NCBI RefSeq assembly: GCF_007859865.1
Contig: NZ_SJPI01000004.1
Location: 186,001 to 250,000, forward strand
Direction: 5' to 3'
Length of the DNA stretch: 64,000 bases
DNA from: Rubripirellula amarantea
GTDB lineage: Bacteria > Planctomycetota > Planctomycetia > Pirellulales > Pirellulaceae
Position numbers and translations under genes: made by a program
The notes under the pieces: model-generated
Told to the model about the DNA's origin: nothing
Database searches by the model: none
Seen by the model: the letters and a program-made list of their open reading frames with translations, nothing else
Shown: one piece after another, positions 1-64,000 of the stretch
Position numbering within the stretch: position 1 is the first letter of the stretch
Layout: every line of letters starts with the position of its first letter

Positions 1-66
1 GGCGTCTCGAATGGGCGTATCGAATGTTCGTCGCGACCGTTTTTAAACCGAATTTCCGCGATACGA

Positions 67-693
67 TCAGTCTCGCAAATCGTATCGTTTTTCTTCGACA
101 TTCACGACGGTGGCGATATAGTTTCGCAGCTTCGGCTGGACCCACTCGGTCAATTGGACTCGCTTGGAACCATCACTCGGCCCTACCCACCCGCTTTGCA
201 AGTTAAGATCCAACTGAATCGTTTCAATGCGATTTGCCGTGGGGTCGGTCAATCGTAACTGAACGCACGAGGGGGCCTTTAGCTTGAAGAGGGGCTCGTC
301 GACATCAGCAGTTGCCTGTTCGCCGCATGACGATTCTACGCTTGCCGTTTCGACCGTCTCCCAATCAAAACTACGCTCATCAAGCAGCGCGTGACGAAGG
401 TGGCCCAGCCCCGGAGTCGCGGTCAGTTCCACGGTTCGAAACGTCTCGGCACCCAGCGGTAGCAACTCAATCCGCTCTGCCAATTGGAGTCCTGTGATCG
501 TATCAACACCCCAAAATTCGGTCGTTTTCTGAAGCTTGGTCTTACGTACATAGATACTTCCGGCTGCTCCCAGCATCCCTACGGCAACAACGGCGACACC
601 GATCCAAATGCCCCGCCTAGTAATTTTTGCACGAGGATCGTTGTACTTGTCTGCGTGCAAATCGGATGTGGTATCGCTCAAGGCATCGGTCAT
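67..693 (-). CDS. Small single-pass membrane protein of unknown function
   Basis: A 208-residue protein that I do not recognise. Residues 1-27 are polar, residues about 28-48 form one hydrophobic segment (IWIGVAVVAVGMLGAAGSIY), and the remainder is a soluble acidic domain, so it is probably anchored with the C-terminal part outside the cytoplasm. Two cysteines near the middle (SSCGEQ and PSCVQL) could pair in an oxidising compartment. It is divergent from aroB, with about 120 bases between the two starts. No enzymatic motif is visible. The ATG start directly precedes a polar N-terminus and looks reasonable. The reading frame is convincing but the function is unknown. Confidence 0.75.
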   Translation of the reverse strand: MTDALSDTTSDLHADKYNDPRAKITRRGIWIGVAVVAVGMLGAAGSIYVRKTKLQKTTEFWGVDTITGLQLAERIELLPLGAETFRTVELTATPGLGHLRHALLDERSFDWETVETASVESSCGEQATADVDEPLFKLKAPSCVQLRLTDPTANRIETIQLDLNLQSGWVGPSDGSKRVQLTEWVQPKLRNYIATVVNVEEKRYDLRD

Positions 694-814
694 GGATTAA
701 AGTTTTGTGGATGAAGGGGAGTCATCGGACGCGATCGGATATCACACATGTTAGCGATGCCGCATAGACATCCCACCCGTTCAGTCCTGCCAACCACTCA
801 GATTTGCCAGTTCT

Positions 815-1924
815 ATGCCGTCATCTCTCCAGCCTGCATCGATTACCCATGTTTCTTTGGGCGATCGAAGCTACGACATTCACGTGACCAGCGGCGCGGC
901 CGGTGATTTCGCCGAACGAGTGACCCGCGCCGTCCCCGACCTGACTCATGCGGTAATTGTTAGCGACGAAGCAGTGCTGTCTGACTGGGCGGCTCCCCTT
1001 GCTAAGGACATAGCCGACCGAGGCATCCGCGTCAGTTCGCTCTCCATTCCATCCGGCGAATCAAGCAAATCAATCGCTCAGTTTGATCGGCTGATGCAGT
1101 GGATGCTGTCTGAAAATTGTGACCGCCGCAGTGTGTTAATCGCGGTCGGCGGAGGAGTGATTGGTGACCTAGCCGGATTCGCAGCCGCCTCGTTCACCCG
1201 TGGGATTCGGTTCGTGCAAGTTCCTACGACTTTGTTGGCGATGGTCGACAGCAGCGTGGGTGGCAAAACGGGTATCAACTTGCCCGGTGCCAAGAACATG
1301 GTGGGTGCGTTCTGGCAACCTTCGCTCGTGCTCGCCGATACCGATGTACTCGGAACACTCCCCGAGCGAAGCTTTCTGAGCGGACTTGCGGAAGTCGTGA
1401 AGTACGGTGTTATTGACGATGCTCCATTCTTTGGTTGGCTTGAGGCCAATGCAACGAAGCTTGTTGCTCGAGACCAAGATGCGCTTCGCCACGCGATCAG
1501 TGCAAGCTGTCAATCCAAGGCCAGTGTTGTTGGTGCCGACGAACGAGAGACGAGTGGTCGTCGAGCGATTTTGAACTACGGGCACACGTTTGCGCATGCC
1601 ATTGAAGCGACTGCGGGCTACGGCACACTGCTGCATGGAGAAGCGGTTTCAATCGGCATGCAAATGGCGGCACGTTTGGCAATCGCTTTGAAGCTTTGTG
1701 ATGCCGGCTTGCTCGATCGACAAACACGATTGCTTGAAGCATGTCAGTTGCCCGTAACGCTGGCGAGCGCAGATGTCGATGCGATGCTTCCCGTCATGAT
1801 GAAAGACAAAAAAGTTGCGCACGGCAAATTGAGATTCGTTTTGCCCACCAAGATTGGCCACGTCAAATTGGTTGACGAAGTTGACGAATCTTTGGTGAGG
1901 GACGCCATTCATAACTGCGCTTAG
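815..1924 (+). CDS. aroB: 3-dehydroquinate synthase
   Basis: Converts DAHP to 3-dehydroquinate, the second step of the shikimate pathway, in the cytoplasm, using NAD and a divalent metal. The 369-residue length is normal for AroB. Visible family signatures are the Gly-rich NAD-binding motif GGGVIGDLAGFAAA near residue 111, the segment VPTTLLAMVDSSVGGKTGIN near residues 137-156, KYGVI near 190, and the metal-binding histidine region NYGHTFAHAIE near 253. The ATG start follows a non-coding stretch with no clear Shine-Dalgarno site. The M24 peptidase gene follows after 56 bases in the same direction, so co-transcription is possible. Confidence 0.97.
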   Translation: MPSSLQPASITHVSLGDRSYDIHVTSGAAGDFAERVTRAVPDLTHAVIVSDEAVLSDWAAPLAKDIADRGIRVSSLSIPSGESSKSIAQFDRLMQWMLSENCDRRSVLIAVGGGVIGDLAGFAAASFTRGIRFVQVPTTLLAMVDSSVGGKTGINLPGAKNMVGAFWQPSLVLADTDVLGTLPERSFLSGLAEVVKYGVIDDAPFFGWLEANATKLVARDQDALRHAISASCQSKASVVGADERETSGRRAILNYGHTFAHAIEATAGYGTLLHGEAVSIGMQMAARLAIALKLCDAGLLDRQTRLLEACQLPVTLASADVDAMLPVMMKDKKVAHGKLRFVLPTKIGHVKLVDEVDESLVRDAIHNCA

Positions 1925-1980
1925 TCGATCTTTTCATTTTCGTGCGTGTACGCGACAACTCTTTTGATTGATACACCATC

Positions 1981-3114
1981 ATGAACTCCACGCTCCCCGC
2001 ATCGTTTCCCACACCGGCTGACTTGTACAGCAATCGTCGCCAACGATTGATCGAGAAAATGGTTACTGGCGGTCTTGGGGATGCAGCTCTCGTGACGAGC
2101 GTTGCCAACGTTCGATACTTAACCGGCTTTACGGGCGACAGCAGTTACTTGCTTTTGACACCTGACCACGCGGTGATTTTGAGCGACGGCCGCTATCAAG
2201 TTCAATTGGCAAATGAGTGCCCCGGCGTTCCGGTCGCGATTCGCCCACCCAGCCAAAAGATGAACGACTTAGTGCAGGAGATTATCGGCACAACGATGCC
2301 GGAACGACTGATCTTGGAAGCAGATCAGGTGACGTTTTCTCAATTTCATTCGCTCGAAAAAACGCTCAGCTCAACCTCGCTGGTCCCGCTCGATAACTTC
2401 GTCACGCCGCTTCGTGAGATCAAAGACGCGTACGAAATTTCGATCACTCGCCGAGCTGTCGAAATCGGCGAAGCCGCGTTTTTGGAAGTCATCCCGACGC
2501 TGACGCCGCAGACGACTGAACGTGAAATCGCTTGGAAGCTCGAAGCGGCCATGCGTACGCGGGGTGCCGAGGGAGTAAGCTTCGAGATCATCGCGGCGGC
2601 CGGCGAAACCGGTGCGCTGCCCCATTATCGTCCCGCTGATCGAGAAATCGGAGACGAGGCGACGCTTCTTATCGATTGGGGGGCGAAATTCTTGGGCTAC
2701 GCCAGCGATCACACTCGCACCCTGCATCGCGAGCACGCTTCGGACCGTTTTCGTGACTGCTACCGGGCCGTCTTAGAGGCTCAACTTGCTGCGATTGACG
2801 CTCTACGGCCGGGAATCAAAGGCAGCGAGGTTGATTCGGTAGCTCGAAAAATCCTCGTAAAACATGGCCTCGGCGACGCTTTTTCGCATTCGCTGGGGCA
2901 TGGAATCGGGCTTCATATCCATGAAGGCCCCCGATTAGCGGCAGTGGCCGAGGATGTGTTGGCTGAGGGGATGATCGTAACGGTTGAACCCGGCGTATAC
3001 TTTCAAGCCGATTTCGGAATCCGTATCGAAGATGACGTTTTGATCACCCCCAATGGCTGCGAGGTTCTGGGCAAGCTGCCAAAGGGACTCGATGATTGTC
3101 GTTTGATGCTGTAA
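1981..3114 (+). CDS. M24 family metallopeptidase (Xaa-Pro aminopeptidase / dipeptidase)
   Basis: Cytoplasmic metallopeptidase of the pita-bread fold that removes an N-terminal residue before proline or cleaves Xaa-Pro dipeptides. The 377-residue length suits the short PepP/PepQ/YpdF group. The N-terminal creatinase-like domain occupies about residues 15-145. The catalytic domain shows DWGAKFLGYASDHTRT near 231-246 (metal-binding Asp), GHGIGLHIHEGP near 305-316 (metal-binding His), and the EPGVYF and RIEDDVL segments (metal-binding Glu). It lies between aroB and accB on the same strand, a position that fits housekeeping function. The family is secure; aminopeptidase P versus prolidase cannot be decided from sequence alone. 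Confidence 0.93.
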   Translation: MNSTLPASFPTPADLYSNRRQRLIEKMVTGGLGDAALVTSVANVRYLTGFTGDSSYLLLTPDHAVILSDGRYQVQLANECPGVPVAIRPPSQKMNDLVQEIIGTTMPERLILEADQVTFSQFHSLEKTLSSTSLVPLDNFVTPLREIKDAYEISITRRAVEIGEAAFLEVIPTLTPQTTEREIAWKLEAAMRTRGAEGVSFEIIAAAGETGALPHYRPADREIGDEATLLIDWGAKFLGYASDHTRTLHREHASDRFRDCYRAVLEAQLAAIDALRPGIKGSEVDSVARKILVKHGLGDAFSHSLGHGIGLHIHEGPRLAAVAEDVLAEGMIVTVEPGVYFQADFGIRIEDDVLITPNGCEVLGKLPKGLDDCRLML

Positions 3115-3232
3115 AACGGGCGTCGACGTGGGCAAACGGTCCTGCGAAAGTACCGGCCTCGGCTGGTCGCCAGTCCGGTTCTGCCGGTGATTGTTTTCCC
3201 TCATTTCTTTTACATCTGACGACGAGTCCAGC

Positions 3233-3709
3233 ATGAGCAAGGGCGGTAAGCCAAAGGATGTGTTCGACGTTGAACGCATTCGCGAGATCATCGAGTTAAT
3301 GGAACAGCACGATCTTTCGGAAGTCGACCTGCAACAGGGCGATGAGAAGATCAAGATTGGGCGCGGCCAAACCGCCCCAGTTTACGCCCCTGCTGCGGCT
3401 CCTGTTGCTGCAGCGGCACCCTCGCCAGCAGCACCGGCTGCACCGGCCGCGGATGCTCACGCGGGCACCATCACCATCAATGCGCCGATGGTTGGCACGT
3501 TCTATTCCAAAGCCAATCCAGAATCCCCCGCCTTTGTGAAGGTCGGTGATCACGTCGGTCCGGATACGGTGGTCTGCATCGTCGAGGCGATGAAGGTCTT
3601 CAACGAAATTCCTGCTGAATGCAGTGGCAAAATCGTAGAGATCTTGGTCAATGACCAGCAGGCCGTTGATTTCGGTAAGCCAATGTTCCGCGTTCAACCG
3701 GACAAATAA
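3233..3709 (+). CDS. accB: Acetyl-CoA carboxylase biotin carboxyl carrier protein
   Basis: Carries the biotin that shuttles CO2 between biotin carboxylase and carboxyltransferase in fatty-acid synthesis. The 158-residue protein has an N-terminal helical part (residues 1-45), an Ala/Pro-rich flexible linker (about 46-78), and a C-terminal biotinyl domain with the attachment motif EAMKVFNEI, the biotinylated residue being Lys121. The frame is open upstream to 3191, but ATG 3233 gives the normal N-terminus MSKGGKPKDVFDVERIRE and was chosen. Its stop is three bases before the GTG of accC, so the two genes are translationally close, as in most bacteria. Confidence 0.96.
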   Translation: MSKGGKPKDVFDVERIREIIELMEQHDLSEVDLQQGDEKIKIGRGQTAPVYAPAAAPVAAAAPSPAAPAAPAADAHAGTITINAPMVGTFYSKANPESPAFVKVGDHVGPDTVVCIVEAMKVFNEIPAECSGKIVEILVNDQQAVDFGKPMFRVQPDK

Positions 3710-3712
3710 TTC

Positions 3713-5056
3713 GTGTTTGAAAAAATCTTGATCGCCAACCGTGGCGAAATTGCGCTGCGCATCATCCGCGCCGCACGCGAAATGGGAATCAAATCGGTTG
3801 CGGTCTACAGCCAGGCCGACGCCGAGTCGATGCACGTCAAACTGGCCGATGAAGCTTACTGCGTCGGTTCGGCTCGTTCGGGTGATTCCTATCTTCGCAT
3901 TGACCAAATCATCGCAGCCGCTGAAGTGTCGGGCGCTGATGCGGTTCATCCCGGCTATGGGTTCCTCGCCGAGAATTCCCACTTCAACGAAGTGTGCCGC
4001 GAGAGCGGCTTTGAATTTATCGGGCCAAGCCCACAGGCGATGGAAAAACTTGGTGACAAGAATACCGCCCGTAGCATGGCGATCGCTAACAATGTTCCCG
4101 TGGTTCCCGGCAGTGACGGATTGATTGAAAGCCCCGAGGCCGCGATCAAGACCGCCAAAGAAATCGGCTACCCCGTGCTGATCAAAGCAACCGCGGGCGG
4201 CGGTGGCAAAGGGATGCGCGTTGCCGAGGACGAAAAATCGCTTGCTGTTGCGATCAACCAAGCTCGCACCGAAGCCGAAGCCGCGTTCGGTAACGGTGGT
4301 GTTTACCTTGAACGATACATTGGACGCCCGCGTCACATTGAAGTTCAGGTGATCGCTGATAACCACGGCAACGTGTGCCATTTGATGGAACGTGACTGCA
4401 GCGTTCAACGGCGTCACCAAAAACTCATCGAAGAGGCGCCGAGCCCGAACCTTCCCGAAGAACGGCGTCGTGAAATTTGCGAAGCTGCCGTGCGAATGAT
4501 TCGTGGTGCGGACTACTCCAACGCAGGCACCGTCGAGTTTATCGTTGACCAGAACGACGACTTTTACTTCATCGAGGTCAACGCGCGGATCCAGGTGGAA
4601 CACCCCGTTTCGGAAATGATCACCGGCATCGACTTGATCAAGGAACAAATACGAGTCGCCGCAGGCGAGCCGTTGTCGTTCACTCAAGATCAAGTGAAGT
4701 GCGAAGGCCACGCAATCGAGTGTCGCATCAACGCTGAAAATCCTGACAAGAATTTTCAACCCAGTGCGGGCAAGATCACTCAAATGTTTGCCCCCGGTGG
4801 TTTGGGCGTTCGCTTTGACTCGCATGTCTACGGCGGATACACCGTGCCACCGTACTACGATTCAATGATTGGCAAGTTGATTGTTCATTGCCGAACGCGA
4901 GACGATGCGATCGCAACAATGCGACGAGCGCTCTTTGAACTGCAAGTCGAGGGAATCCACACGACGGCGTCGTTCCACGACAAGGTGCTCCAGCATCCAG
5001 AATTTGTATCGGGCAAGCACGACACGAAGTTCGTCGAACGTGAATTCCTGAGCTAA
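3713..5056 (+). CDS. accC: Acetyl-CoA carboxylase, biotin carboxylase subunit
   Basis: ATP-dependent carboxylation of biotin on AccB, the first half-reaction of acetyl-CoA carboxylase. The 447-residue length is standard. It begins with the typical AccC N-terminus [20 protein letters not shown], read from a GTG start. An ATP-grasp Gly-rich loop [11 protein letters not shown] lies near residue 160. The catalytic stretch [20 protein letters not shown] lies near 225, and [14 protein letters not shown] near 288-301 contains the conserved catalytic Glu and Arg. The C-terminal biotin carboxylase domain is complete. It directly follows accB. The accA/accD carboxyltransferase genes are not in this window. 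Confidence 0.97.
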
Positions 5057-5080
5057 ACCAACCTACCGCCCTAACCCACT

Positions 5081-5755
5081 GTGCCTCTGCTTTTTTCCAT
5101 CGAACCGTTCACCTTCGTTCTGGCTTTGTTGCCGTTGGTTGGGTACCTGTTCGTTTTGGGGCTGATTCGGTTTTCGCGGCGGGCTTTGGTGACGACGGGA
5201 TCGCGCGACGTTGCCGCACTCGCGGTGGCCGTCTGTGGATTTGTGGCCGCCGGGCCAGCCGAATTGCTGTTTCCTACCACCGCGGCAACGGTGTTCGGGC
5301 CCATGGTTTGGCTGGCGCTGATCGCGTTCTATAGCCTGTCCGTTTCGTTGATCGCGTTAACGGTTACGCCAAAGTTAGTCGTCTACGGACGGACTCCCGA
5401 AGAAACGTTCGACGCATTGCTGCGGGCGTGTTTGAAAATTGACGCTGGATCGACAGGCGATGCGAATCGTCTGCAAGTCTTTTTGCCTTCACTTGATGTT
5501 CGCTTACGCATCGATGGCATTCGTGGTCTCGATTATTGCCGCGTGCTGACCTTCGAACCCGTCCAATCGGTAAAGTTTTGGTCCGCGATGTTGGCTAACT
5601 TGCGAGGCGAGTTGCAGACCGGCCAAGATGCTATTCCTCGTCGCGGATTAGCGATGCTGGTCACTTCGTTCGCGATCGCGGGAATCCTCGCTTGGTATGG
5701 CTTGAACAATCAAACGCTCGTTGTTGACGGATTTCGCGACTGGCTGTGGCGGTGA
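5081..5755 (+). CDS. Multi-pass membrane protein of unknown function
   Basis: A 224-residue protein that I do not recognise. Hydrophobic segments at about residues 10-30, 43-63, 73-95 and 188-206 predict four membrane spans. A soluble loop of about 90 residues lies between spans 3 and 4 and contains FDALLRACLKI and RLRIDGIRGLDYCRVLTFEP. The start is GTG, only 24 bases after accC stops, so it is probably transcribed with accB-accC. The context does not reveal a function; a link to lipid metabolism would be guesswork. Confidence 0.75.
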   Translation: MPLLFSIEPFTFVLALLPLVGYLFVLGLIRFSRRALVTTGSRDVAALAVAVCGFVAAGPAELLFPTTAATVFGPMVWLALIAFYSLSVSLIALTVTPKLVVYGRTPEETFDALLRACLKIDAGSTGDANRLQVFLPSLDVRLRIDGIRGLDYCRVLTFEPVQSVKFWSAMLANLRGELQTGQDAIPRRGLAMLVTSFAIAGILAWYGLNNQTLVVDGFRDWLWR

Positions 5756-5918
5756 TTACCTACCGAAATCAATTTACAGCCATGTTGGCCTAAGCCTTCA
5801 ACATTCCGCGCCGTTGTTTTACCGCTCAGAATCCCACCTCCAAAATGCCACCGTCAGGCGTTCACCGCGCAGGATCCTACGACCAGGTGTATCCCACCGG
5901 GGACGTTGCCATTAATCG

Positions 5919-5951
5919 TTTCCCACACAGGGGTTATCGCGAGTCTATAAT
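5919..5951 (+). promoter_or_regulatory. Possible sigma70-type promoter before the FAD oxidoreductase gene
   Basis: A perfect TATAAT hexamer lies at 5946-5951, about 50 bases before the coding start at 6002. The best -35-like hexamer upstream is TTTCCC at 5919, with a 21-base spacer that is too long, so only the -10 element is persuasive. Planctomycete promoters are poorly characterised, so this is weak evidence. Confidence 0.25.
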
Positions 5952-6001
5952 TGCGGTAACAAAACCACGCGGTCAACGTTTCAGATTTCTCCCGAGTAGT
6001 T

Positions 6002-7255
6002 GTGAAACCCAATTCAATGATGAAAAGCTCGTATGACGTTGTAGTTGTAGGTGGTGGCCCCGCCGGAGCCTCGGCCGCCGCCATTGTTGCCCAAGGTGGT
6101 CTCAGCACATTGCTGATCGAGCGCGATGCGATGCCAAGATTCCACGTTGGCGAATCGCTAATGCCGGAAACCTACTGGCCTCTGCAGCGACTTGGTCTGA
6201 ACGATCGAGTTCGTACATCAGGTTGGCAGGCGAAGAAGAGCGTTCAGTTCGTTACTCATAATGGTAAGGAATCAGAACCGTTCTTCTTTAGGCAGCACGA
6301 CAACCGCGAATGCAGCACCACTTGGCAGGTCGAACGAAGCGAATTCGACAAAATGATCTTCGATCGTGCTGCTGAACTGGGGGCCGACGCGTTTGACCGA
6401 ACTCGTCTGTTGGATGTCCACTTCGATGATAGCGGTGCCGCCACGGGTGTCAGTGTTCGTGATGCTAATGGAGAAGTCCACGAGATTGAATCGAAAGTCG
6501 TTATCGATGGAACCGGCCAGCAATCCTTTATCGCCAACAAGCTTGGCGTGAAAGAAATCAATCCTGACCTTAAGAAAGCTGCCATCTGGACCTACTACCA
6601 AGGCGCTGTTCGCGGCGAAGGAGACAACGAAGGGGCTACGATTATTCTGCAGACCGAAGGCAAGAACTCTTGGTTCTGGTTCATCCCGCTTTCCAGAGGC
6701 ATCACGAGCATCGGGTGCGTGGGTGACAATGACTACATGCTGAAGGGTCGAGGTAAGCCAGAGCAAGTCTATGCGGAAGAGTTAGCCCGTTGTCCAGGAT
6801 TGCAAAGCAGACTTGCCAACGCGACCCAACTAGGTGAACTCAAGACAACCAAAGAGTTCTCGTACATGGCAAAGAAAACCGCGGGCGATGGCTGGGTTCT
6901 CGTAGGCGATGCGTTTGGATTTATCGACCCGGTTTATTCTTCTGGCGTCTACTTCGCGCTGGAAATGGGTGTGCGAGCCGGGGATGCCGTGATCGAAGGG
7001 TTCAAGAAAAATGACCTTTCGGCTGACCAACTTGGATGCTGGACTGAATCTTTCCGCGAAGGAGCGAATTGGGTACGCAAGTTGGTTCACGCGTTCTACA
7101 ACAAAGAATTCAGCATTGGTCGCTTCATGAAAGAACACCCCGAGCACCGAGGCAACGTGACGGATCTGCTCATCGGACGAGTGTTCCATGAAGAGGCCGG
7201 CAAGATGTTCATGGACATGGAAGCGTCAATCGCACGCGGAAAAGCCGCGGTCTAA
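6002..7255 (+). CDS. FAD-dependent oxidoreductase, flavin-dependent halogenase-like
   Basis: A 417-residue flavoprotein with an N-terminal dinucleotide fold: VVVVGGGPAGASAAA at residues 13-27 and the ribose-binding acid in LLIERD at about 37-42. The motif GESLMPETYWPLQRLG at 50-65 and a second FAD motif (WVLVGDAFGFIDPVYSSG) follow. It contains W224-F-W226-F-I228-P229, an exact match to the WxWxIP signature of flavin-dependent halogenases. Lysines 78-79 sit where halogenases place the catalytic Lys. The geranylgeranyl-reductase-type oxidoreductases share the overall fold and remain the alternative. The start is GTG 6002; ATG 6017 or 6020 is equally possible and fits the FAD motif better. No flavin reductase or carrier protein gene is adjacent. 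Confidence 0.8.
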   Translation: MKPNSMMKSSYDVVVVGGGPAGASAAAIVAQGGLSTLLIERDAMPRFHVGESLMPETYWPLQRLGLNDRVRTSGWQAKKSVQFVTHNGKESEPFFFRQHDNRECSTTWQVERSEFDKMIFDRAAELGADAFDRTRLLDVHFDDSGAATGVSVRDANGEVHEIESKVVIDGTGQQSFIANKLGVKEINPDLKKAAIWTYYQGAVRGEGDNEGATIILQTEGKNSWFWFIPLSRGITSIGCVGDNDYMLKGRGKPEQVYAEELARCPGLQSRLANATQLGELKTTKEFSYMAKKTAGDGWVLVGDAFGFIDPVYSSGVYFALEMGVRAGDAVIEGFKKNDLSADQLGCWTESFREGANWVRKLVHAFYNKEFSIGRFMKEHPEHRGNVTDLLIGRVFHEEAGKMFMDMEASIARGKAAV

Positions 7256-7322
7256 ACCGCCACTCGCAATCCGCTTGGACATCTATTGAGCCAGTCCTGC
7301 TGGGTGCGGCACAACTCATCTC

Positions 7323-7359
7323 ATGCCTAGGTCTTCGACCCACCCAGCGATCTAGGCAT
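7323..7359. terminator. Inverted repeat between two convergent genes
   Basis: The arms ATGCCTAGGTC (7323-7333) and GATCTAGGCAT (7349-7359) form an 11-bp stem with one G-U pair and a 15-base loop. It lies in the 258-base gap between the convergent oxidoreductase and DUF1501 genes. There is no T tract, so it may be a factor-dependent or bidirectional terminator, or simply a structured element. A second, weaker inverted pair (AACCAG / CTGGTT) lies just downstream at 7360-7391. Confidence 0.35.
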
Positions 7360-7513
7360 AACCAGCACACGGCGTGTAGAGAACTCTGGTTATAGAAACC
7401 GCTAGTCGTACGCGCTGAGTGAGGGCGACACAGGCCAGAGTCTCAATGGAAAGGTAGATTTCCAATTTAACCGCGAGCAAACTAAAAGCGAGCACGGCTT
7501 TCATACGCGTTGG

Positions 7514-8935
7514 CTACGACAGGATTGCCTTAACAACATTGCCATGCACATCGGTGAGGCGGTAATCGCGGCCACCATATCGGTAGGTCAATCGCTCATG
7601 ATCAAGGCCCATCAGGTGCAGAATCGTTGCGTGAAAGTCGTGAACATGGACTTTGTCCTCCGCCACCGTTGCCCCGATCTCATCAGTCGAACCATACGTC
7701 ATCCCACCTTTAACTCCTGCTCCAGCGAGCCAAGACGAGAAGCACGCACTGTGGTGTCCGCGTCCCTTCGTTCCATCGACTCCAGGCGTTCGACCGAACT
7801 CTGTTGTCCAAACGACCAGGGTATCTTCCAGCATCCCGCGAGCTTTTAAGTCCACCAACAAACCCGCGAGTGGCTGATCGATGTTCTTGGCATGATAGGC
7901 GTGTTCGGCCATATCAGCGTGCTGATCCCAATTCTTGCTGCTGCTTCCATCGACCAATTCGATGAAGCGGACACCGCGTTCGGCCAATCGACGCGCCACA
8001 AGACACTGCCAACCGAACCCTTCGTTCTGGCCTCGTTTGAGTCCATAGAGAGCAAGGGTACGATCATCTTCTTGGTTAACGTCAAAGGCCTCTGGTGCTC
8101 CGGTTTGCATGTGGAATGCTGTTTCGAAGCTTCGGACCCGAGCCGACAGATCCGAATCTGCAACGCGGGAATCGAGGTGGCGATTATTCATTACATCGGC
8201 GAGCGAAAGTTCTAATTCCTGCAGCCCCTTGGCATGACCTCTGGGTTTCAAGTTCGCGATCGGCTCGGCTCCGCCGACAACGCGAACACCTTGGTGATAG
8301 GCCGGCAAAAAATCATTGTTGAAAATTTGCGTTCCTGCGTACGGCATCTGCGGTGCCAACGCGATAAAGGAAGGCAAGTCTTGATTTTCAGTACCAAGTC
8401 CGTAGCTCACCCAGGACCCGATGCTGGGACGCGAAAAAAAGAACGATCCGGTATGCATTCCCAAGGTAGCGTTGTAGTGCTCATTGTCGTTGCCGTTCAT
8501 CGAGCGAATCAAGCATACGTCGTCCATCTGGTCGCGTAGGTAAGGAAACAAGTCGCTGACCATGGTCCCGCATTGGCCGCCAGGTTTGAAATCCCACAAC
8601 GGCCGCAACAATACTCGTTGCTGATTAGACAGGCCGCCTCCCGTTCCCGTTTTCTTCCCGTCCGCTTTGAACAGTTCAGGTTTGGGATCGAAGGCATCCA
8701 TGTGCGAGACACCGCCGTTTGAAAACACGAAGATGACGCGTTTCGCTTTGGCCGCAAAATGAGGTTCACGCGGAGCAAGCGGATCACCGGCGTCCTTCTT
8801 CGGCCCCGAATCGGTCTGACCGGCGTGCAGCATTTCCGACAGCAACGCTGGCATCATCAAAGATCCGCCGACGAACGACCGCAACATTTCGCGGCGTGCC
8901 AACGGCGAACCGCTTTGTCTTGTGAACTTAGTCAT
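7514..8935 (-). CDS. DUF1501 family protein, Tat-exported
   Basis: A 473-residue member of the DUF1501 (sulfatase-fold) family that is greatly expanded in planctomycetes; its substrate is unknown. Near the N-terminus RREMLRSFVGG followed by a hydrophobic run is a likely twin-arginine signal. Internal family features include RVIFVFSNGGVSHMDAFDPK, LVVWTTEFGRTP and KGRGHHSACFSSWLAG. An in-frame extension reaches 8995, but ATG 8935 was chosen because it lies two bases after the stop of the PSCyt1/PSD1 gene and gives a normal signal region. The two genes almost certainly form one transcript, as is usual for this pair. Binding of a carbohydrate or sulfated substrate is a common guess, not shown here. 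Confidence 0.93.
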   Translation of the reverse strand: MTKFTRQSGSPLARREMLRSFVGGSLMMPALLSEMLHAGQTDSGPKKDAGDPLAPREPHFAAKAKRVIFVFSNGGVSHMDAFDPKPELFKADGKKTGTGGGLSNQQRVLLRPLWDFKPGGQCGTMVSDLFPYLRDQMDDVCLIRSMNGNDNEHYNATLGMHTGSFFFSRPSIGSWVSYGLGTENQDLPSFIALAPQMPYAGTQIFNNDFLPAYHQGVRVVGGAEPIANLKPRGHAKGLQELELSLADVMNNRHLDSRVADSDLSARVRSFETAFHMQTGAPEAFDVNQEDDRTLALYGLKRGQNEGFGWQCLVARRLAERGVRFIELVDGSSSKNWDQHADMAEHAYHAKNIDQPLAGLLVDLKARGMLEDTLVVWTTEFGRTPGVDGTKGRGHHSACFSSWLAGAGVKGGMTYGSTDEIGATVAEDKVHVHDFHATILHLMGLDHERLTYRYGGRDYRLTDVHGNVVKAILS

Positions 8936-8937
8936 AA

Positions 8938-11895
8938 TTAATCCAGATAAACAAATTCGTTCAGTCGGAACAACGCTCGCACCCATGCTGACCAAGCTTC
9001 CAATTCAGCAGCGTCGATCGAAACATTCTCGGCCAACAATAATTCCTCAGCTCGTTCCATGAACGACGCCGCATCGCTTCGATCTTCAACCGTCGCTTGG
9101 CGTGAAAAATTCAACTCGATGGCTTGGTTGACACGTTGATCAAATTCGGATGACTCGCGAATCAAACGCTGCGCTACGAGGCCAGCTTGTTCGTGAACAA
9201 ACGGATCGTTCAGAAAATACAAAGCCTGCAGCGGCGTGGTGGTCGATGTTCGAGCCGCCGTGCTAGCCGACGGATCCGCTCCATCAAAAATGGCCAAGAA
9301 TGGATGTCGCTGAATCCGCTGAGTCATCAAGTAAACGCTTCGATGACGAGAAGGATAAACTTCCTTGAACGGATTGTGCTGCGTGAATTTCCAGTCGTTC
9401 TTTGGTGGAAACGGGTGCTCACCTGCAGGCGACGAATCTAAGTTTCCTCCCAACACCAACAACGTGTCACGGATCGCTTCGGCTTCTAGTCGTCGACGGG
9501 GATAACCCGCTAAATACTCATTCGATGGATCTTCCGAGACGGCCTTTGCGTCTCGAACGCTCGATTGCTGGTAGGTACGTGAAAGCATGATCCGCCGGTG
9601 CATTGACTTAATTGACCAACCGTCATTGCGAAATTCGGTAGCCAAGTAATCAAGCAAGTCGGGGTGCGTCGCCGGCTTTCCCTGTTTTCCAAAATCATTC
9701 GGTGTCGGAACAATCCCACGACCAAAATGATATTGCCACAATCGGTTCGCCATCACACGAGCTGGCAAAGGGTTCTCAGCCGACAAAATCCATTCCGCAA
9801 GTTCGGCTCGACCACTGGATTCGAAACCTTCGGGAAGCTCGCCGCCACCCATAACGGCCGGGAAATGCCTCGGAACAAGGTCGCCTATATTCGCTGGGTC
9901 GCCTTTGATTTGAACAGCAACGTCGGTGATCGTATGGGAATCAACCACCGCATACGCTAGTTCGGTCTGCGGTTGGGTTGCTTCATGTGACTTCAAACGA
10001 GCTTCCGAGTCGGAAAGTTTCTTCTTTAGCTCTTCCTTCTCGTCGTCTGACGCTTTCTTCAGTGATTCCTTCAGGTCCTTGACTGTTTTGTTAAGTCGGT
10101 TGCGTTGATTGGACCACTCGGCGAGTTCAGCTTCGCTTCTTTCGCGTTGCTTTTGCTTCACAAGCGGGACAAAGTCACGTTGCCTTTGGTCGAGCTCAAT
10201 CCCCGGCCAAGGATACCGAGTGCTATTGAAGACGCCGTACAACCCGTAGTAGTCCTTCGTAGTGATCGGGTCAAACTTGTGGTCGTGACATCGAGCACAA
10301 GCGATCGTCATGCCAAGAAAAGCGCGTCCCACATTGTCAATCGTGTCTTCGATTGTCAAATGAGTTGGATAGTCGTCCACTCGCGAACCAAATCGACGCG
10401 ATCCAGCGATGTAGCCGGTAGCAATGATTCGACGAAAGTATTGCTGCTCGGAATCACTTGAGCGCAGATCGCCTGCAAGTTGATCGCGAACAAACTCGTC
10501 ATAGGGTACATCGTTATTAAAGGCATCAATCACCCAATCGCGATAGCGATGTGCTTCGGGAATTGGGAAGTCCGAGTTGTCACCCGCCGTGTCTGCGTAG
10601 CGAACGACGTCTAGCCAATGGCGCCCCCAACGTTCGCCGTACTGGGGCGATTCAAGCAGACGATCAACGAGTTTGGCGAAAGCGTAGTCAGATTCATCAG
10701 CCAAGAACGCAGCGGTTTCGTCCGGAGTTGGTGGGAGTCCGGTCAAGTCGTAGGTTGCTCTTCGGATCAACGCGCGTCTATCAGAATCCTTCGATGGAGT
10801 GAGCCCTCGTTCTTCGAGCTTTGCGAGCACGAAGCGATCGATGTCGTTGATCGGCCAAGCGGCATCTTTGATTTCCGGAAGAACAGGCGATTGAATGGGA
10901 CGAAACGACCAAAACTTTTTCGCTTCGGTCAGATCAATCTTCTTGCCTTCGTGTTTCGTGACTGACGACCGGGGATCGGGCGCCCCGATCGCAACCCACT
11001 TCTCAAAATCCGCGATCTCAGCATCCGAGAGTTTTTCGTCCGGTGGCATTTGCAGATCATCATCATCGAAGCGAATAGCACGAATCAGCAAACTGTTGTC
11101 GAGATCACCCGGAACAACCGCTGCACCGCTGATTCCCACTTCGCGAATCTTCGCGCGAGAGTCGACCAACAAATCACCTTCTAGCGAATCCGCATCGGCG
11201 CTATGACAGGAGTAACACTTTTCGACAAGCACAGGTCGAATTCGCTTCTCAAAGAAAGCAAGCTCTTGTTCGCTGATAGCGGATTCGATGCCATCATGAC
11301 GCCCCTTCCAAAGTTCGACGCCGGAGAAATTTGCAGCACCGCCTTGGCTTGTAATGATGATGCGGTCGTTTTTCGATCGAGTGTACCAAGGTCCTAAACG
11401 TTTCCAGTGTCCCGCTGCACCGCTGTTGTACTGAGATTCGACCAAACGGTTGTTCACGATGATTGAAAACTTCTCGGCGATGTTGTCTTCCCAGACGTAA
11501 AGAAAGACGGTGTACTCGCCTTCTGGAATCTCAGTCAGCTCCACCTGATTGCCCCCCCACCGACTACTGTGAATCATGGCTGCTCGCGCTTCATCCGTCG
11601 CCGGCACCAAAGCGATCCCGGGGCTCGCAAAGGAGTTGTCTTTGCAGACGTATTGATTGGACTGCTTGCCCTGCCAATCATGTCCGTCGATCGTAACCGG
11701 CGGACCGTTTAGATTAAGTCCACGAAAAAATTGGGGAACGGCGTCGCCCGCGTGCAAGTATGGTCCAGCGAACAGGACGCACAAACAACTTGAGATCGCT
11801 GCGATACAAAATGTTGACAACCTAAACGCAGCAGTGGGGCGTCTAGAAGCAACGCTGCGGAATGCAGCGGTGAAGCTGTGATTGAAGTTCGTCAT
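8938..11895 (-). CDS. Planctomycete cytochrome protein (PSCyt1-PSCyt2-PSD1)
   Basis: A 985-residue exported protein. The order is an N-terminal hydrophobic signal (about 30-48), a beta-rich region at roughly 60-205 that resembles carbohydrate-binding malectin/CBM folds (GEYTVFLYVWEDNIAEKF), a PSCyt1 haem domain with the CxxCH site CYSCH near residue 227, a PSCyt2 domain (WSFRPIQSP, FVLAKLEERGLTPS, RRATYDLTGLPPTPDE, RWGRHWLDVVRYADT), a charged coiled-coil linker near 610-650, and a C-terminal PSD1 domain (MANRLWQYHFGRGIV, RTYQQSS, RRRLEAEAIRDTLL). Family names are those used for Rhodopirellula proteins. It is probably periplasmic and works with the DUF1501 partner encoded two bases downstream. 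The biochemical role of the pair is not established. Confidence 0.94.
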   Translation of the reverse strand: MTNFNHSFTAAFRSVASRRPTAAFRLSTFCIAAISSCLCVLFAGPYLHAGDAVPQFFRGLNLNGPPVTIDGHDWQGKQSNQYVCKDNSFASPGIALVPATDEARAAMIHSSRWGGNQVELTEIPEGEYTVFLYVWEDNIAEKFSIIVNNRLVESQYNSGAAGHWKRLGPWYTRSKNDRIIITSQGGAANFSGVELWKGRHDGIESAISEQELAFFEKRIRPVLVEKCYSCHSADADSLEGDLLVDSRAKIREVGISGAAVVPGDLDNSLLIRAIRFDDDDLQMPPDEKLSDAEIADFEKWVAIGAPDPRSSVTKHEGKKIDLTEAKKFWSFRPIQSPVLPEIKDAAWPINDIDRFVLAKLEERGLTPSKDSDRRALIRRATYDLTGLPPTPDETAAFLADESDYAFAKLVDRLLESPQYGERWGRHWLDVVRYADTAGDNSDFPIPEAHRYRDWVIDAFNNDVPYDEFVRDQLAGDLRSSDSEQQYFRRIIATGYIAGSRRFGSRVDDYPTHLTIEDTIDNVGRAFLGMTIACARCHDHKFDPITTKDYYGLYGVFNSTRYPWPGIELDQRQRDFVPLVKQKQRERSEAELAEWSNQRNRLNKTVKDLKESLKKASDDEKEELKKKLSDSEARLKSHEATQPQTELAYAVVDSHTITDVAVQIKGDPANIGDLVPRHFPAVMGGGELPEGFESSGRAELAEWILSAENPLPARVMANRLWQYHFGRGIVPTPNDFGKQGKPATHPDLLDYLATEFRNDGWSIKSMHRRIMLSRTYQQSSVRDAKAVSEDPSNEYLAGYPRRRLEAEAIRDTLLVLGGNLDSSPAGEHPFPPKNDWKFTQHNPFKEVYPSRHRSVYLMTQRIQRHPFLAIFDGADPSASTAARTSTTTPLQALYFLNDPFVHEQAGLVAQRLIRESSEFDQRVNQAIELNFSRQATVEDRSDAASFMERAEELLLAENVSIDAAELEAWSAWVRALFRLNEFVYLD

Positions 11896-12015
11896 GGTCG
11901 CGTCATTCTAACCCAGCCATCACGGATGATTGCTAGATCACAGCAAGAATTTTACGCCGATAGTTTGCCAGAACGCCAACACGACACGCTTACTCGACTC
12001 GTCTACTCGACAAAT

Positions 12016-13953
12016 CTACTCAACGGGCAGGTAAAGAATCCCTAGTGACTCGATCAAGGAAGTTCCCGACGATTCTACGATCGTTCCGCAAAACCCTTTG
12101 AAGGTTGGCTGGGGATCGCCTTTACGATAAGGGAAATCACCATACATCACTTGAAAAGGGCTTTCGTCACTGGCGTTTCCCCATGCTGGTACCGACTTGC
12201 CGTTGTCAACGGTAAAGCCAAGTTGGTTAACAATCGTTCCCGCAGCTCCATGGATACCAGCGATCTGTTGTCGGTGCATTTGATCTAGTAGCGGCATCCA
12301 GCGTGCGTTCGGATCGCCAGCAATGACAGTCCGCCGCGACTCATCACGGTTGTCACTTCCGATGACGTCGAATCGCAAAGCCGAAACCGATGCCGGTGAT
12401 GTTCGAGTGAGGCCGACTGCGATGGCGGAGAGCTTTTCTCCGTCCTTCAATAAAACGGTGAACGGCTTACCTTCCGAACCTTTGGCTCGCCCGACCATGT
12501 CAGTCATCTGCAAGTCGCGCTCGCCAGGTTGACTGGCGTGCAGTGGCGGTAGTTCGGAAGCGGCGATTTCCACTTGCGGTGGAATGAACTCACCTGAACT
12601 AGGCGACTCACTGATTAGTGGCAAGGTGTCGCCTTGTTCGGATTGCAACTGACGCATCCTCGCCATCAATTCTGCTACGCGTGATGACTGAGTTGGGTCA
12701 TCGGACAGATCATTCAACTCAGCAGGATCATCCGCCAAATTGAAAAGCTGATTACGGTTGATCTTCGGGTAACGGATCAATTTCCAATTACCCATCCGAA
12801 TCGCTCGTTGAGTTTGAGTGTAGCTAAGCAGCACCGCATCCCGCGGTCCCTTGGTGTCACTCGTTAACATCGGCGCAAAGCTTCGACCGTCTAGCCCCTC
12901 GGGCACGTCGACGCCGGTCAACTCGCACAATGTCGGAAACATATCCATCAAGTAGACGGGGTCTGGGGCCACGCCGTGCCGCACTCCGGGACCGGCAATG
13001 ACCATGGGTGCCTTATAGCCGTCCTCGTAGACATTTTGCTTGCCCATCAAGCCGTGACTACCCATGCCGAGACCATGATCGGAAGTGAACACGATCAAGG
13101 TATCATCGAGTTGACCTCGCGATTCTAAATCAGCAAGTAACCGACCAATGTGCGAGTCGATCGTGGTGATCGTGGCATAGTAATCGTGAAGCTGATCTCG
13201 AAGCACTTGGTTCGTTCGCGGCCACACTGCTGTCCACTCATCGCGACCGATCACTGAACCATTGTCAAATGGATGGCTATCCTTCACATTCTCAGGTAGC
13301 GAAATTTCCTGCGCATCATACATGGCAAGTGCTTCGGGACTCGCTGCACGCGGATCATGAGGCGTCGCAAAGGCAAGGTACATCAGCCAAGGCGATTCTG
13401 GTTTGTTTCGCGTAGTCAGGAACGAAATGGCGTCGTCGACCACCTTGCGTCCTGCTTCCATCGACCAACGATCGGCAAAGTCGTCAAGATAATGTGTGTG
13501 GGCGAACTGTTTATGAATGAGCTGAGCGGTGTTGCCCTGTTTGCCGTGGTGATACGTTTCATACCCAGCAGCATTAAAAACCGCGGGCAACGTGTTCGCG
13601 ATTGCCGGAGCGTTGTTTTCCGGCCGACTACCATCGGTTGGATTCGACCAACGAAAGTAGGTTCGTCCCGAGAGCAACATGTTTCGGCTCGGTCGGCATA
13701 CCGCTCCCATGTTCGCTCCCAAACAGTAGGCCGAGGATACATGGCAACCACGCTCAGCCAACTTGTCCAAGTTTGGTGTGATGATCGAGTCATTGCCAAG
13801 CGCGGCGATCGTATCCGCTCGTTGGTCGTCGGTAAACAAGATCAGCACGTTGGGCTTACCACTAGGTTTTCGTTCCTCAGCAGCCAAGCCGCTGCCAACG
13901 ATAACGAATAGGAAAGCCAGGGAAACGATAGTTCGGTGAGTTGAATTAAGCAT
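12016..13953 (-). CDS. Secreted sulfatase with C-terminal lectin-like domain
   Basis: A 645-residue protein that probably hydrolyses sulfate esters of polysaccharides. A cleavable signal peptide (residues 1-25) precedes the alkaline-phosphatase-type catalytic domain. Metal ligands lie in FTDDQRAD (40-47). The formylglycine site is C86-R-P-S-R90, matching the Cys-type C-x-P-S-R signature, so a formylglycine-generating enzyme is needed (none in this window). FTSDHGLGMGSHGLMGKQ supplies further metal and sulfate ligands. After about residue 450 comes an extra domain with IAGIHGAAGTIVNQLGF, FKGFCG and SLGILYLP, the repeating pattern of jacalin-type lectins, which could hold the glycan substrate. 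It stands alone on the minus strand; the closest functional link is the neighbouring DUF1501 pair. Confidence 0.93.
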   Translation of the reverse strand: MLNSTHRTIVSLAFLFVIVGSGLAAEERKPSGKPNVLILFTDDQRADTIAALGNDSIITPNLDKLAERGCHVSSAYCLGANMGAVCRPSRNMLLSGRTYFRWSNPTDGSRPENNAPAIANTLPAVFNAAGYETYHHGKQGNTAQLIHKQFAHTHYLDDFADRWSMEAGRKVVDDAISFLTTRNKPESPWLMYLAFATPHDPRAASPEALAMYDAQEISLPENVKDSHPFDNGSVIGRDEWTAVWPRTNQVLRDQLHDYYATITTIDSHIGRLLADLESRGQLDDTLIVFTSDHGLGMGSHGLMGKQNVYEDGYKAPMVIAGPGVRHGVAPDPVYLMDMFPTLCELTGVDVPEGLDGRSFAPMLTSDTKGPRDAVLLSYTQTQRAIRMGNWKLIRYPKINRNQLFNLADDPAELNDLSDDPTQSSRVAELMARMRQLQSEQGDTLPLISESPSSGEFIPPQVEIAASELPPLHASQPGERDLQMTDMVGRAKGSEGKPFTVLLKDGEKLSAIAVGLTRTSPASVSALRFDVIGSDNRDESRRTVIAGDPNARWMPLLDQMHRQQIAGIHGAAGTIVNQLGFTVDNGKSVPAWGNASDESPFQVMYGDFPYRKGDPQPTFKGFCGTIVESSGTSLIESLGILYLPVE

Positions 13954-14019
13954 GGGCGGGCTGTAGGTATAGGTTCGAGGAAGGCTCGATTATACACACT
14001 ACGCCGACGCGAACTTGCC

Positions 14020-16173
14020 CTATCGAGCGCCCGCAAGCTGAGCTTCAATATGAAGCGTTTCCAAAGTTGCTGCATCTTTCAGGAGCGGGCCAACAAGCTT
14101 GTCGGGAATCCCCTTCGTGCCACTGGCGGCAAAGGCGGCCTCGATTGCTTTGGATTGGCTCGTCGGCAACGGAACATCACAACCGTTTTCCGCTTGGATG
14201 TTCCGGTGCAAAAGGTACAGCTTGGGTGAACGAATGACAGCGTCTAGCAGAGACGAGAAGCCCGCGAACTCGCTGACCGGTTCGTCTCGTAAGATTGAGT
14301 GTTGAGCTTTCACAACCTCTGGCTGAACAAAGTCCTCAGGAATCGCCAACAATCCTGCTCGGGCAAGCATTCCACCTACTGAACCGCTTCCCATCGCCAC
14401 CGCGATTGGCACTGCTAACACAAGGCCAACTAAGAAGGGGCTAAACCACAACAAAAGCGTCGGTTGCAAATAGTAAAGGAACGTGGTGATGGCAGCGCCC
14501 AAGACCATCATCCCAGCGAAGTCGACAATGGCTTCGATCCATCGGACGCCACGTTCATCTCGTTGCTGAGCCGACCAACGCACGTTCGTTCCCGCCAGCG
14601 TCGAAACGACGAACTGGGTGTGGTAGATGGCCATGATTGGTGACAGCAGAATCGACGTCAACATTTCGATCATTCCACTGAACCAAAGCTTCAACGTTCC
14701 GCCAAATAGCCGACGTCGTTGGGAGTCGAGCGAGATCGTGACCAAACTCATGACCTTGGGCAACAATAACATCGTCATCGACGTTACAAACAACACCAAC
14801 GCAATATGCGTGGCTCTCTCAGACAGCACGATCCCGCCTTCACCGGTTGAGGCTTCACCGGTTGAGGACCATCCTTCCCATAGCAATGCGACGATGCACA
14901 AGCCGGTCATTAGTAGCCAAAGAGGCGATGCAGCGTAGGCGAGGATCCCCGAGGTGAAATGAAAACGGCTGAGCGGATTGATAGACTCGTTCACGATCAA
15001 ACGGCTGTGCTGCAGATTTCCCTGACACCAACGTTGGTCACGTTTCGCGTAGTCCGTTAGGGTCGTCGGGCACTCTTCAAAGCTTCCCCCAAGGTCCGAT
15101 GCGATATCTACCTTGTAACCAGCACGAAGCATCAAGGCCGCTTCTACAAAGTCATGGCTCAGAATTTCGCCACCCAGTGGTGCACGGCCCGGAAGCTTGG
15201 GGAGCTCGCAATGATCCATAAATGGTTGCACACGGATGATCGCGTTATGCCCCCAATAGTTTCCTTCGCTACCAGCCCACTTCGCAAAGCCTCGAACAAA
15301 GAGGTTGCCGTAGGCCGATGCCGCGAACTGTTGTAATCGTGCAAACAACGAAAGTCGGCCGATGGGAACTGGCGGCACCTGCAAAATGCCAAGCTTGGGA
15401 TCGCTCCTCATTCGAGTGACCATCTCGATCATCGTGTCCGCCGACATCAACGAGTCCGCATCTAAGACGATCATGAACGGGTACTGCGAACCCCATCGCT
15501 TGCAAAAGTCAGCGATGTTTCCTGACTTGCGTGCTTCGTTATTGGGTCGATGGCGATAGAAAATACGACTGCCGTTCAACGTTTGATCGTTCGGCGTTTG
15601 CTCGTTCGGCGTCTGCTCGTTCGGTGTCTGCTGTTTCGGCGTCTGCTGTTTCGGCGAACAACGGGACCACTCGATCTCTTCGGCAAGCCAGATCTCGGAG
15701 TTAGTGGTATCGCTGAGTACAAAGAAATCGAACTGATGACCCACACCCATTCGGTCCAGGCAATCCATCATCGCACGGACTCCCGCGAACACTCGCCGCG
15801 GAGATTCGTTGTACACCGGCATCAACACCGCCGTTCGCGAGCCTTCGCCGGAGTCATCACCACGGCCTTGCGTCGCATGTTCAGTTGCTTCGGTCGACTT
15901 GGCTGGTCGCTTTAGTAAGTCGACAAATCCAAGAGTGGCCAAACAAAGCGAAAACGTGATCCAACCAAACAGCAAAGCGAACAATGGAATGGCGGCTAAC
16001 TCAAGGAGGTGTAGACCTCGTCCTTGGAGTGCTTCGATGAAGTACCACGTCGCTATTGCCGTTGATATCAGCGTGAGTGTCACCACAGCCAACTGCACGG
16101 TCCGTTGCCGGACCTTCGCTGGCTGAAAATTAGTTTGGAGTGAGTCGCGCGTGACAGCAGTCGTTTCAGACAT
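14020..16173 (-). CDS. opgH: Glucans biosynthesis glucosyltransferase H (beta-1,2-glucan synthase)
   Basis: A GT2 membrane synthase of about 717 residues that polymerises UDP-glucose into the beta-1,2 backbone of periplasmic glucans. Two membrane spans precede the cytoplasmic catalytic domain, which shows VLMPVYNES, FFVLSDTTNSE, the DxD-type motif VLDADSLMS, EGNYWGHNAIIRV, EILSHDFVEA and the QxxRW-type KRDQRWCQGNLQHS. Further spans follow. The frame is open to 16326, but ATG 16173 (MSETTAV) was chosen as it starts eight bases after the upstream small gene. A Gln/Thr/Asn-Pro tandem repeat is inserted within the catalytic domain. No opgG/opgD partner is present, but a beta-1,2-glucanase-type gene is encoded divergently 881 bases upstream. 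Confidence 0.92.
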   Translation of the reverse strand: MSETTAVTRDSLQTNFQPAKVRQRTVQLAVVTLTLISTAIATWYFIEALQGRGLHLLELAAIPLFALLFGWITFSLCLATLGFVDLLKRPAKSTEATEHATQGRGDDSGEGSRTAVLMPVYNESPRRVFAGVRAMMDCLDRMGVGHQFDFFVLSDTTNSEIWLAEEIEWSRCSPKQQTPKQQTPNEQTPNEQTPNDQTLNGSRIFYRHRPNNEARKSGNIADFCKRWGSQYPFMIVLDADSLMSADTMIEMVTRMRSDPKLGILQVPPVPIGRLSLFARLQQFAASAYGNLFVRGFAKWAGSEGNYWGHNAIIRVQPFMDHCELPKLPGRAPLGGEILSHDFVEAALMLRAGYKVDIASDLGGSFEECPTTLTDYAKRDQRWCQGNLQHSRLIVNESINPLSRFHFTSGILAYAASPLWLLMTGLCIVALLWEGWSSTGEASTGEGGIVLSERATHIALVLFVTSMTMLLLPKVMSLVTISLDSQRRRLFGGTLKLWFSGMIEMLTSILLSPIMAIYHTQFVVSTLAGTNVRWSAQQRDERGVRWIEAIVDFAGMMVLGAAITTFLYYLQPTLLLWFSPFLVGLVLAVPIAVAMGSGSVGGMLARAGLLAIPEDFVQPEVVKAQHSILRDEPVSEFAGFSSLLDAVIRSPKLYLLHRNIQAENGCDVPLPTSQSKAIEAAFAASGTKGIPDKLVGPLLKDAATLETLHIEAQLAGAR
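15573..15655 (-). repeat. 15-bp tandem repeat inside opgH
   Basis: Five and a half near-identical 15-base units (plus-strand consensus CGTTCGGCGTCTGCT) encode a five-residue repeat of the type PNEQT / PKQQT in the glucan synthase. Units run 15573-15587, 15588-15602, 15603-15617, 15618-15632, 15633-15647 and a partial copy. The period is a multiple of three, so copy-number change would alter length without a frameshift. The insert lies between the FVLSDTTNSE and RIFYRHRP motifs of the catalytic domain. Confidence 0.85.
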
Positions 16174-16181
16174 AGGTGTTT

Positions 16182-16652
16182 CTAGCGACCCAATCGCAAC
16201 CACCGGGCGGTGCGGATAGGCATTGCGGGCCCCATGGGCCGGTGCGTTTCCGACGGCACCACACGACACTCGGATCCGTTTCGCGACGATGCTTCGCCAA
16301 TTGCGATCGCGATTGCGCGTCGACAAAGCTGATCGGTCGTAGCGTCTTGGCTACGTCTGTGAAAACTGTCGATAGCTAGCGCAGCGATTCGCTGGCTGGC
16401 CGACTCAGCCGATGCTGATTCGTGCCCTGCGGCGACAAGATAATTGCGAGCGGCGTCGACTAGGTTGGCTACATCAGTGACGCGTTGTGTGCCAACTTCG
16501 TGCTGACGAAACGTGTTCGTGGACATCAGAAAATCCATTCGTTGAAAAGAAGAAAAGGCTGTCGAAAAGTGTTGAAACGCTTCACGCGTCTCCGATGGAT
16601 CCCAGCAAGATACAAACGGCGTGCCAATTAAATCAATCGAGTCGTGGCACAT
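16182..16652 (-). CDS. Small protein of unknown function upstream of opgH
   Basis: A 156-residue protein that I do not recognise. The central part (VTDVANLVDAARNYLVAAGH through DQLCRRAIAIAIGEAS) is predicted helical and Ala-rich; the C-terminus is basic with RTARWLRLGR. No membrane span or enzymatic motif is seen. ATG 16652 is preceded by TTGAGG at good spacing. A shorter version from ATG 16526 (114 residues) lacks such a site but begins nearer the helical core. It ends eight bases before opgH starts, so the two are probably co-transcribed, and it may assist or regulate glucan synthesis. That role is inference from position only. Confidence 0.55.
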   Translation of the reverse strand: MCHDSIDLIGTPFVSCWDPSETREAFQHFSTAFSSFQRMDFLMSTNTFRQHEVGTQRVTDVANLVDAARNYLVAAGHESASAESASQRIAALAIDSFHRRSQDATTDQLCRRAIAIAIGEASSRNGSECRVVPSETHRPMGPAMPIRTARWLRLGR

Positions 16653-16940
16653 TTTGCCTCAACCTTAAAACCATTTTCGCTGGAAAACACTGCCTTTTCA
16701 GCACTTGGTTTCTAACGGCGAGCAATCAGACCTTGAAGATAAGATATTGGAAGAAATGCGGTTACAAGGTACAATGGAGTAGACTTTGCGGGCGATAGAT
16801 TAGAGACATGTGGTAGCCGGGAATGGCGGCCAGTTTTTAATCCTTCGTTCCTGGGTTCTCGCCGAGCGGCGGTTCTTGCTCTGTAACGCGTCAAAGTGAC
16901 TGTTCTTCGGGCACCGGACTGACACTCCGCCTACACCACC

Positions 16941-16983
16941 CATGTGACTCGAAATCATGGCCATCCATGTGACTCGAAGTCAT
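16941..16983. promoter_or_regulatory. Two palindromic direct repeats upstream of the GH144-type gene
   Basis: Two 18-base copies, CATGTGACTCGAAATCAT at 16941-16958 and CATGTGACTCGAAGTCAT at 16966-16983, differ at one base and are 25 bases apart start to start. The second contains the perfect palindrome TGACTCGAAGTCA, and the first has one mismatch in the same symmetry. Two dyad sites spaced at 25 bases (about 2.4 helical turns) are typical of dimeric regulator operators. They lie in the 402-base gap between the divergent glucan synthase unit and the glucanase gene, closer to the glucanase. Confidence 0.5.
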
Positions 16984-17006
16984 CGCGTGGTTCCTACCTG
17001 CCTATC

Positions 17007-17029
17007 GACGGAATGACATCCGTCTTTTT
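17007..17029 (+). terminator. Terminator-like hairpin in the leader of the GH144-type gene
   Basis: GACGGA (17007-17012), a six-base loop, TCCGTC (17019-17024) and five T residues (17025-17029) form a compact intrinsic-terminator-like structure. It ends 25 bases before the ATG at 17055, reads in the direction of that gene, and lies downstream of the two palindromic repeats. No gene on the plus strand needs termination here, so premature termination of the glucanase mRNA is a reasonable hypothesis. The six-pair stem is short. Confidence 0.4.
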
Positions 17030-17054
17030 CCCGCCTTTTTAATTTGGTGTTGCC

Positions 17055-18377
17055 ATGAAGCGACGCGAATTTCTAGCTGCCGGTGCCTCTCTACCGTGCA
17101 TCAGCTCCGTATTGCGCAGCCCTTCGGCTCATGCTAGTTCTTGGGGAAACACAATGACCGAAAGTGACGCCGCATTTTTGATTGATATGCAAATGCGGAA
17201 TTATCGCTTCATGGTGGAGGCTGCCCATCCGGAAACCGGCTTCGTCTCGGACCGAGCGGCAAGCGATGGAAGTTGGTTTAGCGACCACGCTTCTTCGGCA
17301 GCATGTGGATTCGCTTTGACGAGTCATTGTGTTGCAACGGAAGCGGGATGGATCGCCCGGGAGCAGGGCGCCTCGCACGTTCGTCGCTTGCTTGATTCGT
17401 TGCTGAACCTGGCGGAGCACGAACGGGGCTTTCTCTACCACTTCTTTGACCGGGGTAGCGGTATGCGACGCGAACGAAGCGAAGCGTCATCGATCGACAC
17501 CGCATTGTTAATTGCTGGGTCAATTTGCGCTGCCACCACGTTCGCCGACGACGATGAGATCACCGATCTTGCCAATAAGCTGTACCGGCGAGTGGAGTGG
17601 TCGTGGATGCTGGGGTCCAACAATCTGCTCCACATGGGTTGGTTGCCCGAGACTGGCATGATTCCCCATCAATGGGACTCCTACAGCGAACTAATCATCT
17701 TGGTGCTACTCGCCATTGGTGCACCCAGGCACGCAATCCCTGGTGAATGTTGGCAGGCTTGGCGACGCGAACCAGTGCTCAGTTACGAAGGCGAAGGCTT
17801 CTTGCATTACCCTCCGTTGTTTGTGCATCAATACCCGATGGCGTATTTTGATTTCCGTGCCGTGCGGTCACCAAGCGGGCGAAGTTATTGGGACAACGCG
17901 GTGCGAGCTCACAAGGCCCAGATTGCGTTCTTACGAGAACTCGGTGTTCGTTATCCAACTCAACTTTCGCACTACGGAGACGATCTTTGGGGTCTGACCA
18001 GCAGCGATAGCATCGATGGATATCGGGACTGGGGCGGACCATACCAAGCTGGCCGTTTTGAACCCGATCGTGGAATCGACGGTAGCATCGTGCCTAGCGC
18101 CGCGGCAGGCGGATTGGCGATCGTGCCCGAGCAGGCCCTGCACACGCTTCGCGAACAGCAATCGCGTTTTGGTGAACGGGTATATGGGCGATACGGCTTC
18201 ATCAACGTCTACAACCCCGTCAACAACTGGGTTGGCCGCGACGTGATCGGCATCGACACGGGTATCTCGTTGATCATGGCCGAGAACTTGCGTAGTGGTG
18301 GTGTATGGAACGCGTTCATGAAACACGAAGCACCCCAGCGAGCTCTGGAATTGGCTGGTTTCACGAAGGCGTCCTGA
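17055..18377 (+). CDS. Glycoamylase-fold hydrolase, GH144 endo-beta-1,2-glucanase type
   Basis: A 440-residue exported protein. KRREFLAAG followed by a hydrophobic run ending in SAHA is a likely twin-arginine signal. The body matches the glycoamylase (PF10091) pattern, the family that includes GH144 endo-beta-1,2-glucanases: HQWDSYSELIILVLLAIGA, WQAWRREP, HYPPLFVHQYPMAYFDFRAV, LWGLTSSDSIDGYRDWG, YGRYGFINVYNP and VGRDVIGIDTGISLIMAENL, in the expected order. The divergent neighbour is the synthase of beta-1,2-glucan, which strongly supports that substrate. It probably trims or degrades periplasmic glucan. No Shine-Dalgarno site precedes the ATG. Activity on another glucan remains possible. Confidence 0.85.
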   Translation: MKRREFLAAGASLPCISSVLRSPSAHASSWGNTMTESDAAFLIDMQMRNYRFMVEAAHPETGFVSDRAASDGSWFSDHASSAACGFALTSHCVATEAGWIAREQGASHVRRLLDSLLNLAEHERGFLYHFFDRGSGMRRERSEASSIDTALLIAGSICAATTFADDDEITDLANKLYRRVEWSWMLGSNNLLHMGWLPETGMIPHQWDSYSELIILVLLAIGAPRHAIPGECWQAWRREPVLSYEGEGFLHYPPLFVHQYPMAYFDFRAVRSPSGRSYWDNAVRAHKAQIAFLRELGVRYPTQLSHYGDDLWGLTSSDSIDGYRDWGGPYQAGRFEPDRGIDGSIVPSAAAGGLAIVPEQALHTLREQQSRFGERVYGRYGFINVYNPVNNWVGRDVIGIDTGISLIMAENLRSGGVWNAFMKHEAPQRALELAGFTKAS

Positions 18378-18411
18378 GCGAATACATCAGGCCTGAGCCG
18401 TTTCTAAGCAC

Positions 18412-18434
18412 GGTAGCGACGTCTTGTCGTTACC
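18412..18434. terminator. Hairpin after the GH144-type gene
   Basis: GGTAGCGAC (18412-18420), loop GTCTT, GTCGTTACC (18426-18434): a nine-bp stem with one G-U pair, 35 bases after the stop codon. It is followed by a second small inverted pair, GCGTC-AA-GACGC, at 18437-18448. There is no T tract, so this may be a factor-dependent terminator or mRNA-stabilising structure rather than an intrinsic terminator. Confidence 0.35.
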
Positions 18435-18624
18435 AGCGTCAAGACGCAAAGATCGCTAGCGTTAATATGTAACGATCACTGCGACGATCGGAGTTGTTGC
18501 GGTCGTTCTTGTTCCACGCATTGAATCTGTAGTGCGATGGGGGTTTTCGATGGGACGGTGGTACGTGTTGTCCCGATTCTGCTAGAGAAGTGCATCTCCA
18601 ACTAGTAGATAAGTAAGAAGCAGC

Positions 18625-21066
18625 ATGACAGAGTCGACCAAATCGTTTAGCTTTGCCAGTGGCGAAATCGACCCTCTAGGCATGATTCGTCGTCGTTGGC
18701 GACTGTTGGTATTCGGTGTATTCGTTGGGATCGCTCTATCGGCCCTGTATTACACGACGGCTACTCAGCAGTACCAATCCAGCATTGAAGTGTTGGTGGG
18801 GCAGCGGTCAAGCGAGATGACCAGCCGCGGAACTATCAATGGCAACAGCGGTAGCGGCGAATCGATTCGCGATGACCAGTTGGCAACGCACATGCGTTTA
18901 TTCATCGCAAGAAAGGTGCTTACACAAGCGATCGAGCTGGGCGATCTGACTCAGTACCCATCATTCGCGGAAATCCGCCAATCCGGTGGCTCGTACGTCG
19001 ATCACATTCTGGACAGCATCGAAGTCGAGCGAGGTGGTGACGGAAATGCTCAAAACGCGATGGTGCTGCGGGTAACTTACCGCGCCAACGATCCCGAAGA
19101 AGCCGCAATGGTTTTGTCGTCGATCTACAACAGCTACAAGACCTACATCGACTCGCAAGACCAAGACAAAAGCAAGCTTGCCGTGGAGTTGATCGACGCA
19201 GCACGAGAAACTCACGAAAAGGAACTTCGTGATGCAGACGAAGATTACCGAAACTATGTCGCGTCCGTCCCAGTGCTGCTTGAAGGGGACAAGGTTCGCG
19301 ACATCCACAAGGAACGTTTGGCTGACATCGAAAAAGAATTGAACGACGTTCGCTCAGGTCTCGCTGAATCTAAATCTCGATTGGAAGTGATCGAATCGAC
19401 GCTAGAACGAAACGGTGGAACCACCGGCGACATGGGGCACTTGGCGTTGCTAAGCCAAAAAGAGGTGGAACGTTTGAAGTTCTTCCTCGACATGGCACGA
19501 GGCGGTGCTCAATCGGAAGCATTCCAGGCTGCTCAACCTATGCGAGCGGAAGTTGCCAAAGCGCAATACAACCGCCTCCTTGATTTGATTCAAAAAGAGA
19601 AGGCACTCAGCGATACGTTTGGTCCCGAGCATCCGCTGGTTGAAGCAGCACGCGAAGAGACGATGATCACGCGACAGTTCATCGATGCCAATCGACCTGA
19701 GAACACCGCTCGAGAACAGAAAGACATGGATCCCGCCGAAATGGTGATGACCTACGTCATGTTGCTCAAGAATGACATTTCGGAATTTGAAATGCGAAAG
19801 GCAGTCTTGCTGAGTGAGTCTCAGAAAGAAATGTTGCTGGCGAAGGAAGTCGAAGCGGACTTCATGAAAGCTGGTGCACTCCGCGCGATCCGTTCACGTG
19901 CCCAATCACGCTACGATCAAGTGATTGAACGACTACAAGAACTCGAACTCTCTCGTTCTTACGCAGGCTTTAGCACCGATCTTCTTGCAAGTGCGGAAGT
20001 TCCCATGAATCCAGTTTGGCCTCGCCTCTCGATCGTTCTTGCGATTGGTTTGGTCAATGGTGCCATTCTTGGTTTGATCCTAGTGGTCGCAGCAGAGACG
20101 CTTGATTCAACCTTCAGCAGTGTGGAAGAGCTCGAAGGTACAACCGGAGCCGCCGTCATCGCTCACGTACCGCGGATGGCGTTGCGAGATCTGCGAAAGG
20201 CAGCAAACGTTAAGTCCATGCTTGATCCATCGCTGATGACTTTTCATTCGCCACGATCTCCGGAAGCAGAAATCTTTCGGGTAGGACGTACGTCAATGAT
20301 GATTGCCAACCGCAAAGGCAGCGTTCAAACCATCATGGTAACGAGCCCTCAACCTGGGGACGGAAAATCAACCACAATCTCCAACATGGCCATCTCGTTT
20401 GCCCAGACCGGTAAGAAGGTGCTGCTGATTGACGCCGACATGCGTCGGCCGGTGATTGCCAAACTGTTTGGTATCGATCAAGAACCGGGTCTTTCGGACT
20501 ACTTGGAACGAAGAATTCCATTCGAAGGAGCGGTAACAAGAACTGAGGTAGCGAACCTGGACATCGTTCCCAATGGAGGTCCCACCGCCGAACCGGCTGA
20601 GCTTTTGGAATCAGTCCAACTGACGCGACTGCTGCAAGAGGCCTGTGCCAAATACGACCTCGTCCTCATTGACGCACCGCCAGTACTGGCCGTCGCGGAC
20701 CCTGCGATCATCGCGCCAATGGTTGATTCGGTCTTGTTAACCGTACGAGTGATCAAGAACGGACGTAGCATTGTTGAGGACGCCGTACGAGTGCTTCATG
20801 ACATTCAAGTAGAACCGACGGCAGTCATCGTTAACGGCGTCGACAAGAATGCGCTACGTTCTTACCAGTACGGTGGCTACGGCCAAAACAAGTACGGATA
20901 CGTTGGTCGCTACCATCATCAGTACGGATCCAAGCCAGTCACGAAAGACGACTCTAACACGACAACGCTTGAGGATACTTGGGAAAACCGCCTGAGGCAC
21001 TCGGATGATTTGGGCAGCCGGCTCCATCACAATATCGATCGACTCAACGAGATCGTGAAGAATTAG
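18625..21066 (+). CDS. Exopolysaccharide co-polymerase / BY-type tyrosine autokinase (Wzc-like)
   Basis: An 813-residue inner-membrane protein that controls chain length and export of exopolysaccharide. The N-terminal Wzz domain has one span (about 30-50), a long periplasmic coiled coil (about 175-440), and a second span (about 465-490). The cytoplasmic kinase follows: Walker A TSPQPGDGKSTT (573-584, Lys581), Walker A' LLIDADMRRP (about 601-610) and Walker B LVLIDAPPV (about 680-688). The C-terminus carries a cluster of seven tyrosines in SYQYGGYGQNKYGYVGRYHH and following residues, the usual autophosphorylation tail. It heads the polysaccharide locus. No cognate phosphatase or Wza-type exporter is encoded here. 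Confidence 0.95.
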   Translation: MTESTKSFSFASGEIDPLGMIRRRWRLLVFGVFVGIALSALYYTTATQQYQSSIEVLVGQRSSEMTSRGTINGNSGSGESIRDDQLATHMRLFIARKVLTQAIELGDLTQYPSFAEIRQSGGSYVDHILDSIEVERGGDGNAQNAMVLRVTYRANDPEEAAMVLSSIYNSYKTYIDSQDQDKSKLAVELIDAARETHEKELRDADEDYRNYVASVPVLLEGDKVRDIHKERLADIEKELNDVRSGLAESKSRLEVIESTLERNGGTTGDMGHLALLSQKEVERLKFFLDMARGGAQSEAFQAAQPMRAEVAKAQYNRLLDLIQKEKALSDTFGPEHPLVEAAREETMITRQFIDANRPENTAREQKDMDPAEMVMTYVMLLKNDISEFEMRKAVLLSESQKEMLLAKEVEADFMKAGALRAIRSRAQSRYDQVIERLQELELSRSYAGFSTDLLASAEVPMNPVWPRLSIVLAIGLVNGAILGLILVVAAETLDSTFSSVEELEGTTGAAVIAHVPRMALRDLRKAANVKSMLDPSLMTFHSPRSPEAEIFRVGRTSMMIANRKGSVQTIMVTSPQPGDGKSTTISNMAISFAQTGKKVLLIDADMRRPVIAKLFGIDQEPGLSDYLERRIPFEGAVTRTEVANLDIVPNGGPTAEPAELLESVQLTRLLQEACAKYDLVLIDAPPVLAVADPAIIAPMVDSVLLTVRVIKNGRSIVEDAVRVLHDIQVEPTAVIVNGVDKNALRSYQYGGYGQNKYGYVGRYHHQYGSKPVTKDDSNTTTLEDTWENRLRHSDDLGSRLHHNIDRLNEIVKN

Positions 21067-21209
21067 TGATAGACACGAAGCTTGACGTTGTTCGCAACCA
21101 GGGAATCAAGCGAGTTTGATTTCCGATGCAATTGCGTCACTGACACGTCACCACCATCGCCTCCAAATCGTGCTTGATCTAACAGTTTGTTCGCGCAGGA
21201 ACGGATTCC

Positions 21210-23927
21210 ATGCAAAACAGAACCGCTGAACGCGTGATTCGCGTTGCTGGCCAAGCCCTAATCATCACTGGATTGATTTACGCGATCTGGAGTATCGGTG
21301 GCGTCACGACGCGGGCGAAGTACGACATGGCAGTGGGTTCGTCCATTGCGATGGGCCTCGCCACGGTCCTAGTGTTTCTTAACCGCAACCGTCGCGTCGT
21401 TCCACTACTGATCCCAAGTTTGGGTTGCCTTTTCATTGCCTATTCCGGAATGCAGGCACTCGATCAGTCATTGATTTTCGGTGACAGCAAGGGAGTCTCC
21501 CAAGCCAGCTACGCCAGTGATGTGATCGATACACTCGAAGCCGGGGTCGCGGCTAAGTCACACCAGCTCTCTTCAAGTGCCGGCACTTGGGGATCCCTTC
21601 AGCAGCCAAACTCGGGCAAAGTCCAAGTCGCTTCTTCAACCCAGAGCATCATCCCGCAAGAAACACTCGCCGCGATGGTGCCACTTTGCTCAGCCGTCGC
21701 AGTAATGTTTTGCGTCGCTGTGTTTTTTGAGACTGAACGATCTCGACAATGCTTGGCGGCTGTTGTCGTCGCCAACGCGATTGCATTAGTGTTGTGGGGT
21801 TTCGTCCAGCGGTCGGGTAACGATGCCTACATACTTCCAGGTGTTCCGCACACAGTACGGTCGATTCCCTTCGCGAGCTTCGTGTATAAAAACGCTGGTG
21901 CCGCTTGCTTGGTGCCAGCCCTGGCCATTCTTGTTGGCTATCTATTCTTTCGAGAATCACGTCGCAGCAGTCAAAACAGCCAATCGTCGCGATTGGATCG
22001 CAGCCGGGATGGTTACGGTGGCAACGACGTGTTCGAAATCTCAAATCTGATCAAGGTTTCTATCTTGATCCTGCTAGTCGCAGGTTTGGCAATCTCGCTG
22101 TGCCGAGGAGCCTGGCTCTCGTTTGCCGCTGCTTCCATCGTTGCGATTGCCTACCATCAACGAAAGCTGCCTTCCAAAGGACAACTCATCACAGCGTCGA
22201 TAGGTTTGGTCGCAGTGGTCGCATTGGTTTGGGTTGGTGGTGCGAAGCGGTCGACGAGCGATCGCATGGATGACTTGGCATTTGATCCCGTGGTTCATAA
22301 CTCACGTTTCGAGCGGTGGCCTGATGGCTGGCGAGCTGCGATGGAACACTTCCCGATGGGTGCCGGGTACGGAACCTACGGCTATGCAGCACTCGAAACC
22401 CAACGTGACGCTCAAGCGAGTTGGTACACACACGCGCACAACCAATATCTGGAAACCTTCGTTGAGTCTGGCTTGATCGGCACCGCAGTCCTAGTTGCGG
22501 CATTGATTAGCCTAGTGACTCTGTGCATCCGTTTGCAGAAACGAGAACACGAATCTTCGACGCGGCGATGGGGAATGATCTCATTGGTTGTCGTGATCAG
22601 TGCAGTGATACAAAGCGTTGTCGATTTCGTCATCATCATCCCAGCAAACTTTTATCTTTACGCTGCAATCGTGGGAGTGGTGCTTGCATGTGCAACGAAA
22701 CCACTGGACTTGCAACAGACCAAAGAGCGGCGTGGTTTTTTCAAGACCTTCGGGCATACCATTGCGGCCAGCTTTGTATTTGTGGCCGTCATTTTGTCGG
22801 CTAGGTTCGCTAGCCAACAACAGTTCGCTGAGCTGGCACTCGACGCCACGAAAGTATCCAAAGTAAGCGGGCCGGCGTCAGAATCTGAAATCGTTCAAGC
22901 GATCGCAATCATTGATGCAGCAATAGAGCGTCAACCCGCCAAGTCTGAACTCTACCGCCGTCGCTCCCATTGGCACTTAATCGCCGCACGCTCTGCGATA
23001 TGCGATTTAGCTCAACAGTCTGGAATGGACTTACCGTGGGATGCCACTCATCCTGAACGTCTATTCGTGTTATTGCAAACTCTTAGCGAGGAAGAACGCG
23101 ATGGTCTGCTCGAAGAGCTATGGGTCGATGAGCGGTTCAGGCATTCGATTGTCAATACGACTCGAGACCTTATCAATGCCTTAGAGCTCTCACCTCGCAT
23201 TCCCGGGTATCACATCAGTGCGGCTCATCTTGCCCCCGTGCTTGATGTCCCCACCGCCCCGATGGTTGTCGCGTTGTCGCCGCTTGCGAATAACGACTGT
23301 GACCTGCTATTTGAAGGTGGTCTCATCTCCTTTCTTTCCGATGACACGGATACCGCCGTTAGCTACTGGCAACGATCGCTAGCGTTTTACGACAAGCACG
23401 CTGACACCATTTTCCGTCATGCCCTCGATACCATTGCACCGGAAATCATTGCTGAAAAGTTAATTCCGAAAAGCCGGATGTTCACCGTGCTAAGACTACT
23501 TAACGTTGACCAGCCCGATCAGTCAGATGACCAGCCCCGTAGTGAATGGAATCAAGAATTGCCAAACGACATTGGTGATCGGTTGACCGCAGCATTGCAG
23601 CGACGAACCGACATCAGCGATTCGTCGCGTTTCGCTTGGACTGGTAGCATCTATAGCCACCTGGGGAACCGAGATTTAGCGGTTGAGGCTTGGTCTCAGG
23701 CAGTCCGCATTGATCGCCGGAACACCAGCTATCGGTACCAGTACGCCGTTGAGCTACGGAAGATTGGACAATACCAAGAAGCGATCAACCAAGCATCCCT
23801 TGGCGCAGCAATGGCCGATGATGATGCCCAATTCCAAACTCTTATACGACAATTGCGTCGAGACATTAGTCCCAAAAGCCATGTAAGGTCAGTGTCGCTC
23901 GCGACGCCGAAACGATCCTCACGCTAA
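21210..23927 (+). CDS. O-antigen ligase/polymerase-like membrane protein (Wzy_C) with TPR-like C-terminus
   Basis: A 905-residue protein. Residues 1-530 contain about 11-12 membrane spans. A large extracytoplasmic loop carries the family hallmarks FAADPV-like DLAFDPVVHNSRFERWPDGW, MGAGYGTYGY and THAHNQYLETFVESGLIG, typical of Wzy_C polymerases and ligases. Residues about 560-905 are soluble and helical, ending in TPR-like repeats (SIYSHLGNRDLAVEAWSQAV, YAVELRKIGQYQEAINQA). It likely polymerises repeat units at the periplasmic face. Its position directly after the Wzc-like kinase supports this. AGGA precedes the ATG at about nine bases. A second Wzy-like gene lies further along (30974-32248). 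Confidence 0.88.
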   Translation: MQNRTAERVIRVAGQALIITGLIYAIWSIGGVTTRAKYDMAVGSSIAMGLATVLVFLNRNRRVVPLLIPSLGCLFIAYSGMQALDQSLIFGDSKGVSQASYASDVIDTLEAGVAAKSHQLSSSAGTWGSLQQPNSGKVQVASSTQSIIPQETLAAMVPLCSAVAVMFCVAVFFETERSRQCLAAVVVANAIALVLWGFVQRSGNDAYILPGVPHTVRSIPFASFVYKNAGAACLVPALAILVGYLFFRESRRSSQNSQSSRLDRSRDGYGGNDVFEISNLIKVSILILLVAGLAISLCRGAWLSFAAASIVAIAYHQRKLPSKGQLITASIGLVAVVALVWVGGAKRSTSDRMDDLAFDPVVHNSRFERWPDGWRAAMEHFPMGAGYGTYGYAALETQRDAQASWYTHAHNQYLETFVESGLIGTAVLVAALISLVTLCIRLQKREHESSTRRWGMISLVVVISAVIQSVVDFVIIIPANFYLYAAIVGVVLACATKPLDLQQTKERRGFFKTFGHTIAASFVFVAVILSARFASQQQFAELALDATKVSKVSGPASESEIVQAIAIIDAAIERQPAKSELYRRRSHWHLIAARSAICDLAQQSGMDLPWDATHPERLFVLLQTLSEEERDGLLEELWVDERFRHSIVNTTRDLINALELSPRIPGYHISAAHLAPVLDVPTAPMVVALSPLANNDCDLLFEGGLISFLSDDTDTAVSYWQRSLAFYDKHADTIFRHALDTIAPEIIAEKLIPKSRMFTVLRLLNVDQPDQSDDQPRSEWNQELPNDIGDRLTAALQRRTDISDSSRFAWTGSIYSHLGNRDLAVEAWSQAVRIDRRNTSYRYQYAVELRKIGQYQEAINQASLGAAMADDDAQFQTLIRQLRRDISPKSHVRSVSLATPKRSSR

Positions 23928-23962
23928 TCGTCGTTCCTTCTCGTTTATCCATAGTAAAGCCC

Positions 23963-25117
23963 ATGAAGATTGCCCTCGCCCACCACTGGATCATGAGCTA
24001 CCGCGGTGGCGAACGAGTCCTAGAGCAGATCGCCGAATTATGTCCGGGATCCGATGTATATGTGCTGACTCACGATCGGACGATCGATGTCCCCGGAGTC
24101 CGTGATCGTAAGATCCACACAAGTTTGCTGAAGCACATCCCAAGAATTGATCAGTTCTACAAACACCTATTGCCCATGCATCCGCACGCGATTCGGCGAA
24201 TGCAAGTGCCCAGCGATGTAGATCTACTCATCTCGTCGGATGCGTCTTTGATCAAAGGCATTCCACTCGGCCCCCAAACCAAGCACGTTTGTTACTGCCA
24301 TTCGCCACCGCGATATTTGTGGGAACTAGGCTCCGACTACAAGCGAGCATCACGCTTGACCAGCCTCGCGTTGGATCGCTTTTCCGATGGCTTGCGAAAG
24401 TTCGACTTTGAGTCAGCACAAAACGTAGACCACTTCATTGCGAATTCTATTTTCGTTTCCGATCGAATTCGGAACTATTACAACCGCGATTCAACCGTCG
24501 TTTATCCACCCGTTGATACGATGGCTTTCGACGCAACAAAAGCGAGAGAGGACTTCGACCTCGTGTTATCAGAGCTAGCGCCTTACAAGCGGATCGACGT
24601 TGCGGTAGAGGCATATACCAAACTGGGACGACGTTTGGTCGTTATCGGCGACGGATCGGAGCGGAAACACTTGGAATCAATCGCGGGTCCGACCATCGAG
24701 TTCAAAGGACGGCAACCTTTCGATGTGGTTCGCAAACATTTCGAAACCTGCCGAGCATTTGTTTTTCCTGGCATTGAAGATTTTGGAATCACTCCGGTGG
24801 AAGCTCAAGCTTCGGGAGCCCCGGTCGTGGCCTTTCGGGCCGGAGGAGCGCTAGAAACCGTAATCGAGAACGAAACGGGCTTGTTCTTTGAACAACAAAC
24901 CGCCGACGCAATGATCGCAGCAATCGAAATGCTCGAAACGGTATCGTTTGATCCCGCGCGAACCCGTCAACAGGCAGAACGCTTCTCGTTCGATGAGTTT
25001 AGACGTCAATTCTTGCAGACACTTGCAAACTGGGGATACCAATTGCCTTCGTACCAGAATTTGTTTCCGTCAATCGGCATGGTGTCGGGCAACTTCCATA
25101 GCACTGTTCCGATATGA
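23963..25117 (+). CDS. GT4 family glycosyltransferase
   Basis: A 384-residue GT-B glycosyltransferase, probably cytoplasmic or peripheral on the membrane, that adds a sugar to the lipid-linked repeat unit. The N-terminal half has KIALAHHWIMSYRGGERVLE and CYCHSPPRYLWELGSDY, typical of mannosyl/rhamnosyl transferases in capsule loci. The C-terminal donor-binding half has VLSELAPYKRIDVAVEAY, VVIGDGSERKHLE and the E-x7-E motif region in FPGIEDFGITPVEAQASGAPVV. The stop overlaps the next glycosyltransferase start by four bases. The sugar donor cannot be told from sequence. Confidence 0.92.
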   Translation: MKIALAHHWIMSYRGGERVLEQIAELCPGSDVYVLTHDRTIDVPGVRDRKIHTSLLKHIPRIDQFYKHLLPMHPHAIRRMQVPSDVDLLISSDASLIKGIPLGPQTKHVCYCHSPPRYLWELGSDYKRASRLTSLALDRFSDGLRKFDFESAQNVDHFIANSIFVSDRIRNYYNRDSTVVYPPVDTMAFDATKAREDFDLVLSELAPYKRIDVAVEAYTKLGRRLVVIGDGSERKHLESIAGPTIEFKGRQPFDVVRKHFETCRAFVFPGIEDFGITPVEAQASGAPVVAFRAGGALETVIENETGLFFEQQTADAMIAAIEMLETVSFDPARTRQQAERFSFDEFRRQFLQTLANWGYQLPSYQNLFPSIGMVSGNFHSTVPI

Positions 25118-26250
25118 AAAAGGTGCTGATACTCGAAGACAGTCGCAAGGTTGGGTTTGGTGGAGGTCAAAAAGGATCACTAGAAGTGATATCGTCCTTG
25201 GTCGATCACTTCGAGGTTACGGCTACCGACTCCCTTCCCGATTCCATTTTCGCAACGCGATCACGCGAACTGTTGGGCAAACCGGTGTACCGCCTTCGAT
25301 CGTTTGGATCTGATGTAGGAGGCAACAAGGGCAGTTTCCGTATTGGCTTTCTCGAACTAGTAATGTATCCGTTCTTAACAGCTTGGAACGTAATCGGGCT
25401 GTTTGGTTTGATTCGTCGTGAAGGCATGAACTCGCGTAACGCGATTCTGTATGCGCCGCTGAAAAAGACGCTAGTCCCCGCCTGGGTGTTATCCCTGGTC
25501 ACCCGGATCCCGTTTGTCTACCACGCAAGAACTGTCGACGATCCGACGAGCGTGTACTTCAAGATCCTTAAGTTCATTCTTAAGCGAGCTCGTTCTATTC
25601 TTTGCGTTTCGCAAGCTGTGGCGAGTAACTTAGAAATGCCGCAGTGCCAAGTTTTGTACAATGCCGTGCAGACTCAGGAAGGCGCAACCGCCAAGCGTGT
25701 GCCCGCCTTACTGCCTTCCAGCGATAAACCAAAATTTGTTGTCGCTGCCTTCGCCAGTCTTCTTCACTGGAAAGGTCTTGAATATCTCATTCGTGCTGCG
25801 CGATTAGTACGCAACCCCGAGGACGTAGAGGTCCGAATTTATGGTAAAGGGCCACTAGAAAACGAACTCAGGGAACTCTGCTCTAGCAACTGCAAGATGC
25901 TAGGTTTTGCTGAAAACGTCAACGAAATTTTGGCAAGCGAAGTTCATGTGGTGTGTACTCCCTCAATTTTCGAGGAAGCATTCGGTCGCGTCCCGATGGA
26001 AGGGAACAGTTTTGGAATTCCTGCGATCGTCACCAACATCGGGGCTCAGGCAGAAATAACCATCGACGCAGTGACGGGATATCACGTCCCGCCCAAGGAT
26101 GCTCAAGCAATCGCCGAAGCCATCGACCACATGCTTGCTAACCCAGATCACTATCACCTGTTGAGCCAACAAGCCATCGAGCATAGCAAGTCATTCGATC
26201 TCGCGGCGCACCGTCTTCGCGTCAGATCGATTTTCGAGTCCATCAACTAA
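25114..26250 (+). CDS. GT4 family glycosyltransferase
   Basis: A 378-residue GT-B glycosyltransferase. The N-terminus (VLILEDSRKVGFGGGQKGSL) contains the Gly-rich acceptor loop; a hydrophobic stretch near residues 83-100 suggests membrane association. The donor domain has FASLLHWKGLEYLIRAARL, RIYGKGPLENELREL and VVCTPSIFEEAFGRVPMEG, the conserved E-x7-E-type nucleotide-sugar motif. Its start overlaps the previous gene by four bases (ATGA), so the two are translationally coupled and probably act in sequence on one repeat unit. Its stop lies six bases from the stop of a convergent third glycosyltransferase. Confidence 0.92.
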   Translation: MKKVLILEDSRKVGFGGGQKGSLEVISSLVDHFEVTATDSLPDSIFATRSRELLGKPVYRLRSFGSDVGGNKGSFRIGFLELVMYPFLTAWNVIGLFGLIRREGMNSRNAILYAPLKKTLVPAWVLSLVTRIPFVYHARTVDDPTSVYFKILKFILKRARSILCVSQAVASNLEMPQCQVLYNAVQTQEGATAKRVPALLPSSDKPKFVVAAFASLLHWKGLEYLIRAARLVRNPEDVEVRIYGKGPLENELRELCSSNCKMLGFAENVNEILASEVHVVCTPSIFEEAFGRVPMEGNSFGIPAIVTNIGAQAEITIDAVTGYHVPPKDAQAIAEAIDHMLANPDHYHLLSQQAIEHSKSFDLAAHRLRVRSIFESIN

Positions 26251-26255
26251 GTGGT

Positions 26256-27380
26256 TCACGCAACCTTATACGATCGTAGCGTTTGGTTGGCGACCTGCTC
26301 CCACGTATAGTTTTCCAAGACATGTTCACGACCAGCGTTTGCCAGTTCGCTTCTCTTGGAATCGTTTCCTAGCAATTCGATGATCGCATCGGCCAAGTCG
26401 TCGGGTGCCCCTGGTGGAACCAATTTCCCCCACTGCTCACCCTTGAATAGTTGGCTCAAACCGCCGACGTCCGACGCAACAACACACTTGCCACAGCCCA
26501 TCGCTTCTAGCGCCGATAAGCTAACTGCTTCCATGAATGAGGGCATGACAACAAGGTCGGCCATGTTGTAGTGTCGCGGCATGTATTGATTTTCAACTCC
26601 GTCGAGAAAGTTGATACGGTCGACGTAACTGTGTGTCGAAGCCAGTTCTTCGATTCGCCCGCGCTCTTCTGGAAACCCACCGCCGGTAATAACCGCTCGT
26701 GCGTTTGGATGTGCCGCCAAGATTTTTGGCATCGCTTGCGCTAATACAAAGACGCCATTCTTGGGAGCCAACCTACGCGGTACCAAAAGAACTTGATCCG
26801 TTTCCGCAATGCCCAATTCGGCACGCAGTCCGTCGGCGTGCTGGGGATAGAAGCGACTGGGGTCGTACCCGTTGGGAATATATGTCGTTGTGCATGCGAG
26901 CAGCTTGTCAGTTTCCTCGGCAAGTTCTTGACTAGGGGCAAGAAAATGATCTGCGTGATTGAGCGAAAAGCGGTAGTACGACCGATAAGCTCGGCTACTC
27001 TTCCGCATCAGAAAAGTAGAACTGTGGTTGGTAAAGACTTTGGGGCAGTCAAACGGCAAGTACTTAATGGCAAGACCGGCCCGTAAGTCGTGCCAGTGAA
27101 TCACATCAATGGACAACCGATCATGTTCCTGCAGAATCAACCGTCGTAGCTTCATGCAGTAGGGAATGATACGAGTTTTGGGCGACAACGATTCAAAGCT
27201 GGATCGAACGACACGAATGCCTTCATAGTCTTCAATTCCCTCCGCTCGGTCCTCAACGACTTGATTGATGACCGTCACATTGATGCCTGAGCGAACGAAG
27301 CACCTGGCGATTTCATAGACATGTTGTGACATCCCTCCGATGTTCGGAAGAAAGTCTTCTGTGACAATACAGATATGCAT
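26256..27380 (-). CDS. GT4 family glycosyltransferase
   Basis: A 374-residue GT-B glycosyltransferase encoded opposite to the main cluster. The N-terminus MHICIVTEDFLPNIGGMSQH is classic for GT4 enzymes. Later motifs are VIHWHDLRAGLAI, VPRRLAPKNGVFVLAQAM, AVITGGGFPEERGRIEEL and the E-x7-E-type segment VVMPSFMEAVSLSALEAMG. It converges on the preceding glycosyltransferase gene (six-base gap) and is divergent from the methyltransferase, with 273 non-coding bases between the starts that must hold both promoters. No clear promoter elements were recognised in that gap. Confidence 0.92.
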   Translation of the reverse strand: MHICIVTEDFLPNIGGMSQHVYEIARCFVRSGINVTVINQVVEDRAEGIEDYEGIRVVRSSFESLSPKTRIIPYCMKLRRLILQEHDRLSIDVIHWHDLRAGLAIKYLPFDCPKVFTNHSSTFLMRKSSRAYRSYYRFSLNHADHFLAPSQELAEETDKLLACTTTYIPNGYDPSRFYPQHADGLRAELGIAETDQVLLVPRRLAPKNGVFVLAQAMPKILAAHPNARAVITGGGFPEERGRIEELASTHSYVDRINFLDGVENQYMPRHYNMADLVVMPSFMEAVSLSALEAMGCGKCVVASDVGGLSQLFKGEQWGKLVPPGAPDDLADAIIELLGNDSKRSELANAGREHVLENYTWEQVANQTLRSYKVA

Positions 27381-27653
27381 GGAAGGATGGGGAGTCAGGG
27401 ATCGGCTGGACCAGAAGGATCGGTCTGAATTCAGCTATACTCTGCGGAAAGATTCGAGCCAAAGTCAAGATCAAGACCGGCTTGAACCAGCGAGACCGAA
27501 GAAAGGATCGCCATCAAGGACATATTCTCGTTTGTCAGCATTTTTGCTATCCACTGTCTCGGAAACCGCCTGAATTGACGAGAAAGTGCGGTTTACGCCC
27601 CCAGGCCGACCAAGTCCAACCACCTTTGCTAGATTCTCAAGCCAGGAAATTTC

Positions 27654-28490
27654 ATGACCTCTCCTTCTTTCCAGATGCGGAATGGTGTTCCGACTTCATC
27701 TGAATACCAAGAGCTGATAGGTTCGCCCGACTTTCAGCAAATGGAGAAGTTTTCAGATCAGTTTGTGTCGGCAAACGCCGAAACGCTTCGTCCGTACATG
27801 AAAAAATGGATCACGGACCCTTTGCATCAATGGAGTCGACAATGGGAATACCCGTTCGTTTACTCAAGAATCGAACCTGCCAATGGCTCGGAAAAGCTTC
27901 GCATTCTCGATGCAGGTTCTGGTGCAACCTTCTTCCCGTTCTATTTGCAGCAGCAGAACCCGTCAGCCGAAGTCGCTTGCTGTGACTATGATAAAACGCT
28001 ATCGCCGCTGTACGATTCGATCAACAAAACGCAAAACGCAAACATCAAGTTTTCCGTCGCTGATTTGCGTCAGCTCCCTTTCGAAGATGAGTCCGTCGAC
28101 ACGGTTTACTGCGTATCGGTACTCGAACACACCGACGCCTACGAAACAATTATCAACGAGTTTCGCCGGGTCGTTCGCCCCGGTGGACGAATCGTCATTA
28201 CCTTCGATATCTCGCTCGACGGAAAGCACGATATTCCTGAAGCAAAAGCCGAGCAACTGCTATCGTTGATCATTAAGGGGAATGAAGAATCCGATGCATT
28301 CCCCACGGTTCAATCGCAACTCCAGCAACCGTCGATCGTTTCCACTGATTGGTTTGCGGAATCTCAGGCGGATTTGCTGCCGTGGTCGAGACCAGGATTG
28401 CTTCAACATGCAAAGTCACTGATCAAGTCGGGACAACTTCGTAAGTGGCCCAACAGCCTGACGTTCTATTGCTTGAGCGTCGAAAAGTAG
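27654..28490 (+). CDS. SAM-dependent methyltransferase in the exopolysaccharide locus
   Basis: A 278-residue class I methyltransferase. Motif I is LRILDAGSGATFFPFYL near residues 82-98, followed by the acidic residue in ACCDYD, and the post-motif segments DLRQLPFEDESVDTVYC, VSVLEHTD and FRRVVRPGGRIVITFD of the Methyltransf_11 type. The N-terminal 70 residues and C-terminal 70 residues have no recognised domain. Placed between a glycosyltransferase and the flippase, it probably methylates a sugar of the repeat unit. ATG 27654 is used; an alternative ATG lies at 27675. Confidence 0.87.
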   Translation: MTSPSFQMRNGVPTSSEYQELIGSPDFQQMEKFSDQFVSANAETLRPYMKKWITDPLHQWSRQWEYPFVYSRIEPANGSEKLRILDAGSGATFFPFYLQQQNPSAEVACCDYDKTLSPLYDSINKTQNANIKFSVADLRQLPFEDESVDTVYCVSVLEHTDAYETIINEFRRVVRPGGRIVITFDISLDGKHDIPEAKAEQLLSLIIKGNEESDAFPTVQSQLQQPSIVSTDWFAESQADLLPWSRPGLLQHAKSLIKSGQLRKWPNSLTFYCLSVEK

Positions 28491-28682
28491 GGATCTTCCC
28501 GACCAAACTAGAAGACCACCATTCGTCATTGGCCCAGTCGCCGCACTACGCAGCCGCAATACGCTATGCCAACCGCCGTGGCGAACGCCCGGTCGACTAT
28601 ACGCGGTGCAAACGGATGATATATCTACTCAGTGCAGGCTGGGTAGATTGCGAGCCTATGAGGATTTCGCCTGGTGTCATAG

Positions 28683-30041
28683 GTGAAGCAAAGCATTTGG
28701 GATAAACAAACAAAGCGTTTCCTCACCGATCGGAAATTTGTGGGTACGAATCGAAAACTACTTCTCGGCTCAGCGATCAGTGTTTTTGTCCGACTGGTTG
28801 GTGGACTCTCTGCGTTTCTACTGAGCCTGTTTTTGGCTCGCTATTTGGGTGCCACCGAGTCTGGCGTCTTCTTCTTTGCGCTGTCGTTGGTGATGGTTTT
28901 GTCGGTCTCTGCACGGATCGGGACGGACTTGACCGTGCTGCGGTTCACGAGCATCCAATTCGGCAACGGTGATGTAGTTGGCACGCTGGACACACTTCGA
29001 CGCTGCCTGATTTTGGCTGGCACCGCCTCGACATTTGTTGCAGTGGCTCTCTATTTCGTGTCGGGAACGATAGAAACCTACACCGAACTTTCGTCAAATC
29101 TGTCCGAGACTCTTCGCGCAATGAGCCCGGGGTTGATAGGGCTTTCGATGCTTTCGCTGATTGCTATGGGGCTTCAAGGCATGCGGAAGATCGTCTTCTC
29201 GGTATTCGTACTAAACATTGCACTAAACGCATTTGTGATCTTGGGCGTTGCCGTTCGGAACGCTGCCAGTCCGGTCACGGTAGGGTACATATTTAGTATC
29301 GGAACGATGCTGACAGCAGCGTTGGGCTGGTACCTTCTACCCGCTGCAACGTCACGAGTTGAACCTGAGGTTGATTCGAACGAGCGACTCGAAGCTTCGA
29401 ATCTCGAAATTGGAAATCAACAGATACTTAACAGTTGCATTCCCCTCTGGGGTGTCGACGTGCTCAGCCAATTGAGTCGCTGGTCTGCACAATTGATTTC
29501 CGGTTTCTGGATCGCATCAAATGAACTATCGCAGTTAGCTACCGCTCAACGAACGGCACTGCTTATTGGCTTTATCTTGGCGGCAGTGAACACGGTCTTG
29601 GCTCCTAAGTTTGCGTCGTTTTTTCATTCCGGCCAAAGCGATCAACTAGCAAGACTCTCAAAGAAGTCATGCCAATTGCTCGCTTTGATTTCGCTACCAT
29701 TGTTTCTAGCGATGATGATCTTCCCGAGCCAAATCATGGGCCTGTTTGGCTCGGACTTTCGTGGGGGAGCGGGAGCGTTACAGATCTTAGCGATTGCTCA
29801 ATTTGTTAATGTCTGCACTGGTTCGGTAGGCTATCTGTTGTCGATGACCGGTCACGAACGGGACCTGCGGCGAGCAACTTTGATCGGCTCGGTCGTTGCA
29901 ATCGTAGTCTCGTTGATCTTGATTCCTCGACTAGGACTGATAGGCGCAGCCATCGCCACTGCGATTGCAAGTATCCTGCAGAACCTTCTGCTGACAGTTT
30001 CCGTCAAGCAACGCCTCGGCTTTTGGCTAGTCTCACCATAG
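28683..30041 (+). CDS. Oligosaccharide flippase (Wzx-like)
   Basis: A 452-residue integral membrane protein of the MOP superfamily with about 12-14 hydrophobic segments. The N-terminal pattern LVGGLSAFLLSLFLARYLGATESGVFFFALS is the usual first-helix pair of Wzx proteins, and GLFGSDFRGGAGALQILAIAQFVNVCTGSVGYLL is the conserved region before the last helices. It would flip lipid-linked repeat units across the inner membrane. The start is GTG. The stop is ten bases before the sulfotransferase start, so the two are probably co-transcribed. The 192 bases before it carry no convincing gene. Confidence 0.92.
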   Translation: MKQSIWDKQTKRFLTDRKFVGTNRKLLLGSAISVFVRLVGGLSAFLLSLFLARYLGATESGVFFFALSLVMVLSVSARIGTDLTVLRFTSIQFGNGDVVGTLDTLRRCLILAGTASTFVAVALYFVSGTIETYTELSSNLSETLRAMSPGLIGLSMLSLIAMGLQGMRKIVFSVFVLNIALNAFVILGVAVRNAASPVTVGYIFSIGTMLTAALGWYLLPAATSRVEPEVDSNERLEASNLEIGNQQILNSCIPLWGVDVLSQLSRWSAQLISGFWIASNELSQLATAQRTALLIGFILAAVNTVLAPKFASFFHSGQSDQLARLSKKSCQLLALISLPLFLAMMIFPSQIMGLFGSDFRGGAGALQILAIAQFVNVCTGSVGYLLSMTGHERDLRRATLIGSVVAIVVSLILIPRLGLIGAAIATAIASILQNLLLTVSVKQRLGFWLVSP

Positions 30042-30051
30042 AACGAATTGA

Positions 30052-30993
30052 TTGATGATCGAAAATAACGGCATGCAGAATACGGCAGCAGCGGAGGTAC
30101 ACGTCGACTGCTTTCTAATTGGCGTTCCCAAAGCGGGAACGACGTGGCTAGCCGGCGCATTGCAGCATCACCCAGAAGTATGTTTCAGCGAGCCCAAAGA
30201 AGTCGACGAACTTTCAGACCACCGTGGAACATTTAATCGCCTGCCAAGGCCCGTTGACTGGAACCGCTACCGCCAAGCATTCGGCGACCGACCAGGGCTT
30301 CGAATCGACGGCAGCATTCACGCCTTCAGCGACCCTGATGCGCCTCGCAAGTTCTCTCATTGGTACCCCAATGCAAAATTCATCCTATGCATTCGGCAAC
30401 CGGTGGACCGAGCGGTAAGCCATTGGAATATGATCAGAGCTGGCACGCACCTTGAACCCAACGGTGTCGATTGGTCTGACTTCGCCATAGCCTGGCGCGA
30501 CGGAAGGCTACACGGCGACAGCCTGTACGGCCGGTGCTTTTCGCGGTGGCTGCAGTTTTACGACACCAACAGGTTTCTGATTGCAAAATCCGAGAACATG
30601 AAACACTCGCCTACCGAGGTGCTTTCACAAGTTCACGAATTCCTTGGTGTATCGGACCACGATTACAGCGAAAAAGCGTTGGAGCTCAAACATCAATCGT
30701 CGGATCTGAAATCGCTTAACCCGGTCGGTAGATCAATTCGAAATGCTATTCCGCGGAATCTTCGCACAAGCTTCAAACGCGTCATGCCGTGGTTGTCCTA
30801 CATGCCACATCGTTTCCCACTGTTTGCGGCTCCCGCGAACACTCTGAACTGCACCGACTACCACCACGGGATTTGCGCAACCGAGGTCCTTCCTGACATG
30901 GAGCAATTCGAATCGCTGTCGGGAATCGACATGACGCAGTGGATCGAAGAGACTCGCCAGGCGGCCGCTAGAATCAAACGTCTGCGGTCTTAG
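30052..30993 (+). CDS. Sulfotransferase (PAPS-dependent)
   Basis: A 313-residue sulfotransferase that would move sulfate from PAPS to a carbohydrate. The 5'-phosphosulfate loop is P26-K-A-G-T-T-W-L33 and the 3'-phosphate site is IRQPVDRAVSHWNM near residues 119-132. A later segment (RFLIAKSENMKHSPTEVLSQVHEFLGV) is the standard Sulfotransfer domain ending. Residues about 250-280 resemble the extra loop of heparan-type sulfotransferases. Its place directly after the flippase indicates that the exopolysaccharide, or its precursor, is sulfated. The last 20 bases overlap the 3' end of the convergent polymerase-like gene. Confidence 0.92.
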   Translation: MMIENNGMQNTAAAEVHVDCFLIGVPKAGTTWLAGALQHHPEVCFSEPKEVDELSDHRGTFNRLPRPVDWNRYRQAFGDRPGLRIDGSIHAFSDPDAPRKFSHWYPNAKFILCIRQPVDRAVSHWNMIRAGTHLEPNGVDWSDFAIAWRDGRLHGDSLYGRCFSRWLQFYDTNRFLIAKSENMKHSPTEVLSQVHEFLGVSDHDYSEKALELKHQSSDLKSLNPVGRSIRNAIPRNLRTSFKRVMPWLSYMPHRFPLFAAPANTLNCTDYHHGICATEVLPDMEQFESLSGIDMTQWIEETRQAAARIKRLRS

Positions 30994-32248
30994 CAACCAC
31001 GGTTGAGCCTGACTCGCGTGATGCGTTTTCTTGCCAATTGATGGATGCAAACCAAGCAGAGAAAAACAATAGCACGGGAAAGGTTTGATAGTACAAATTG
31101 ACGTCATTGACCTGCCATTGCATCACAACGGCCAACATCATCGCAGTGAAAATGCCGCTGGCGAAGTCACCACGAAGCGCGCTGCGAACCGTAGGCCAGG
31201 CCAACACTCCATAGAGAGCAAAGAACAGTGCGCTCCCCAACAAGCCGTAGGTGGCTAAGTGGAAGACAAAAAAGTTTTCCACGGGATGCCCGAGCACAAA
31301 CTCCGGCGCGCGGTAACCCATACCGAAAATCGCATACGTCGGACTGTCGAACGTTTGCTCGATCCCCGCGATCCAGTGCGCGACTCTACCTGATGACAAT
31401 TGGTTCAGGTTCCCATCCATATTGGCTCGTTCGATTTCTACGTCCAAAATTGGGTACTCAGTAACCGAAAGCAACAGAACCAACATCGCCCCCAGCAGGA
31501 CAAAGCCACGCATCGCAAACCTAGACTTTGCCGCCGAGTGGTTCACCCCAAGCACACTGAACGCAAAAAAGACAAGCGTATTTAGCACCGAAACCCGGAC
31601 GAGAGATTCGTGGTAGATAAACGCCAAGTAAACGGGAAGCACACACCACAGTCCGATCCAAAACAGACGCTTGCGACCTGCCATGGCTAGGCCAGCCAAC
31701 AGGATTTGGATACCAACAGTCGCGTTGAATGCGAATGCTCCTGTCTCACCCTGCAAGCCTCCCAAACGGTGAAACAATTCTCCACCATCGCGTTGGAAAG
31801 TCTGGTGAGCGTCGAACGCTGTGCTTCCAAAGTGGTAGAGCGTGGCGATGATAAGCGTGACAGCAACTGCTAACGTCCCGAATACGATCAAGCATCGCGT
31901 CAGCCACTTACGATCAAGCGGCATCGCCGCGACCAAAAACAATGGCACGTGAATGGAAAACAGTCGCCCAAGCTGAGGTGTATCGAGCAGATAGAGATGA
32001 CGATTGTCGTCAAGCAACATCCGAAGCGACATCACGGTCACAGCAAACCCTACTGCCAACAGACTTACCAACGCGATGCGCTTGGCGTAGCCGCGGTAAC
32101 GGCACATCAACAACACCACAGGGAGCGCTAGCAATGCAAGAAAGTCAGTGGACTTCGCTTGTTCGGGCGCGTACGGGACCTTGACCATGACCTGCGGTAC
32201 GCAAGCCACAATCATGGCAATGATTACGGCGAATAGACGAGCGTTCAA
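30974..32248 (-). CDS. Polysaccharide polymerase / O-antigen ligase-like membrane protein
   Basis: A 424-residue protein with about 11-12 hydrophobic segments. A periplasmic loop near residues 275-330 contains NLNQLSSGRVAHWIAGIEQTF, MGYRAPEFV and HPVENFFVFHLATYGLLGSA, which fits the pattern (R-x-x-W ... G-G ... H-N-x-x-L ... G-x-x-G) of Wzy/WaaL proteins. Being the second such gene in the locus, it could be the true Wzy while the 905-residue protein is a ligase, or the reverse. It is encoded on the minus strand and converges with the sulfotransferase gene, overlapping by 20 bases. Confidence 0.82.
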   Translation of the reverse strand: MNARLFAVIIAMIVACVPQVMVKVPYAPEQAKSTDFLALLALPVVLLMCRYRGYAKRIALVSLLAVGFAVTVMSLRMLLDDNRHLYLLDTPQLGRLFSIHVPLFLVAAMPLDRKWLTRCLIVFGTLAVAVTLIIATLYHFGSTAFDAHQTFQRDGGELFHRLGGLQGETGAFAFNATVGIQILLAGLAMAGRKRLFWIGLWCVLPVYLAFIYHESLVRVSVLNTLVFFAFSVLGVNHSAAKSRFAMRGFVLLGAMLVLLLSVTEYPILDVEIERANMDGNLNQLSSGRVAHWIAGIEQTFDSPTYAIFGMGYRAPEFVLGHPVENFFVFHLATYGLLGSALFFALYGVLAWPTVRSALRGDFASGIFTAMMLAVVMQWQVNDVNLYYQTFPVLLFFSAWFASINWQENASRESGSTVVAKTADV

Positions 32249-32462
32249 CGGAGCATCCTGCTAGAGATCACTTATCCTCAATGAAACTGCCACACCTAGT
32301 CGAAAGCTTCGCGCCAAGGCCGACCGAAACACAAAGGACCGTGAGGTCAACCAACAGCGACTTAGCCCGATACCGATTCTTAGACCAACATCTGTGACGC
32401 GTCGCCACAAGGTCCATCGGTTACGGTACGAAAAAGCTCACTGGAGGCTTTAATGAGGATTC

Positions 32463-33236
32463 CTATTTTTCGAGTTTGTTGAACATTCGGTAAATCGAAC
32501 CACGTTGGTTCTGACGAAATTCGCTAGGAAAGATCGGCGTTACTGGGGCGGGCTCCATGTACTCAAAGTAAATACGACCGATCTTATCGAGGTACTTCGG
32601 ATCAATCGCCGACACCGTATCCACTTCAAGCCCTTCGATGTCAAGCTTGAGAATGTCGACGTGAGTTTCTTTTGAAAGCACATCCGCCAAAACATCATTG
32701 ATGGTTATCGTTTCCACTTCGATGTAGTTTCCGGTGCTAACGCCCAAACCTCCGTAGCGTCCGGTCGGTTCGGTGCCAAACTGTAGCCGACCTGATTCGT
32801 ACGAAACCGCGTTCTCGTAAAGCGTGTACCGATCTTTGTAAGACGCTAAGTTCGATTCAAGTTTCGGAACGTTTGCGGGGTCGGGTTCGTACAGGTAACA
32901 ACGAACGTGATCGTTGCGTGTCAGGAAATAAAGACCACTGATTCCGATGTTCGAACCAATGTCGACGACAACATTGATTGAAGAATCCGCATCATAATCC
33001 TTGCGACAGAAAATTTCGTTGACCGTCAGCATATCTGCAGGGCAGTGCAGCATTGGATTCACCCGCCCCTGCGGCGTCGCCAAACCTGGCTGATAGGGAT
33101 ACTCACCTTGCTTGGTGATGTACCGCTTAAAATTTGCCCAAAACTGATCGTAGACCCGAGACATATTCCACAACGCGAGGTAGTGCTCGTGGTGAGTCAG
33201 CGCTTTTAGGATGCGATCAGGACTTCGTGCAAACAC
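32463..33236 (-). CDS. FkbM family methyltransferase
   Basis: A 257-residue SAM-dependent O-methyltransferase, commonly found in exopolysaccharide loci where it methylates sugar hydroxyls. Motif I is VVVDIGSNIGISGLYFL near residues 89-105, the acidic post-motif is YEPDPANV, and the diagnostic FkbM segment VDILKLDIEGLEVD lies near residues 197-210. The start used is GTG 33236; ATG 33164 (MSRVYDQ) would remove the first 24 residues and leaves the domain intact. It closes the polysaccharide locus on the minus strand. The 214 bases before the polymerase-like gene carry no recognised feature. Confidence 0.9.
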   Translation of the reverse strand: MFARSPDRILKALTHHEHYLALWNMSRVYDQFWANFKRYITKQGEYPYQPGLATPQGRVNPMLHCPADMLTVNEIFCRKDYDADSSINVVVDIGSNIGISGLYFLTRNDHVRCYLYEPDPANVPKLESNLASYKDRYTLYENAVSYESGRLQFGTEPTGRYGGLGVSTGNYIEVETITINDVLADVLSKETHVDILKLDIEGLEVDTVSAIDPKYLDKIGRIYFEYMEPAPVTPIFPSEFRQNQRGSIYRMFNKLEK

Positions 33237-33379
33237 TCGCTTCGCCAGTTATGTCGGGGGCACTATGAGATAGGTCCCGGAGCTTAGCGAAGCCAAAAAT
33301 ATAAATGAAGATCAATCTGGATAGTGACCAAAAGCACATCGGCCAGTCGATTCACCCGTCGATTCACCCGAGTACGCGC

Positions 33380-33637
33380 CTAAATTCCCATCTGCGAGAG
33401 CATGTCGGCGATGCGGCCCAGATTTTCGGTTAGGGCGGGATGGGAGGCTTTGAATTCTTCAGTTGCTTCTTGCAATCGCTCGGCAAGGGATTGCGAATTG
33501 ACCTCGCTGCGATCAAGGCTCGTCTGAATCTCGGTGACGGCAGCTTCCAATCGGGCTCGTTCTTCTACGTCGAGCTCCTGTACATCTTGCAAATGCTTAT
33601 GAAGCTGAGCGAGGGCGTTTTCGAGTTCTTGTCGCAT
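33380..33637 (-). CDS. DUF4404 family protein
   Basis: An 85-residue, highly charged helical protein. The body (RQELENALAQLHKHLQDVQE, then ARLEAAVTEIQTSL) and the ending ENLGRIADMLSQMGI match DUF4404 proteins, whose function is unknown. ATG 33637 was chosen because it gives the usual family N-terminus; the frame extends upstream to 33679 with a basic stretch not expected in the family. It lies alone between the polysaccharide locus and the PIG-L region. The predicted structure is a two- or three-helix bundle or coiled coil. Confidence 0.85.
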   Translation of the reverse strand: MRQELENALAQLHKHLQDVQELDVEERARLEAAVTEIQTSLDRSEVNSQSLAERLQEATEEFKASHPALTENLGRIADMLSQMGI

Positions 33638-34049
33638 GGGCGGAAAGGTTCGTTTGAGGAATCGCGAGGGGCGCACCACAGCAACCCAAAATTGGTAGCA
33701 ATGATGCCTGAATCGGCACCAGCACCCTATTCATTGTATGCCAGGCTACACGATTGCAGCAGAGGTCCGATATCACAGAGAGAACCGAATCTCGCACGAC
33801 TAAATCATATCGAGCGAAAAATCCGCAGCGGCCAATCGCTTGCGGCAAAATTAGGCGGCGGCAAACTGGGAAGCAGCCAAACTGGGCAGCAGCCAGTCGC
33901 CATCAAACAGTCGCCAGTGAACAGTCACCAGCAAACAGTGCCTCTTCGAGATCCCGCAAGAAAGGGAGCACCTAGCGACCAGGCAAACGAAAGTAAGCCT
34001 CGCGACCCCATTTCCGCTGCGACGCTTGGCCGGGCAAACTTAGTCTCGA
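33638..34049. other. Gap of about 410 bases with short degenerate repeats
   Basis: No convincing gene. Plus-strand frames here run antisense into the DUF4404 gene and give low-complexity Ser/Gln-rich translations. The notable content is a repeat patch at 33855-33940. An upstream promoter for DUF4404 (minus strand) must lie here, but I could not identify one. Confidence 0.5.
33855..33940. repeat. Degenerate short tandem repeats
   Basis: The units AACAGTCGCCAGTG (33906-33919), AACAGTCACCAGCA (33920-33933) and a partial AACAGTG (33934-33940) form a 14-base tandem repeat. Upstream, related CAAACTGGG / AGCAGCC blocks recur twice between 33855 and 33895. This looks like a slippage-derived patch in non-coding DNA. 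Confidence 0.6.
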
Positions 34050-34373
34050 TTAGCCCTCCATCACCGCGTCTTTGATCGCCGCGACCATCGCGGAGCGGGA
34101 CGCCACCCGACCTTCGATCCGGCTCATGTCCACCCCCAAAACGCCAGCCAGCTTGATGGCCAAGTCCACATCGCGAATGCCGTGAAAATGATTGGTCGGA
34201 CGCTCCTGGAAATAGATCGTATCGCGGTCCCGATCGAAGCTTGATTCGAACGCATCGGCAAGTTCATCAATCCAAGCCTGTGGCACCCGTTGCTCTTGGC
34301 AATGATCTAGCGGCCAGATCGTTTCACCGGTGCATTGCGTCAACAGGGCGAGAGCTCGATCGCGGGCTATCAA
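34050..34373 (-). CDS. Small protein of unknown function
   Basis: A 107-residue protein that I do not recognise, soluble and of globular composition: ECTGE-like CTGETIWPLDHC near residues 14-25, then QAWIDELADAFESSFD, TNHFHGIRDVDLAIKLAGVLGVD and a C-terminal helix SAMVAAIKDAVMEG. The start is TTG 34373; no in-frame ATG lies nearer than the C-terminal third, which is a weakness. It is divergent from the PIG-L deacetylase gene, whose chosen start lies 117 bases away. A reading-frame error or a non-coding call cannot be excluded, though the composition is protein-like. Confidence 0.55.
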   Translation of the reverse strand: MIARDRALALLTQCTGETIWPLDHCQEQRVPQAWIDELADAFESSFDRDRDTIYFQERPTNHFHGIRDVDLAIKLAGVLGVDMSRIEGRVASRSAMVAAIKDAVMEG

Positions 34374-34490
34374 GAGAACATTATTCCTAGCAAAGGGGAG
34401 TCACGCGAAGTGTCGCAACAGCCTACATTATTAGGCGTTGGATCCTCATTGATCAATCGACCCTCCCCACCATCCTCTTTCAACATCGCC

Positions 34491-35264
34491 ATGCCTTCCT
34501 GCCTCGCCATTGCTGCCCACCCCGACGACATTGAATTCCTTTTTGCGGGTGCGATGCTGCACCTAGCCGATCGCGGCTGGGACCTTCACTACATGAACCT
34601 ATGCGACGGATCTCGCGGCTCTACGACCATGAGCCAAGCCGAGTGCGCGGCAGTCCGATTGAAGGAAGCTCAAGCGGCCGCTGCTTTGATGGGTGCTAAG
34701 TTTTACGGACCAATTTTTTCTGACATGGAAGGTGAGTACAACACCGCAAATCTGAAGAAGGTCACGGCTGTTGTTCGAATGGCCAAGCCGTCCATCGTCT
34801 TGACTCATTCGCCGATTGACTACATGGAAGATCACGAAGTCGCCTGCCGCTTGGCCGTTAGCGCCGCGTTCTCGCATGGGATGCCCAATCTGGAAAGCGA
34901 TCCACCCACGGATGTTTACATGGAACCAGTCACCGTTTACCACGCTCAACCGGTCCATAATCGAATCCCCACCGGTGAACTAGTTGTACCGCACTTCTAC
35001 GTCGACACCACGTCGGTGATTGATCGAAAGATTGATACGCTGGCTTGTCACGCCAGTCAAAAACAATGGCTTGACGAAAGCCAAGGGATGGACAGTTACC
35101 TTGAAACCGGTCGCCAAGTTGGGCGCGATGTGGGCAAGATGAGCGGCAAGTTTGAGTACGCTGAGGGATGGCGACGTCGTGAGCACTGGGGCTTCTGCGG
35201 CGCGGATGACGATCCGCTTGCCAAGGCTCTCGCCGACGTCATCGACGACCAGCGCACCAAGTAG
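34491..35264 (+). CDS. PIG-L family N-acetylglucosaminyl deacetylase
   Basis: A 257-residue zinc-dependent deacetylase of the PIG-L/LmbE family; members remove acetyl from GlcNAc conjugates, including bacillithiol and mycothiol precursors. The zinc and catalytic motif AAHPDDIEF is at residues 8-16. Further family features are LCDGSRGSTTMSQAE near 43-57, R-L-K-E-A-Q-A-A-A near 62-70, VLTHSPIDYMEDHEVACRLA near 104-123 (zinc His) and HASQKQWLDES near 187-197. The frame is open to 34335, but ATG 34491 starts just before the catalytic motif as in all relatives. Whether its substrate is a thiol cofactor or a glycan is not shown by the context. Confidence 0.9.
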   Translation: MPSCLAIAAHPDDIEFLFAGAMLHLADRGWDLHYMNLCDGSRGSTTMSQAECAAVRLKEAQAAAALMGAKFYGPIFSDMEGEYNTANLKKVTAVVRMAKPSIVLTHSPIDYMEDHEVACRLAVSAAFSHGMPNLESDPPTDVYMEPVTVYHAQPVHNRIPTGELVVPHFYVDTTSVIDRKIDTLACHASQKQWLDESQGMDSYLETGRQVGRDVGKMSGKFEYAEGWRRREHWGFCGADDDPLAKALADVIDDQRTK

Positions 35265-35735
35265 AAAACTCGTTCTGGCAAGCGACTTGTCATCGCGATG
35301 CGATTGTACTGGTTCGACTTAATTTCGGTTGGCTCGATGAATCGCAATTTCGCATCGCTATGAAACGGAAAACTCAAATCATGTTGCTTTCACCGAGCAT
35401 CAATTGATGTGCCGTGCTTCGTCAACAAGACCGTGGCCAAAATACAGTGACCGGACCGGGCACCGTAAGCGCCGAAAAAACTAAGCGTTTCCCTGATGAT
35501 GAACTCGGCAATGACGTGGGCAACCCGGTAAATGTTGTCTGTTTCGCGACAGTCGAGGGAAGCCGTTGTGGCCACAGGTGGTAGCAATTAGCGCCTTTGT
35601 TGATTATCTTTCCGCGGACAATTGATCAAGTTCGACCTGAACATTGAATTTTCCCAGGCGGGGGAAAGTACAGCTTGGGAGGACGTGCGTCGCTGTCGTT
35701 CCGAAGTCTTTTCTCAATATTTGAAGGTGGAAAAA
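35265..35735. other. Gap of about 470 bases before the ammonium transporter
   Basis: No gene is supported. An in-frame extension of the transporter reaches 35622 but lacks a ribosome site and would bury the signal peptide. I looked for a sigma54 promoter, as is common for amt genes, and found no acceptable GG-N10-GC element. The gap therefore probably holds the transporter promoter in an unrecognised form. Confidence 0.5.
35724..35730 (+). promoter_or_regulatory. Ribosome binding site that fixes the amt start
   Basis: AAGGTGG at 35724-35730 lies five bases before ATG 35736. It is one of the clearest Shine-Dalgarno sequences in the window and decides in favour of ATG 35736 over the in-frame codon at 35622. 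Confidence 0.7.
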
Positions 35736-37223
35736 ATGTTGTTTTGGTCCGTTCGTCAATGCGCGAGGCCCCGATTATTTGGCTTGCTGCTTCTCGTTTC
35801 CCTTCTTAGCGTGACTCCACTTACTTCACACGCTCAGGAAGCTGAATCCGCATCCGCGGAATTGGTGACTAGTGCTCCTGATGCTGCCAAGGTCGCGACC
35901 GAAGATCCCGCCGGTTTGACCGACAGCCAAATCGCCAACGGCCCCTACGCTGCCCACAACGCGTGGATGCTTGTTTGTTGTGCATTGGTGCTGTTCATGA
36001 CCGCCCCCGGATTAGCAATGTTCTACGGCGGTTTGGTTCGTCGTAAGAATGTCCTTAGCGTGATGATGCAGTGCGTGTTCTTGATGGGATTGATGACGGT
36101 CCTTTGGGGACTCTATGGCTACTCGCTCGCTTTTGGAGGCGACGGTGGCTGGATCGGCAATGCGGATCACTTGTTCATGAATGGCGTTCAACGGCAATGG
36201 AGCGACATCCTGAACGAGCCGATCACACCCATGTTTGGCGACATGACCATGCTCACCCACATGCTTTTCCAAGGCATGTTCTTCATTATCACCCCTGCTT
36301 TGATTTGCGGTGCTTTTGCTGAGCGGATGAAGTTTTCGTCCATGGTAGTATTCTCGGTATTCTGGGGCACGTTCATCTACTGTCCGCTATGCCATTGGGT
36401 TTGGGATGGTGGTCCACTGGCGTACGGTGCAGACGGCGCGTTCGCTGGCGGTGCGTTGGACTTCGCGGGCGGAACCGTGGTCCATATCAGCAGTGGTATC
36501 TCGGCGTTAGTCGCCGCCATCATGATCGGTCCCCGCATGGGCTTTATGAAGGAACCGATTCAACCGCACAACTTGACTTACACGGCGCTTGGTGCAGCGA
36601 TGCTGTGGGTGGGATGGTTTGGCTTCAATGCCGGCAGTGAGTTGCTCTCCGATGGATTGACCAGCAGCGCGTTCGCTGTCACCCACTTTTCTGCTGCTGC
36701 AGGTGGCCTCGCTTGGGCGTTGACCGAGTGGGGTGCTCTTGGCAAACCAACGGTTCTGGGTGCCAGCAGTGGTGCGGTTGCTGGCTTGGTCTGCATCACA
36801 CCAGCGGCCGGTTTCGTTCAACCAATGCCCGCAATCGTGATGGGATTGGCCGCAGGAATCGTCTGCTACATCGCCTGCAGTAAGCTGAAGATGATGCTTA
36901 AGTACGACGATGCGTTGGATGCATTTGGGGTCCACGGCGTGGGTGGAATCCTGGGCGCGCTATTGACCGGTGTCTTCGCCACTCGGGCGTGCTGGAACGT
37001 GGCCGACGGTAACAAGATTGGCCTGATCGAATCCGGTGGCGACTTCTCGCTAATGATCGGACAAGCAGTCGCGATACTGGTCACTTTGCTGTTCGCCGGC
37101 GTAGGCAGCTTTGTCCTGTTGAAGGTGATCGACATCCTGATGGGAATTCGGGTTGCCCCAGATCGCGAACAACGTGGCCTCGACGTCAGCGATCATGGTG
37201 AAGAAGGCTACATGATGGCGTAA
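35736..37223 (+). CDS. amt: Ammonium transporter
   Basis: A 495-residue Amt/MEP/Rh channel for ammonium uptake in the inner membrane. A signal-peptide-like hydrophobic segment (about residues 16-32, ending in SHAQ) precedes a 45-residue polar periplasmic stretch, then 11 membrane spans begin at AHNAWMLVCCALVLFMTAPG. Family hallmarks are MFYGGLVRRKNVLSVMMQ, CPLCHWVWDGGPLAYG, DFAGGTVVHISSGISALVAA (first pore His) and DALDAFGVHGVGGILGALLTG (second pore His). The chosen start is supported by a strong ribosome site. There is no adjacent glnK. An intrinsic terminator follows 33 bases after the stop. Confidence 0.96.
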   Translation: MLFWSVRQCARPRLFGLLLLVSLLSVTPLTSHAQEAESASAELVTSAPDAAKVATEDPAGLTDSQIANGPYAAHNAWMLVCCALVLFMTAPGLAMFYGGLVRRKNVLSVMMQCVFLMGLMTVLWGLYGYSLAFGGDGGWIGNADHLFMNGVQRQWSDILNEPITPMFGDMTMLTHMLFQGMFFIITPALICGAFAERMKFSSMVVFSVFWGTFIYCPLCHWVWDGGPLAYGADGAFAGGALDFAGGTVVHISSGISALVAAIMIGPRMGFMKEPIQPHNLTYTALGAAMLWVGWFGFNAGSELLSDGLTSSAFAVTHFSAAAGGLAWALTEWGALGKPTVLGASSGAVAGLVCITPAAGFVQPMPAIVMGLAAGIVCYIACSKLKMMLKYDDALDAFGVHGVGGILGALLTGVFATRACWNVADGNKIGLIESGGDFSLMIGQAVAILVTLLFAGVGSFVLLKVIDILMGIRVAPDREQRGLDVSDHGEEGYMMA

Positions 37224-37256
37224 ACGACGCTGAAGCGATGACTACAATTCGCTACA

Positions 37257-37291
37257 ATCCGGCACCCTGCTTTGGGGTGCCGGATTTTTTT
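37257..37291 (+). terminator. Intrinsic terminator of amt
   Basis: CCGGCACCC (37259-37267) pairs with GGGTGCCGG (37275-37283) around a short loop, giving a nine-bp GC-rich stem extended by A-T pairs and followed by a run of T residues at 37285-37291. This is the best intrinsic terminator in the window. It separates amt from the GH18 gene, whose TTG start is only 27 bases downstream. Confidence 0.9.
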
Positions 37292-37317
37292 GTGCCTCAC
37301 TACGAAAAAGTAAAATT

Positions 37318-38262
37318 TTGCAAACGACCTCTGCCTCCAAGTCATCGTTCATTCGCTTCGCGCTTCCCCTCGTGATGCTGACGCTCGCTCTAACGACCGG
37401 AGTATCTCATGCGGACGATTCGAAGTTCGTCGTCGCTGGATATCTTCCGAGTTACCGACTCGACGATTGGCAGCCTACCAACGATCGGATCACCGACATC
37501 ATCTACTTTGGACCGTCCGTTACCGAAGATGGTAGTCTTGATGTCTCGGGTTATTCCGACGCAGCACGGCAACGCTTGGCGGAAATACGCGAGAAAACCA
37601 ACGCACGAATACTTGTCACCGTAGGCGGATGGGGAAAATCGAAGGGATTCGCGACGATGGCATCCAACGATGACAACCGGGCCGCTTTCGTCGAAACGTT
37701 GATGACATTTTTGCGAGATGAAGGTTTCGACGGCGTGGACTATGACTGGGAACATCCGGCCAATGCCAAGGAGCTTCACGGATACACTCAACTCGTCGTC
37801 GACACCAAGGCTGCCTTGCCCTACGGAAAGCTCGTCACGCTCGCGATGGCCCCCTGGAACCAATTGGAACCGGCACTGTTCAGCGCGATCGACCGCATTC
37901 ACTTGATGTCCTATGACCACGGTTTCCCTCAAGCGACCTTGGACAAATCGGTGGCTGATGTGGACATGGTTCGCGGCATGGGCTGCCCCGCGTCCAAGAT
38001 TGTGCTCGGAATTCCGTTCTATGGTCGAAACAAAGACCGGGCCGCGAAGACCTATGCTCAGCTTGCTCGAAGTCAGTCGGCGGGACCGAGCGTGAACATC
38101 ATCGATGGGTTCGCAGCCAATGGGCCAGAGCTAGTCACTGCGAAAGTTCGCTTGGCAAAGACCGAAAAACTCGCTGGCGTGATGATCTGGGAAGTTGGGC
38201 AAGATACCCAAGGTGAGTCATCGCTAATGAACGCCATTTCCAAAGCGATTGCCGAGAAGTAA
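37318..38262 (+). CDS. GH18 family glycoside hydrolase, exported
   Basis: A 314-residue chitinase-fold hydrolase. A signal peptide (about residues 1-32, ending SHA-DD) precedes a single TIM barrel. The substrate-binding segment RILVTVGGWG lies near 97-106. The catalytic motif D138-G-V-D141-Y-D143-W-E145 gives Glu145 as the acid. MSYDHG follows near residue 196, and the last barrel strand ends in GVMIWEVGQD. Such enzymes cleave beta-1,4-GlcNAc polymers through the N-acetyl group; an endo-GlcNAcase role is the alternative. The start is TTG 37318, giving the complete signal peptide, though ATG 37375 inside it is possible. It lies just after the amt terminator, so it needs its own promoter or read-through. 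Confidence 0.87.
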   Translation: MQTTSASKSSFIRFALPLVMLTLALTTGVSHADDSKFVVAGYLPSYRLDDWQPTNDRITDIIYFGPSVTEDGSLDVSGYSDAARQRLAEIREKTNARILVTVGGWGKSKGFATMASNDDNRAAFVETLMTFLRDEGFDGVDYDWEHPANAKELHGYTQLVVDTKAALPYGKLVTLAMAPWNQLEPALFSAIDRIHLMSYDHGFPQATLDKSVADVDMVRGMGCPASKIVLGIPFYGRNKDRAAKTYAQLARSQSAGPSVNIIDGFAANGPELVTAKVRLAKTEKLAGVMIWEVGQDTQGESSLMNAISKAIAEK

Positions 38263-38515
38263 ACGTTGCTTCAACGATACTGCTCCACCATCACTGCTTC
38301 GCAACCACTGCTTTGTGATCTGCTAGCGAAAAGCACTGGGCAGACACACACGGCGCATCGGTGAAGTCTAATGATGGCAAAGCAACGTGTGGCGACTCCA
38401 TCGCGGGTTCTAGCAACCTAACGAACGCAATTTAACGAACCTTGCGACGCCCATGGGAAACTAGGTAGTCTCGCTATTCTTCGACGATGCTGTTCCTCGA
38501 GCAAGGATGCTCTCC

Positions 38516-39589
38516 ATGGCCAACGCACTGCCTCAACCTCACACGACTGCTCCCGCGGTGCCGCAAACACTGATTGAGCGGCTATCGATGGTACGTGACA
38601 TTGTGGCCCAGGAAGCTCGATCGCTGATGGAAACATCAAAGTCGCTGGGTGTCGATGCCGTCAAAGCCGCCGAAATGACGGCCCAATGTCATGGAAACGT
38701 CGTTATCACTGGCGTCGGCAAAGCCGGTTTGGTTGGCCAGAAACTAGTCGCCACTCTCGCCAGCACCGGCACTCCCGCTCATTTCCTTCACCCCACCGAA
38801 GCGATCCACGGTGATCTTGGACGCGTCGGAAAGGGCGACTTAGTTTGGGCATTGAGCAATTCAGGTCGCAGCAGCGAGGTGGTTCAGATTGCGTCGATCC
38901 TGCGTCGCCAAAGCAGCGGACTGATCGCATTTACCGCCTGCACGGACAATCCGTTGTCCGCCGCAGCAGACGTCACCGTATGTCTTGGAAAACATACCGA
39001 GGCATGCCCACACGGACTCGCCCCAACGACTAGCACGACCGTGATGATGGCGGTCGGCGATGCAGTTGCCATGTTGGTGAGTCGCTTACGTTCGTTCACC
39101 GCCCAGGACTTCGCGAAGTTCCATCCGGGAGGCGCTCTCGGACAAAAAATGGCACAAGTCGATCAAATCATGCGTCCGCTCGCACAATGCCGCGTTGCAT
39201 CCCAAACCATTACCATTCGTGACGCAATGGTCTCAGCGTCGCAAGCTGGTCGACGCAGCGGAGCTGTGATGCTTGTCAACGATGACCTTCGGTTATCGGG
39301 AATCTTCACCGACAGCGACTTGGCTCGTCTACTTGAAGCGCGTGATGAAGCAGCCCTTGATGAGCCTATCGCAAATCGAATGACAACGTCCCCCACCACG
39401 GTCGCTAAAGGCATGTTATTGCAAGACGCAGTGGCCGTGATGTCGCAAAAACGAATTAGTGAGCTGCCAGTAGTGGACGCCCAAGGCAAACCCGTGGGAC
39501 TGATCGACATCACCGACATCGTAACGTTGTCCGACAAATCCAATGGCACTCCGACAATTCCCATGACCAGCTCACCTGACGCTGTTTGA
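38516..39589 (+). CDS. kdsD: Arabinose-5-phosphate isomerase (KDO pathway)
   Basis: Interconverts ribulose 5-phosphate and arabinose 5-phosphate, the first step to KDO of lipopolysaccharide. The 357-residue protein has an N-terminal SIS domain (VVITGVGKAGLVGQKLVATL, GDLGRVGKGDLVWALSNSGRSSEV), the KdsD-specific HGLAPTTSTTVMMAVGDAVA and FAKFHPGGALGQKM segments, then two CBS domains (about 205-345). ATG 38516 is preceded by AAGGA at eight bases and was preferred to ATG 38507. The kdsC gene follows after 57 bases, as in E. coli, so the context agrees with the assignment. Confidence 0.95.
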   Translation: MANALPQPHTTAPAVPQTLIERLSMVRDIVAQEARSLMETSKSLGVDAVKAAEMTAQCHGNVVITGVGKAGLVGQKLVATLASTGTPAHFLHPTEAIHGDLGRVGKGDLVWALSNSGRSSEVVQIASILRRQSSGLIAFTACTDNPLSAAADVTVCLGKHTEACPHGLAPTTSTTVMMAVGDAVAMLVSRLRSFTAQDFAKFHPGGALGQKMAQVDQIMRPLAQCRVASQTITIRDAMVSASQAGRRSGAVMLVNDDLRLSGIFTDSDLARLLEARDEAALDEPIANRMTTSPTTVAKGMLLQDAVAVMSQKRISELPVVDAQGKPVGLIDITDIVTLSDKSNGTPTIPMTSSPDAV

Positions 39590-39646
39590 TACCCACCAAG
39601 ATTTATGTTGGCCACTTTACCCATGTGCCCTTTTCGGAAATAAATC

Positions 39647-40162
39647 GTGAAAGACGCTGATCTCGCTGAACCGATACGTTGCATCTTGTCCGATGTAGAC
39701 GGAGTGATGACCGATGGGCGTATCATCTACGATTCCAGCGGTGTGGAAACCAAGCAATTCAATGTACGAGATGGCTTGGGTATCAAGCTGTGGATGAAAA
39801 GCGGATTCCGTTTTGGAATCTTGACCGCTCGAAACAGCCCAGTCGTACAACGGCGGGGCGAAGAACTTGGCATCGATTCAATCCAGCAGGGCTTCGAGCA
39901 AAAGTTGCCTGCCGCGATGGAAACTTGGCAATCTTGGGGAATCGCTCCCGCGGAAGTGTGCTACATCGGCGACGACCTTCCTGACTTGCCCGTCATGCGC
40001 CAAGTTGGACTCGCGGTGGCTCCCGTGGACGCATCCCTCGACGTACGAAACCAAGCTCAATGGGTGCTGCGTTCCAAGGGTGGCGAAGGGGCTGTACGAG
40101 AATTGGTCGATCGACTTCTGCGAGCCAAGAACCGATGGGAGGAGCATGTCCGCGTGAGCTAG
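39647..40162 (+). CDS. kdsC: 3-deoxy-manno-octulosonate-8-phosphate phosphatase
   Basis: HAD-superfamily phosphatase that releases KDO from KDO 8-phosphate. The 171-residue length is typical of the capless KdsC group. Motif I is LSDVDGVMTDG with the catalytic pair D16 and D18. FNVRDGLGIKLW, FGILTARNSP (motif II Thr) and VCYIGDDLPDLPVM (motif IV acids) follow. The start is GTG. It lies between kdsD and the very long protein discussed as an LptC/LptA equivalent, which parallels the proteobacterial kdsD-kdsC-lptC-lptA order. Confidence 0.95.
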   Translation: MKDADLAEPIRCILSDVDGVMTDGRIIYDSSGVETKQFNVRDGLGIKLWMKSGFRFGILTARNSPVVQRRGEELGIDSIQQGFEQKLPAAMETWQSWGIAPAEVCYIGDDLPDLPVMRQVGLAVAPVDASLDVRNQAQWVLRSKGGEGAVRELVDRLLRAKNRWEEHVRVS

Positions 40163-40204
40163 TCGCTCGATCCAAAGCGACGATCAAACGCAGATGCAAT
40201 CTCG

Positions 40205-43200
40205 ATGGCTCGAATCATCAACTACTTCACCGCATTGATGTTCCTTTTGGGAACCGCGATTATCTACCAGAACACGTTTGTGCCATGGTTAGAACCCGTC
40301 GCTGCGCAGCCGGTCCCGGCCAGACCCGCCCAAGAACTTCGCGGTAACGATTCGCTGCGTGATTTATTTGCCGAAGACAGTTGGCAACGAGGATCTTGTA
40401 AGTGCCTGCAAACTTCCGAAGGCATGTTGCTGTTTGAAAAGTGGGAACAATCCGGCGGCGATCAATGGAAGTTATGGCCCGTCACCGTTGTTTTGGGACG
40501 TGGAATTAGCGCTAAGAAAGACGATCAACCGATCATCTTAGAAGCTGCTCAAGGTGCCGAAATCAAATTTACTTCATCGCTTGATGTGATGAGCGGCGGG
40601 GCACCACCGATCGACCGAGGTCGCATGATTGGTCCGGTTCATATCTATCGAGCGGACCCGCATAAACAAAATGCCGAAAGCGATCGTTCCATCGATCTGA
40701 GAACATCAAACGTCGGCATTGACCGAAAGAAGCTTTGGACCACCGATGCCATTGAGATGCAGTTCGGGCGAGCTCGAATGATTGGTCGTGACCTTACGAT
40801 TCACTTGGCGGGTAACCCGATCTCTAACAGTTCCGGAAGTCCAGCTTCGATCCTTGATCGAATGGAATTGATTTATCTCGATGAATTGGTCATGCCGTTG
40901 GAAAAGAGCGACGCCACGGTGGAGATACAATGCAGCGGCCGGGTGGAGTACGACTTCGCAATTGACCATCTGATGATGCGTGATGAGGTGTCGTTGATTC
41001 ACCGCTCGGCAACCGGCCAAGTGGACGACTTCCGATGTGATTCGATCGAATTGGGCCTCAACAATCCAACCGATTCAACCATCCTAAGGACCGGTCCGCT
41101 CGATTGGGTAAACCGCATTGTTGCGAAGGGCAATCCCGCCGCGGCAAACCTACCTAGCTTTGACGCCAGCATTACCGGTGACCAGATCGACGTCGATGTT
41201 TCGAGGGGACGAATTGAAGCCATCGGAAAACAAGGCATTCGCATTCGTCGCGGTGGCATTTCTGCGAGTCTTGCTAACTTGGTCTATCAATTCGATCCAC
41301 GTGACCCGAAACGGATCGGAAACATTTTGGTCGACGGGCCTGGCATCGTTTCCATCGACGATCCTGAAGTTGCAGTCCGAAAAGCCCAATGGGCGGGCGC
41401 ACTGGAAGTGAAACCAGAAAAGCTAAACGCCGACGACGCTACGAATGCGAATGTCAGCGTTTACGTTGAAGATGATGTTCAAGCTTGGCTTGTCGATGGC
41501 GGCGAATTTAGCGCCGACAACGTCGAGGGCATTCTTAAGTCAGTCGACTCGAAGGTTCCCGGTGAACGCCCATCACTGGCCCCTGAACAGTTCGACATCA
41601 AGGGCAACGTCCGTATCAACACCACCGCAATCGCCGCCGACACACAACGATTGCGGTTGTTTTTCGTCGACGACGAACGAGCGCCCGTGCCGCGCAAAGC
41701 CGCTCCGCCCGCCTCACCACTTCGGCAATGGGTGTCGCAGCCAACAACCAATAACCTCGTTGACCAACCGAGCAGTGCCGTCGCACCGGTTGCCCGCAGT
41801 CGTCCTGAGGTAAGCGGTGACATCATCATTGCACAGCTTCGTCGCACGACGACCGGCCTTAGCGCAAAGCAACTGAAGGTGGAAGGCAACGTACGAGTTT
41901 CGCACAAGATCGAAGCCAACGGACAAAATTTGGATACGGTGCTAACCGGTGAGTTGCTGCAGTTGCTTAATCACGGTGGTGAAGACGTGTTGCAACTGGG
42001 AAGTGGAATCGAGAGTCCAGCGCGGTTCGAAATTGGCGACGGTTTCTTTGTTGGACCCGAGATACAAATCCGACCTCGCGAGAACATCATTTGGATCAAG
42101 GACGCCGGAGAGTTCCAGTTACCTTCCAACGCTCTGCCCACCGGATTGGCTGGTCAAAACGGAAGCTCAAAAATTCAGTGGATCAAGCCTCCGTATTGTC
42201 GCTGGCAGGGCGAGATGCTGTTCGACGGTCGAAAGATTCAATTGACCGACGGAGTCGATATTTCCGCTGCGATTTTGAACGGGACTGAGCCATGGGAATT
42301 CAAGATGAGTGGCGAACGCCTGGAGGTCGACCTTTGGGACGACGTGAATCTGCAAGACATGGCTGCCGTTCGACAGGCTCGCGTGCAAGCGATCACGCTC
42401 CTAAAGTCAAATGAACACCCGGTGTTTGTCGAAGCGTTTCAACGGGCCGCGGACGGAGTGCTTGAAGCGAAGCATTTGCTTTATGCTCATTCGATCACCA
42501 TGTCGCCTGGGATGACGGCACCCCAATTTGCGTTGCTGTCGCCCGAACAACGCGCCAATGCATCGGTGGGCAGTGGAAAGATTGTCGGTGAAGGGCCTGG
42601 GTGGTATCGCGCCTGGGTCCCCAGCCCGAGCGAAGGACCAATGCAACACGACCAAACGGCAACGATGGTCGATGACGCCGAACGACCACTCACCGGAATT
42701 CATTTGACGTACAACGACCAGATGACCGCTGACCTGACAACTCGGGCACTCACCTTTGAACGTGGCGTAAGAGTGGGATCGCGATCCGTCACTCATTGGG
42801 AAGATACGTTCAACGCAGCCGAGATGACGGCGTTGGGGGTGGGTGAGTCAACGCTTGATTGCGACCAACTTCGCGTGGCGATGGAGCCACCTTTGCCCGG
42901 ACGACCGGCGATAGGCGTAGCCACCATCCCTTGGGAAATGCAGGCGATTAGCGGCGTCGTGTTCCGCACTCGAAGTGACAAGGGCTTGCTCGAGGGCACC
43001 GCCAGCCGAGCGGCCTATGCCGCTTCGAAAGACATGTTCACTGCCCAAGGAGCACCCTCGCGACCGGCGATTATCCGACGCAGCCTGCCCGATGGGACTC
43101 CACAGCTCGAAACCGCTGTCCGGTCCATGGTGATCCGACCTCGAACCATGACCATCGACAGCATGGAATTTGAACGAGGCTCCGTGGCCACCCCTACCCA

Positions 43201-43237
43201 GGGAATTTCCGCGAGCGGTGCTGCGAATCGCCGCTAG
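40205..43237 (+). CDS. Giant LptC/LptA-like envelope protein (predicted)
   Basis: A 1010-residue protein with one N-terminal membrane anchor (about residues 5-22, FTALMFLLGTAIIY) and an otherwise beta-rich periplasmic body. The body has repeated units of the OstA/LptA type: QCSGRVEYDFAIDHLMMRDE near 240, FDIKGNVRINTTAIAADTQR near 460, LKVEGNVRVSHKIEANGQNL near 560, LTTRALTFERGVRVGSRSV near 845 and, near the end, LEGTASRAAYAASKDMFTAQ, the ending expected in LptA-like repeats. It occupies the place of lptC-lptA after kdsD-kdsC, 42 bases downstream. LptC and LptA of E. coli are each under 200 residues. I infer a fused lipopolysaccharide transport bridge; this is not proven. No lptB follows. Confidence 0.65.
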   Translation: MARIINYFTALMFLLGTAIIYQNTFVPWLEPVAAQPVPARPAQELRGNDSLRDLFAEDSWQRGSCKCLQTSEGMLLFEKWEQSGGDQWKLWPVTVVLGRGISAKKDDQPIILEAAQGAEIKFTSSLDVMSGGAPPIDRGRMIGPVHIYRADPHKQNAESDRSIDLRTSNVGIDRKKLWTTDAIEMQFGRARMIGRDLTIHLAGNPISNSSGSPASILDRMELIYLDELVMPLEKSDATVEIQCSGRVEYDFAIDHLMMRDEVSLIHRSATGQVDDFRCDSIELGLNNPTDSTILRTGPLDWVNRIVAKGNPAAANLPSFDASITGDQIDVDVSRGRIEAIGKQGIRIRRGGISASLANLVYQFDPRDPKRIGNILVDGPGIVSIDDPEVAVRKAQWAGALEVKPEKLNADDATNANVSVYVEDDVQAWLVDGGEFSADNVEGILKSVDSKVPGERPSLAPEQFDIKGNVRINTTAIAADTQRLRLFFVDDERAPVPRKAAPPASPLRQWVSQPTTNNLVDQPSSAVAPVARSRPEVSGDIIIAQLRRTTTGLSAKQLKVEGNVRVSHKIEANGQNLDTVLTGELLQLLNHGGEDVLQLGSGIESPARFEIGDGFFVGPEIQIRPRENIIWIKDAGEFQLPSNALPTGLAGQNGSSKIQWIKPPYCRWQGEMLFDGRKIQLTDGVDISAAILNGTEPWEFKMSGERLEVDLWDDVNLQDMAAVRQARVQAITLLKSNEHPVFVEAFQRAADGVLEAKHLLYAHSITMSPGMTAPQFALLSPEQRANASVGSGKIVGEGPGWYRAWVPSPSEGPMQHDQTATMVDDAERPLTGIHLTYNDQMTADLTTRALTFERGVRVGSRSVTHWEDTFNAAEMTALGVGESTLDCDQLRVAMEPPLPGRPAIGVATIPWEMQAISGVVFRTRSDKGLLEGTASRAAYAASKDMFTAQGAPSRPAIIRRSLPDGTPQLETAVRSMVIRPRTMTIDSMEFERGSVATPTQGISASGAANRR

Positions 43238-43404
43238 CACCCACCCTCGGGGTGAGCCAGTGGTCGATCTTGGCGATGGCACTCGCTATTATTCATGAAA
43301 CCTTCACTGAAAACGAGGGCTCCCTGTGGGTGCGGAAATCTACTGAAACCATTAGAAACTGTGCGCACGGATACTTCGCTCACAATGGTCCCTTGAATTG
43401 ATTC

Positions 43405-44091
43405 ATGACTAAAACCAAAGTTCTGGTCGTTGAGGATTATCGTCCACTCGCCGAAACCCTTGAATACCAACTTCAACGGGCTGGCTATGATGTTCACCTT
43501 GCGGCCGACGGTCGCGAGGCCATTCACCAAGCCCGGCTCATTCTGCCAGACGTCGTGTTTCTCGATGTTGACCTGCCCGTCATCAATGGCGTTGATGTCT
43601 GTAAGCAGTTACGGTCGGATCCCTCCACCAAGGAAATGCTGATCTTGATGCTTAGCGCCCTCGGTGAAGAATCCGATCAAGTGGTCGGGTTCGCCGTAGG
43701 CGCCGATGACTATGTCGTCAAACCCGTGGAAAGCTACAAGGTGTTGCTTCAACGATTGAAGGCACTGCTACGTCGACGCGAGCCATCCATTGACGACGTG
43801 GATCAGTACACCCGCTACGGTGTAACGGTCGATCGCCGCCGTTTTGTCGCTACTCTGAACGGCGAACAACTCAAGCTAACCAAGAGTGAATTCCAACTTC
43901 TCGAAGCACTCATACGCCAACCTGGTCGTGCATTTGATCGCAACGAACTTGTCGGGGCCGCGCTCGGTGAAGACACACTTGTACTTGAACGAACGATTGA
44001 TGTTCACATTCGCGCATTGCGAAAGAAGATGGGCGAGGCTGCTGATCTGATCGAAACCGTCCGTGGGATCGGCTATCGATTTCGCGAGTAA
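43405..44091 (+). CDS. OmpR/PhoB-type response regulator
   Basis: A 228-residue DNA-binding response regulator. The receiver domain (1-120) has the acidic pocket E10-D11, phosphoacceptor Asp54 in VVFLDVDLPVINGVDV and the Lys of DYVVKPVESYKVL. The C-terminal winged helix (about 130-228) has LTKSEFQLLEALIRQPGRAFDRNEL and ERTIDVHIRALRKKMGEAADLIETVRGIGYRF, the standard Trans_reg_C ending. No histidine kinase gene is adjacent, so it is an orphan here. Its target is unknown. Confidence 0.95.
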   Translation: MTKTKVLVVEDYRPLAETLEYQLQRAGYDVHLAADGREAIHQARLILPDVVFLDVDLPVINGVDVCKQLRSDPSTKEMLILMLSALGEESDQVVGFAVGADDYVVKPVESYKVLLQRLKALLRRREPSIDDVDQYTRYGVTVDRRRFVATLNGEQLKLTKSEFQLLEALIRQPGRAFDRNELVGAALGEDTLVLERTIDVHIRALRKKMGEAADLIETVRGIGYRFRE

Positions 44092-44162
44092 ACAGCCCCA
44101 AGCATTCAATCGCTTTGGACAACGTCTCGGGCAACCTCTCAGACACCCAATCAGACACCTAG

Positions 44163-45032
44163 TCAGCGGTGCATCAAGTGTCGGTTGAAAAACTGAAGTG
44201 TCTGCTCGTTGGTGTGATCTTTCTCCACGCCACCCCAACCGTGGCCCTCGCCGATCAGCAATTCAACCCGGCCGTCAACGTTATGCTTTGACATCCTCTC
44301 CGCCATCAACACTGCTTGATTCACAGGTATCAGTGGGTCGTTGGTGCCTTGAAACAACAAGATGGGCGCGTCAGTAGAATCGACAAACGTGATCGGCGAT
44401 GCCTGGCGATAACTTTCCGGCTTTTCTGCTAGGGATCCGCCAATAAAGTCGGCCAGCAACGGAACGCTAATGTCGGGAATGTTCGGTTGAGTAAAGTCAG
44501 TTGGGCCGAAGTATGAAACGACCGCTTGGACTTTGCTGGTTGGCTGATGGTCATCCTCCATCACACCGAGCAACATTGCTAAATGGGCACCGGCGGAAAA
44601 TCCCATTGCTCCCAATCGACTTGCATCGATCCTGTAATCGTTCGCATGCTCTCGCAGAAACCTAACGGCGTTGCGGACATCATCGACCTGGGCCGGAAAT
44701 CGATGCTCGGGACAAAACCGGTACGAAATCGTCGCCGCCACGTATCCGTGTTCCGCCAACCCACGAATATCATTCAGGTGCGAACGACGGTCTCCCTGAC
44801 GCCACGCTCCACCATGAATCACAACGACGCACGGAAGCGGTTTGTCGGTATCGCTAGGCTTCGCCAAATCAAGCTTCAGTTCCACGTCGCCTGCCGTGGA
44901 ATAGACGACGCCCTCTACCAATTCCACGGCCGCGGACGCTGACAACTTCACCGGCGCGGCTGCTGGATTTTCCGCGTTGACGTAGAGCGCTAATGAAGCC
45001 AGCACGGCGAACGTTGCGAATCTAAAAATCAT
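44163..45032 (-). CDS. Exported alpha/beta hydrolase (esterase, BD-FAE-like)
   Basis: A 289-residue hydrolase with a signal peptide (IFRFATFAVLASLALYVNA). The oxyanion region is VVIHGGAWRQGDRRSH, the nucleophile elbow is GFSAGAHLAMLLG (Ser in G-F-S-A-G), the acid lies in ILLFQGTNDPLIPVNQA and the His in IGEGHGWGG, so the triad is complete. The LKLDLAKPSD N-terminus resembles feruloyl/acetyl-xylan esterases common in planctomycetes. ATG 45032 has GAGGAAG at good spacing and was preferred to the in-frame codon at 45113. The M3 peptidase gene ends 90 bases upstream on the same strand. The ester substrate is unknown. Confidence 0.9.
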   Translation of the reverse strand: MIFRFATFAVLASLALYVNAENPAAAPVKLSASAAVELVEGVVYSTAGDVELKLDLAKPSDTDKPLPCVVVIHGGAWRQGDRRSHLNDIRGLAEHGYVAATISYRFCPEHRFPAQVDDVRNAVRFLREHANDYRIDASRLGAMGFSAGAHLAMLLGVMEDDHQPTSKVQAVVSYFGPTDFTQPNIPDISVPLLADFIGGSLAEKPESYRQASPITFVDSTDAPILLFQGTNDPLIPVNQAVLMAERMSKHNVDGRVELLIGEGHGWGGVEKDHTNEQTLQFFNRHLMHR

Positions 45033-45122
45033 CGAACTTCCTCGTATTAACGATTGCCCAAAGAGCAGACTTACCTCACCGCCGACCGGATTCTCACAGC
45101 AATCCCGTATCAAAGTCGGTTT

Positions 45123-47291
45123 CTACTCAACGGGGAAACCACGTTTTCGCAGCAGTGCTTTCGTGTCGACCGGGCGACCGCGAAACTTCTTGAATCCTTC
45201 GGCTGGATCAATCGTATCACCGACACTCATCACGTTATCGTGCAAGCTCTTGGCGACGTCGGGGTCGTAGAAACTACCGGCTTCCTCAAAACGCTCGGCC
45301 GCATCGGCGGTCAAAGCATCCGACCATAGGTAGCTGTAGTAACCGGCTGAGTACGAGTCGCTCGAAAAGATATGAGCGAACTGAGGCGTACGGTGACGCA
45401 TGGGAATCTCGCGAGGCATTTCAAGTTCCGCCAACGTCGCTTTCTCAAACGCGTCCGGGTCAATTTGAACATCGCCAGCCAGATGCAACTTCATGTCCAT
45501 CAAGGCACTAGCAAGGTACTCGGTTGTCGAGAAACCCTGGTTAAAGGTTGCCGCCTTGTTGATCTTATCAATCAATGCTTGAGGCATCGGTTCGCCTGTT
45601 TCGTAGTGGACGCAAAACTTCGACATTACTTCGGGCGTTTCGAGCCAATGTTCATTCAATTGCGAAGGAAACTCAACATAGTCGCGAGCCACGTTCGTCC
45701 CGGCTTGAGATCGATACTTGACCTTCGAATTGAGGCTATGCAATGCGTGTCCAAATTCATGGAACAACGTCACCGCATCGTCCCATGAAATCAATGTCGC
45801 TTCCCCTTCGCTGGCCTTCACGAAGTTTGAGTTGTTTGAAACGATCGGACGGATGGACTCATCCAAATTGGATTGTTCGCGATAGTCCGTCATCCAGGCG
45901 CCGCTGCGTTTGCCTTCACGCGCGTAGGGATCGAGGTACCACAAACCGACGAACTTGTCATCGGCATCGGTGACTTCCCAAATCGTGACATCCGGGTGAA
46001 AGACGGGCAATCCGCTGATCTGCTTGAACTGCATGCCGTAAAGCTTCCCCGCAGCCCACATCATGCCTTCGATAAGCTTGTCCATCTGCATGTACGGTTT
46101 CACGTCACCAAGATCCAGATCGTACTTTTCCTTTCGGACCAGTTCCGCGTAGTAGCGATAGTCCCATGGCTCGATCGTGATTCCGTTACCCTCGGCATCA
46201 GCAATCGCTTGCATGTCCGCAACCTCTTCACGAACACGCGCGAGGGCTTTCGGCCAAACCTTTAGCATCAAGTCCATTGCCGTTGCTGGATCTTTTGCCA
46301 TGGTGGGCTCCATACGCCAATGAGCGTGGGTAGCGTAGCCGAGCAGTTTGGCGCGAGCGGCGCGAAGCTGCAAGATTTCGGCTATCAACGCGTTGTTGTC
46401 GTACTGGTCACCGTTGTCACCACGGTTGTAGTAATTGCGCCAAACCTTTTCACGCAGCCCACGATCTTTGGCATACGTCAAAAACGGGTCCATCGAAGAT
46501 CGCGTGTTCGTAATCGCATACTTCCCACCCTCTTCGTCTCTCTCGATCGCCGCGTTCCGCATTGCTGACACGATGCTTTCGGGCAAACCAGCCAACTGTT
46601 CTTCATCGTTGACCCAAGTCACATATCCTTTTTCGTCTTCGAGAACATTCTGGCTGAACTGTGTGAACAGTCTCGCTAGTCGCGTATTCATTTGTGATAG
46701 CTTTGCTTTCTCGCTAACCGTCAATCGTGCGCCTTTGCGAACGAAGGTGTCGTACAGGTCCTTCGTCAAACGAGTTTGCGCAAGGTCCAAGGACCCATCG
46801 GACATCGCATCACTCTTCGCAATCGCTTGTATTCGTTCAAAGAGCGGTAAGTTTTGGTAAACGCGATCTTCGTGTTCCGAGAGTTTAGGCACCACTGCCT
46901 TTTCGATATCGGGTACCGAACCCACGTTTAGATTGGACGCATACACGAAGAAAACTGCTTCTAAACGTCTCAGCATTTCGCCGGTCCGTTCCAACGCCTC
47001 GATCGTATTTTCGAAGGTAGGACGTTCGGACTGAGTCGCGATCGCGTCGATCTCTTCTTCCGCCTCTGCGATTGCATAGTCGAAAGCAGGAACAAATTCT
47101 TCTAGACGAACTTGATTCCATGGTGGGACTCCTCCGTGGGGGCCGGTCCATGGCTGAAGCAGAGGTGATTGAGCAATCATGTCGGTGGATTTTTCTGGAG
47201 TAGAGTTCGTATCGGTTTCAATCGCCATACAGACGGACAGCAGGCTGCCAAACAGAATCGCCGCGACGGACGATAATCTTAAAGTGTTCAC
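45123..47291 (-). CDS. M3 family oligopeptidase with signal peptide
   Basis: A zinc oligopeptidase of about 722 residues, related to Dcp and oligopeptidase A. The zinc motif is H511-E-F-G-H515 within LFHEFGHALHSLNSK, and the rest of the family body is complete: WNQVRLEEFVPAFDYAI, VWRNYYNRGD, YLDPYAREGKRSGAWM, DYVEFPSQLNEHW, FSTTEYLASALMDM and YSAGYYSYLWSDAL. GTG 47291, preceded by AAGGA, gives an N-terminal signal (LRLSSVAAILFGSLLSVCMA); an in-frame ATG at 47333 would bury it behind 14 polar residues. Most M3 peptidases are cytoplasmic, so export to the periplasm is notable. It would degrade peptides taken into that compartment. Confidence 0.93.
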   Translation of the reverse strand: MNTLRLSSVAAILFGSLLSVCMAIETDTNSTPEKSTDMIAQSPLLQPWTGPHGGVPPWNQVRLEEFVPAFDYAIAEAEEEIDAIATQSERPTFENTIEALERTGEMLRRLEAVFFVYASNLNVGSVPDIEKAVVPKLSEHEDRVYQNLPLFERIQAIAKSDAMSDGSLDLAQTRLTKDLYDTFVRKGARLTVSEKAKLSQMNTRLARLFTQFSQNVLEDEKGYVTWVNDEEQLAGLPESIVSAMRNAAIERDEEGGKYAITNTRSSMDPFLTYAKDRGLREKVWRNYYNRGDNGDQYDNNALIAEILQLRAARAKLLGYATHAHWRMEPTMAKDPATAMDLMLKVWPKALARVREEVADMQAIADAEGNGITIEPWDYRYYAELVRKEKYDLDLGDVKPYMQMDKLIEGMMWAAGKLYGMQFKQISGLPVFHPDVTIWEVTDADDKFVGLWYLDPYAREGKRSGAWMTDYREQSNLDESIRPIVSNNSNFVKASEGEATLISWDDAVTLFHEFGHALHSLNSKVKYRSQAGTNVARDYVEFPSQLNEHWLETPEVMSKFCVHYETGEPMPQALIDKINKAATFNQGFSTTEYLASALMDMKLHLAGDVQIDPDAFEKATLAELEMPREIPMRHRTPQFAHIFSSDSYSAGYYSYLWSDALTADAAERFEEAGSFYDPDVAKSLHDNVMSVGDTIDPAEGFKKFRGRPVDTKALLRKRGFPVE

Positions 47292-47388
47292 TTCGCGTAT
47301 TCCTTGGGCTGATCGCAGAGTCGGACAGCCCAAGTTTATCGCCCCGGCAAAGCTCGTAACACGGGCAGCACCTCAGAAATGTGCTGGC

Positions 47389-47835
47389 CTAAGATCGGCC
47401 GAGCATTTTGGCCGCAAAGTAAGCAAGAAGGACTCCACGTGCAGTCCAAAGCATCGTTCGAATCCAATTGGTCGCTACCAACCCTCGGTACGCGGATTGA
47501 TCAAACCCAAGCGACAACTTTCCGTGATAGGGAACTTGCAGAAACGCCGTTGAAAGCCAAATCAAGCCTACCGCGACTAGTCCCAAAATGGCTGCGGTCC
47601 GAGAAAATCCTGGGGGTGCTGCGACAACCAACGCGCAAGCAGTGCCTAACTCAACGAGCATCGGTAATGCCACAATGGGTGTGATCAAACGGCTATGATC
47701 TCTTTCATAATCAGCGAACCCTTCGGTACCAACTCGATCAAACAAGTTGTAGTGCACGATTTGAACCATCCAAATCAAACCGACCATGTACCAGGTGGAC
47801 AATAGGTTTAACAAAAAGACCACGTGGCTGTTCAT
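47389..47835 (-). CDS. Four-span membrane protein of unknown function
   Basis: A 148-residue protein that I do not recognise. Four hydrophobic segments lie at about residues 6-27, 52-73, 82-100 and 126-144. Conserved-looking polar elements are HYNLFDRVG near 28 and LQVPYHGKLSLGFD near 100. The ATG overlaps the stop of the upstream gene (SRPBCC-TIGR01777 fusion) by four bases, so the two are translationally coupled and probably work in one process. Nothing shows which process. Confidence 0.78.
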   Translation of the reverse strand: MNSHVVFLLNLLSTWYMVGLIWMVQIVHYNLFDRVGTEGFADYERDHSRLITPIVALPMLVELGTACALVVAAPPGFSRTAAILGLVAVGLIWLSTAFLQVPYHGKLSLGFDQSAYRGLVATNWIRTMLWTARGVLLAYFAAKMLGRS

Positions 47836-49235
47836 TTGTTGCGTTCCAACGATGGCAAACGAACACGTCCCAATCCATATTTCAAATAATCTGCTAAATC
47901 GGTAAAGCGGAATTGGTAGCCCGTTTCGGTCAAGACTTCTGGAATCACACGCGTACTCGCAAGCAACAAAGCGTCTGCCATTTCGCCTAGCGCCAACCGC
48001 AATCCAAATGCCGGTGCAGGGATAAGAGCAGGTCGATTGAGCACTTTGCCGAGCGTTTGGGCAAAGTCGCGATTGCGAATCGGATTTGGCGACACAAAGT
48101 TAACGGGTCCATTGACTTGATCGTTTGCCAACACGTGATGAATCCCGCCAAGCACGTCGTCGATCGCAATCCAACTCCACCACTGCTGGCCGTTTCCCAA
48201 AGCTCCACCGCAAAACTTCGCGGGCAACAATGTCTTTTGCAACGCTCCGCCTTGCGGCGAAAGAATGATGCCAAAACGTGTGTTCACGACTCGTATTCCA
48301 GCGTCGATCGCTGGCTGGCAGGCAGCTTCCCATTCCGCGGCAACGTCGGCAAGAAAATCATCACCCGTCGAAGAACTCTCAAGAAGCGTCTCGTCGCCGC
48401 GATCACCATAAATCCCGGTTGCGGAAGCACAAACTAGAACCTTCGGCTTCTTGTGCAGCGAAGCCAGACCCTCGCATAGCTGGCGAGTCTTGATGACTCG
48501 GCTATCTCGGATTTCTCGCTTGACCTCATCACTCCACCGTCCCGAGGCGATCGACTTACCGGCAAGGTGCACCACGGCATCGCATTGAGAAAGCTGTTGC
48601 AATTCATTCGAGTCCGACCAAACCGCTAAGTGATCGGGTCGAGGATCTGGACTGCGTACGAGATTCACAACTTCGTGACCGAGCAGAGTAAGCATCGACG
48701 ACAAATTGCTACCGACCAATCCCGAGCTGCCCGAGATCGCAATTCGCATCGGGTCCATCGGAGTTTGACTAGCCATCGCGAGATCGTCCTTGGTAATGCG
48801 ATGACGGTAAGCGAACATCGCCTCGATGGTATGACATGCCTTCCCCGAACCGAACAGGTTGCCCAACGCCCCCATCGGTAGCTCATAGGTAATTTCATCA
48901 CGAAGTCGACATGATTGAGCCTCGTCGGCTACCTCGTGAAATTCGTGCCTGTGGTCCCAACGTTTGAATGGACCGGATAGTTGAGTGTCAGCAAAAAGAC
49001 GCGGTGGATCGTACTGAACATGCTCGGCAACCCAACGAAGTGACACTCCCGCGACCTTCGTTTTCAACACCACTTGGCTGCCCACGTGAAGGCTTTGGTC
49101 GGAATGTTCGATCTTGACCGATTCCCAAGGTGGGACCAATCGCTGCAGTGCTCCCGGACGTTCGTGGTACGCGAAGGCCTGTTCCGGCGAAGCGGACAGT
49201 TTAGTCTCGGCGATGTACTGCTGAATTGAACTCAT
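47832..49235 (-). CDS. SRPBCC domain fused to TIGR01777-type epimerase
   Basis: A 467-residue two-domain protein. Residues about 5-150 are a START-like SRPBCC ligand-binding domain (QQYIAETKLSASPEQAFAYH, RWDHRHEFHEV). Residues about 165-465 are an extended short-chain dehydrogenase of the TIGR01777/YfcH family: IAISGSSGLVGSNLSSML for NAD(P) binding, DAVVHLAGKSIASGRW, VLVCASATGIYGDRG, RFGIILSPQGGALQKTLLP and WSWIAIDDVLGGIHH. Substrate and reaction are unknown for this family, sometimes mislabelled as a cell-division inhibitor. ATG 49235 was preferred to the in-frame codon at 49262 because the SRPBCC domain begins at once. It is coupled to the membrane protein that follows. Confidence 0.9.
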   Translation of the reverse strand: MSSIQQYIAETKLSASPEQAFAYHERPGALQRLVPPWESVKIEHSDQSLHVGSQVVLKTKVAGVSLRWVAEHVQYDPPRLFADTQLSGPFKRWDHRHEFHEVADEAQSCRLRDEITYELPMGALGNLFGSGKACHTIEAMFAYRHRITKDDLAMASQTPMDPMRIAISGSSGLVGSNLSSMLTLLGHEVVNLVRSPDPRPDHLAVWSDSNELQQLSQCDAVVHLAGKSIASGRWSDEVKREIRDSRVIKTRQLCEGLASLHKKPKVLVCASATGIYGDRGDETLLESSSTGDDFLADVAAEWEAACQPAIDAGIRVVNTRFGIILSPQGGALQKTLLPAKFCGGALGNGQQWWSWIAIDDVLGGIHHVLANDQVNGPVNFVSPNPIRNRDFAQTLGKVLNRPALIPAPAFGLRLALGEMADALLLASTRVIPEVLTETGYQFRFTDLADYLKYGLGRVRLPSLERNK

Positions 49236-49363
49236 GACTCTTCCATGGTCGGCACATGTCAAGGGAACCCAAATCGGTTGGAAAGCAGCCTACCCCACCG
49301 GCCTGAAAGATGCAGCTACACTGATCGTTGACGCTCAGCATCCTCTTCAGGCGGAATCCATTC

Positions 49364-50095
49364 GTGGCACGATACTTTTTGCTTTTCTTTCTAGTGTTCG
49401 GTCCAGCTCATTCTATTAAATCACTCCTTTCAGCCAGCGAATTCGAGCATGCGACGTTCCAACGAACGGAAGGCGAAACCATGCAATATCTGCTGGCTCT
49501 GCCGGAGGCCTACGCAAGTAACACAAGCGAACGATTTCCGCTGCTTTTGTTTTTGCACGGCGGGGGCGAAAGTGGCTCGGACATTGAAAAGGTAAAAACC
49601 CACGGTCCGCCAAAGCAGATCGCGGCCGGAATGTCGCTTCCCTTTGTTTTGTTGGCTCCGCAAAACCCCCACGAATCGCAATTTTGGGACGATCAAACGC
49701 TGGCCGACCTGCTCGACTCGATTGAATCGGACTATCGCATCGATCCCGATCGAATCTACTTGAGCGGGATGAGTCGCGGAGGTTTTGGAGCGTGGCGTTT
49801 GGCAATCCAGAAACCGAACCGTTTCGCTGCCCTTGTGCCTATTTGTGGTGGCGGAGACGCACCCTACGCCAAAAAGATTAATCATCTTCCGACCTGGGTT
49901 TTTCATGGTGCCAAAGACCCTGTTATTCCCATTTCGGAATCTCAGCAGATGGTCGATGCGTTGGAAGCGGCTGGCGGGAACGTCATGTTCACGATCTATC
50001 CCGAAGCGGATCACGATTCTTGGACCGAAACCTATGACAATCCTCGGGTTTATCAATGGATGCTAGAACAAACTAGAAAAGTTGCTGCGCCGTGA
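49364..50095 (+). CDS. Exported alpha/beta hydrolase (phospholipase/carboxylesterase type)
   Basis: A 243-residue serine hydrolase. A hydrophobic N-terminus (ARYFLLFFLVFGPAHS) suggests export. The oxyanion segment is LLLFLHGGGESGSD, the nucleophile elbow is YLSGMSRGGFGAWRLA (G-M-S-R-G), the acid lies in WVFHGAKDPVIPISES and the His in PEADHDSW, so the triad is complete. It resembles the small feruloyl-esterase/PHB-depolymerase-like proteins. GTG 49364, preceded by AGGCGGA at eight bases, was chosen; the frame also permits TTG 49328. It is divergent from the SRPBCC-TIGR01777 gene and lies 68 bases before the MoxR gene, which probably starts a separate unit. Confidence 0.85.
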   Translation: MARYFLLFFLVFGPAHSIKSLLSASEFEHATFQRTEGETMQYLLALPEAYASNTSERFPLLLFLHGGGESGSDIEKVKTHGPPKQIAAGMSLPFVLLAPQNPHESQFWDDQTLADLLDSIESDYRIDPDRIYLSGMSRGGFGAWRLAIQKPNRFAALVPICGGGDAPYAKKINHLPTWVFHGAKDPVIPISESQQMVDALEAAGGNVMFTIYPEADHDSWTETYDNPRVYQWMLEQTRKVAAP

Positions 50096-50163
50096 AGTAT
50101 GTGCAACTCGCTACAATGAAGTGACACCGCAATTCCAGCCCCCTCCACCAATCCCGCCTCGTT

Positions 50164-51180
50164 ATGTCTATCGATTCGCTCGGCTCCCTATCCGTTGAAG
50201 ATGAAGCGAGGATTGTTCAGCAAATCGCCGACGCTCGCTCTTCGATCACGCGTGAACTATCCAAGACCATTATTGGACAAGACGAAGTCATCGAGCAATT
50301 GTTACTCTGCTTATTCGCTGGCGGACACTGTCTAATTACAGGCGCTCCTGGCTTGGCGAAGACATTGCTGGTTCGAAGCGTCTCGGAAGTCTTTCACCTT
50401 AACTTCCAACGAATTCAGTTCACGCCGGACCTGATGCCCGCCGACATCACAGGCACTGAAATATTGGAGCAAGATTCCGGCGGACATCGCTCGTTGAAAT
50501 TCGTGCCCGGCCCAATCTTTGCCAACGTTATTTTGGCCGATGAGATCAACCGCACCCCACCGAAAACTCAAGCTGCGTTGCTAGAAGCGATGCAGGAACA
50601 CCAAGTGACCGCAGCCGGCAAGCGGTATCCGTTGCAAGAACCGTTTTTCGTTCTGGCCACTCAAAACCCTATCGAGATGGAAGGCACTTATCCGCTGCCG
50701 GAAGCCCAGCTTGATCGCTTTATGTTCAACGTCTTGATCGACTACCTGCCGCCTGAAGATGAGTTGTCAGTGGTGCTGCAGACTACGTCTCGGTCCCCTG
50801 AGAAAATTGTGCCGCTGTTTTCGGGCGAAGACGTCCAGAATTTTCACCAAGCGGTGCGTCGAGTTCCCATCGCTCGTGAGGTAGCCGAACATGCTGTAAA
50901 GCTCGCCAGTGCAACGCGCCCCGGACGCGAAGGGAGTGCCGATTGGATTAACCACTGGGTTTCTTGGGGCGCAGGTCTTCGGGCCGCTCAAACGCTGGTG
51001 TTGGGCGGTAAGGCACGAGCACTTTTGCGCGGCCAGTCTCACGTTACCTTTGACGACATTCGCACGCTCGCTCACCCCACTCTGCGACACCGGGTGCTGC
51101 TGAGCTACAAAGCGGAAGCCGAAGGCGTCACGATTGAAGATGTGATCGATCGACTACTGAAATCAATTCCTGCGGCCTGA
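50164..51180 (+). CDS. MoxR family AAA+ ATPase
   Basis: A 338-residue AAA+ chaperone-like ATPase. Walker A is G60-A-P-G-L-A-K66-T67. Walker B and the MoxR signature follow in NVILADEINRTPPKTQAALLEAMQEHQVT near 120-148. Sensor 1 lies in FFVLATQNPIEMEGTYPLPEAQLDRF, and the C-terminal lid ends with the usual ARALLRGQSHVTFDDIRTLAHPTLRHRV. MoxR proteins act with VWA-domain partners to mature or remodel other proteins. This one heads an operon with DUF58 and BatA-like VWA proteins, the expected partners. The next gene starts two bases after its stop. Confidence 0.96.
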   Translation: MSIDSLGSLSVEDEARIVQQIADARSSITRELSKTIIGQDEVIEQLLLCLFAGGHCLITGAPGLAKTLLVRSVSEVFHLNFQRIQFTPDLMPADITGTEILEQDSGGHRSLKFVPGPIFANVILADEINRTPPKTQAALLEAMQEHQVTAAGKRYPLQEPFFVLATQNPIEMEGTYPLPEAQLDRFMFNVLIDYLPPEDELSVVLQTTSRSPEKIVPLFSGEDVQNFHQAVRRVPIAREVAEHAVKLASATRPGREGSADWINHWVSWGAGLRAAQTLVLGGKARALLRGQSHVTFDDIRTLAHPTLRHRVLLSYKAEAEGVTIEDVIDRLLKSIPAA

Positions 51181-51182
51181 TC

Positions 51183-52169
51183 ATGAGCGATGCATCGCCA
51201 CCCCAAGCATCGATTGACCCGCACGCGTTGATGCGAATTGAACATCTTCATTTGCGTGCCAGGACAATCGTCGAAGGTTTCTTTGGTGGATTGCACCGCA
51301 GTCCGTTTCATGGTCAATCAGTCGAATTCAGTGAATACCGACCGTACTCGGTTGGTGACGACTTACGGTCGCTCGATTGGAAGTTGTTAGCCCGCAGCGA
51401 TCGTCTATACGTCAAGAAGTTTGAAGACGAAACCACCCGCCGTTGCTACTTGGTTCTCGATCAAAGTAAATCCATGGGCTACGGATCGCTCGAATACTCG
51501 AAACTTGAGTACGCGCGAACTCTATCTGCGACCCTGGCCTACTTCCTAACTCGAACTCGCGACAACGTGGGATTGCTAACGTTCGACGATATGGCTCGCG
51601 ATTTCGTGCCCGCGATCCAACGTCCTGGTCACCTGCGGCGATTGCTGGTGGCCCTATCACGGCAACCAAGTGGCGAGGGAACCGATCTCGACACACCTTT
51701 GTCACAAATCGCAGCCATTGTGCCCCGACGTGGATTGGTGGTGCTAATCTCCGATTTGCTCACTCCCGTCGGAACGCTAAAGAGTCATTTAGCATCACTG
51801 CGCAGTCGTGGCCACGAGGTGCTCATGATTCGTGTCCTCGATCCAAGTGAAAAAGAGCTTTCACTTCCCAAAGCAACCATGGTCACGGACGTTGAATCGG
51901 GTCGCCAGATTTACTTGGACCCTGAACAGGCGAGAGAGAAATACCGTGCCAAATTTCTCGCTCATCAACTCAAACTGCAACGAACTTGTGATGCAGTAGG
52001 CGTCGCGTTGCATACCGTCTCGACCGACCAGCCACTTACGGATGTCTTGTTTGAATTTGTTCGTGTATCCAATGCGCGGCAAACAAGCATCGCGAGAGGC
52101 GGCATGCTCGCGTCGCAGGTCGCAAAAGAAGTGCCAGATTCTCAAACCGTCACGGGGAACCGTTCATGA
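51183..52169 (+). CDS. DUF58 / VWA-like domain protein
   Basis: A 328-residue soluble protein, the usual second gene of MoxR operons. The DUF58 signature is FHGQSVEFSEYRPYSVGDDL, followed by RSLDWKLLARSDRLYVKKFEDE near 60-85. A VWA-like fold follows, with the MIDAS-like YLVLDQSKSMGYGS near 93-106, LVVLISDLLTPVG near 183-195 and a C-terminal region (RTCDAVGVALHTVSTDQPL). It is probably cytoplasmic and a direct partner of MoxR. The stop overlaps the start of the BatA-like gene by four bases. Confidence 0.93.
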   Translation: MSDASPPQASIDPHALMRIEHLHLRARTIVEGFFGGLHRSPFHGQSVEFSEYRPYSVGDDLRSLDWKLLARSDRLYVKKFEDETTRRCYLVLDQSKSMGYGSLEYSKLEYARTLSATLAYFLTRTRDNVGLLTFDDMARDFVPAIQRPGHLRRLLVALSRQPSGEGTDLDTPLSQIAAIVPRRGLVVLISDLLTPVGTLKSHLASLRSRGHEVLMIRVLDPSEKELSLPKATMVTDVESGRQIYLDPEQAREKYRAKFLAHQLKLQRTCDAVGVALHTVSTDQPLTDVLFEFVRVSNARQTSIARGGMLASQVAKEVPDSQTVTGNRS

Positions 52170-54196
52170 GCTTCCTCGCACCGCTCTACTTACTTGGTGG
52201 TTTGGCGATCGCATTGCCGATCTTGTTTCACCTCATCCGACGAACTCCTAAGAGTGATTTGACTTTTAGCTCGTTGATGTTTCTCGAAGAGACTCCGCCT
52301 AAGCTGACTCGTCGAAGCCGGCTTGATCACTTACCACTTCTCTTGCTTCGAATTCTTGCTCTCGCATTGCTCGCGATTGCCTTCGCGAGACCTTTGCTAC
52401 GATCCGCTACTACTGTTCCCTTGGCCGGCGCCAGGGAACGAGTGGTTATCGTGATCGACACCAGCGCAAGCATGAAACGAAACAACCTTTGGTCACAAGC
52501 CACCGAGAAACTACGGTCGATTTTGAAGAAGGTCGATCCTCAAGACGAACTCGCCCTCATCGCATTTGATTCGCTAGCTCGACCGATCATCGGATTTGAA
52601 AGTGAGATGTCCACTACCGAGAAATGTGAATACGCGAATCTCATCATCGACGACAAAACCCTCAGCCCCTCATGGCATTCCACTGACCTATCACAGGCTC
52701 TTCAGTTAGCCGCGGATATTGCCAGCGAAGAAACAGCGGAGCGTTCTGTATCCACCACCACTCGTATTGTGTTGATCAGCGATCTGCAATCGGGATCTAA
52801 CTCGAGTCAACTTCAGGGGTACGCATGGCCGGAAAACGTTGCTGTCGATGCCGTTGGTTTGTCGACGCCCGCGAGCGCAAACGCATCGGCTGAAATCCTG
52901 GTCAGCAATCGAGATCTCGAGCAAACCGACCAAAACGATGTGAGAGTCCGAGTTACCAACGCAAAAGAATCAGCCAAGTCTCAGTTCGCCGTCGCGTGGG
53001 ACACTGCCAGCGGCAAAACTCGGAACGATTTGACAACTGCGATTGATGTTGATGCATTGAACAATGCAGTGCCAGTCCAGGTACTGCCGGGGCAAAGCCG
53101 CATCGTTCGTATGCCCATTGCTACACCGCCAGCGGAGTGCTTGATCCTAAGTGGCGACGATCACTCGTTCGACAATCGGTGGTACATCACCAAACCGAAA
53201 CCGACCAATCAAGCCATCTGGTTCTACGGCAAGACATCCGATCGGCCTAAACAAGCACCGTACTTCTTCCTTAGCCAAGTACCATTAGGCGATTCCATTC
53301 ACCAAATCAAAACCGAACTCGTTCAAACCTGGCCCGCAAGTGGGCCACCTAATGTGGCAGATGTCCCGGTGATCATCTTATCCGAGCCGCTCACCCTGGA
53401 TTCGCCCGTCTGGCTTCAAGACTACATGACTGAGGGAGGCCGCATCATTGTGTTGCTCACCAAGCGAGATCAGCAGGAAGCGATGACGCAATCGGTCCGA
53501 ACGATTTCAGGTGACGAGTCCTTCGATGTTCGTGAAGCTGAGTTGGATGAGTACGCCATGATGAGCGAGATTGACTTCTCCAGCCCGCTCTTTGCGCCCC
53601 TTGACGATCCCAAGTTCAACGACTTCACTAAGGTTCGCTTTTGGTCGACACGCGAGATCCACGAATTTGACGACCAATGGCACACGCTTGCTGCGTTCGA
53701 CACTCAAGCACCCGCTATCCTCAGTCGAAAAATTGGCAAGGGATCGCTATTCTTATTAGCAAGTAGTTGGCACCCTGATGAGAGCCAACTCGCTCTATCG
53801 AGTAAGTTCGTTCCCATGATGAACGGACTTTTGCGTGCCCCGCGTGATTCGTCGTCGACTTCGAGCTTGTTTGTTGGCGATACGGGTGACCAATACACCG
53901 AACCCGGAGTCTACGAAAAAGAAGACGGGACATCAGTTGCCGTCAATCTTCACCCCAGTGAAAGCGACACGACGCCGTTAGAAGTCGACTGGCTGGATCG
54001 TCTTAACGTCCCCATTTGGGACACCAACGATTCGATCTCCGACGACACATCGCCAGACACTCCGGACGCGGCGCGTCAACTACGTGATCGCGAACTCGAA
54101 TCTTCGCAATCCTTGTGGCGACTTCTCTTGATCGTCGCTTTAGGATTACTAGGCATCGAAACGATCTTAGCCAAAGTTCAAACGAGGCAAGCATGA
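52166..54196 (+). CDS. BatA-like VWA membrane protein
   Basis: A 676-residue inner-membrane protein. The N-terminal BatA segment (MSFLAPLYLLGGLAIALPIL, then HLIRRTPKSDLTFSSLMFL) and a second span near 52-70 lead to a VWA domain with the MIDAS residues D98-x-S100-x-S102 (VIVIDTSASMKRN). It is followed by beta-rich and GATase-like regions (VPVIILSEPLTLDSPVWLQDYMTEGGRIIVLL near 390-420) and a C-terminal span near 650-668. It probably binds metal-dependent ligands on the periplasmic face. Both ends overlap neighbouring genes by four bases, so translation is coupled through the operon. Confidence 0.9.
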   Translation: MSFLAPLYLLGGLAIALPILFHLIRRTPKSDLTFSSLMFLEETPPKLTRRSRLDHLPLLLLRILALALLAIAFARPLLRSATTVPLAGARERVVIVIDTSASMKRNNLWSQATEKLRSILKKVDPQDELALIAFDSLARPIIGFESEMSTTEKCEYANLIIDDKTLSPSWHSTDLSQALQLAADIASEETAERSVSTTTRIVLISDLQSGSNSSQLQGYAWPENVAVDAVGLSTPASANASAEILVSNRDLEQTDQNDVRVRVTNAKESAKSQFAVAWDTASGKTRNDLTTAIDVDALNNAVPVQVLPGQSRIVRMPIATPPAECLILSGDDHSFDNRWYITKPKPTNQAIWFYGKTSDRPKQAPYFFLSQVPLGDSIHQIKTELVQTWPASGPPNVADVPVIILSEPLTLDSPVWLQDYMTEGGRIIVLLTKRDQQEAMTQSVRTISGDESFDVREAELDEYAMMSEIDFSSPLFAPLDDPKFNDFTKVRFWSTREIHEFDDQWHTLAAFDTQAPAILSRKIGKGSLFLLASSWHPDESQLALSSKFVPMMNGLLRAPRDSSSTSSLFVGDTGDQYTEPGVYEKEDGTSVAVNLHPSESDTTPLEVDWLDRLNVPIWDTNDSISDDTSPDTPDAARQLRDRELESSQSLWRLLLIVALGLLGIETILAKVQTRQA

Positions 54197-57100
54197 GCAA
54201 AGCAAAGAAGATTCCCGCCTCGATGGACACTTCCACCAACGAAGCGCTCGGCCGACGCATCCGTCCCGTTACGTCGCGACTTCGCAAGATGAGGTTCTGG
54301 CGCACGTGGACGGTCGCTGCTCTTGCGCTAGCGGCCATTGGAATGTTGATACTGCAATTCGCTTCATTCACGCCGCAAACGTTTTACACCATTCTTGTTT
54401 TAGGAATCACTTTCTTCGCTATCACCTTGGTTTGGGCCGCCCGAAGCTATCGCGACGTCAAAGGCGTTGCCAGCCGAATAGAGAAAAGGTTCCCATCGCT
54501 TGACCAGCGGTTAATCACCGCCGTCGACCAACGTGGCGATGAACTTGGCTACCTACAGCAAAAGGTCATTCGCGAAGCAAGAGATCACTCGCGAGCCAAC
54601 GCGTGGCCTGATGTTGTGTCCAAAGCAAAGCTGTTCTGGAGCCGCATGCTGGGGCTCGCGAGCACAGCGTTTCTGGGCTTGGTCTTGGCATCGCTCAGTG
54701 TATCCGAAGCCAAGATGCAGGCATCGGCGTCCATCGACCGAACCATTCCTCTCAACGGAGTTGAAATCTTACCCGGTAACACGGAAGTGGAACGTGGGTC
54801 CGCGGTAATTGTAACGGCGAGGTTTGGTCAAGACTTTGAACCAAGTTCGATTCCTACCGATGGTGAATTAGTTGGCAAGTCTAACGACGGATCAACGTTC
54901 TCTATTCCCATGCGACGAAACCTGGGCGATCCAGTACTTGCAGCCTTGCTCTCATCTGCCGAATCAACATTTGACTATCAAATCAAAACACCGATTTGGC
55001 AGAGTGACACTTACCATGTCGAAGTCTTCGATTACCCCGCCATGCTTCGAAGCGACGCAAGTCTTGACTATCCCAGCTATACCTCGCTGGAGGACAAAAC
55101 GATTCAAGATACCGTTCGCGTTTCAGCGGTACGGGGAACGAAGGTCACGTGGGTGTGTCGGCTCAATAAGTCGGTCGAGTTGGCCGAGCTAGTTGAAGCG
55201 AAATCTCAAAACGTTGTCGTCATGGACATCGGTGATGATCAAACCGCGTCGGTAACCATGACTCTGGAATACAGCGGCACCTACGTGCTGCGGTTGGTCG
55301 ACGACCTGGGACGCGAGAACAAGGTTGATTCACGACTGACGATGAAAGTTCTGGACAATGGCGTTCCTAAGATCGAGCTGATCGCCGGTGGTGATGCGAG
55401 CGTCTCTCCGCTGCAAGAGTTTCTTGTACGTGCAAAACTACAGGACGATTTTGGTTTGGTCGCAGCAGGGCTCTCTTACACTCTCGGATCTAACTCACCA
55501 GTCGACATCAGCTTTAAAAAGGATTTGGATTCCGATTCCAAGGATTTTCAGGTGGTGGAAACCACAATTGATTTAGAGAAACTTGAAGCACAAGAAGATC
55601 AATTGTTGACCTATCACTTGTGGGCTGATGACATTGGCCCCGAGGGTAGTCAGCGCCGAATTCAGGGCGATATCTACTTTGCCGATGTGCGTCCCTTTGA
55701 ACAAATCTTTCGCAAGGGTGATCCGCCACCGGGCGGCGAATCCCCCCCGAGCCAAGGCGAACAACAGGCTGGCGAATTAGCTGAACTGCAGAAGGAAATC
55801 ATTAGCGCAACTTGGAAACTCATCGGCCGAACATCTCGCGAGAAAGATTCACCGGAATTTGATGCCGACGTGCAAGTGGTCGCCCAATCACAATCCGACG
55901 CTCTTGATATGCTTGCCGAGTTGCAGCAAAAGCTTAACGACTCGCGCAGCAAAGAGATCGCAGAACAAATCGAGTCCGATATGACGGATGCCGTGTCTCG
56001 ATTGACGGAAGCTGATCTGGCCGCTGCACAATCGTCGGAACAGGCGGCCTATGGTGGATTGTTGAAGTTGCGAAGTCGCGAATTCAATGTATCGCGTCAA
56101 AAGCAACAATCGCAGGGAAGTTCGTCGAAGAGTCGAAACAAACAGAAGCAACTCGATGAACTCGAGCTAGACCAGGACGAGAATCGCTACGAAACGCAAA
56201 GCCAAGCTCAGAAGTCGGCCGAACAAGAACAAGCGAAGGCAAACCGGCAAGTGATGAATCGGCTGAAAGAACTCAGTCGCCGTCAAACGGATCTCAATCG
56301 TGTTCTCGCCGAACTGCAGACAGCCATTCGAAAAGCCGAAACTGAAGAAGAACGCGAGGAGATCGAGCGAAGGTTGAAACGACTTCGTGAACAGCAAAAG
56401 GAAATGCTTCGCGACATGGACGAACTCGCAGAGCGAATGGAACAACAGTCACAGCAATCAGGCGACGAGAACGCTGATTCGCAAAAGGCTGAACTCCAGA
56501 AAGCCCGCGAAGATGTTCGCAAAGCAGGTGAAGCTATCGAAAACGAAGACCCCGGCTCGGCGCTCGCTTCGGGCGCAAAGGCCGGTGAACGACTCGAGCA
56601 GTTGCGCGACGAGATTCGCGAAGCGTCAGCAGGTCAGTTCGATGAAGGTCTGCGTCAAATGCAATCCGAAGCAGAGGAACTTCAAGAGCGCCAGGAGAAG
56701 ATTGCCGAACAACTCGCTAACAATCAAGATAATGATCAACAGGCAGGTCTTCGAGCCGGTGACGAATCAGATGAGATTGCTGAAGAGATTGACCAGCAAT
56801 CGAATCGGCTGAAACAACTGACCGATGACATGCAGGCGATGGTTGAGCAAGCGGAAGCAACCGAGCCACTACTTGCTGAAAAGCTCTACGATGGATTTAA
56901 GGCGGTTCAAAAACAAGAAGTCGAAACGCGACTGCAACAAGCTAAGCAGCTCAACGAACTGGGATTCGACCGTCAAGCTCGCGAGGCGGAATCAATGGCT
57001 AGGGAAGGAATCAATCAACTCAAGCAGGCGATTGATGATTCGGCAAAATCAGTCCTCGGCAGTTCCGAAAAAGCATTGCAAGAAGCCCTGGCGACATTGG

Positions 57101-57798
57101 AAAGACTCGAGGATCAAATTGCTGGACAGCAAAGTTCGGACTCAAATGACGGCGGGAATCAGCCGGCCGAGGCACAACAAGCCAGCAATACCGAACCCAA
57201 CGATACCGAACCCAACGACACTCAACCGTCGAACTCTTCTCAGAACGGTCCGCCACAAGCAAGCCCGGAACAATCCAATTCGCAACAACCTGGTAATTCG
57301 GCGTCTCAGAACCCGCAATCCCAAACTTCGCAGCAGGGTTCACCGCGACAGGGTTCACAACCGGGGCAGCCTGGTTCCCAACCATCTTCACCAAACAACG
57401 ATCAACGACCATCGGTGATCAATCAACTCGCAGCCAACAACGAATCGGGACCAGCGTCTCCGGTAACCGGTGACGGATTCCGGGAATTCAGTGACTCACT
57501 ACGCGACGTCGAAGAGATGGTTGATCGTCCTGAACTAAAGTCTCGCGCCGCTCAAATACGAGATCGAACTCGCGAGATGCGAGTCGACTACCGCCGAAAC
57601 AGCAAAGCGCCCTCTACCGACAAGATGGAAGAATTGATCGCAACGCCTTTAAGGGAACTTAGACGCGACGTTGCCGAAGAATTGATGCGTCGTTCGGCGG
57701 AACGAAATGCGATGGTCCCGATTGATCGTGATCCCGTTCCCAATCAATTCAATCGTTCTTTGGAAGTTTACTACAAGCGTTTGGGGATCAGCGAGTGA
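54193..57798 (+). CDS. Very large coiled-coil membrane protein of the MoxR operon (DUF4175-like)
   Basis: A 1201-residue protein. Hydrophobic segments lie at about residues 38-57, 62-83 and 150-168. A beta-rich region (about 170-500) contains LDYPSYTSLEDKTIQDTVRV and QDDFGLVAAGLSYTL, as in DUF4175-type proteins. Then comes a long Glu/Gln/Arg-rich coiled coil (about 560-990, e.g. EREEIERRLKRLREQQKEML), a Ser/Gln/Asn/Pro-rich linker (about 985-1085, encoded near 57150-57410), and a C-terminal helical segment. ATG 54193 overlaps the BatA-like stop; in-frame codons reach 54115 but lie inside that gene. It is probably a periplasmic tether or scaffold. The function is not established. Confidence 0.85.
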   Translation: MSKAKKIPASMDTSTNEALGRRIRPVTSRLRKMRFWRTWTVAALALAAIGMLILQFASFTPQTFYTILVLGITFFAITLVWAARSYRDVKGVASRIEKRFPSLDQRLITAVDQRGDELGYLQQKVIREARDHSRANAWPDVVSKAKLFWSRMLGLASTAFLGLVLASLSVSEAKMQASASIDRTIPLNGVEILPGNTEVERGSAVIVTARFGQDFEPSSIPTDGELVGKSNDGSTFSIPMRRNLGDPVLAALLSSAESTFDYQIKTPIWQSDTYHVEVFDYPAMLRSDASLDYPSYTSLEDKTIQDTVRVSAVRGTKVTWVCRLNKSVELAELVEAKSQNVVVMDIGDDQTASVTMTLEYSGTYVLRLVDDLGRENKVDSRLTMKVLDNGVPKIELIAGGDASVSPLQEFLVRAKLQDDFGLVAAGLSYTLGSNSPVDISFKKDLDSDSKDFQVVETTIDLEKLEAQEDQLLTYHLWADDIGPEGSQRRIQGDIYFADVRPFEQIFRKGDPPPGGESPPSQGEQQAGELAELQKEIISATWKLIGRTSREKDSPEFDADVQVVAQSQSDALDMLAELQQKLNDSRSKEIAEQIESDMTDAVSRLTEADLAAAQSSEQAAYGGLLKLRSREFNVSRQKQQSQGSSSKSRNKQKQLDELELDQDENRYETQSQAQKSAEQEQAKANRQVMNRLKELSRRQTDLNRVLAELQTAIRKAETEEEREEIERRLKRLREQQKEMLRDMDELAERMEQQSQQSGDENADSQKAELQKAREDVRKAGEAIENEDPGSALASGAKAGERLEQLRDEIREASAGQFDEGLRQMQSEAEELQERQEKIAEQLANNQDNDQQAGLRAGDESDEIAEEIDQQSNRLKQLTDDMQAMVEQAEATEPLLAEKLYDGFKAVQKQEVETRLQQAKQLNELGFDRQAREAESMAREGINQLKQAIDDSAKSVLGSSEKALQEALATLERLEDQIAGQQSSDSNDGGNQPAEAQQASNTEPNDTEPNDTQPSNSSQNGPPQASPEQSNSQQPGNSASQNPQSQTSQQGSPRQGSQPGQPGSQPSSPNNDQRPSVINQLAANNESGPASPVTGDGFREFSDSLRDVEEMVDRPELKSRAAQIRDRTREMRVDYRRNSKAPSTDKMEELIATPLRELRRDVAEELMRRSAERNAMVPIDRDPVPNQFNRSLEVYYKRLGISE

Positions 57799-60182
57799 TT
57801 CTCAGCGACATCATTCTTGGTGCACCTAATTGGCTCATAGGCGTTGTCATTGCTGCAGTTGCATTCGTGCTGGCAGCATCATGGTCGTACCTAACGACTC
57901 GCGGACTAGGGTTCGTCAAGACGGCGGCTTTGCTCCTAAAAGTTGTGGGAGTGCTATTGCTACTCGCTTGCCTTTTGGAACCCATGCAAAGGCAGACCCG
58001 GCCACGCCCCCAAGCGAACGTGATGGCGTTGCTGGTGGACGACAGCGAGTCAATGAACGCGACCTTTGCCGCGAACAAACCGACTCGTCATCAAGTCATG
58101 AGCCAGCAAGTCGCTAGTGATGAAGCCGACGTTCAACCTTGGCGCACCAAACTAGCTCAGATGTTCGATATCCGAGATTACGCTTTTGATTCTCAGGTCC
58201 GCAGTTTAGATGCGTCGAATGGCCTTACCGGCAAGGGGCGTTCTTCATCGCTAATCTCTTCGATCGATTCCGTGGCGTCGCGGTTGCAACATCGTTCGAT
58301 GGCCGGTGTCATCCTTTGGACCGATGGCAATGCCACTGATCTGCCTTTGCAAACACGCGACTATGGCGAACTCGGCTTCCCGATCTTCCCGGTGATAGAT
58401 GACCGTGTCGTTGAAATGCCCGACCTTCAAGTTGCCGACGTCAGTGTGGCTCAAACGAATTTCGAGACCTCGCCTACGACGGTGAGTGCTAATATCACGT
58501 CGACCGGTATTACAAGCCAATCTGTCGTGGTGAGTCTGATGAGCCAGGCTTCCAAATCAAAATTGATTCAGTCGCAGACCGTAACGGTGACCGATGGCAA
58601 ACCCACGAACGTGACGCTTCGCTTTCGCCCCGAAAAACCAGGAGTGCAGTTCTATACCGTCTCTGTCGCTCCGAGGAATTCGGACGCCGAAGTCACCGTT
58701 GAGAACAACAAACGAACGGTCGTTGTGGACCGAGATCGCGGTCCCTATCGAGTTCTTTATGTCGCGGGCAGACCAAACTGGGATTTCAAGTTCATGCGTC
58801 GTGCCTTGGGTGCTGATCATGAAATTGAATTGGTGGGCCTGCTTCGCATTGCGGGTCGCCAGCCCAAGTTTAGCTTTCGTGGCGGAGCAAGCAGCGATAC
58901 CAATCCGCTGTTCGCAGGCCTTGGCAAAGACGAAGAAGAGACAGCATCTCAGATCGACGAACCGGTGATGGTTCGACTAGGCGTCAAGGAATCGAGTGAA
59001 TTGAGTTCCGGTTTTCCGCAAACAGACGAAGAGTTGTTCCTTTACGACGCACTTATTCTCGATGACCTTGAAGCGGACTTTTTCAACCAGGACCAAATGC
59101 TTCGAATAAAACGTTTCGTTGATCGTCGCGGTGGCGGACTGCTGATGATGGGCGGCCAGGAATCGTTTGACCGCAAGTCCATGCGAGGGACACCGTTGGG
59201 CGATTTATCACCGGTTTATCCGACTGATGGACTCAGTGCCACTGATCGGGCATTAGACGAAGATCAAGAATACACTTGGAACCTGTCTCGCGAAGGCTGG
59301 CTTTCGCCATGGTTGCGGCTTCGCGAGAATGAAGCCACCGAGCAGTCCCGATTGCAGACAATGCCCAAGTTTCGATCGGTCAATTTGGTCGGAAGTTTGA
59401 AGCCGGGAGCCCGCGCGATGGTGACACTGACATCGTCCGACGGCGAACCCGAAGCCGCTCTAGTGACGCAGCGATTCGGAGCCGGACGCACCGCGGCACT
59501 AACGTTGGGCGACCTTTGGCGATGGTCCATGCGTACTCCCGCCGCAATCGGCGGCACCAGTTCCGCTACGGACCTGCCACTCGAAGATTCATCTCGAGCT
59601 TGGCGACAACTGGTTCGATGGTTGGTCAATGAGGTACCACCTCGCGTGAGAATGGAGGTCATTCCGTCCCAATCGGCTCACCTTCCTACGCAAATCACCG
59701 CCATGATTCGCGACCCCGATTTCCAACCTCTAGATAATGCTCAACTGAGCCTTACGGTGACGACTCCGGAGGGCGAATCGATGGAAGTCAGCGCTGAAAT
59801 GTCCGACCAGGAACCGGGAGTATATCAAGCTGAATTTTGGCACCAATCGACCGGCGGATACCTTGCAACCCTCACCGCTGAAAACGAGGATGGATCCTTC
59901 ATTGGCAGCGACGAAGCGGGTTGGGCAGTCGACCAAGCCGCTAACGAATGGACAGACCTGAAAATCAACACAGACTTGCTAGAGGAAATTGCAATCGAGT
60001 CCGGTGGTCAACTGGTTCGAGTGTCCGAGCTCGATCGCTTTGTTGATGAACTCACCACACGAGATGTTCCTGTTACCGAAACCCACCTTGTTTCACTTTG
60101 GCACCAATCGTGGGTCATGCTAATTGCGATCGCATGCTTATGCGGCGAATGGATCATCCGACGTACGCGAGGATTGGCATGA
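57795..60182 (+). CDS. VWA / glutamine-amidotransferase-like membrane protein
   Basis: A 795-residue protein from a GTG start that overlaps the preceding stop. Two N-terminal spans (about 11-28 and 40-60) are followed by a VWA-like domain (ALLVDDSESMNATF near 77-90, MAGVILWTDGNATDL near 170-184), CARDB-like beta regions (TSPTTVSANITSTGIT), and a class-I-glutamine-amidotransferase-like fold (YRVLYVAGRPNWDFKFMRRAL near 316-336, RRGGGLLMMGGQESF near 447-461) that I could not see to carry a catalytic cysteine. A last span lies near 772-790. This architecture is typical of the fifth gene in planctomycete MoxR operons. Its biochemical role is unknown. Confidence 0.88.
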   Translation: MILSDIILGAPNWLIGVVIAAVAFVLAASWSYLTTRGLGFVKTAALLLKVVGVLLLLACLLEPMQRQTRPRPQANVMALLVDDSESMNATFAANKPTRHQVMSQQVASDEADVQPWRTKLAQMFDIRDYAFDSQVRSLDASNGLTGKGRSSSLISSIDSVASRLQHRSMAGVILWTDGNATDLPLQTRDYGELGFPIFPVIDDRVVEMPDLQVADVSVAQTNFETSPTTVSANITSTGITSQSVVVSLMSQASKSKLIQSQTVTVTDGKPTNVTLRFRPEKPGVQFYTVSVAPRNSDAEVTVENNKRTVVVDRDRGPYRVLYVAGRPNWDFKFMRRALGADHEIELVGLLRIAGRQPKFSFRGGASSDTNPLFAGLGKDEEETASQIDEPVMVRLGVKESSELSSGFPQTDEELFLYDALILDDLEADFFNQDQMLRIKRFVDRRGGGLLMMGGQESFDRKSMRGTPLGDLSPVYPTDGLSATDRALDEDQEYTWNLSREGWLSPWLRLRENEATEQSRLQTMPKFRSVNLVGSLKPGARAMVTLTSSDGEPEAALVTQRFGAGRTAALTLGDLWRWSMRTPAAIGGTSSATDLPLEDSSRAWRQLVRWLVNEVPPRVRMEVIPSQSAHLPTQITAMIRDPDFQPLDNAQLSLTVTTPEGESMEVSAEMSDQEPGVYQAEFWHQSTGGYLATLTAENEDGSFIGSDEAGWAVDQAANEWTDLKINTDLLEEIAIESGGQLVRVSELDRFVDELTTRDVPVTETHLVSLWHQSWVMLIAIACLCGEWIIRRTRGLA

Positions 60183-61258
60183 GAATCGTTTGCCTAATTT
60201 TGATCAGCGTCCTGCTGGGTAGTGTGTCGATGGCCGATGAGGCGTCAGTCGATCAACCCGCAAAGGTAAAGTCCGCAGTGGTTAAGTCCGCCGACGTCAT
60301 CGTTGCGGTGGGCGCTCCTGGAAAACCAGAGTACGAAAGCCTGTTTCGGGACTGGGCTACGAAGTGGAAGACCTTGGCCGAACAAACTGAAGTCTCTCTA
60401 ACAACGATTGGGCTAGACGGTGAATCCAATAGCCAAACAGATAGCCAAACAGATAGCCAAACAGATAGCCAAACAGATAGCCAAACAGATAGCCAAACAG
60501 ATAGCGAACTCGACGACAAGAACGACCGAGACCGACTACTCGCGTTGCTTCAACAGCAAGCACAAACCGATGACATTCCCTTGTGGATTATTTTCATCGG
60601 TCATGGGACCTTTGCCGAAGACATCGCAAATTTCAATCTGCGTGGCCCCGATTTGTCGGCAAAACAGCTCAACGAATCTATCGCGAACATTAATCGCCCG
60701 ATCGTATTTGTAAACACGACTTCATCGAGTGGACCATTCATAGACCGATTGTCCGGTGAACGACGGGTCATCGTGACAGCGACCAAGAGTGGCGAAGAAG
60801 AGAACTTTGCGCGGTTTGCCGGACGGTTTTCCAACGCGATCCAATCGCTCGAATCGGACATCGACCATGATGACGAAGTTTCGGTACTCGAAGCCTTCCT
60901 GAAGGCTAGTAAGCAAGTCGGACAAGACTACGTAGCCAGCGATCAACTGGCGACGGAGCACGCCCTTATCGATGATAACGGTGATGCGAAAGGCACCCCA
61001 GCAACCATGTTCCGTGGCCACCGCGTCGATGGCGAAAGCCAGGACGGATCTGCCATTGACGGGTTACTCGCAAGCCAGATCACGATCTTCCGATCTGACA
61101 GTGCGGCAGCACCATTGTCTGCCGAGAAGATGAAACGACGCAGTGAATTGGAAAGCGAACACGAAGCGCTGCGTCAAAGACGTAGCGAATTGTCCGACGC
61201 GGAATACGATGCAGCGTTACTGCCCATCATGCTCGAGATCGCCGACCTTTATCAATAG
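60179..61258 (+). CDS. Exported caspase-fold-like protein lacking the catalytic cysteine
   Basis: A 359-residue protein with a signal peptide (IVCLILISVLLGSVSMA). The pattern PLWIIFIGHGTF, then LNRPIV-like INRPIVFVNTTSSSG, RRVIVTATKSGEEEN and DHDDEVSVLEAFLKA matches clan CD (caspase/legumain-fold) proteins. The His of GHG is present, but the usual Cys position reads Ser (TTSSSG), so it is probably not a cysteine peptidase. A 24-residue Ser-Gln-Thr-Asp repeat interrupts the region before the His. ATG 60179 overlaps the previous stop; in-frame codons back to 60098 lie inside that gene. It ends the MoxR operon, and a role in binding or sensing within that complex is inference. Confidence 0.75.
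   Translation: MRIVCLILISVLLGSVSMADEASVDQPAKVKSAVVKSADVIVAVGAPGKPEYESLFRDWATKWKTLAEQTEVSLTTIGLDGESNSQTDSQTDSQTDSQTDSQTDSQTDSELDDKNDRDRLLALLQQQAQTDDIPLWIIFIGHGTFAEDIANFNLRGPDLSAKQLNESIANINRPIVFVNTTSSSGPFIDRLSGERRVIVTATKSGEEENFARFAGRFSNAIQSLESDIDHDDEVSVLEAFLKASKQVGQDYVASDQLATEHALIDDNGDAKGTPATMFRGHRVDGESQDGSAIDGLLASQITIFRSDSAAAPLSAEKMKRRSELESEHEALRQRRSELSDAEYDAALLPIMLEIADLYQ
60431..60502 (+). repeat. Six perfect 12-bp tandem repeats in the caspase-fold-like gene
   Basis: AGCCAAACAGAT occurs six times without a mismatch at 60431-60502, encoding Ser-Gln-Thr-Asp six times in a row. Perfect identity at third positions indicates recent slippage expansion. The 12-base unit keeps the frame, so copy-number change would only lengthen or shorten a polar linker. 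Confidence 0.97.
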
Positions 61259-61298
61259 TGGATCATTCGGTCGAAACCGGCAAGACGAACGTGTTGGG

Positions 61299-61913
61299 CT
61301 AAATCTTCCGGACTAGATTCATTCCTTCACGGCCACGGTAGGTCAACAACAACGATCCTTCGGAAGCATGATCATCAAAGACCGCTTCAAAAAAGTGGTG
61401 CTCGCCGGGCCATGGAAACGCGAAGAACAAATCGAAATCTTCGATCGCTAGCCCGATCTCCTCATAGACTTCGCCCTCGTCGGTGACGACATTTGCCACT
61501 TCAGCCGCCAAATCGGAAACCTTCGATGAATGTCGAGGCACGAAACTGTCGCAGTAAAACTTGGCATCAACATTTTTTGATTGAGCGATCTCGGTGGAAA
61601 GATCAACGAGTCGAGGCTCAATCTCGATTCCGACGGCTTCCATTCCCTGCAGTGCCGCGAGCATTGTGACGACACCGATTCCACAACCCCATTCGCAAAA
61701 ACGGTTGCCAGCAACGAGGTGCTCTTGCTGCAACCAACGAAGAGCTTGAGCGACGAGATGGAAGTCACATGTTACGAAGTTCTCGATGATCGTTTGATCA
61801 GCCAACATGAATGCCTCGATCTGATCGTTCGAGAAATCCACCAGAGTTTCCGCATCACTACTTAACGGCAAGTCCTTGATGAGATCAGGAACCGCAATCG
61901 GCTGCAACGTCAT
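61299..61913 (-). CDS. Class I SAM-dependent methyltransferase-like protein
   Basis: A 204-residue protein with a SAM-binding motif NRFCEWGCGIGVVTMLAAL near residues 72-90 and the acidic follow-up in GIEIEPRLVDLS. The region DFDLFFAFPWPGEHHFFEAVF near 163-183 takes the place of motif IV; its D-x-F-F-x-F-P-W-P sequence resembles N6-adenine or small-molecule methyltransferases only loosely, so the substrate is open. It starts within the last four bases of the KptA-like gene (ATGA overlap), which indicates translational coupling. The stop lies 41 bases from the stop of the convergent MoxR operon. Confidence 0.8.
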   Translation of the reverse strand: MTLQPIAVPDLIKDLPLSSDAETLVDFSNDQIEAFMLADQTIIENFVTCDFHLVAQALRWLQQEHLVAGNRFCEWGCGIGVVTMLAALQGMEAVGIEIEPRLVDLSTEIAQSKNVDAKFYCDSFVPRHSSKVSDLAAEVANVVTDEGEVYEEIGLAIEDFDLFFAFPWPGEHHFFEAVFDDHASEGSLLLTYRGREGMNLVRKI

Positions 61914-62164
61914 GATTTGCTTGACACGGAATTGATTCGAATCCGATTGCCGTCATCGCTTAGCGAGAAAAGCTTCTTATCGTGTTCTTCAACCACGGCA
62001 AGGACCTGTTCGACCGATACGCTCTTACCCGAGGCGTTCGCTTTTTCGACAAGTTCGGTAACGACAAAATAGCCCTCGTCGTCAGGTTTAATACCGATCG
62101 AATGGGGCTCGTGACGCATGATGTACGTCAAGTACTTACTGATCCGGGTGAGTCGTTTGTTCAT
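61910..62164 (-). CDS. KptA/Tpt1 N-terminal-domain-only protein
   Basis: An 84-residue protein matching the N-terminal winged-helix part of RNA 2'-phosphotransferase: TRISKYLTYIMRHEPHSIG, then DDEGYFVVTELVEKA and the segment KKLFSLSDDGNRIRI, where full-length KptA continues into the catalytic ADP-ribosylation domain. Here the protein stops nine residues later, and the downstream DNA encodes a methyltransferase with no trace of the missing domain in any frame. It is therefore either a stable free-standing domain or a relic kept for coupling to the methyltransferase gene. ATG 62164 was chosen; a GTG at 62200 also lies in frame. RNA binding is possible, catalysis is not expected. Confidence 0.75.
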   Translation of the reverse strand: MNKRLTRISKYLTYIMRHEPHSIGIKPDDEGYFVVTELVEKANASGKSVSVEQVLAVVEEHDKKLFSLSDDGNRIRINSVSSKS

Positions 62165-62212
62165 GAGGCAGAGTTTAACTAAAACACCGCCTTTGGGCAC
62201 CCGCGTTCCAAA

Positions 62213-63460
62213 TCACTCAGAGTCGGGATCTAGATACTCGTCGTGAATGGCCAAGATCTCATCAAAGCGCCTTAGAAAGGCGTCCAAGACATCAGCATCG
62301 AAATGACTGCCACGGCCTTCTTTCAAGATTTCCAGGCACTTTTCGATCGAAAACGCCTTCTTGTAGGGTCGCGCAGAACTGAGAGCATCAAAAACATCAG
62401 CCACGGCGACGATGCGACCTTCTAGCGGAATGTCGTCGCCCGAAATTCCAAGCGGATACCCCGAACCGTCCCATTTTTCGTGGTGCGATGCGGCAATGAC
62501 CGAAGCGAGTTTCAAAACCGGTGAGTTTGTTGACCCCATGATCTGCATGCCGACTGACGCATGTGATTGCAAGCGGATCGACTCTTCTTCGGTGAGCGGA
62601 TTGATGATCTTGCGACCAATCGTGCAATGAGAACGCATCAAGTCGAATTCTTGAGGATCAAGTTTTCCTGGTTTGTGCAAGATCGCATCAGGAATCCCAA
62701 TCTTGCCAACGTCATGTAGCTGGGCGGCTTGTTCAAGCAAATCGAGATCATTGGCGTCGTACCCCAATTCGACCGCAATCACCCTTGAGTAGCGTCCAAC
62801 GCGAGTGACGTGGTGGCCAGTATCATCGTCTCGGTACTCACCGGCGCGTGCCAAGCAGTGGATAGCTTCTTGGCGAGAAAGCACCAATTCCTGAGTCCGA
62901 ATCATGACCTGCTTTTCAAGCTGCTCGGAATAGTCGGCCAAGTGATCTTGGTATGCCTTCACAGCGAGCACGTTCTGCACTCGCAACATCAATTCACTCG
63001 GATCAACTGGCTTCGCCAGGAAGTCGGACGCTCCCAAACGCAAGGCCTTTAGCTTTACATCAGGATCATTCGATGCCGTTAAGACGATCGCCGGAATCAT
63101 CTTCAGGTCTTTCTTGGACCGCATCAGTTCAAGAATTTCTAGCCCCGAGATGTGAGGCATATTGATGTCGAGCAAAAGAATATCGGGTTTCTGAGTGGTG
63201 ACTTTCTCAATCGCAGTTGAGGAATCAGTCGTGGTCAGAAAGTTCGTAAACCCTTCTTCTTCCAAATATGCCTTGACGATCTCGATGTTGATCATCTCAT
63301 CGTCAACGATCATGATGCGCGCCGTTCGAGCGTGCTTGGTTTCACAGAATGCCGGGGCGGATCTTTCACCCAAACCACAAGTCAGCAGCGCTAACCCGTT
63401 TACGGCAGCGTCGGCAAGATCGGTGATGGAGTTGGTCTGAATCATTAAGTCTTGTCGCAA
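62213..63460 (-). CDS. Response regulator with HD-GYP domain (cyclic-di-GMP phosphodiesterase)
   Basis: A 415-residue protein. A receiver domain (about 45-165) has RIMIVDDEMINIEIV and the phosphoacceptor Asp in DILLLDINMPHISGLEIL. The HD-GYP domain (about 205-400) has HHVTRVGRYS, H249-D250 in LHDVGKIGIPDAILHKPGKL, and the diagnostic stretch HHEKWDGSGYPLGISGDDIPLEGRI read as two parts, HHEKWDGSGYP and GDDIPLEGRIVAVADVFDAL. Such proteins hydrolyse cyclic di-GMP under phosphorelay control. The first 40 residues are not part of either domain, and ATG 63445 is an alternative start. The upstream HPt-containing gene on the same strand is a plausible phosphodonor. Confidence 0.94.
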   Translation of the reverse strand: MRQDLMIQTNSITDLADAAVNGLALLTCGLGERSAPAFCETKHARTARIMIVDDEMINIEIVKAYLEEEGFTNFLTTTDSSTAIEKVTTQKPDILLLDINMPHISGLEILELMRSKKDLKMIPAIVLTASNDPDVKLKALRLGASDFLAKPVDPSELMLRVQNVLAVKAYQDHLADYSEQLEKQVMIRTQELVLSRQEAIHCLARAGEYRDDDTGHHVTRVGRYSRVIAVELGYDANDLDLLEQAAQLHDVGKIGIPDAILHKPGKLDPQEFDLMRSHCTIGRKIINPLTEEESIRLQSHASVGMQIMGSTNSPVLKLASVIAASHHEKWDGSGYPLGISGDDIPLEGRIVAVADVFDALSSARPYKKAFSIEKCLEILKEGRGSHFDADVLDAFLRRFDEILAIHDEYLDPDSE

Positions 63461-63611
63461 TCGTCATTCGCCGGGAAAACTACATTCCTGTGAAAATTAG
63501 GACACCGACAGCATGGGTGTGCAATTCAACGAGTGAGTGTTCGCTAGGTTCTCGTTTGTTGGGTCAGTTGTTCGCTTCGTAACGGTCGTATCGCAAAAAC
63601 CATAGTCAGCC

Positions 63612-63632
63612 GGCTTGGCGTATTGCCAAGCC
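63612..63632 (-). terminator. Hairpin just after the HPt-domain gene
   Basis: GGCTTGGC (63612-63619), a five-base loop and GCCAAGCC (63625-63632) form a perfect eight-bp stem starting five bases beyond the stop codon of the HPt-containing gene. On the transcribed minus strand a T run follows only about 20 bases later, so it is a weak intrinsic terminator at best. It may limit read-through into the HD-GYP gene. Confidence 0.4.
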
Positions 63633-63637
63633 CGTCA

Positions 63638-64000
63638 CTAAACCTCCTCTATCGCGGGCATCTCAATACGAGATTTCAACCCGCGAAGTTCATTCACCAG
63701 TGTGGGGATTGAATCCAAATCGCCATCCCGAGCCATCATTTCCATGCGTGCGGCTGCTTCAGATATTGTCGCAAAGCCACAATTGCCGCTGGCACCCTTA
63801 ATAGCGTGTGCGAGTTGTCGAAGAGATTCTTCGTCAGCGCGTTCAAGTGCATTGTCCATTGCGTCAAATCGGTTATCCAGATCGTTGACGAACCCAGATA
63901 CGATCGCATGGAACTTCGCTTTATGAACGGGCAAAGTCGAGATGATCGGAGCGTCGTCGTTATCTTGGCTCGTCGAGTCCGGCAGAGACTGTGGCGGATC
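63638..64000 (-). CDS. C-terminal part of a protein ending in an HPt domain (partial)
   Basis: The frame is open to the right edge with no stop, so this is the 3' end of a larger gene, most likely a hybrid sensor kinase. The visible 120 residues begin with an acidic, Ser/Asp-rich linker (DSTSQDNDDAPIISTLPVH) and continue into a helical HPt domain, with the phosphorylatable His in LAHAIKGASGNCGF. A TTG at 63934 could start a free-standing HPt, but the linker preceding it is typical of hybrid kinases and argues against this. It is upstream of, and co-directional with, the HD-GYP response regulator, which could receive its phosphate. Confidence 0.8.
   Translation of the reverse strand, partial: DPPQSLPDSTSQDNDDAPIISTLPVHKAKFHAIVSGFVNDLDNRFDAMDNALERADEESLRQLAHAIKGASGNCGFATISEAAARMEMMARDGDLDSIPTLVNELRGLKSRIEMPAIEEV

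Follow-up and report, generated by a model that had tools for sequence, protein, structure and literature searches.

A candidate single-chain LptC-LptA fusion encoded next to kdsD and kdsC in the planctomycete Rubripirellula amarantea

In Rubripirellula amarantea, the gene that follows kdsD and kdsC very probably encodes a single-chain fusion of LptC and LptA, in which one membrane-anchored polypeptide would replace both LptC and the LptA oligomer. Sequence comparisons and structure models show a predicted anatomy of an N-terminal anchor, one LptC-like beta-taco unit and three LptA/LptD-N-like units. A chain of this type would account for the apparent lack of both proteins in planctomycete genomes. 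One earlier study describes the planctomycete Lpt system as present in largely reduced form (PMC8871954), and another, whose text lacks the words LptA and LptC, reports LptD in all planctomycete genomes published by then (PMC3422733). In the titles and abstract beginnings of the matches listed in the open literature, we saw no natural LptC-LptA fusion in planctomycetes, although an earlier description is possible.

The window, the whole stretch of 64,000 nucleotides that was analysed, lies on contig C4 of a 6.95 Mb genome. The frame for the candidate fusion (labelled P0001) starts with ATG and is separated by 42 bases from the end of the kdsC frame. As the first-pass annotation had proposed, kdsD and kdsC lie upstream of this 1010-residue frame on the same strand, and both score above their NCBIfam cut-offs (Table 1). 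Since the annotated E. coli K-12 order is kdsD-kdsC-lptC-lptA-lptB-rpoN, the P0001 gene occupies the place of lptC and lptA. Its 3' neighbour on the + strand, at 43405, encodes a response regulator. On the 5' side of kdsD lies a frame (window 37318-38262) that we take, from the look of its sequence, to encode a family 18 glycosidase, preceded by one (35622-37223) that on the same grounds presumably encodes an ammonium transporter.

Table 1. Positions of the genes and protein parts discussed in the text (window positions unless a contig or locus is named; residues are those of P0001)
Feature	Position	Strand	Basis
kdsD, arabinose-5-phosphate isomerase (KpsF/GutQ family)	38507..39589	+	NCBIfam TIGR00393, 262.8 bits (cut-off 203.7); Pfam SIS + CBS
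kdsC, Kdo-8-phosphate phosphatase	39647..40162	+	NCBIfam TIGR01670, 158.4 bits (cut-off 106.95)
Candidate fused LptC-LptA protein (P0001), 1010 aa	40205..43237	+	Sequence, family profiles, structure models
Predicted N-terminal membrane anchor, residues 2-24	40208..40276	+	Helix in model; hydrophobic segment in homologues
Predicted LptC-like beta-taco unit, residues 63-238	40391..40918	+	Template-free models
Predicted LptA/LptD-N-like unit, residues 286-489	41060..41671	+	Template-free models
Low-confidence linker, residues 491-530, Pro/Ala/Ser-rich	41675..41794	+	pLDDT <50 at 491-504 and 511-530
Predicted LptA/LptD-N-like unit, residues 557-770	41873..42514	+	Template-free models
Predicted LptA-like unit, residues 829-994	42689..43186	+	Template-free models; match rmsd 2.2 over 122 residues
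LptF/LptG-family permease (locus set L111-L113)	C2:101320-102468		Above Pfam cut-off
LptF/LptG-family permease (locus set L111-L113)	C3:869280-870443		Above Pfam cut-off
LptF/LptG-family permease (locus set L111-L113)	C1:568157-569263		Above Pfam cut-off
LptD of the same genome, 1031-aa frame	C1:2203570-2205876 (L153:3505-6597)		Planctomycete LptD profile, E 5.4e-71

Relatives of P0001 were identified in 56 of 60 searched genomes of the order (its own included), and a profile of the family (A1) recovers the other four, bringing the count to 60/60. Rubripirellula obstinata (Pirellulales, Planctomycetota) is the nearest named relative among those compared, with 51% identity. The underlying alignment A1 holds 56 members, two of them from another order of the same class, and leaves out three sequences cut by contig or locus ends (L018, L027 and L034); member lengths run from 971 to 1309 residues (median 1038, SD 53). 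The association with kdsD and kdsC, which the first-pass annotation had marked for checking, recurs across the order: of 34 loci from other genera, 32 have kdsC and 29 have kdsD in the 2 kb 5' of the homologue and in its orientation, and 33 have at least one of them, the exception being L103; all four Rubripirellula loci (L001-L004) carry both. At the level of the phylum, at least one of the two genes is present in 7 of 14 long and 3 of 8 short loci.

Template-free models of P0001 predict one LptC-type unit and then LptA/LptD-N-type units along a chain that, after the anchor, is mostly beta wherever the models are confident. The modelled anchor is followed by an LptC beta-taco domain, and the later units take the beta-taco (jellyroll) fold of LptA and the LptD N-domain, so that the jellyroll units whose absence would have told against the earlier proposal are seen in the models. 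The single N-terminal anchor of that proposal likewise appears as a model helix, and a hydrophobic stretch lies near the N terminus in all 56 aligned homologues, with Tyr21 kept in 55/56 and Pro27 in 52/56. A lipobox was found in 0/56 of these sequences; [AVGS]xA occurs downstream of the hydrophobic stretch in 35/56, at no fixed site in the alignment columns. The anchor probably stays uncleaved, though cleavage is possible.

The first-pass annotation had also described beta-rich repeats sharing one motif, and here only the repeats held up. Comparison of the profile with itself pairs positions 311-952 with 144-800 (E 3e-10), and the combined string GxVx(I/V)...Axx(L/M), with a gap of up to 30, occurs once in P0001, which is the chance level (368/2000 shuffles). 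The repeat units are real, but the combined motif string does not reveal them. Taken singly, GxVx(I/V) occurs four times, a count of at least four being reached in 16/2000 shuffles, and the LptA-like GxAxxAxY that had been noted near the C terminus is indeed present once, at residue 931 (18/2000 shuffles), literal motifs being the weaker kind of evidence.

Searched alone, P0001 matches no Pfam family at E<=10, and so neither PF03968 (the LptA/LptD N-domain) nor PF06835 (LptC), and it has no match among PDB sequences (phmmer); an NCBIfam match to a sacsin domain was discarded as a chance match (13.7 bits, cut-off 50). The link to LptA and LptC emerges at the level of the family. Seven of the eight PDB sequences matched by profile A1 at E<=10 are LptA (one under the name yhbN), the best at 0.041 and none significant. 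When 42 of the 56 aligned members were scanned singly at E<=0.1, PF03968 matched 29 and PF06835 seven (best 1.5e-6), and only one other Pfam family appeared, in one member. PF03968 also scores above its cut-off in all six giants of a separate single-protein scan, and outer relatives match PF06835 strongly (L118 at 9.6e-18).

These matches bear on whether P0001 might instead be a bridge of the AsmA/TamB/YhdP kind, with phospholipids rather than LPS as cargo. Proteins of those families are likewise long, anchored bridges with a beta-groove, and Foldseek returned a weak match to a TamA-TamB hybrid (prob 0.20). We nevertheless regard this alternative as highly improbable: at E<=0.1 the AsmA/TamB Pfam families are not among the matches listed for the 42 giants and 21 outer relatives, in which the LptA and LptC families do match, and the gene neighbours are Kdo synthesis genes or lptD.

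Independent of outer relatives, the kinship with LptA could still be recovered. A separate iteration of the family had taken in its own outer members; a profile built from 57 sequences of the order, with L018, L027 and L034 and with no sequence from outside it, served as the test without them. Applied to 714 ORFs of loci outside the order, this order-only profile gave 28 matches (22 distinct genes), against 0/714 in a reversed-sequence control. The matches extend from full-length homologues in the class (L105 and L106, E ~1e-150; PF03968 at 36.1 and 30.2 bits, above the cut-off of 20.4) to the weakest at E 4e-4, and include a 167-aa LptA-like protein in L067 (E 4e-7). All 28 lie in loci marked by PF03968, and although the loci had been picked in this way, the profile is blind to it; the LptD and LptF/G loci within the 714-ORF set gave no match. 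Five of the 27 PF03968 genomes were missed (G098, G104, G120, G124 and G166). Profile A8, which contains no E. coli sequence, was compared with nine E. coli proteins, and only LptA (positions 799-942, E 3e-10) and LptC (positions 155-245, E 1e-4) exceeded its threshold, in the order expected; the E-values refer to this set of nine sequences. The order-only profile, run on the nine, passes LptA alone (1.7e-5) and aligns LptC at the wrong end, with E 0.021.

Across the phylum, PF03968 was found in 28 of 119 genomes (own included), partly in LptD frames, and PF06835 in 24/119. Both exceed their cut-offs within the same frame in 12/119 (G064, G096, G108, G110, G114, G129, G130, G140, G147, G165, G166 and G173), and since these homologues combine clear LptC and LptA domains in one frame, an LptC-LptA fusion exists in the phylum. 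At E<=1e-6 profile A8 matches 55/119 genomes, weakest included, 47 of them in frames of at least 600 aa, and leaves 64/119 without a match. The homologues differ in make-up. L144 encodes LptC and LptA as distinct proteins of 226 and 168 aa, and in L151, on contig C37 of the draft genome G077 and possibly a contaminant contig, kdsD and separate LptC, LptA, LptB and RpoN follow the E. coli order. A 359-aa protein 3' of kdsC (L150) joins LptC to one LptA domain; proteins of 650-664 aa follow kdsD-kdsC in L118-L120, the first having an LptC domain and three LptA stretches; a 793-aa protein (L058/L152) has the same make-up as L118; and elsewhere the proteins have about 1000 aa or more. We read this graded series as the probable product of fusion and gain of units within Planctomycetota. 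The earlier suggestion that the length suits a bridge of fixed size is thereby half supported: length is near-constant in the order and class, which fits, and elsewhere in the phylum it falls to 650-664 or about 350 residues, which does not.

Outside the class, lptD lies beside a family member in five planctomycetes. Four genomes (L167-L170), picked because family and lptD matches shared one contig, carry kdsD, kdsC, the homologue and lptD contiguously on one strand, and L110, also outside the class, has the same order. The order-only profile matches two of the four homologues (E 4e-11 and 2.5e-22); PF03968 is seen in two, just above the cut-off in one and just below it in the other, PF06835 is above its cut-off in one, and the L168 homologue matches neither. 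The L110 homologue has PF03968 at 26.7 bits and no match to the order-only profile. On the strength of the family profile, all five may be LptC-LptA fusions. The predicted gene 3' of the 660-aa L118 fusion encodes a GDPD/HEAT protein, and a search for lptB beside the family with the LptB of R. amarantea found, among the loci examined, a single close match beside an LptA gene, in L151 (52% identity).

The R. amarantea genome encodes further components of an Lpt system. LptB has one match above cut-off (325.5 bits, the next at 151.9), and three LptF/G-type permeases each align nearly end to end with PF03739, E. coli having two members of this family. Its LptD escapes every Pfam family at E<=0.1, so that Pfam-based surveys would overlook it, and was recovered with a profile made from ten LptD proteins of planctomycetes, which finds a match in 39 of the 40 genomes searched, this one among them. 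The ordinary lptC and lptA genes that would have weakened the first-pass proposal did not turn up: PF06835 has no match in the genome at E<=10, PF03968 none at E<=0.001, and a profile of the LptA unit finds, at E<=10, only the P0001 gene (E 0.015). This absence carries limited weight, because both Pfam models miss P0001 and the unit profile barely reaches it and does not match the LptD of the genome.

P0001 might accordingly be LptC plus only part of the bridge, with a separate, very diverged soluble LptA spanning the rest to LptD. Planctomycete Lpt proteins are diverged, as the LptD that escapes Pfam illustrates, the unit profile might miss a second LptA, and separate LptC and LptA persist in some members of the phylum (L144 and L151). 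We consider such an arrangement unlikely, given that the modelled chain already has three LptA-sized units, that the unit profile lists nothing else in the genome, and that lptD lies directly 3' of the homologue in five genomes. Models, profiles and the searches for separate genes instead favour the proposal that one membrane-anchored multi-repeat protein would stand in for LptC and the LptA oligomer.

If it works like the established Lpt system of LptB2FG, LptC, LptA and LptD, the fusion would dock onto the LptB2FG transporter through its anchor and first unit, LPS would be pushed along a continuous hydrophobic groove of stacked units, and LptD would receive it from the last unit at its own N-terminal domain. 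That P0001 transports LPS is suggested by its family, its Kdo neighbours and the lptD neighbour in five relatives. A true Lpt bridge could also carry another envelope glycolipid of planctomycetes, and an Lpt-type system is described for Borrelia, a diderm without LPS (PMC10353723); this seems quite unlikely to us, as the family adjoins Kdo synthesis genes across the order. For LPS as the cargo, we somewhat favour a model in which, in Pirellulales, one anchored chain forms the whole periplasmic bridge, its first unit acting as LptC, its last contacting LptD, and the number of units, not an LptA oligomer, setting its length, with fusion and unit gain in the phylum having led from separate lptC and lptA to proteins of about 350, 650, 800 and at least 1000 residues. 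If the two are fused, the gap in the planctomycete Lpt system would be filled, and there would be a natural system in which a single gene specifies how many units the bridge contains. Adding or removing units would make the relation of bridge length to periplasm width testable, as well as transport by one chain versus stacked subunits.

P0001 resembles LptC (PF06835; E. coli b3199) in its predicted single N-terminal anchor, in the LptC-type unit that follows and in its place directly after kdsC, and differs in continuing with three more predicted LptA-type units to 1010 aa, whereas lptC of E. coli stands alone as a gene of 191 codons and a stop. With LptA/LptH (PF03968; E. coli b3200) it shares predicted beta-taco units, the last of them matching as given in Table 1, and E. 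coli LptA aligns to the C-terminal unit of profile A8. Whereas LptA proper is free in the periplasm and oligomerises by stacking, the units of P0001 are joined covalently in tandem and anchored. Unlike LptD, the chain has no outer-membrane barrel assigned to it, and the genome has a separate LptD. In L151, which keeps the E. coli gene order on a draft contig that may be a contaminant, LptC and LptA are unjoined. The joined, anchored units set P0001 apart from an ordinary LptA, and the LptA units that come after its LptC-like part set it apart from an ordinary LptC.
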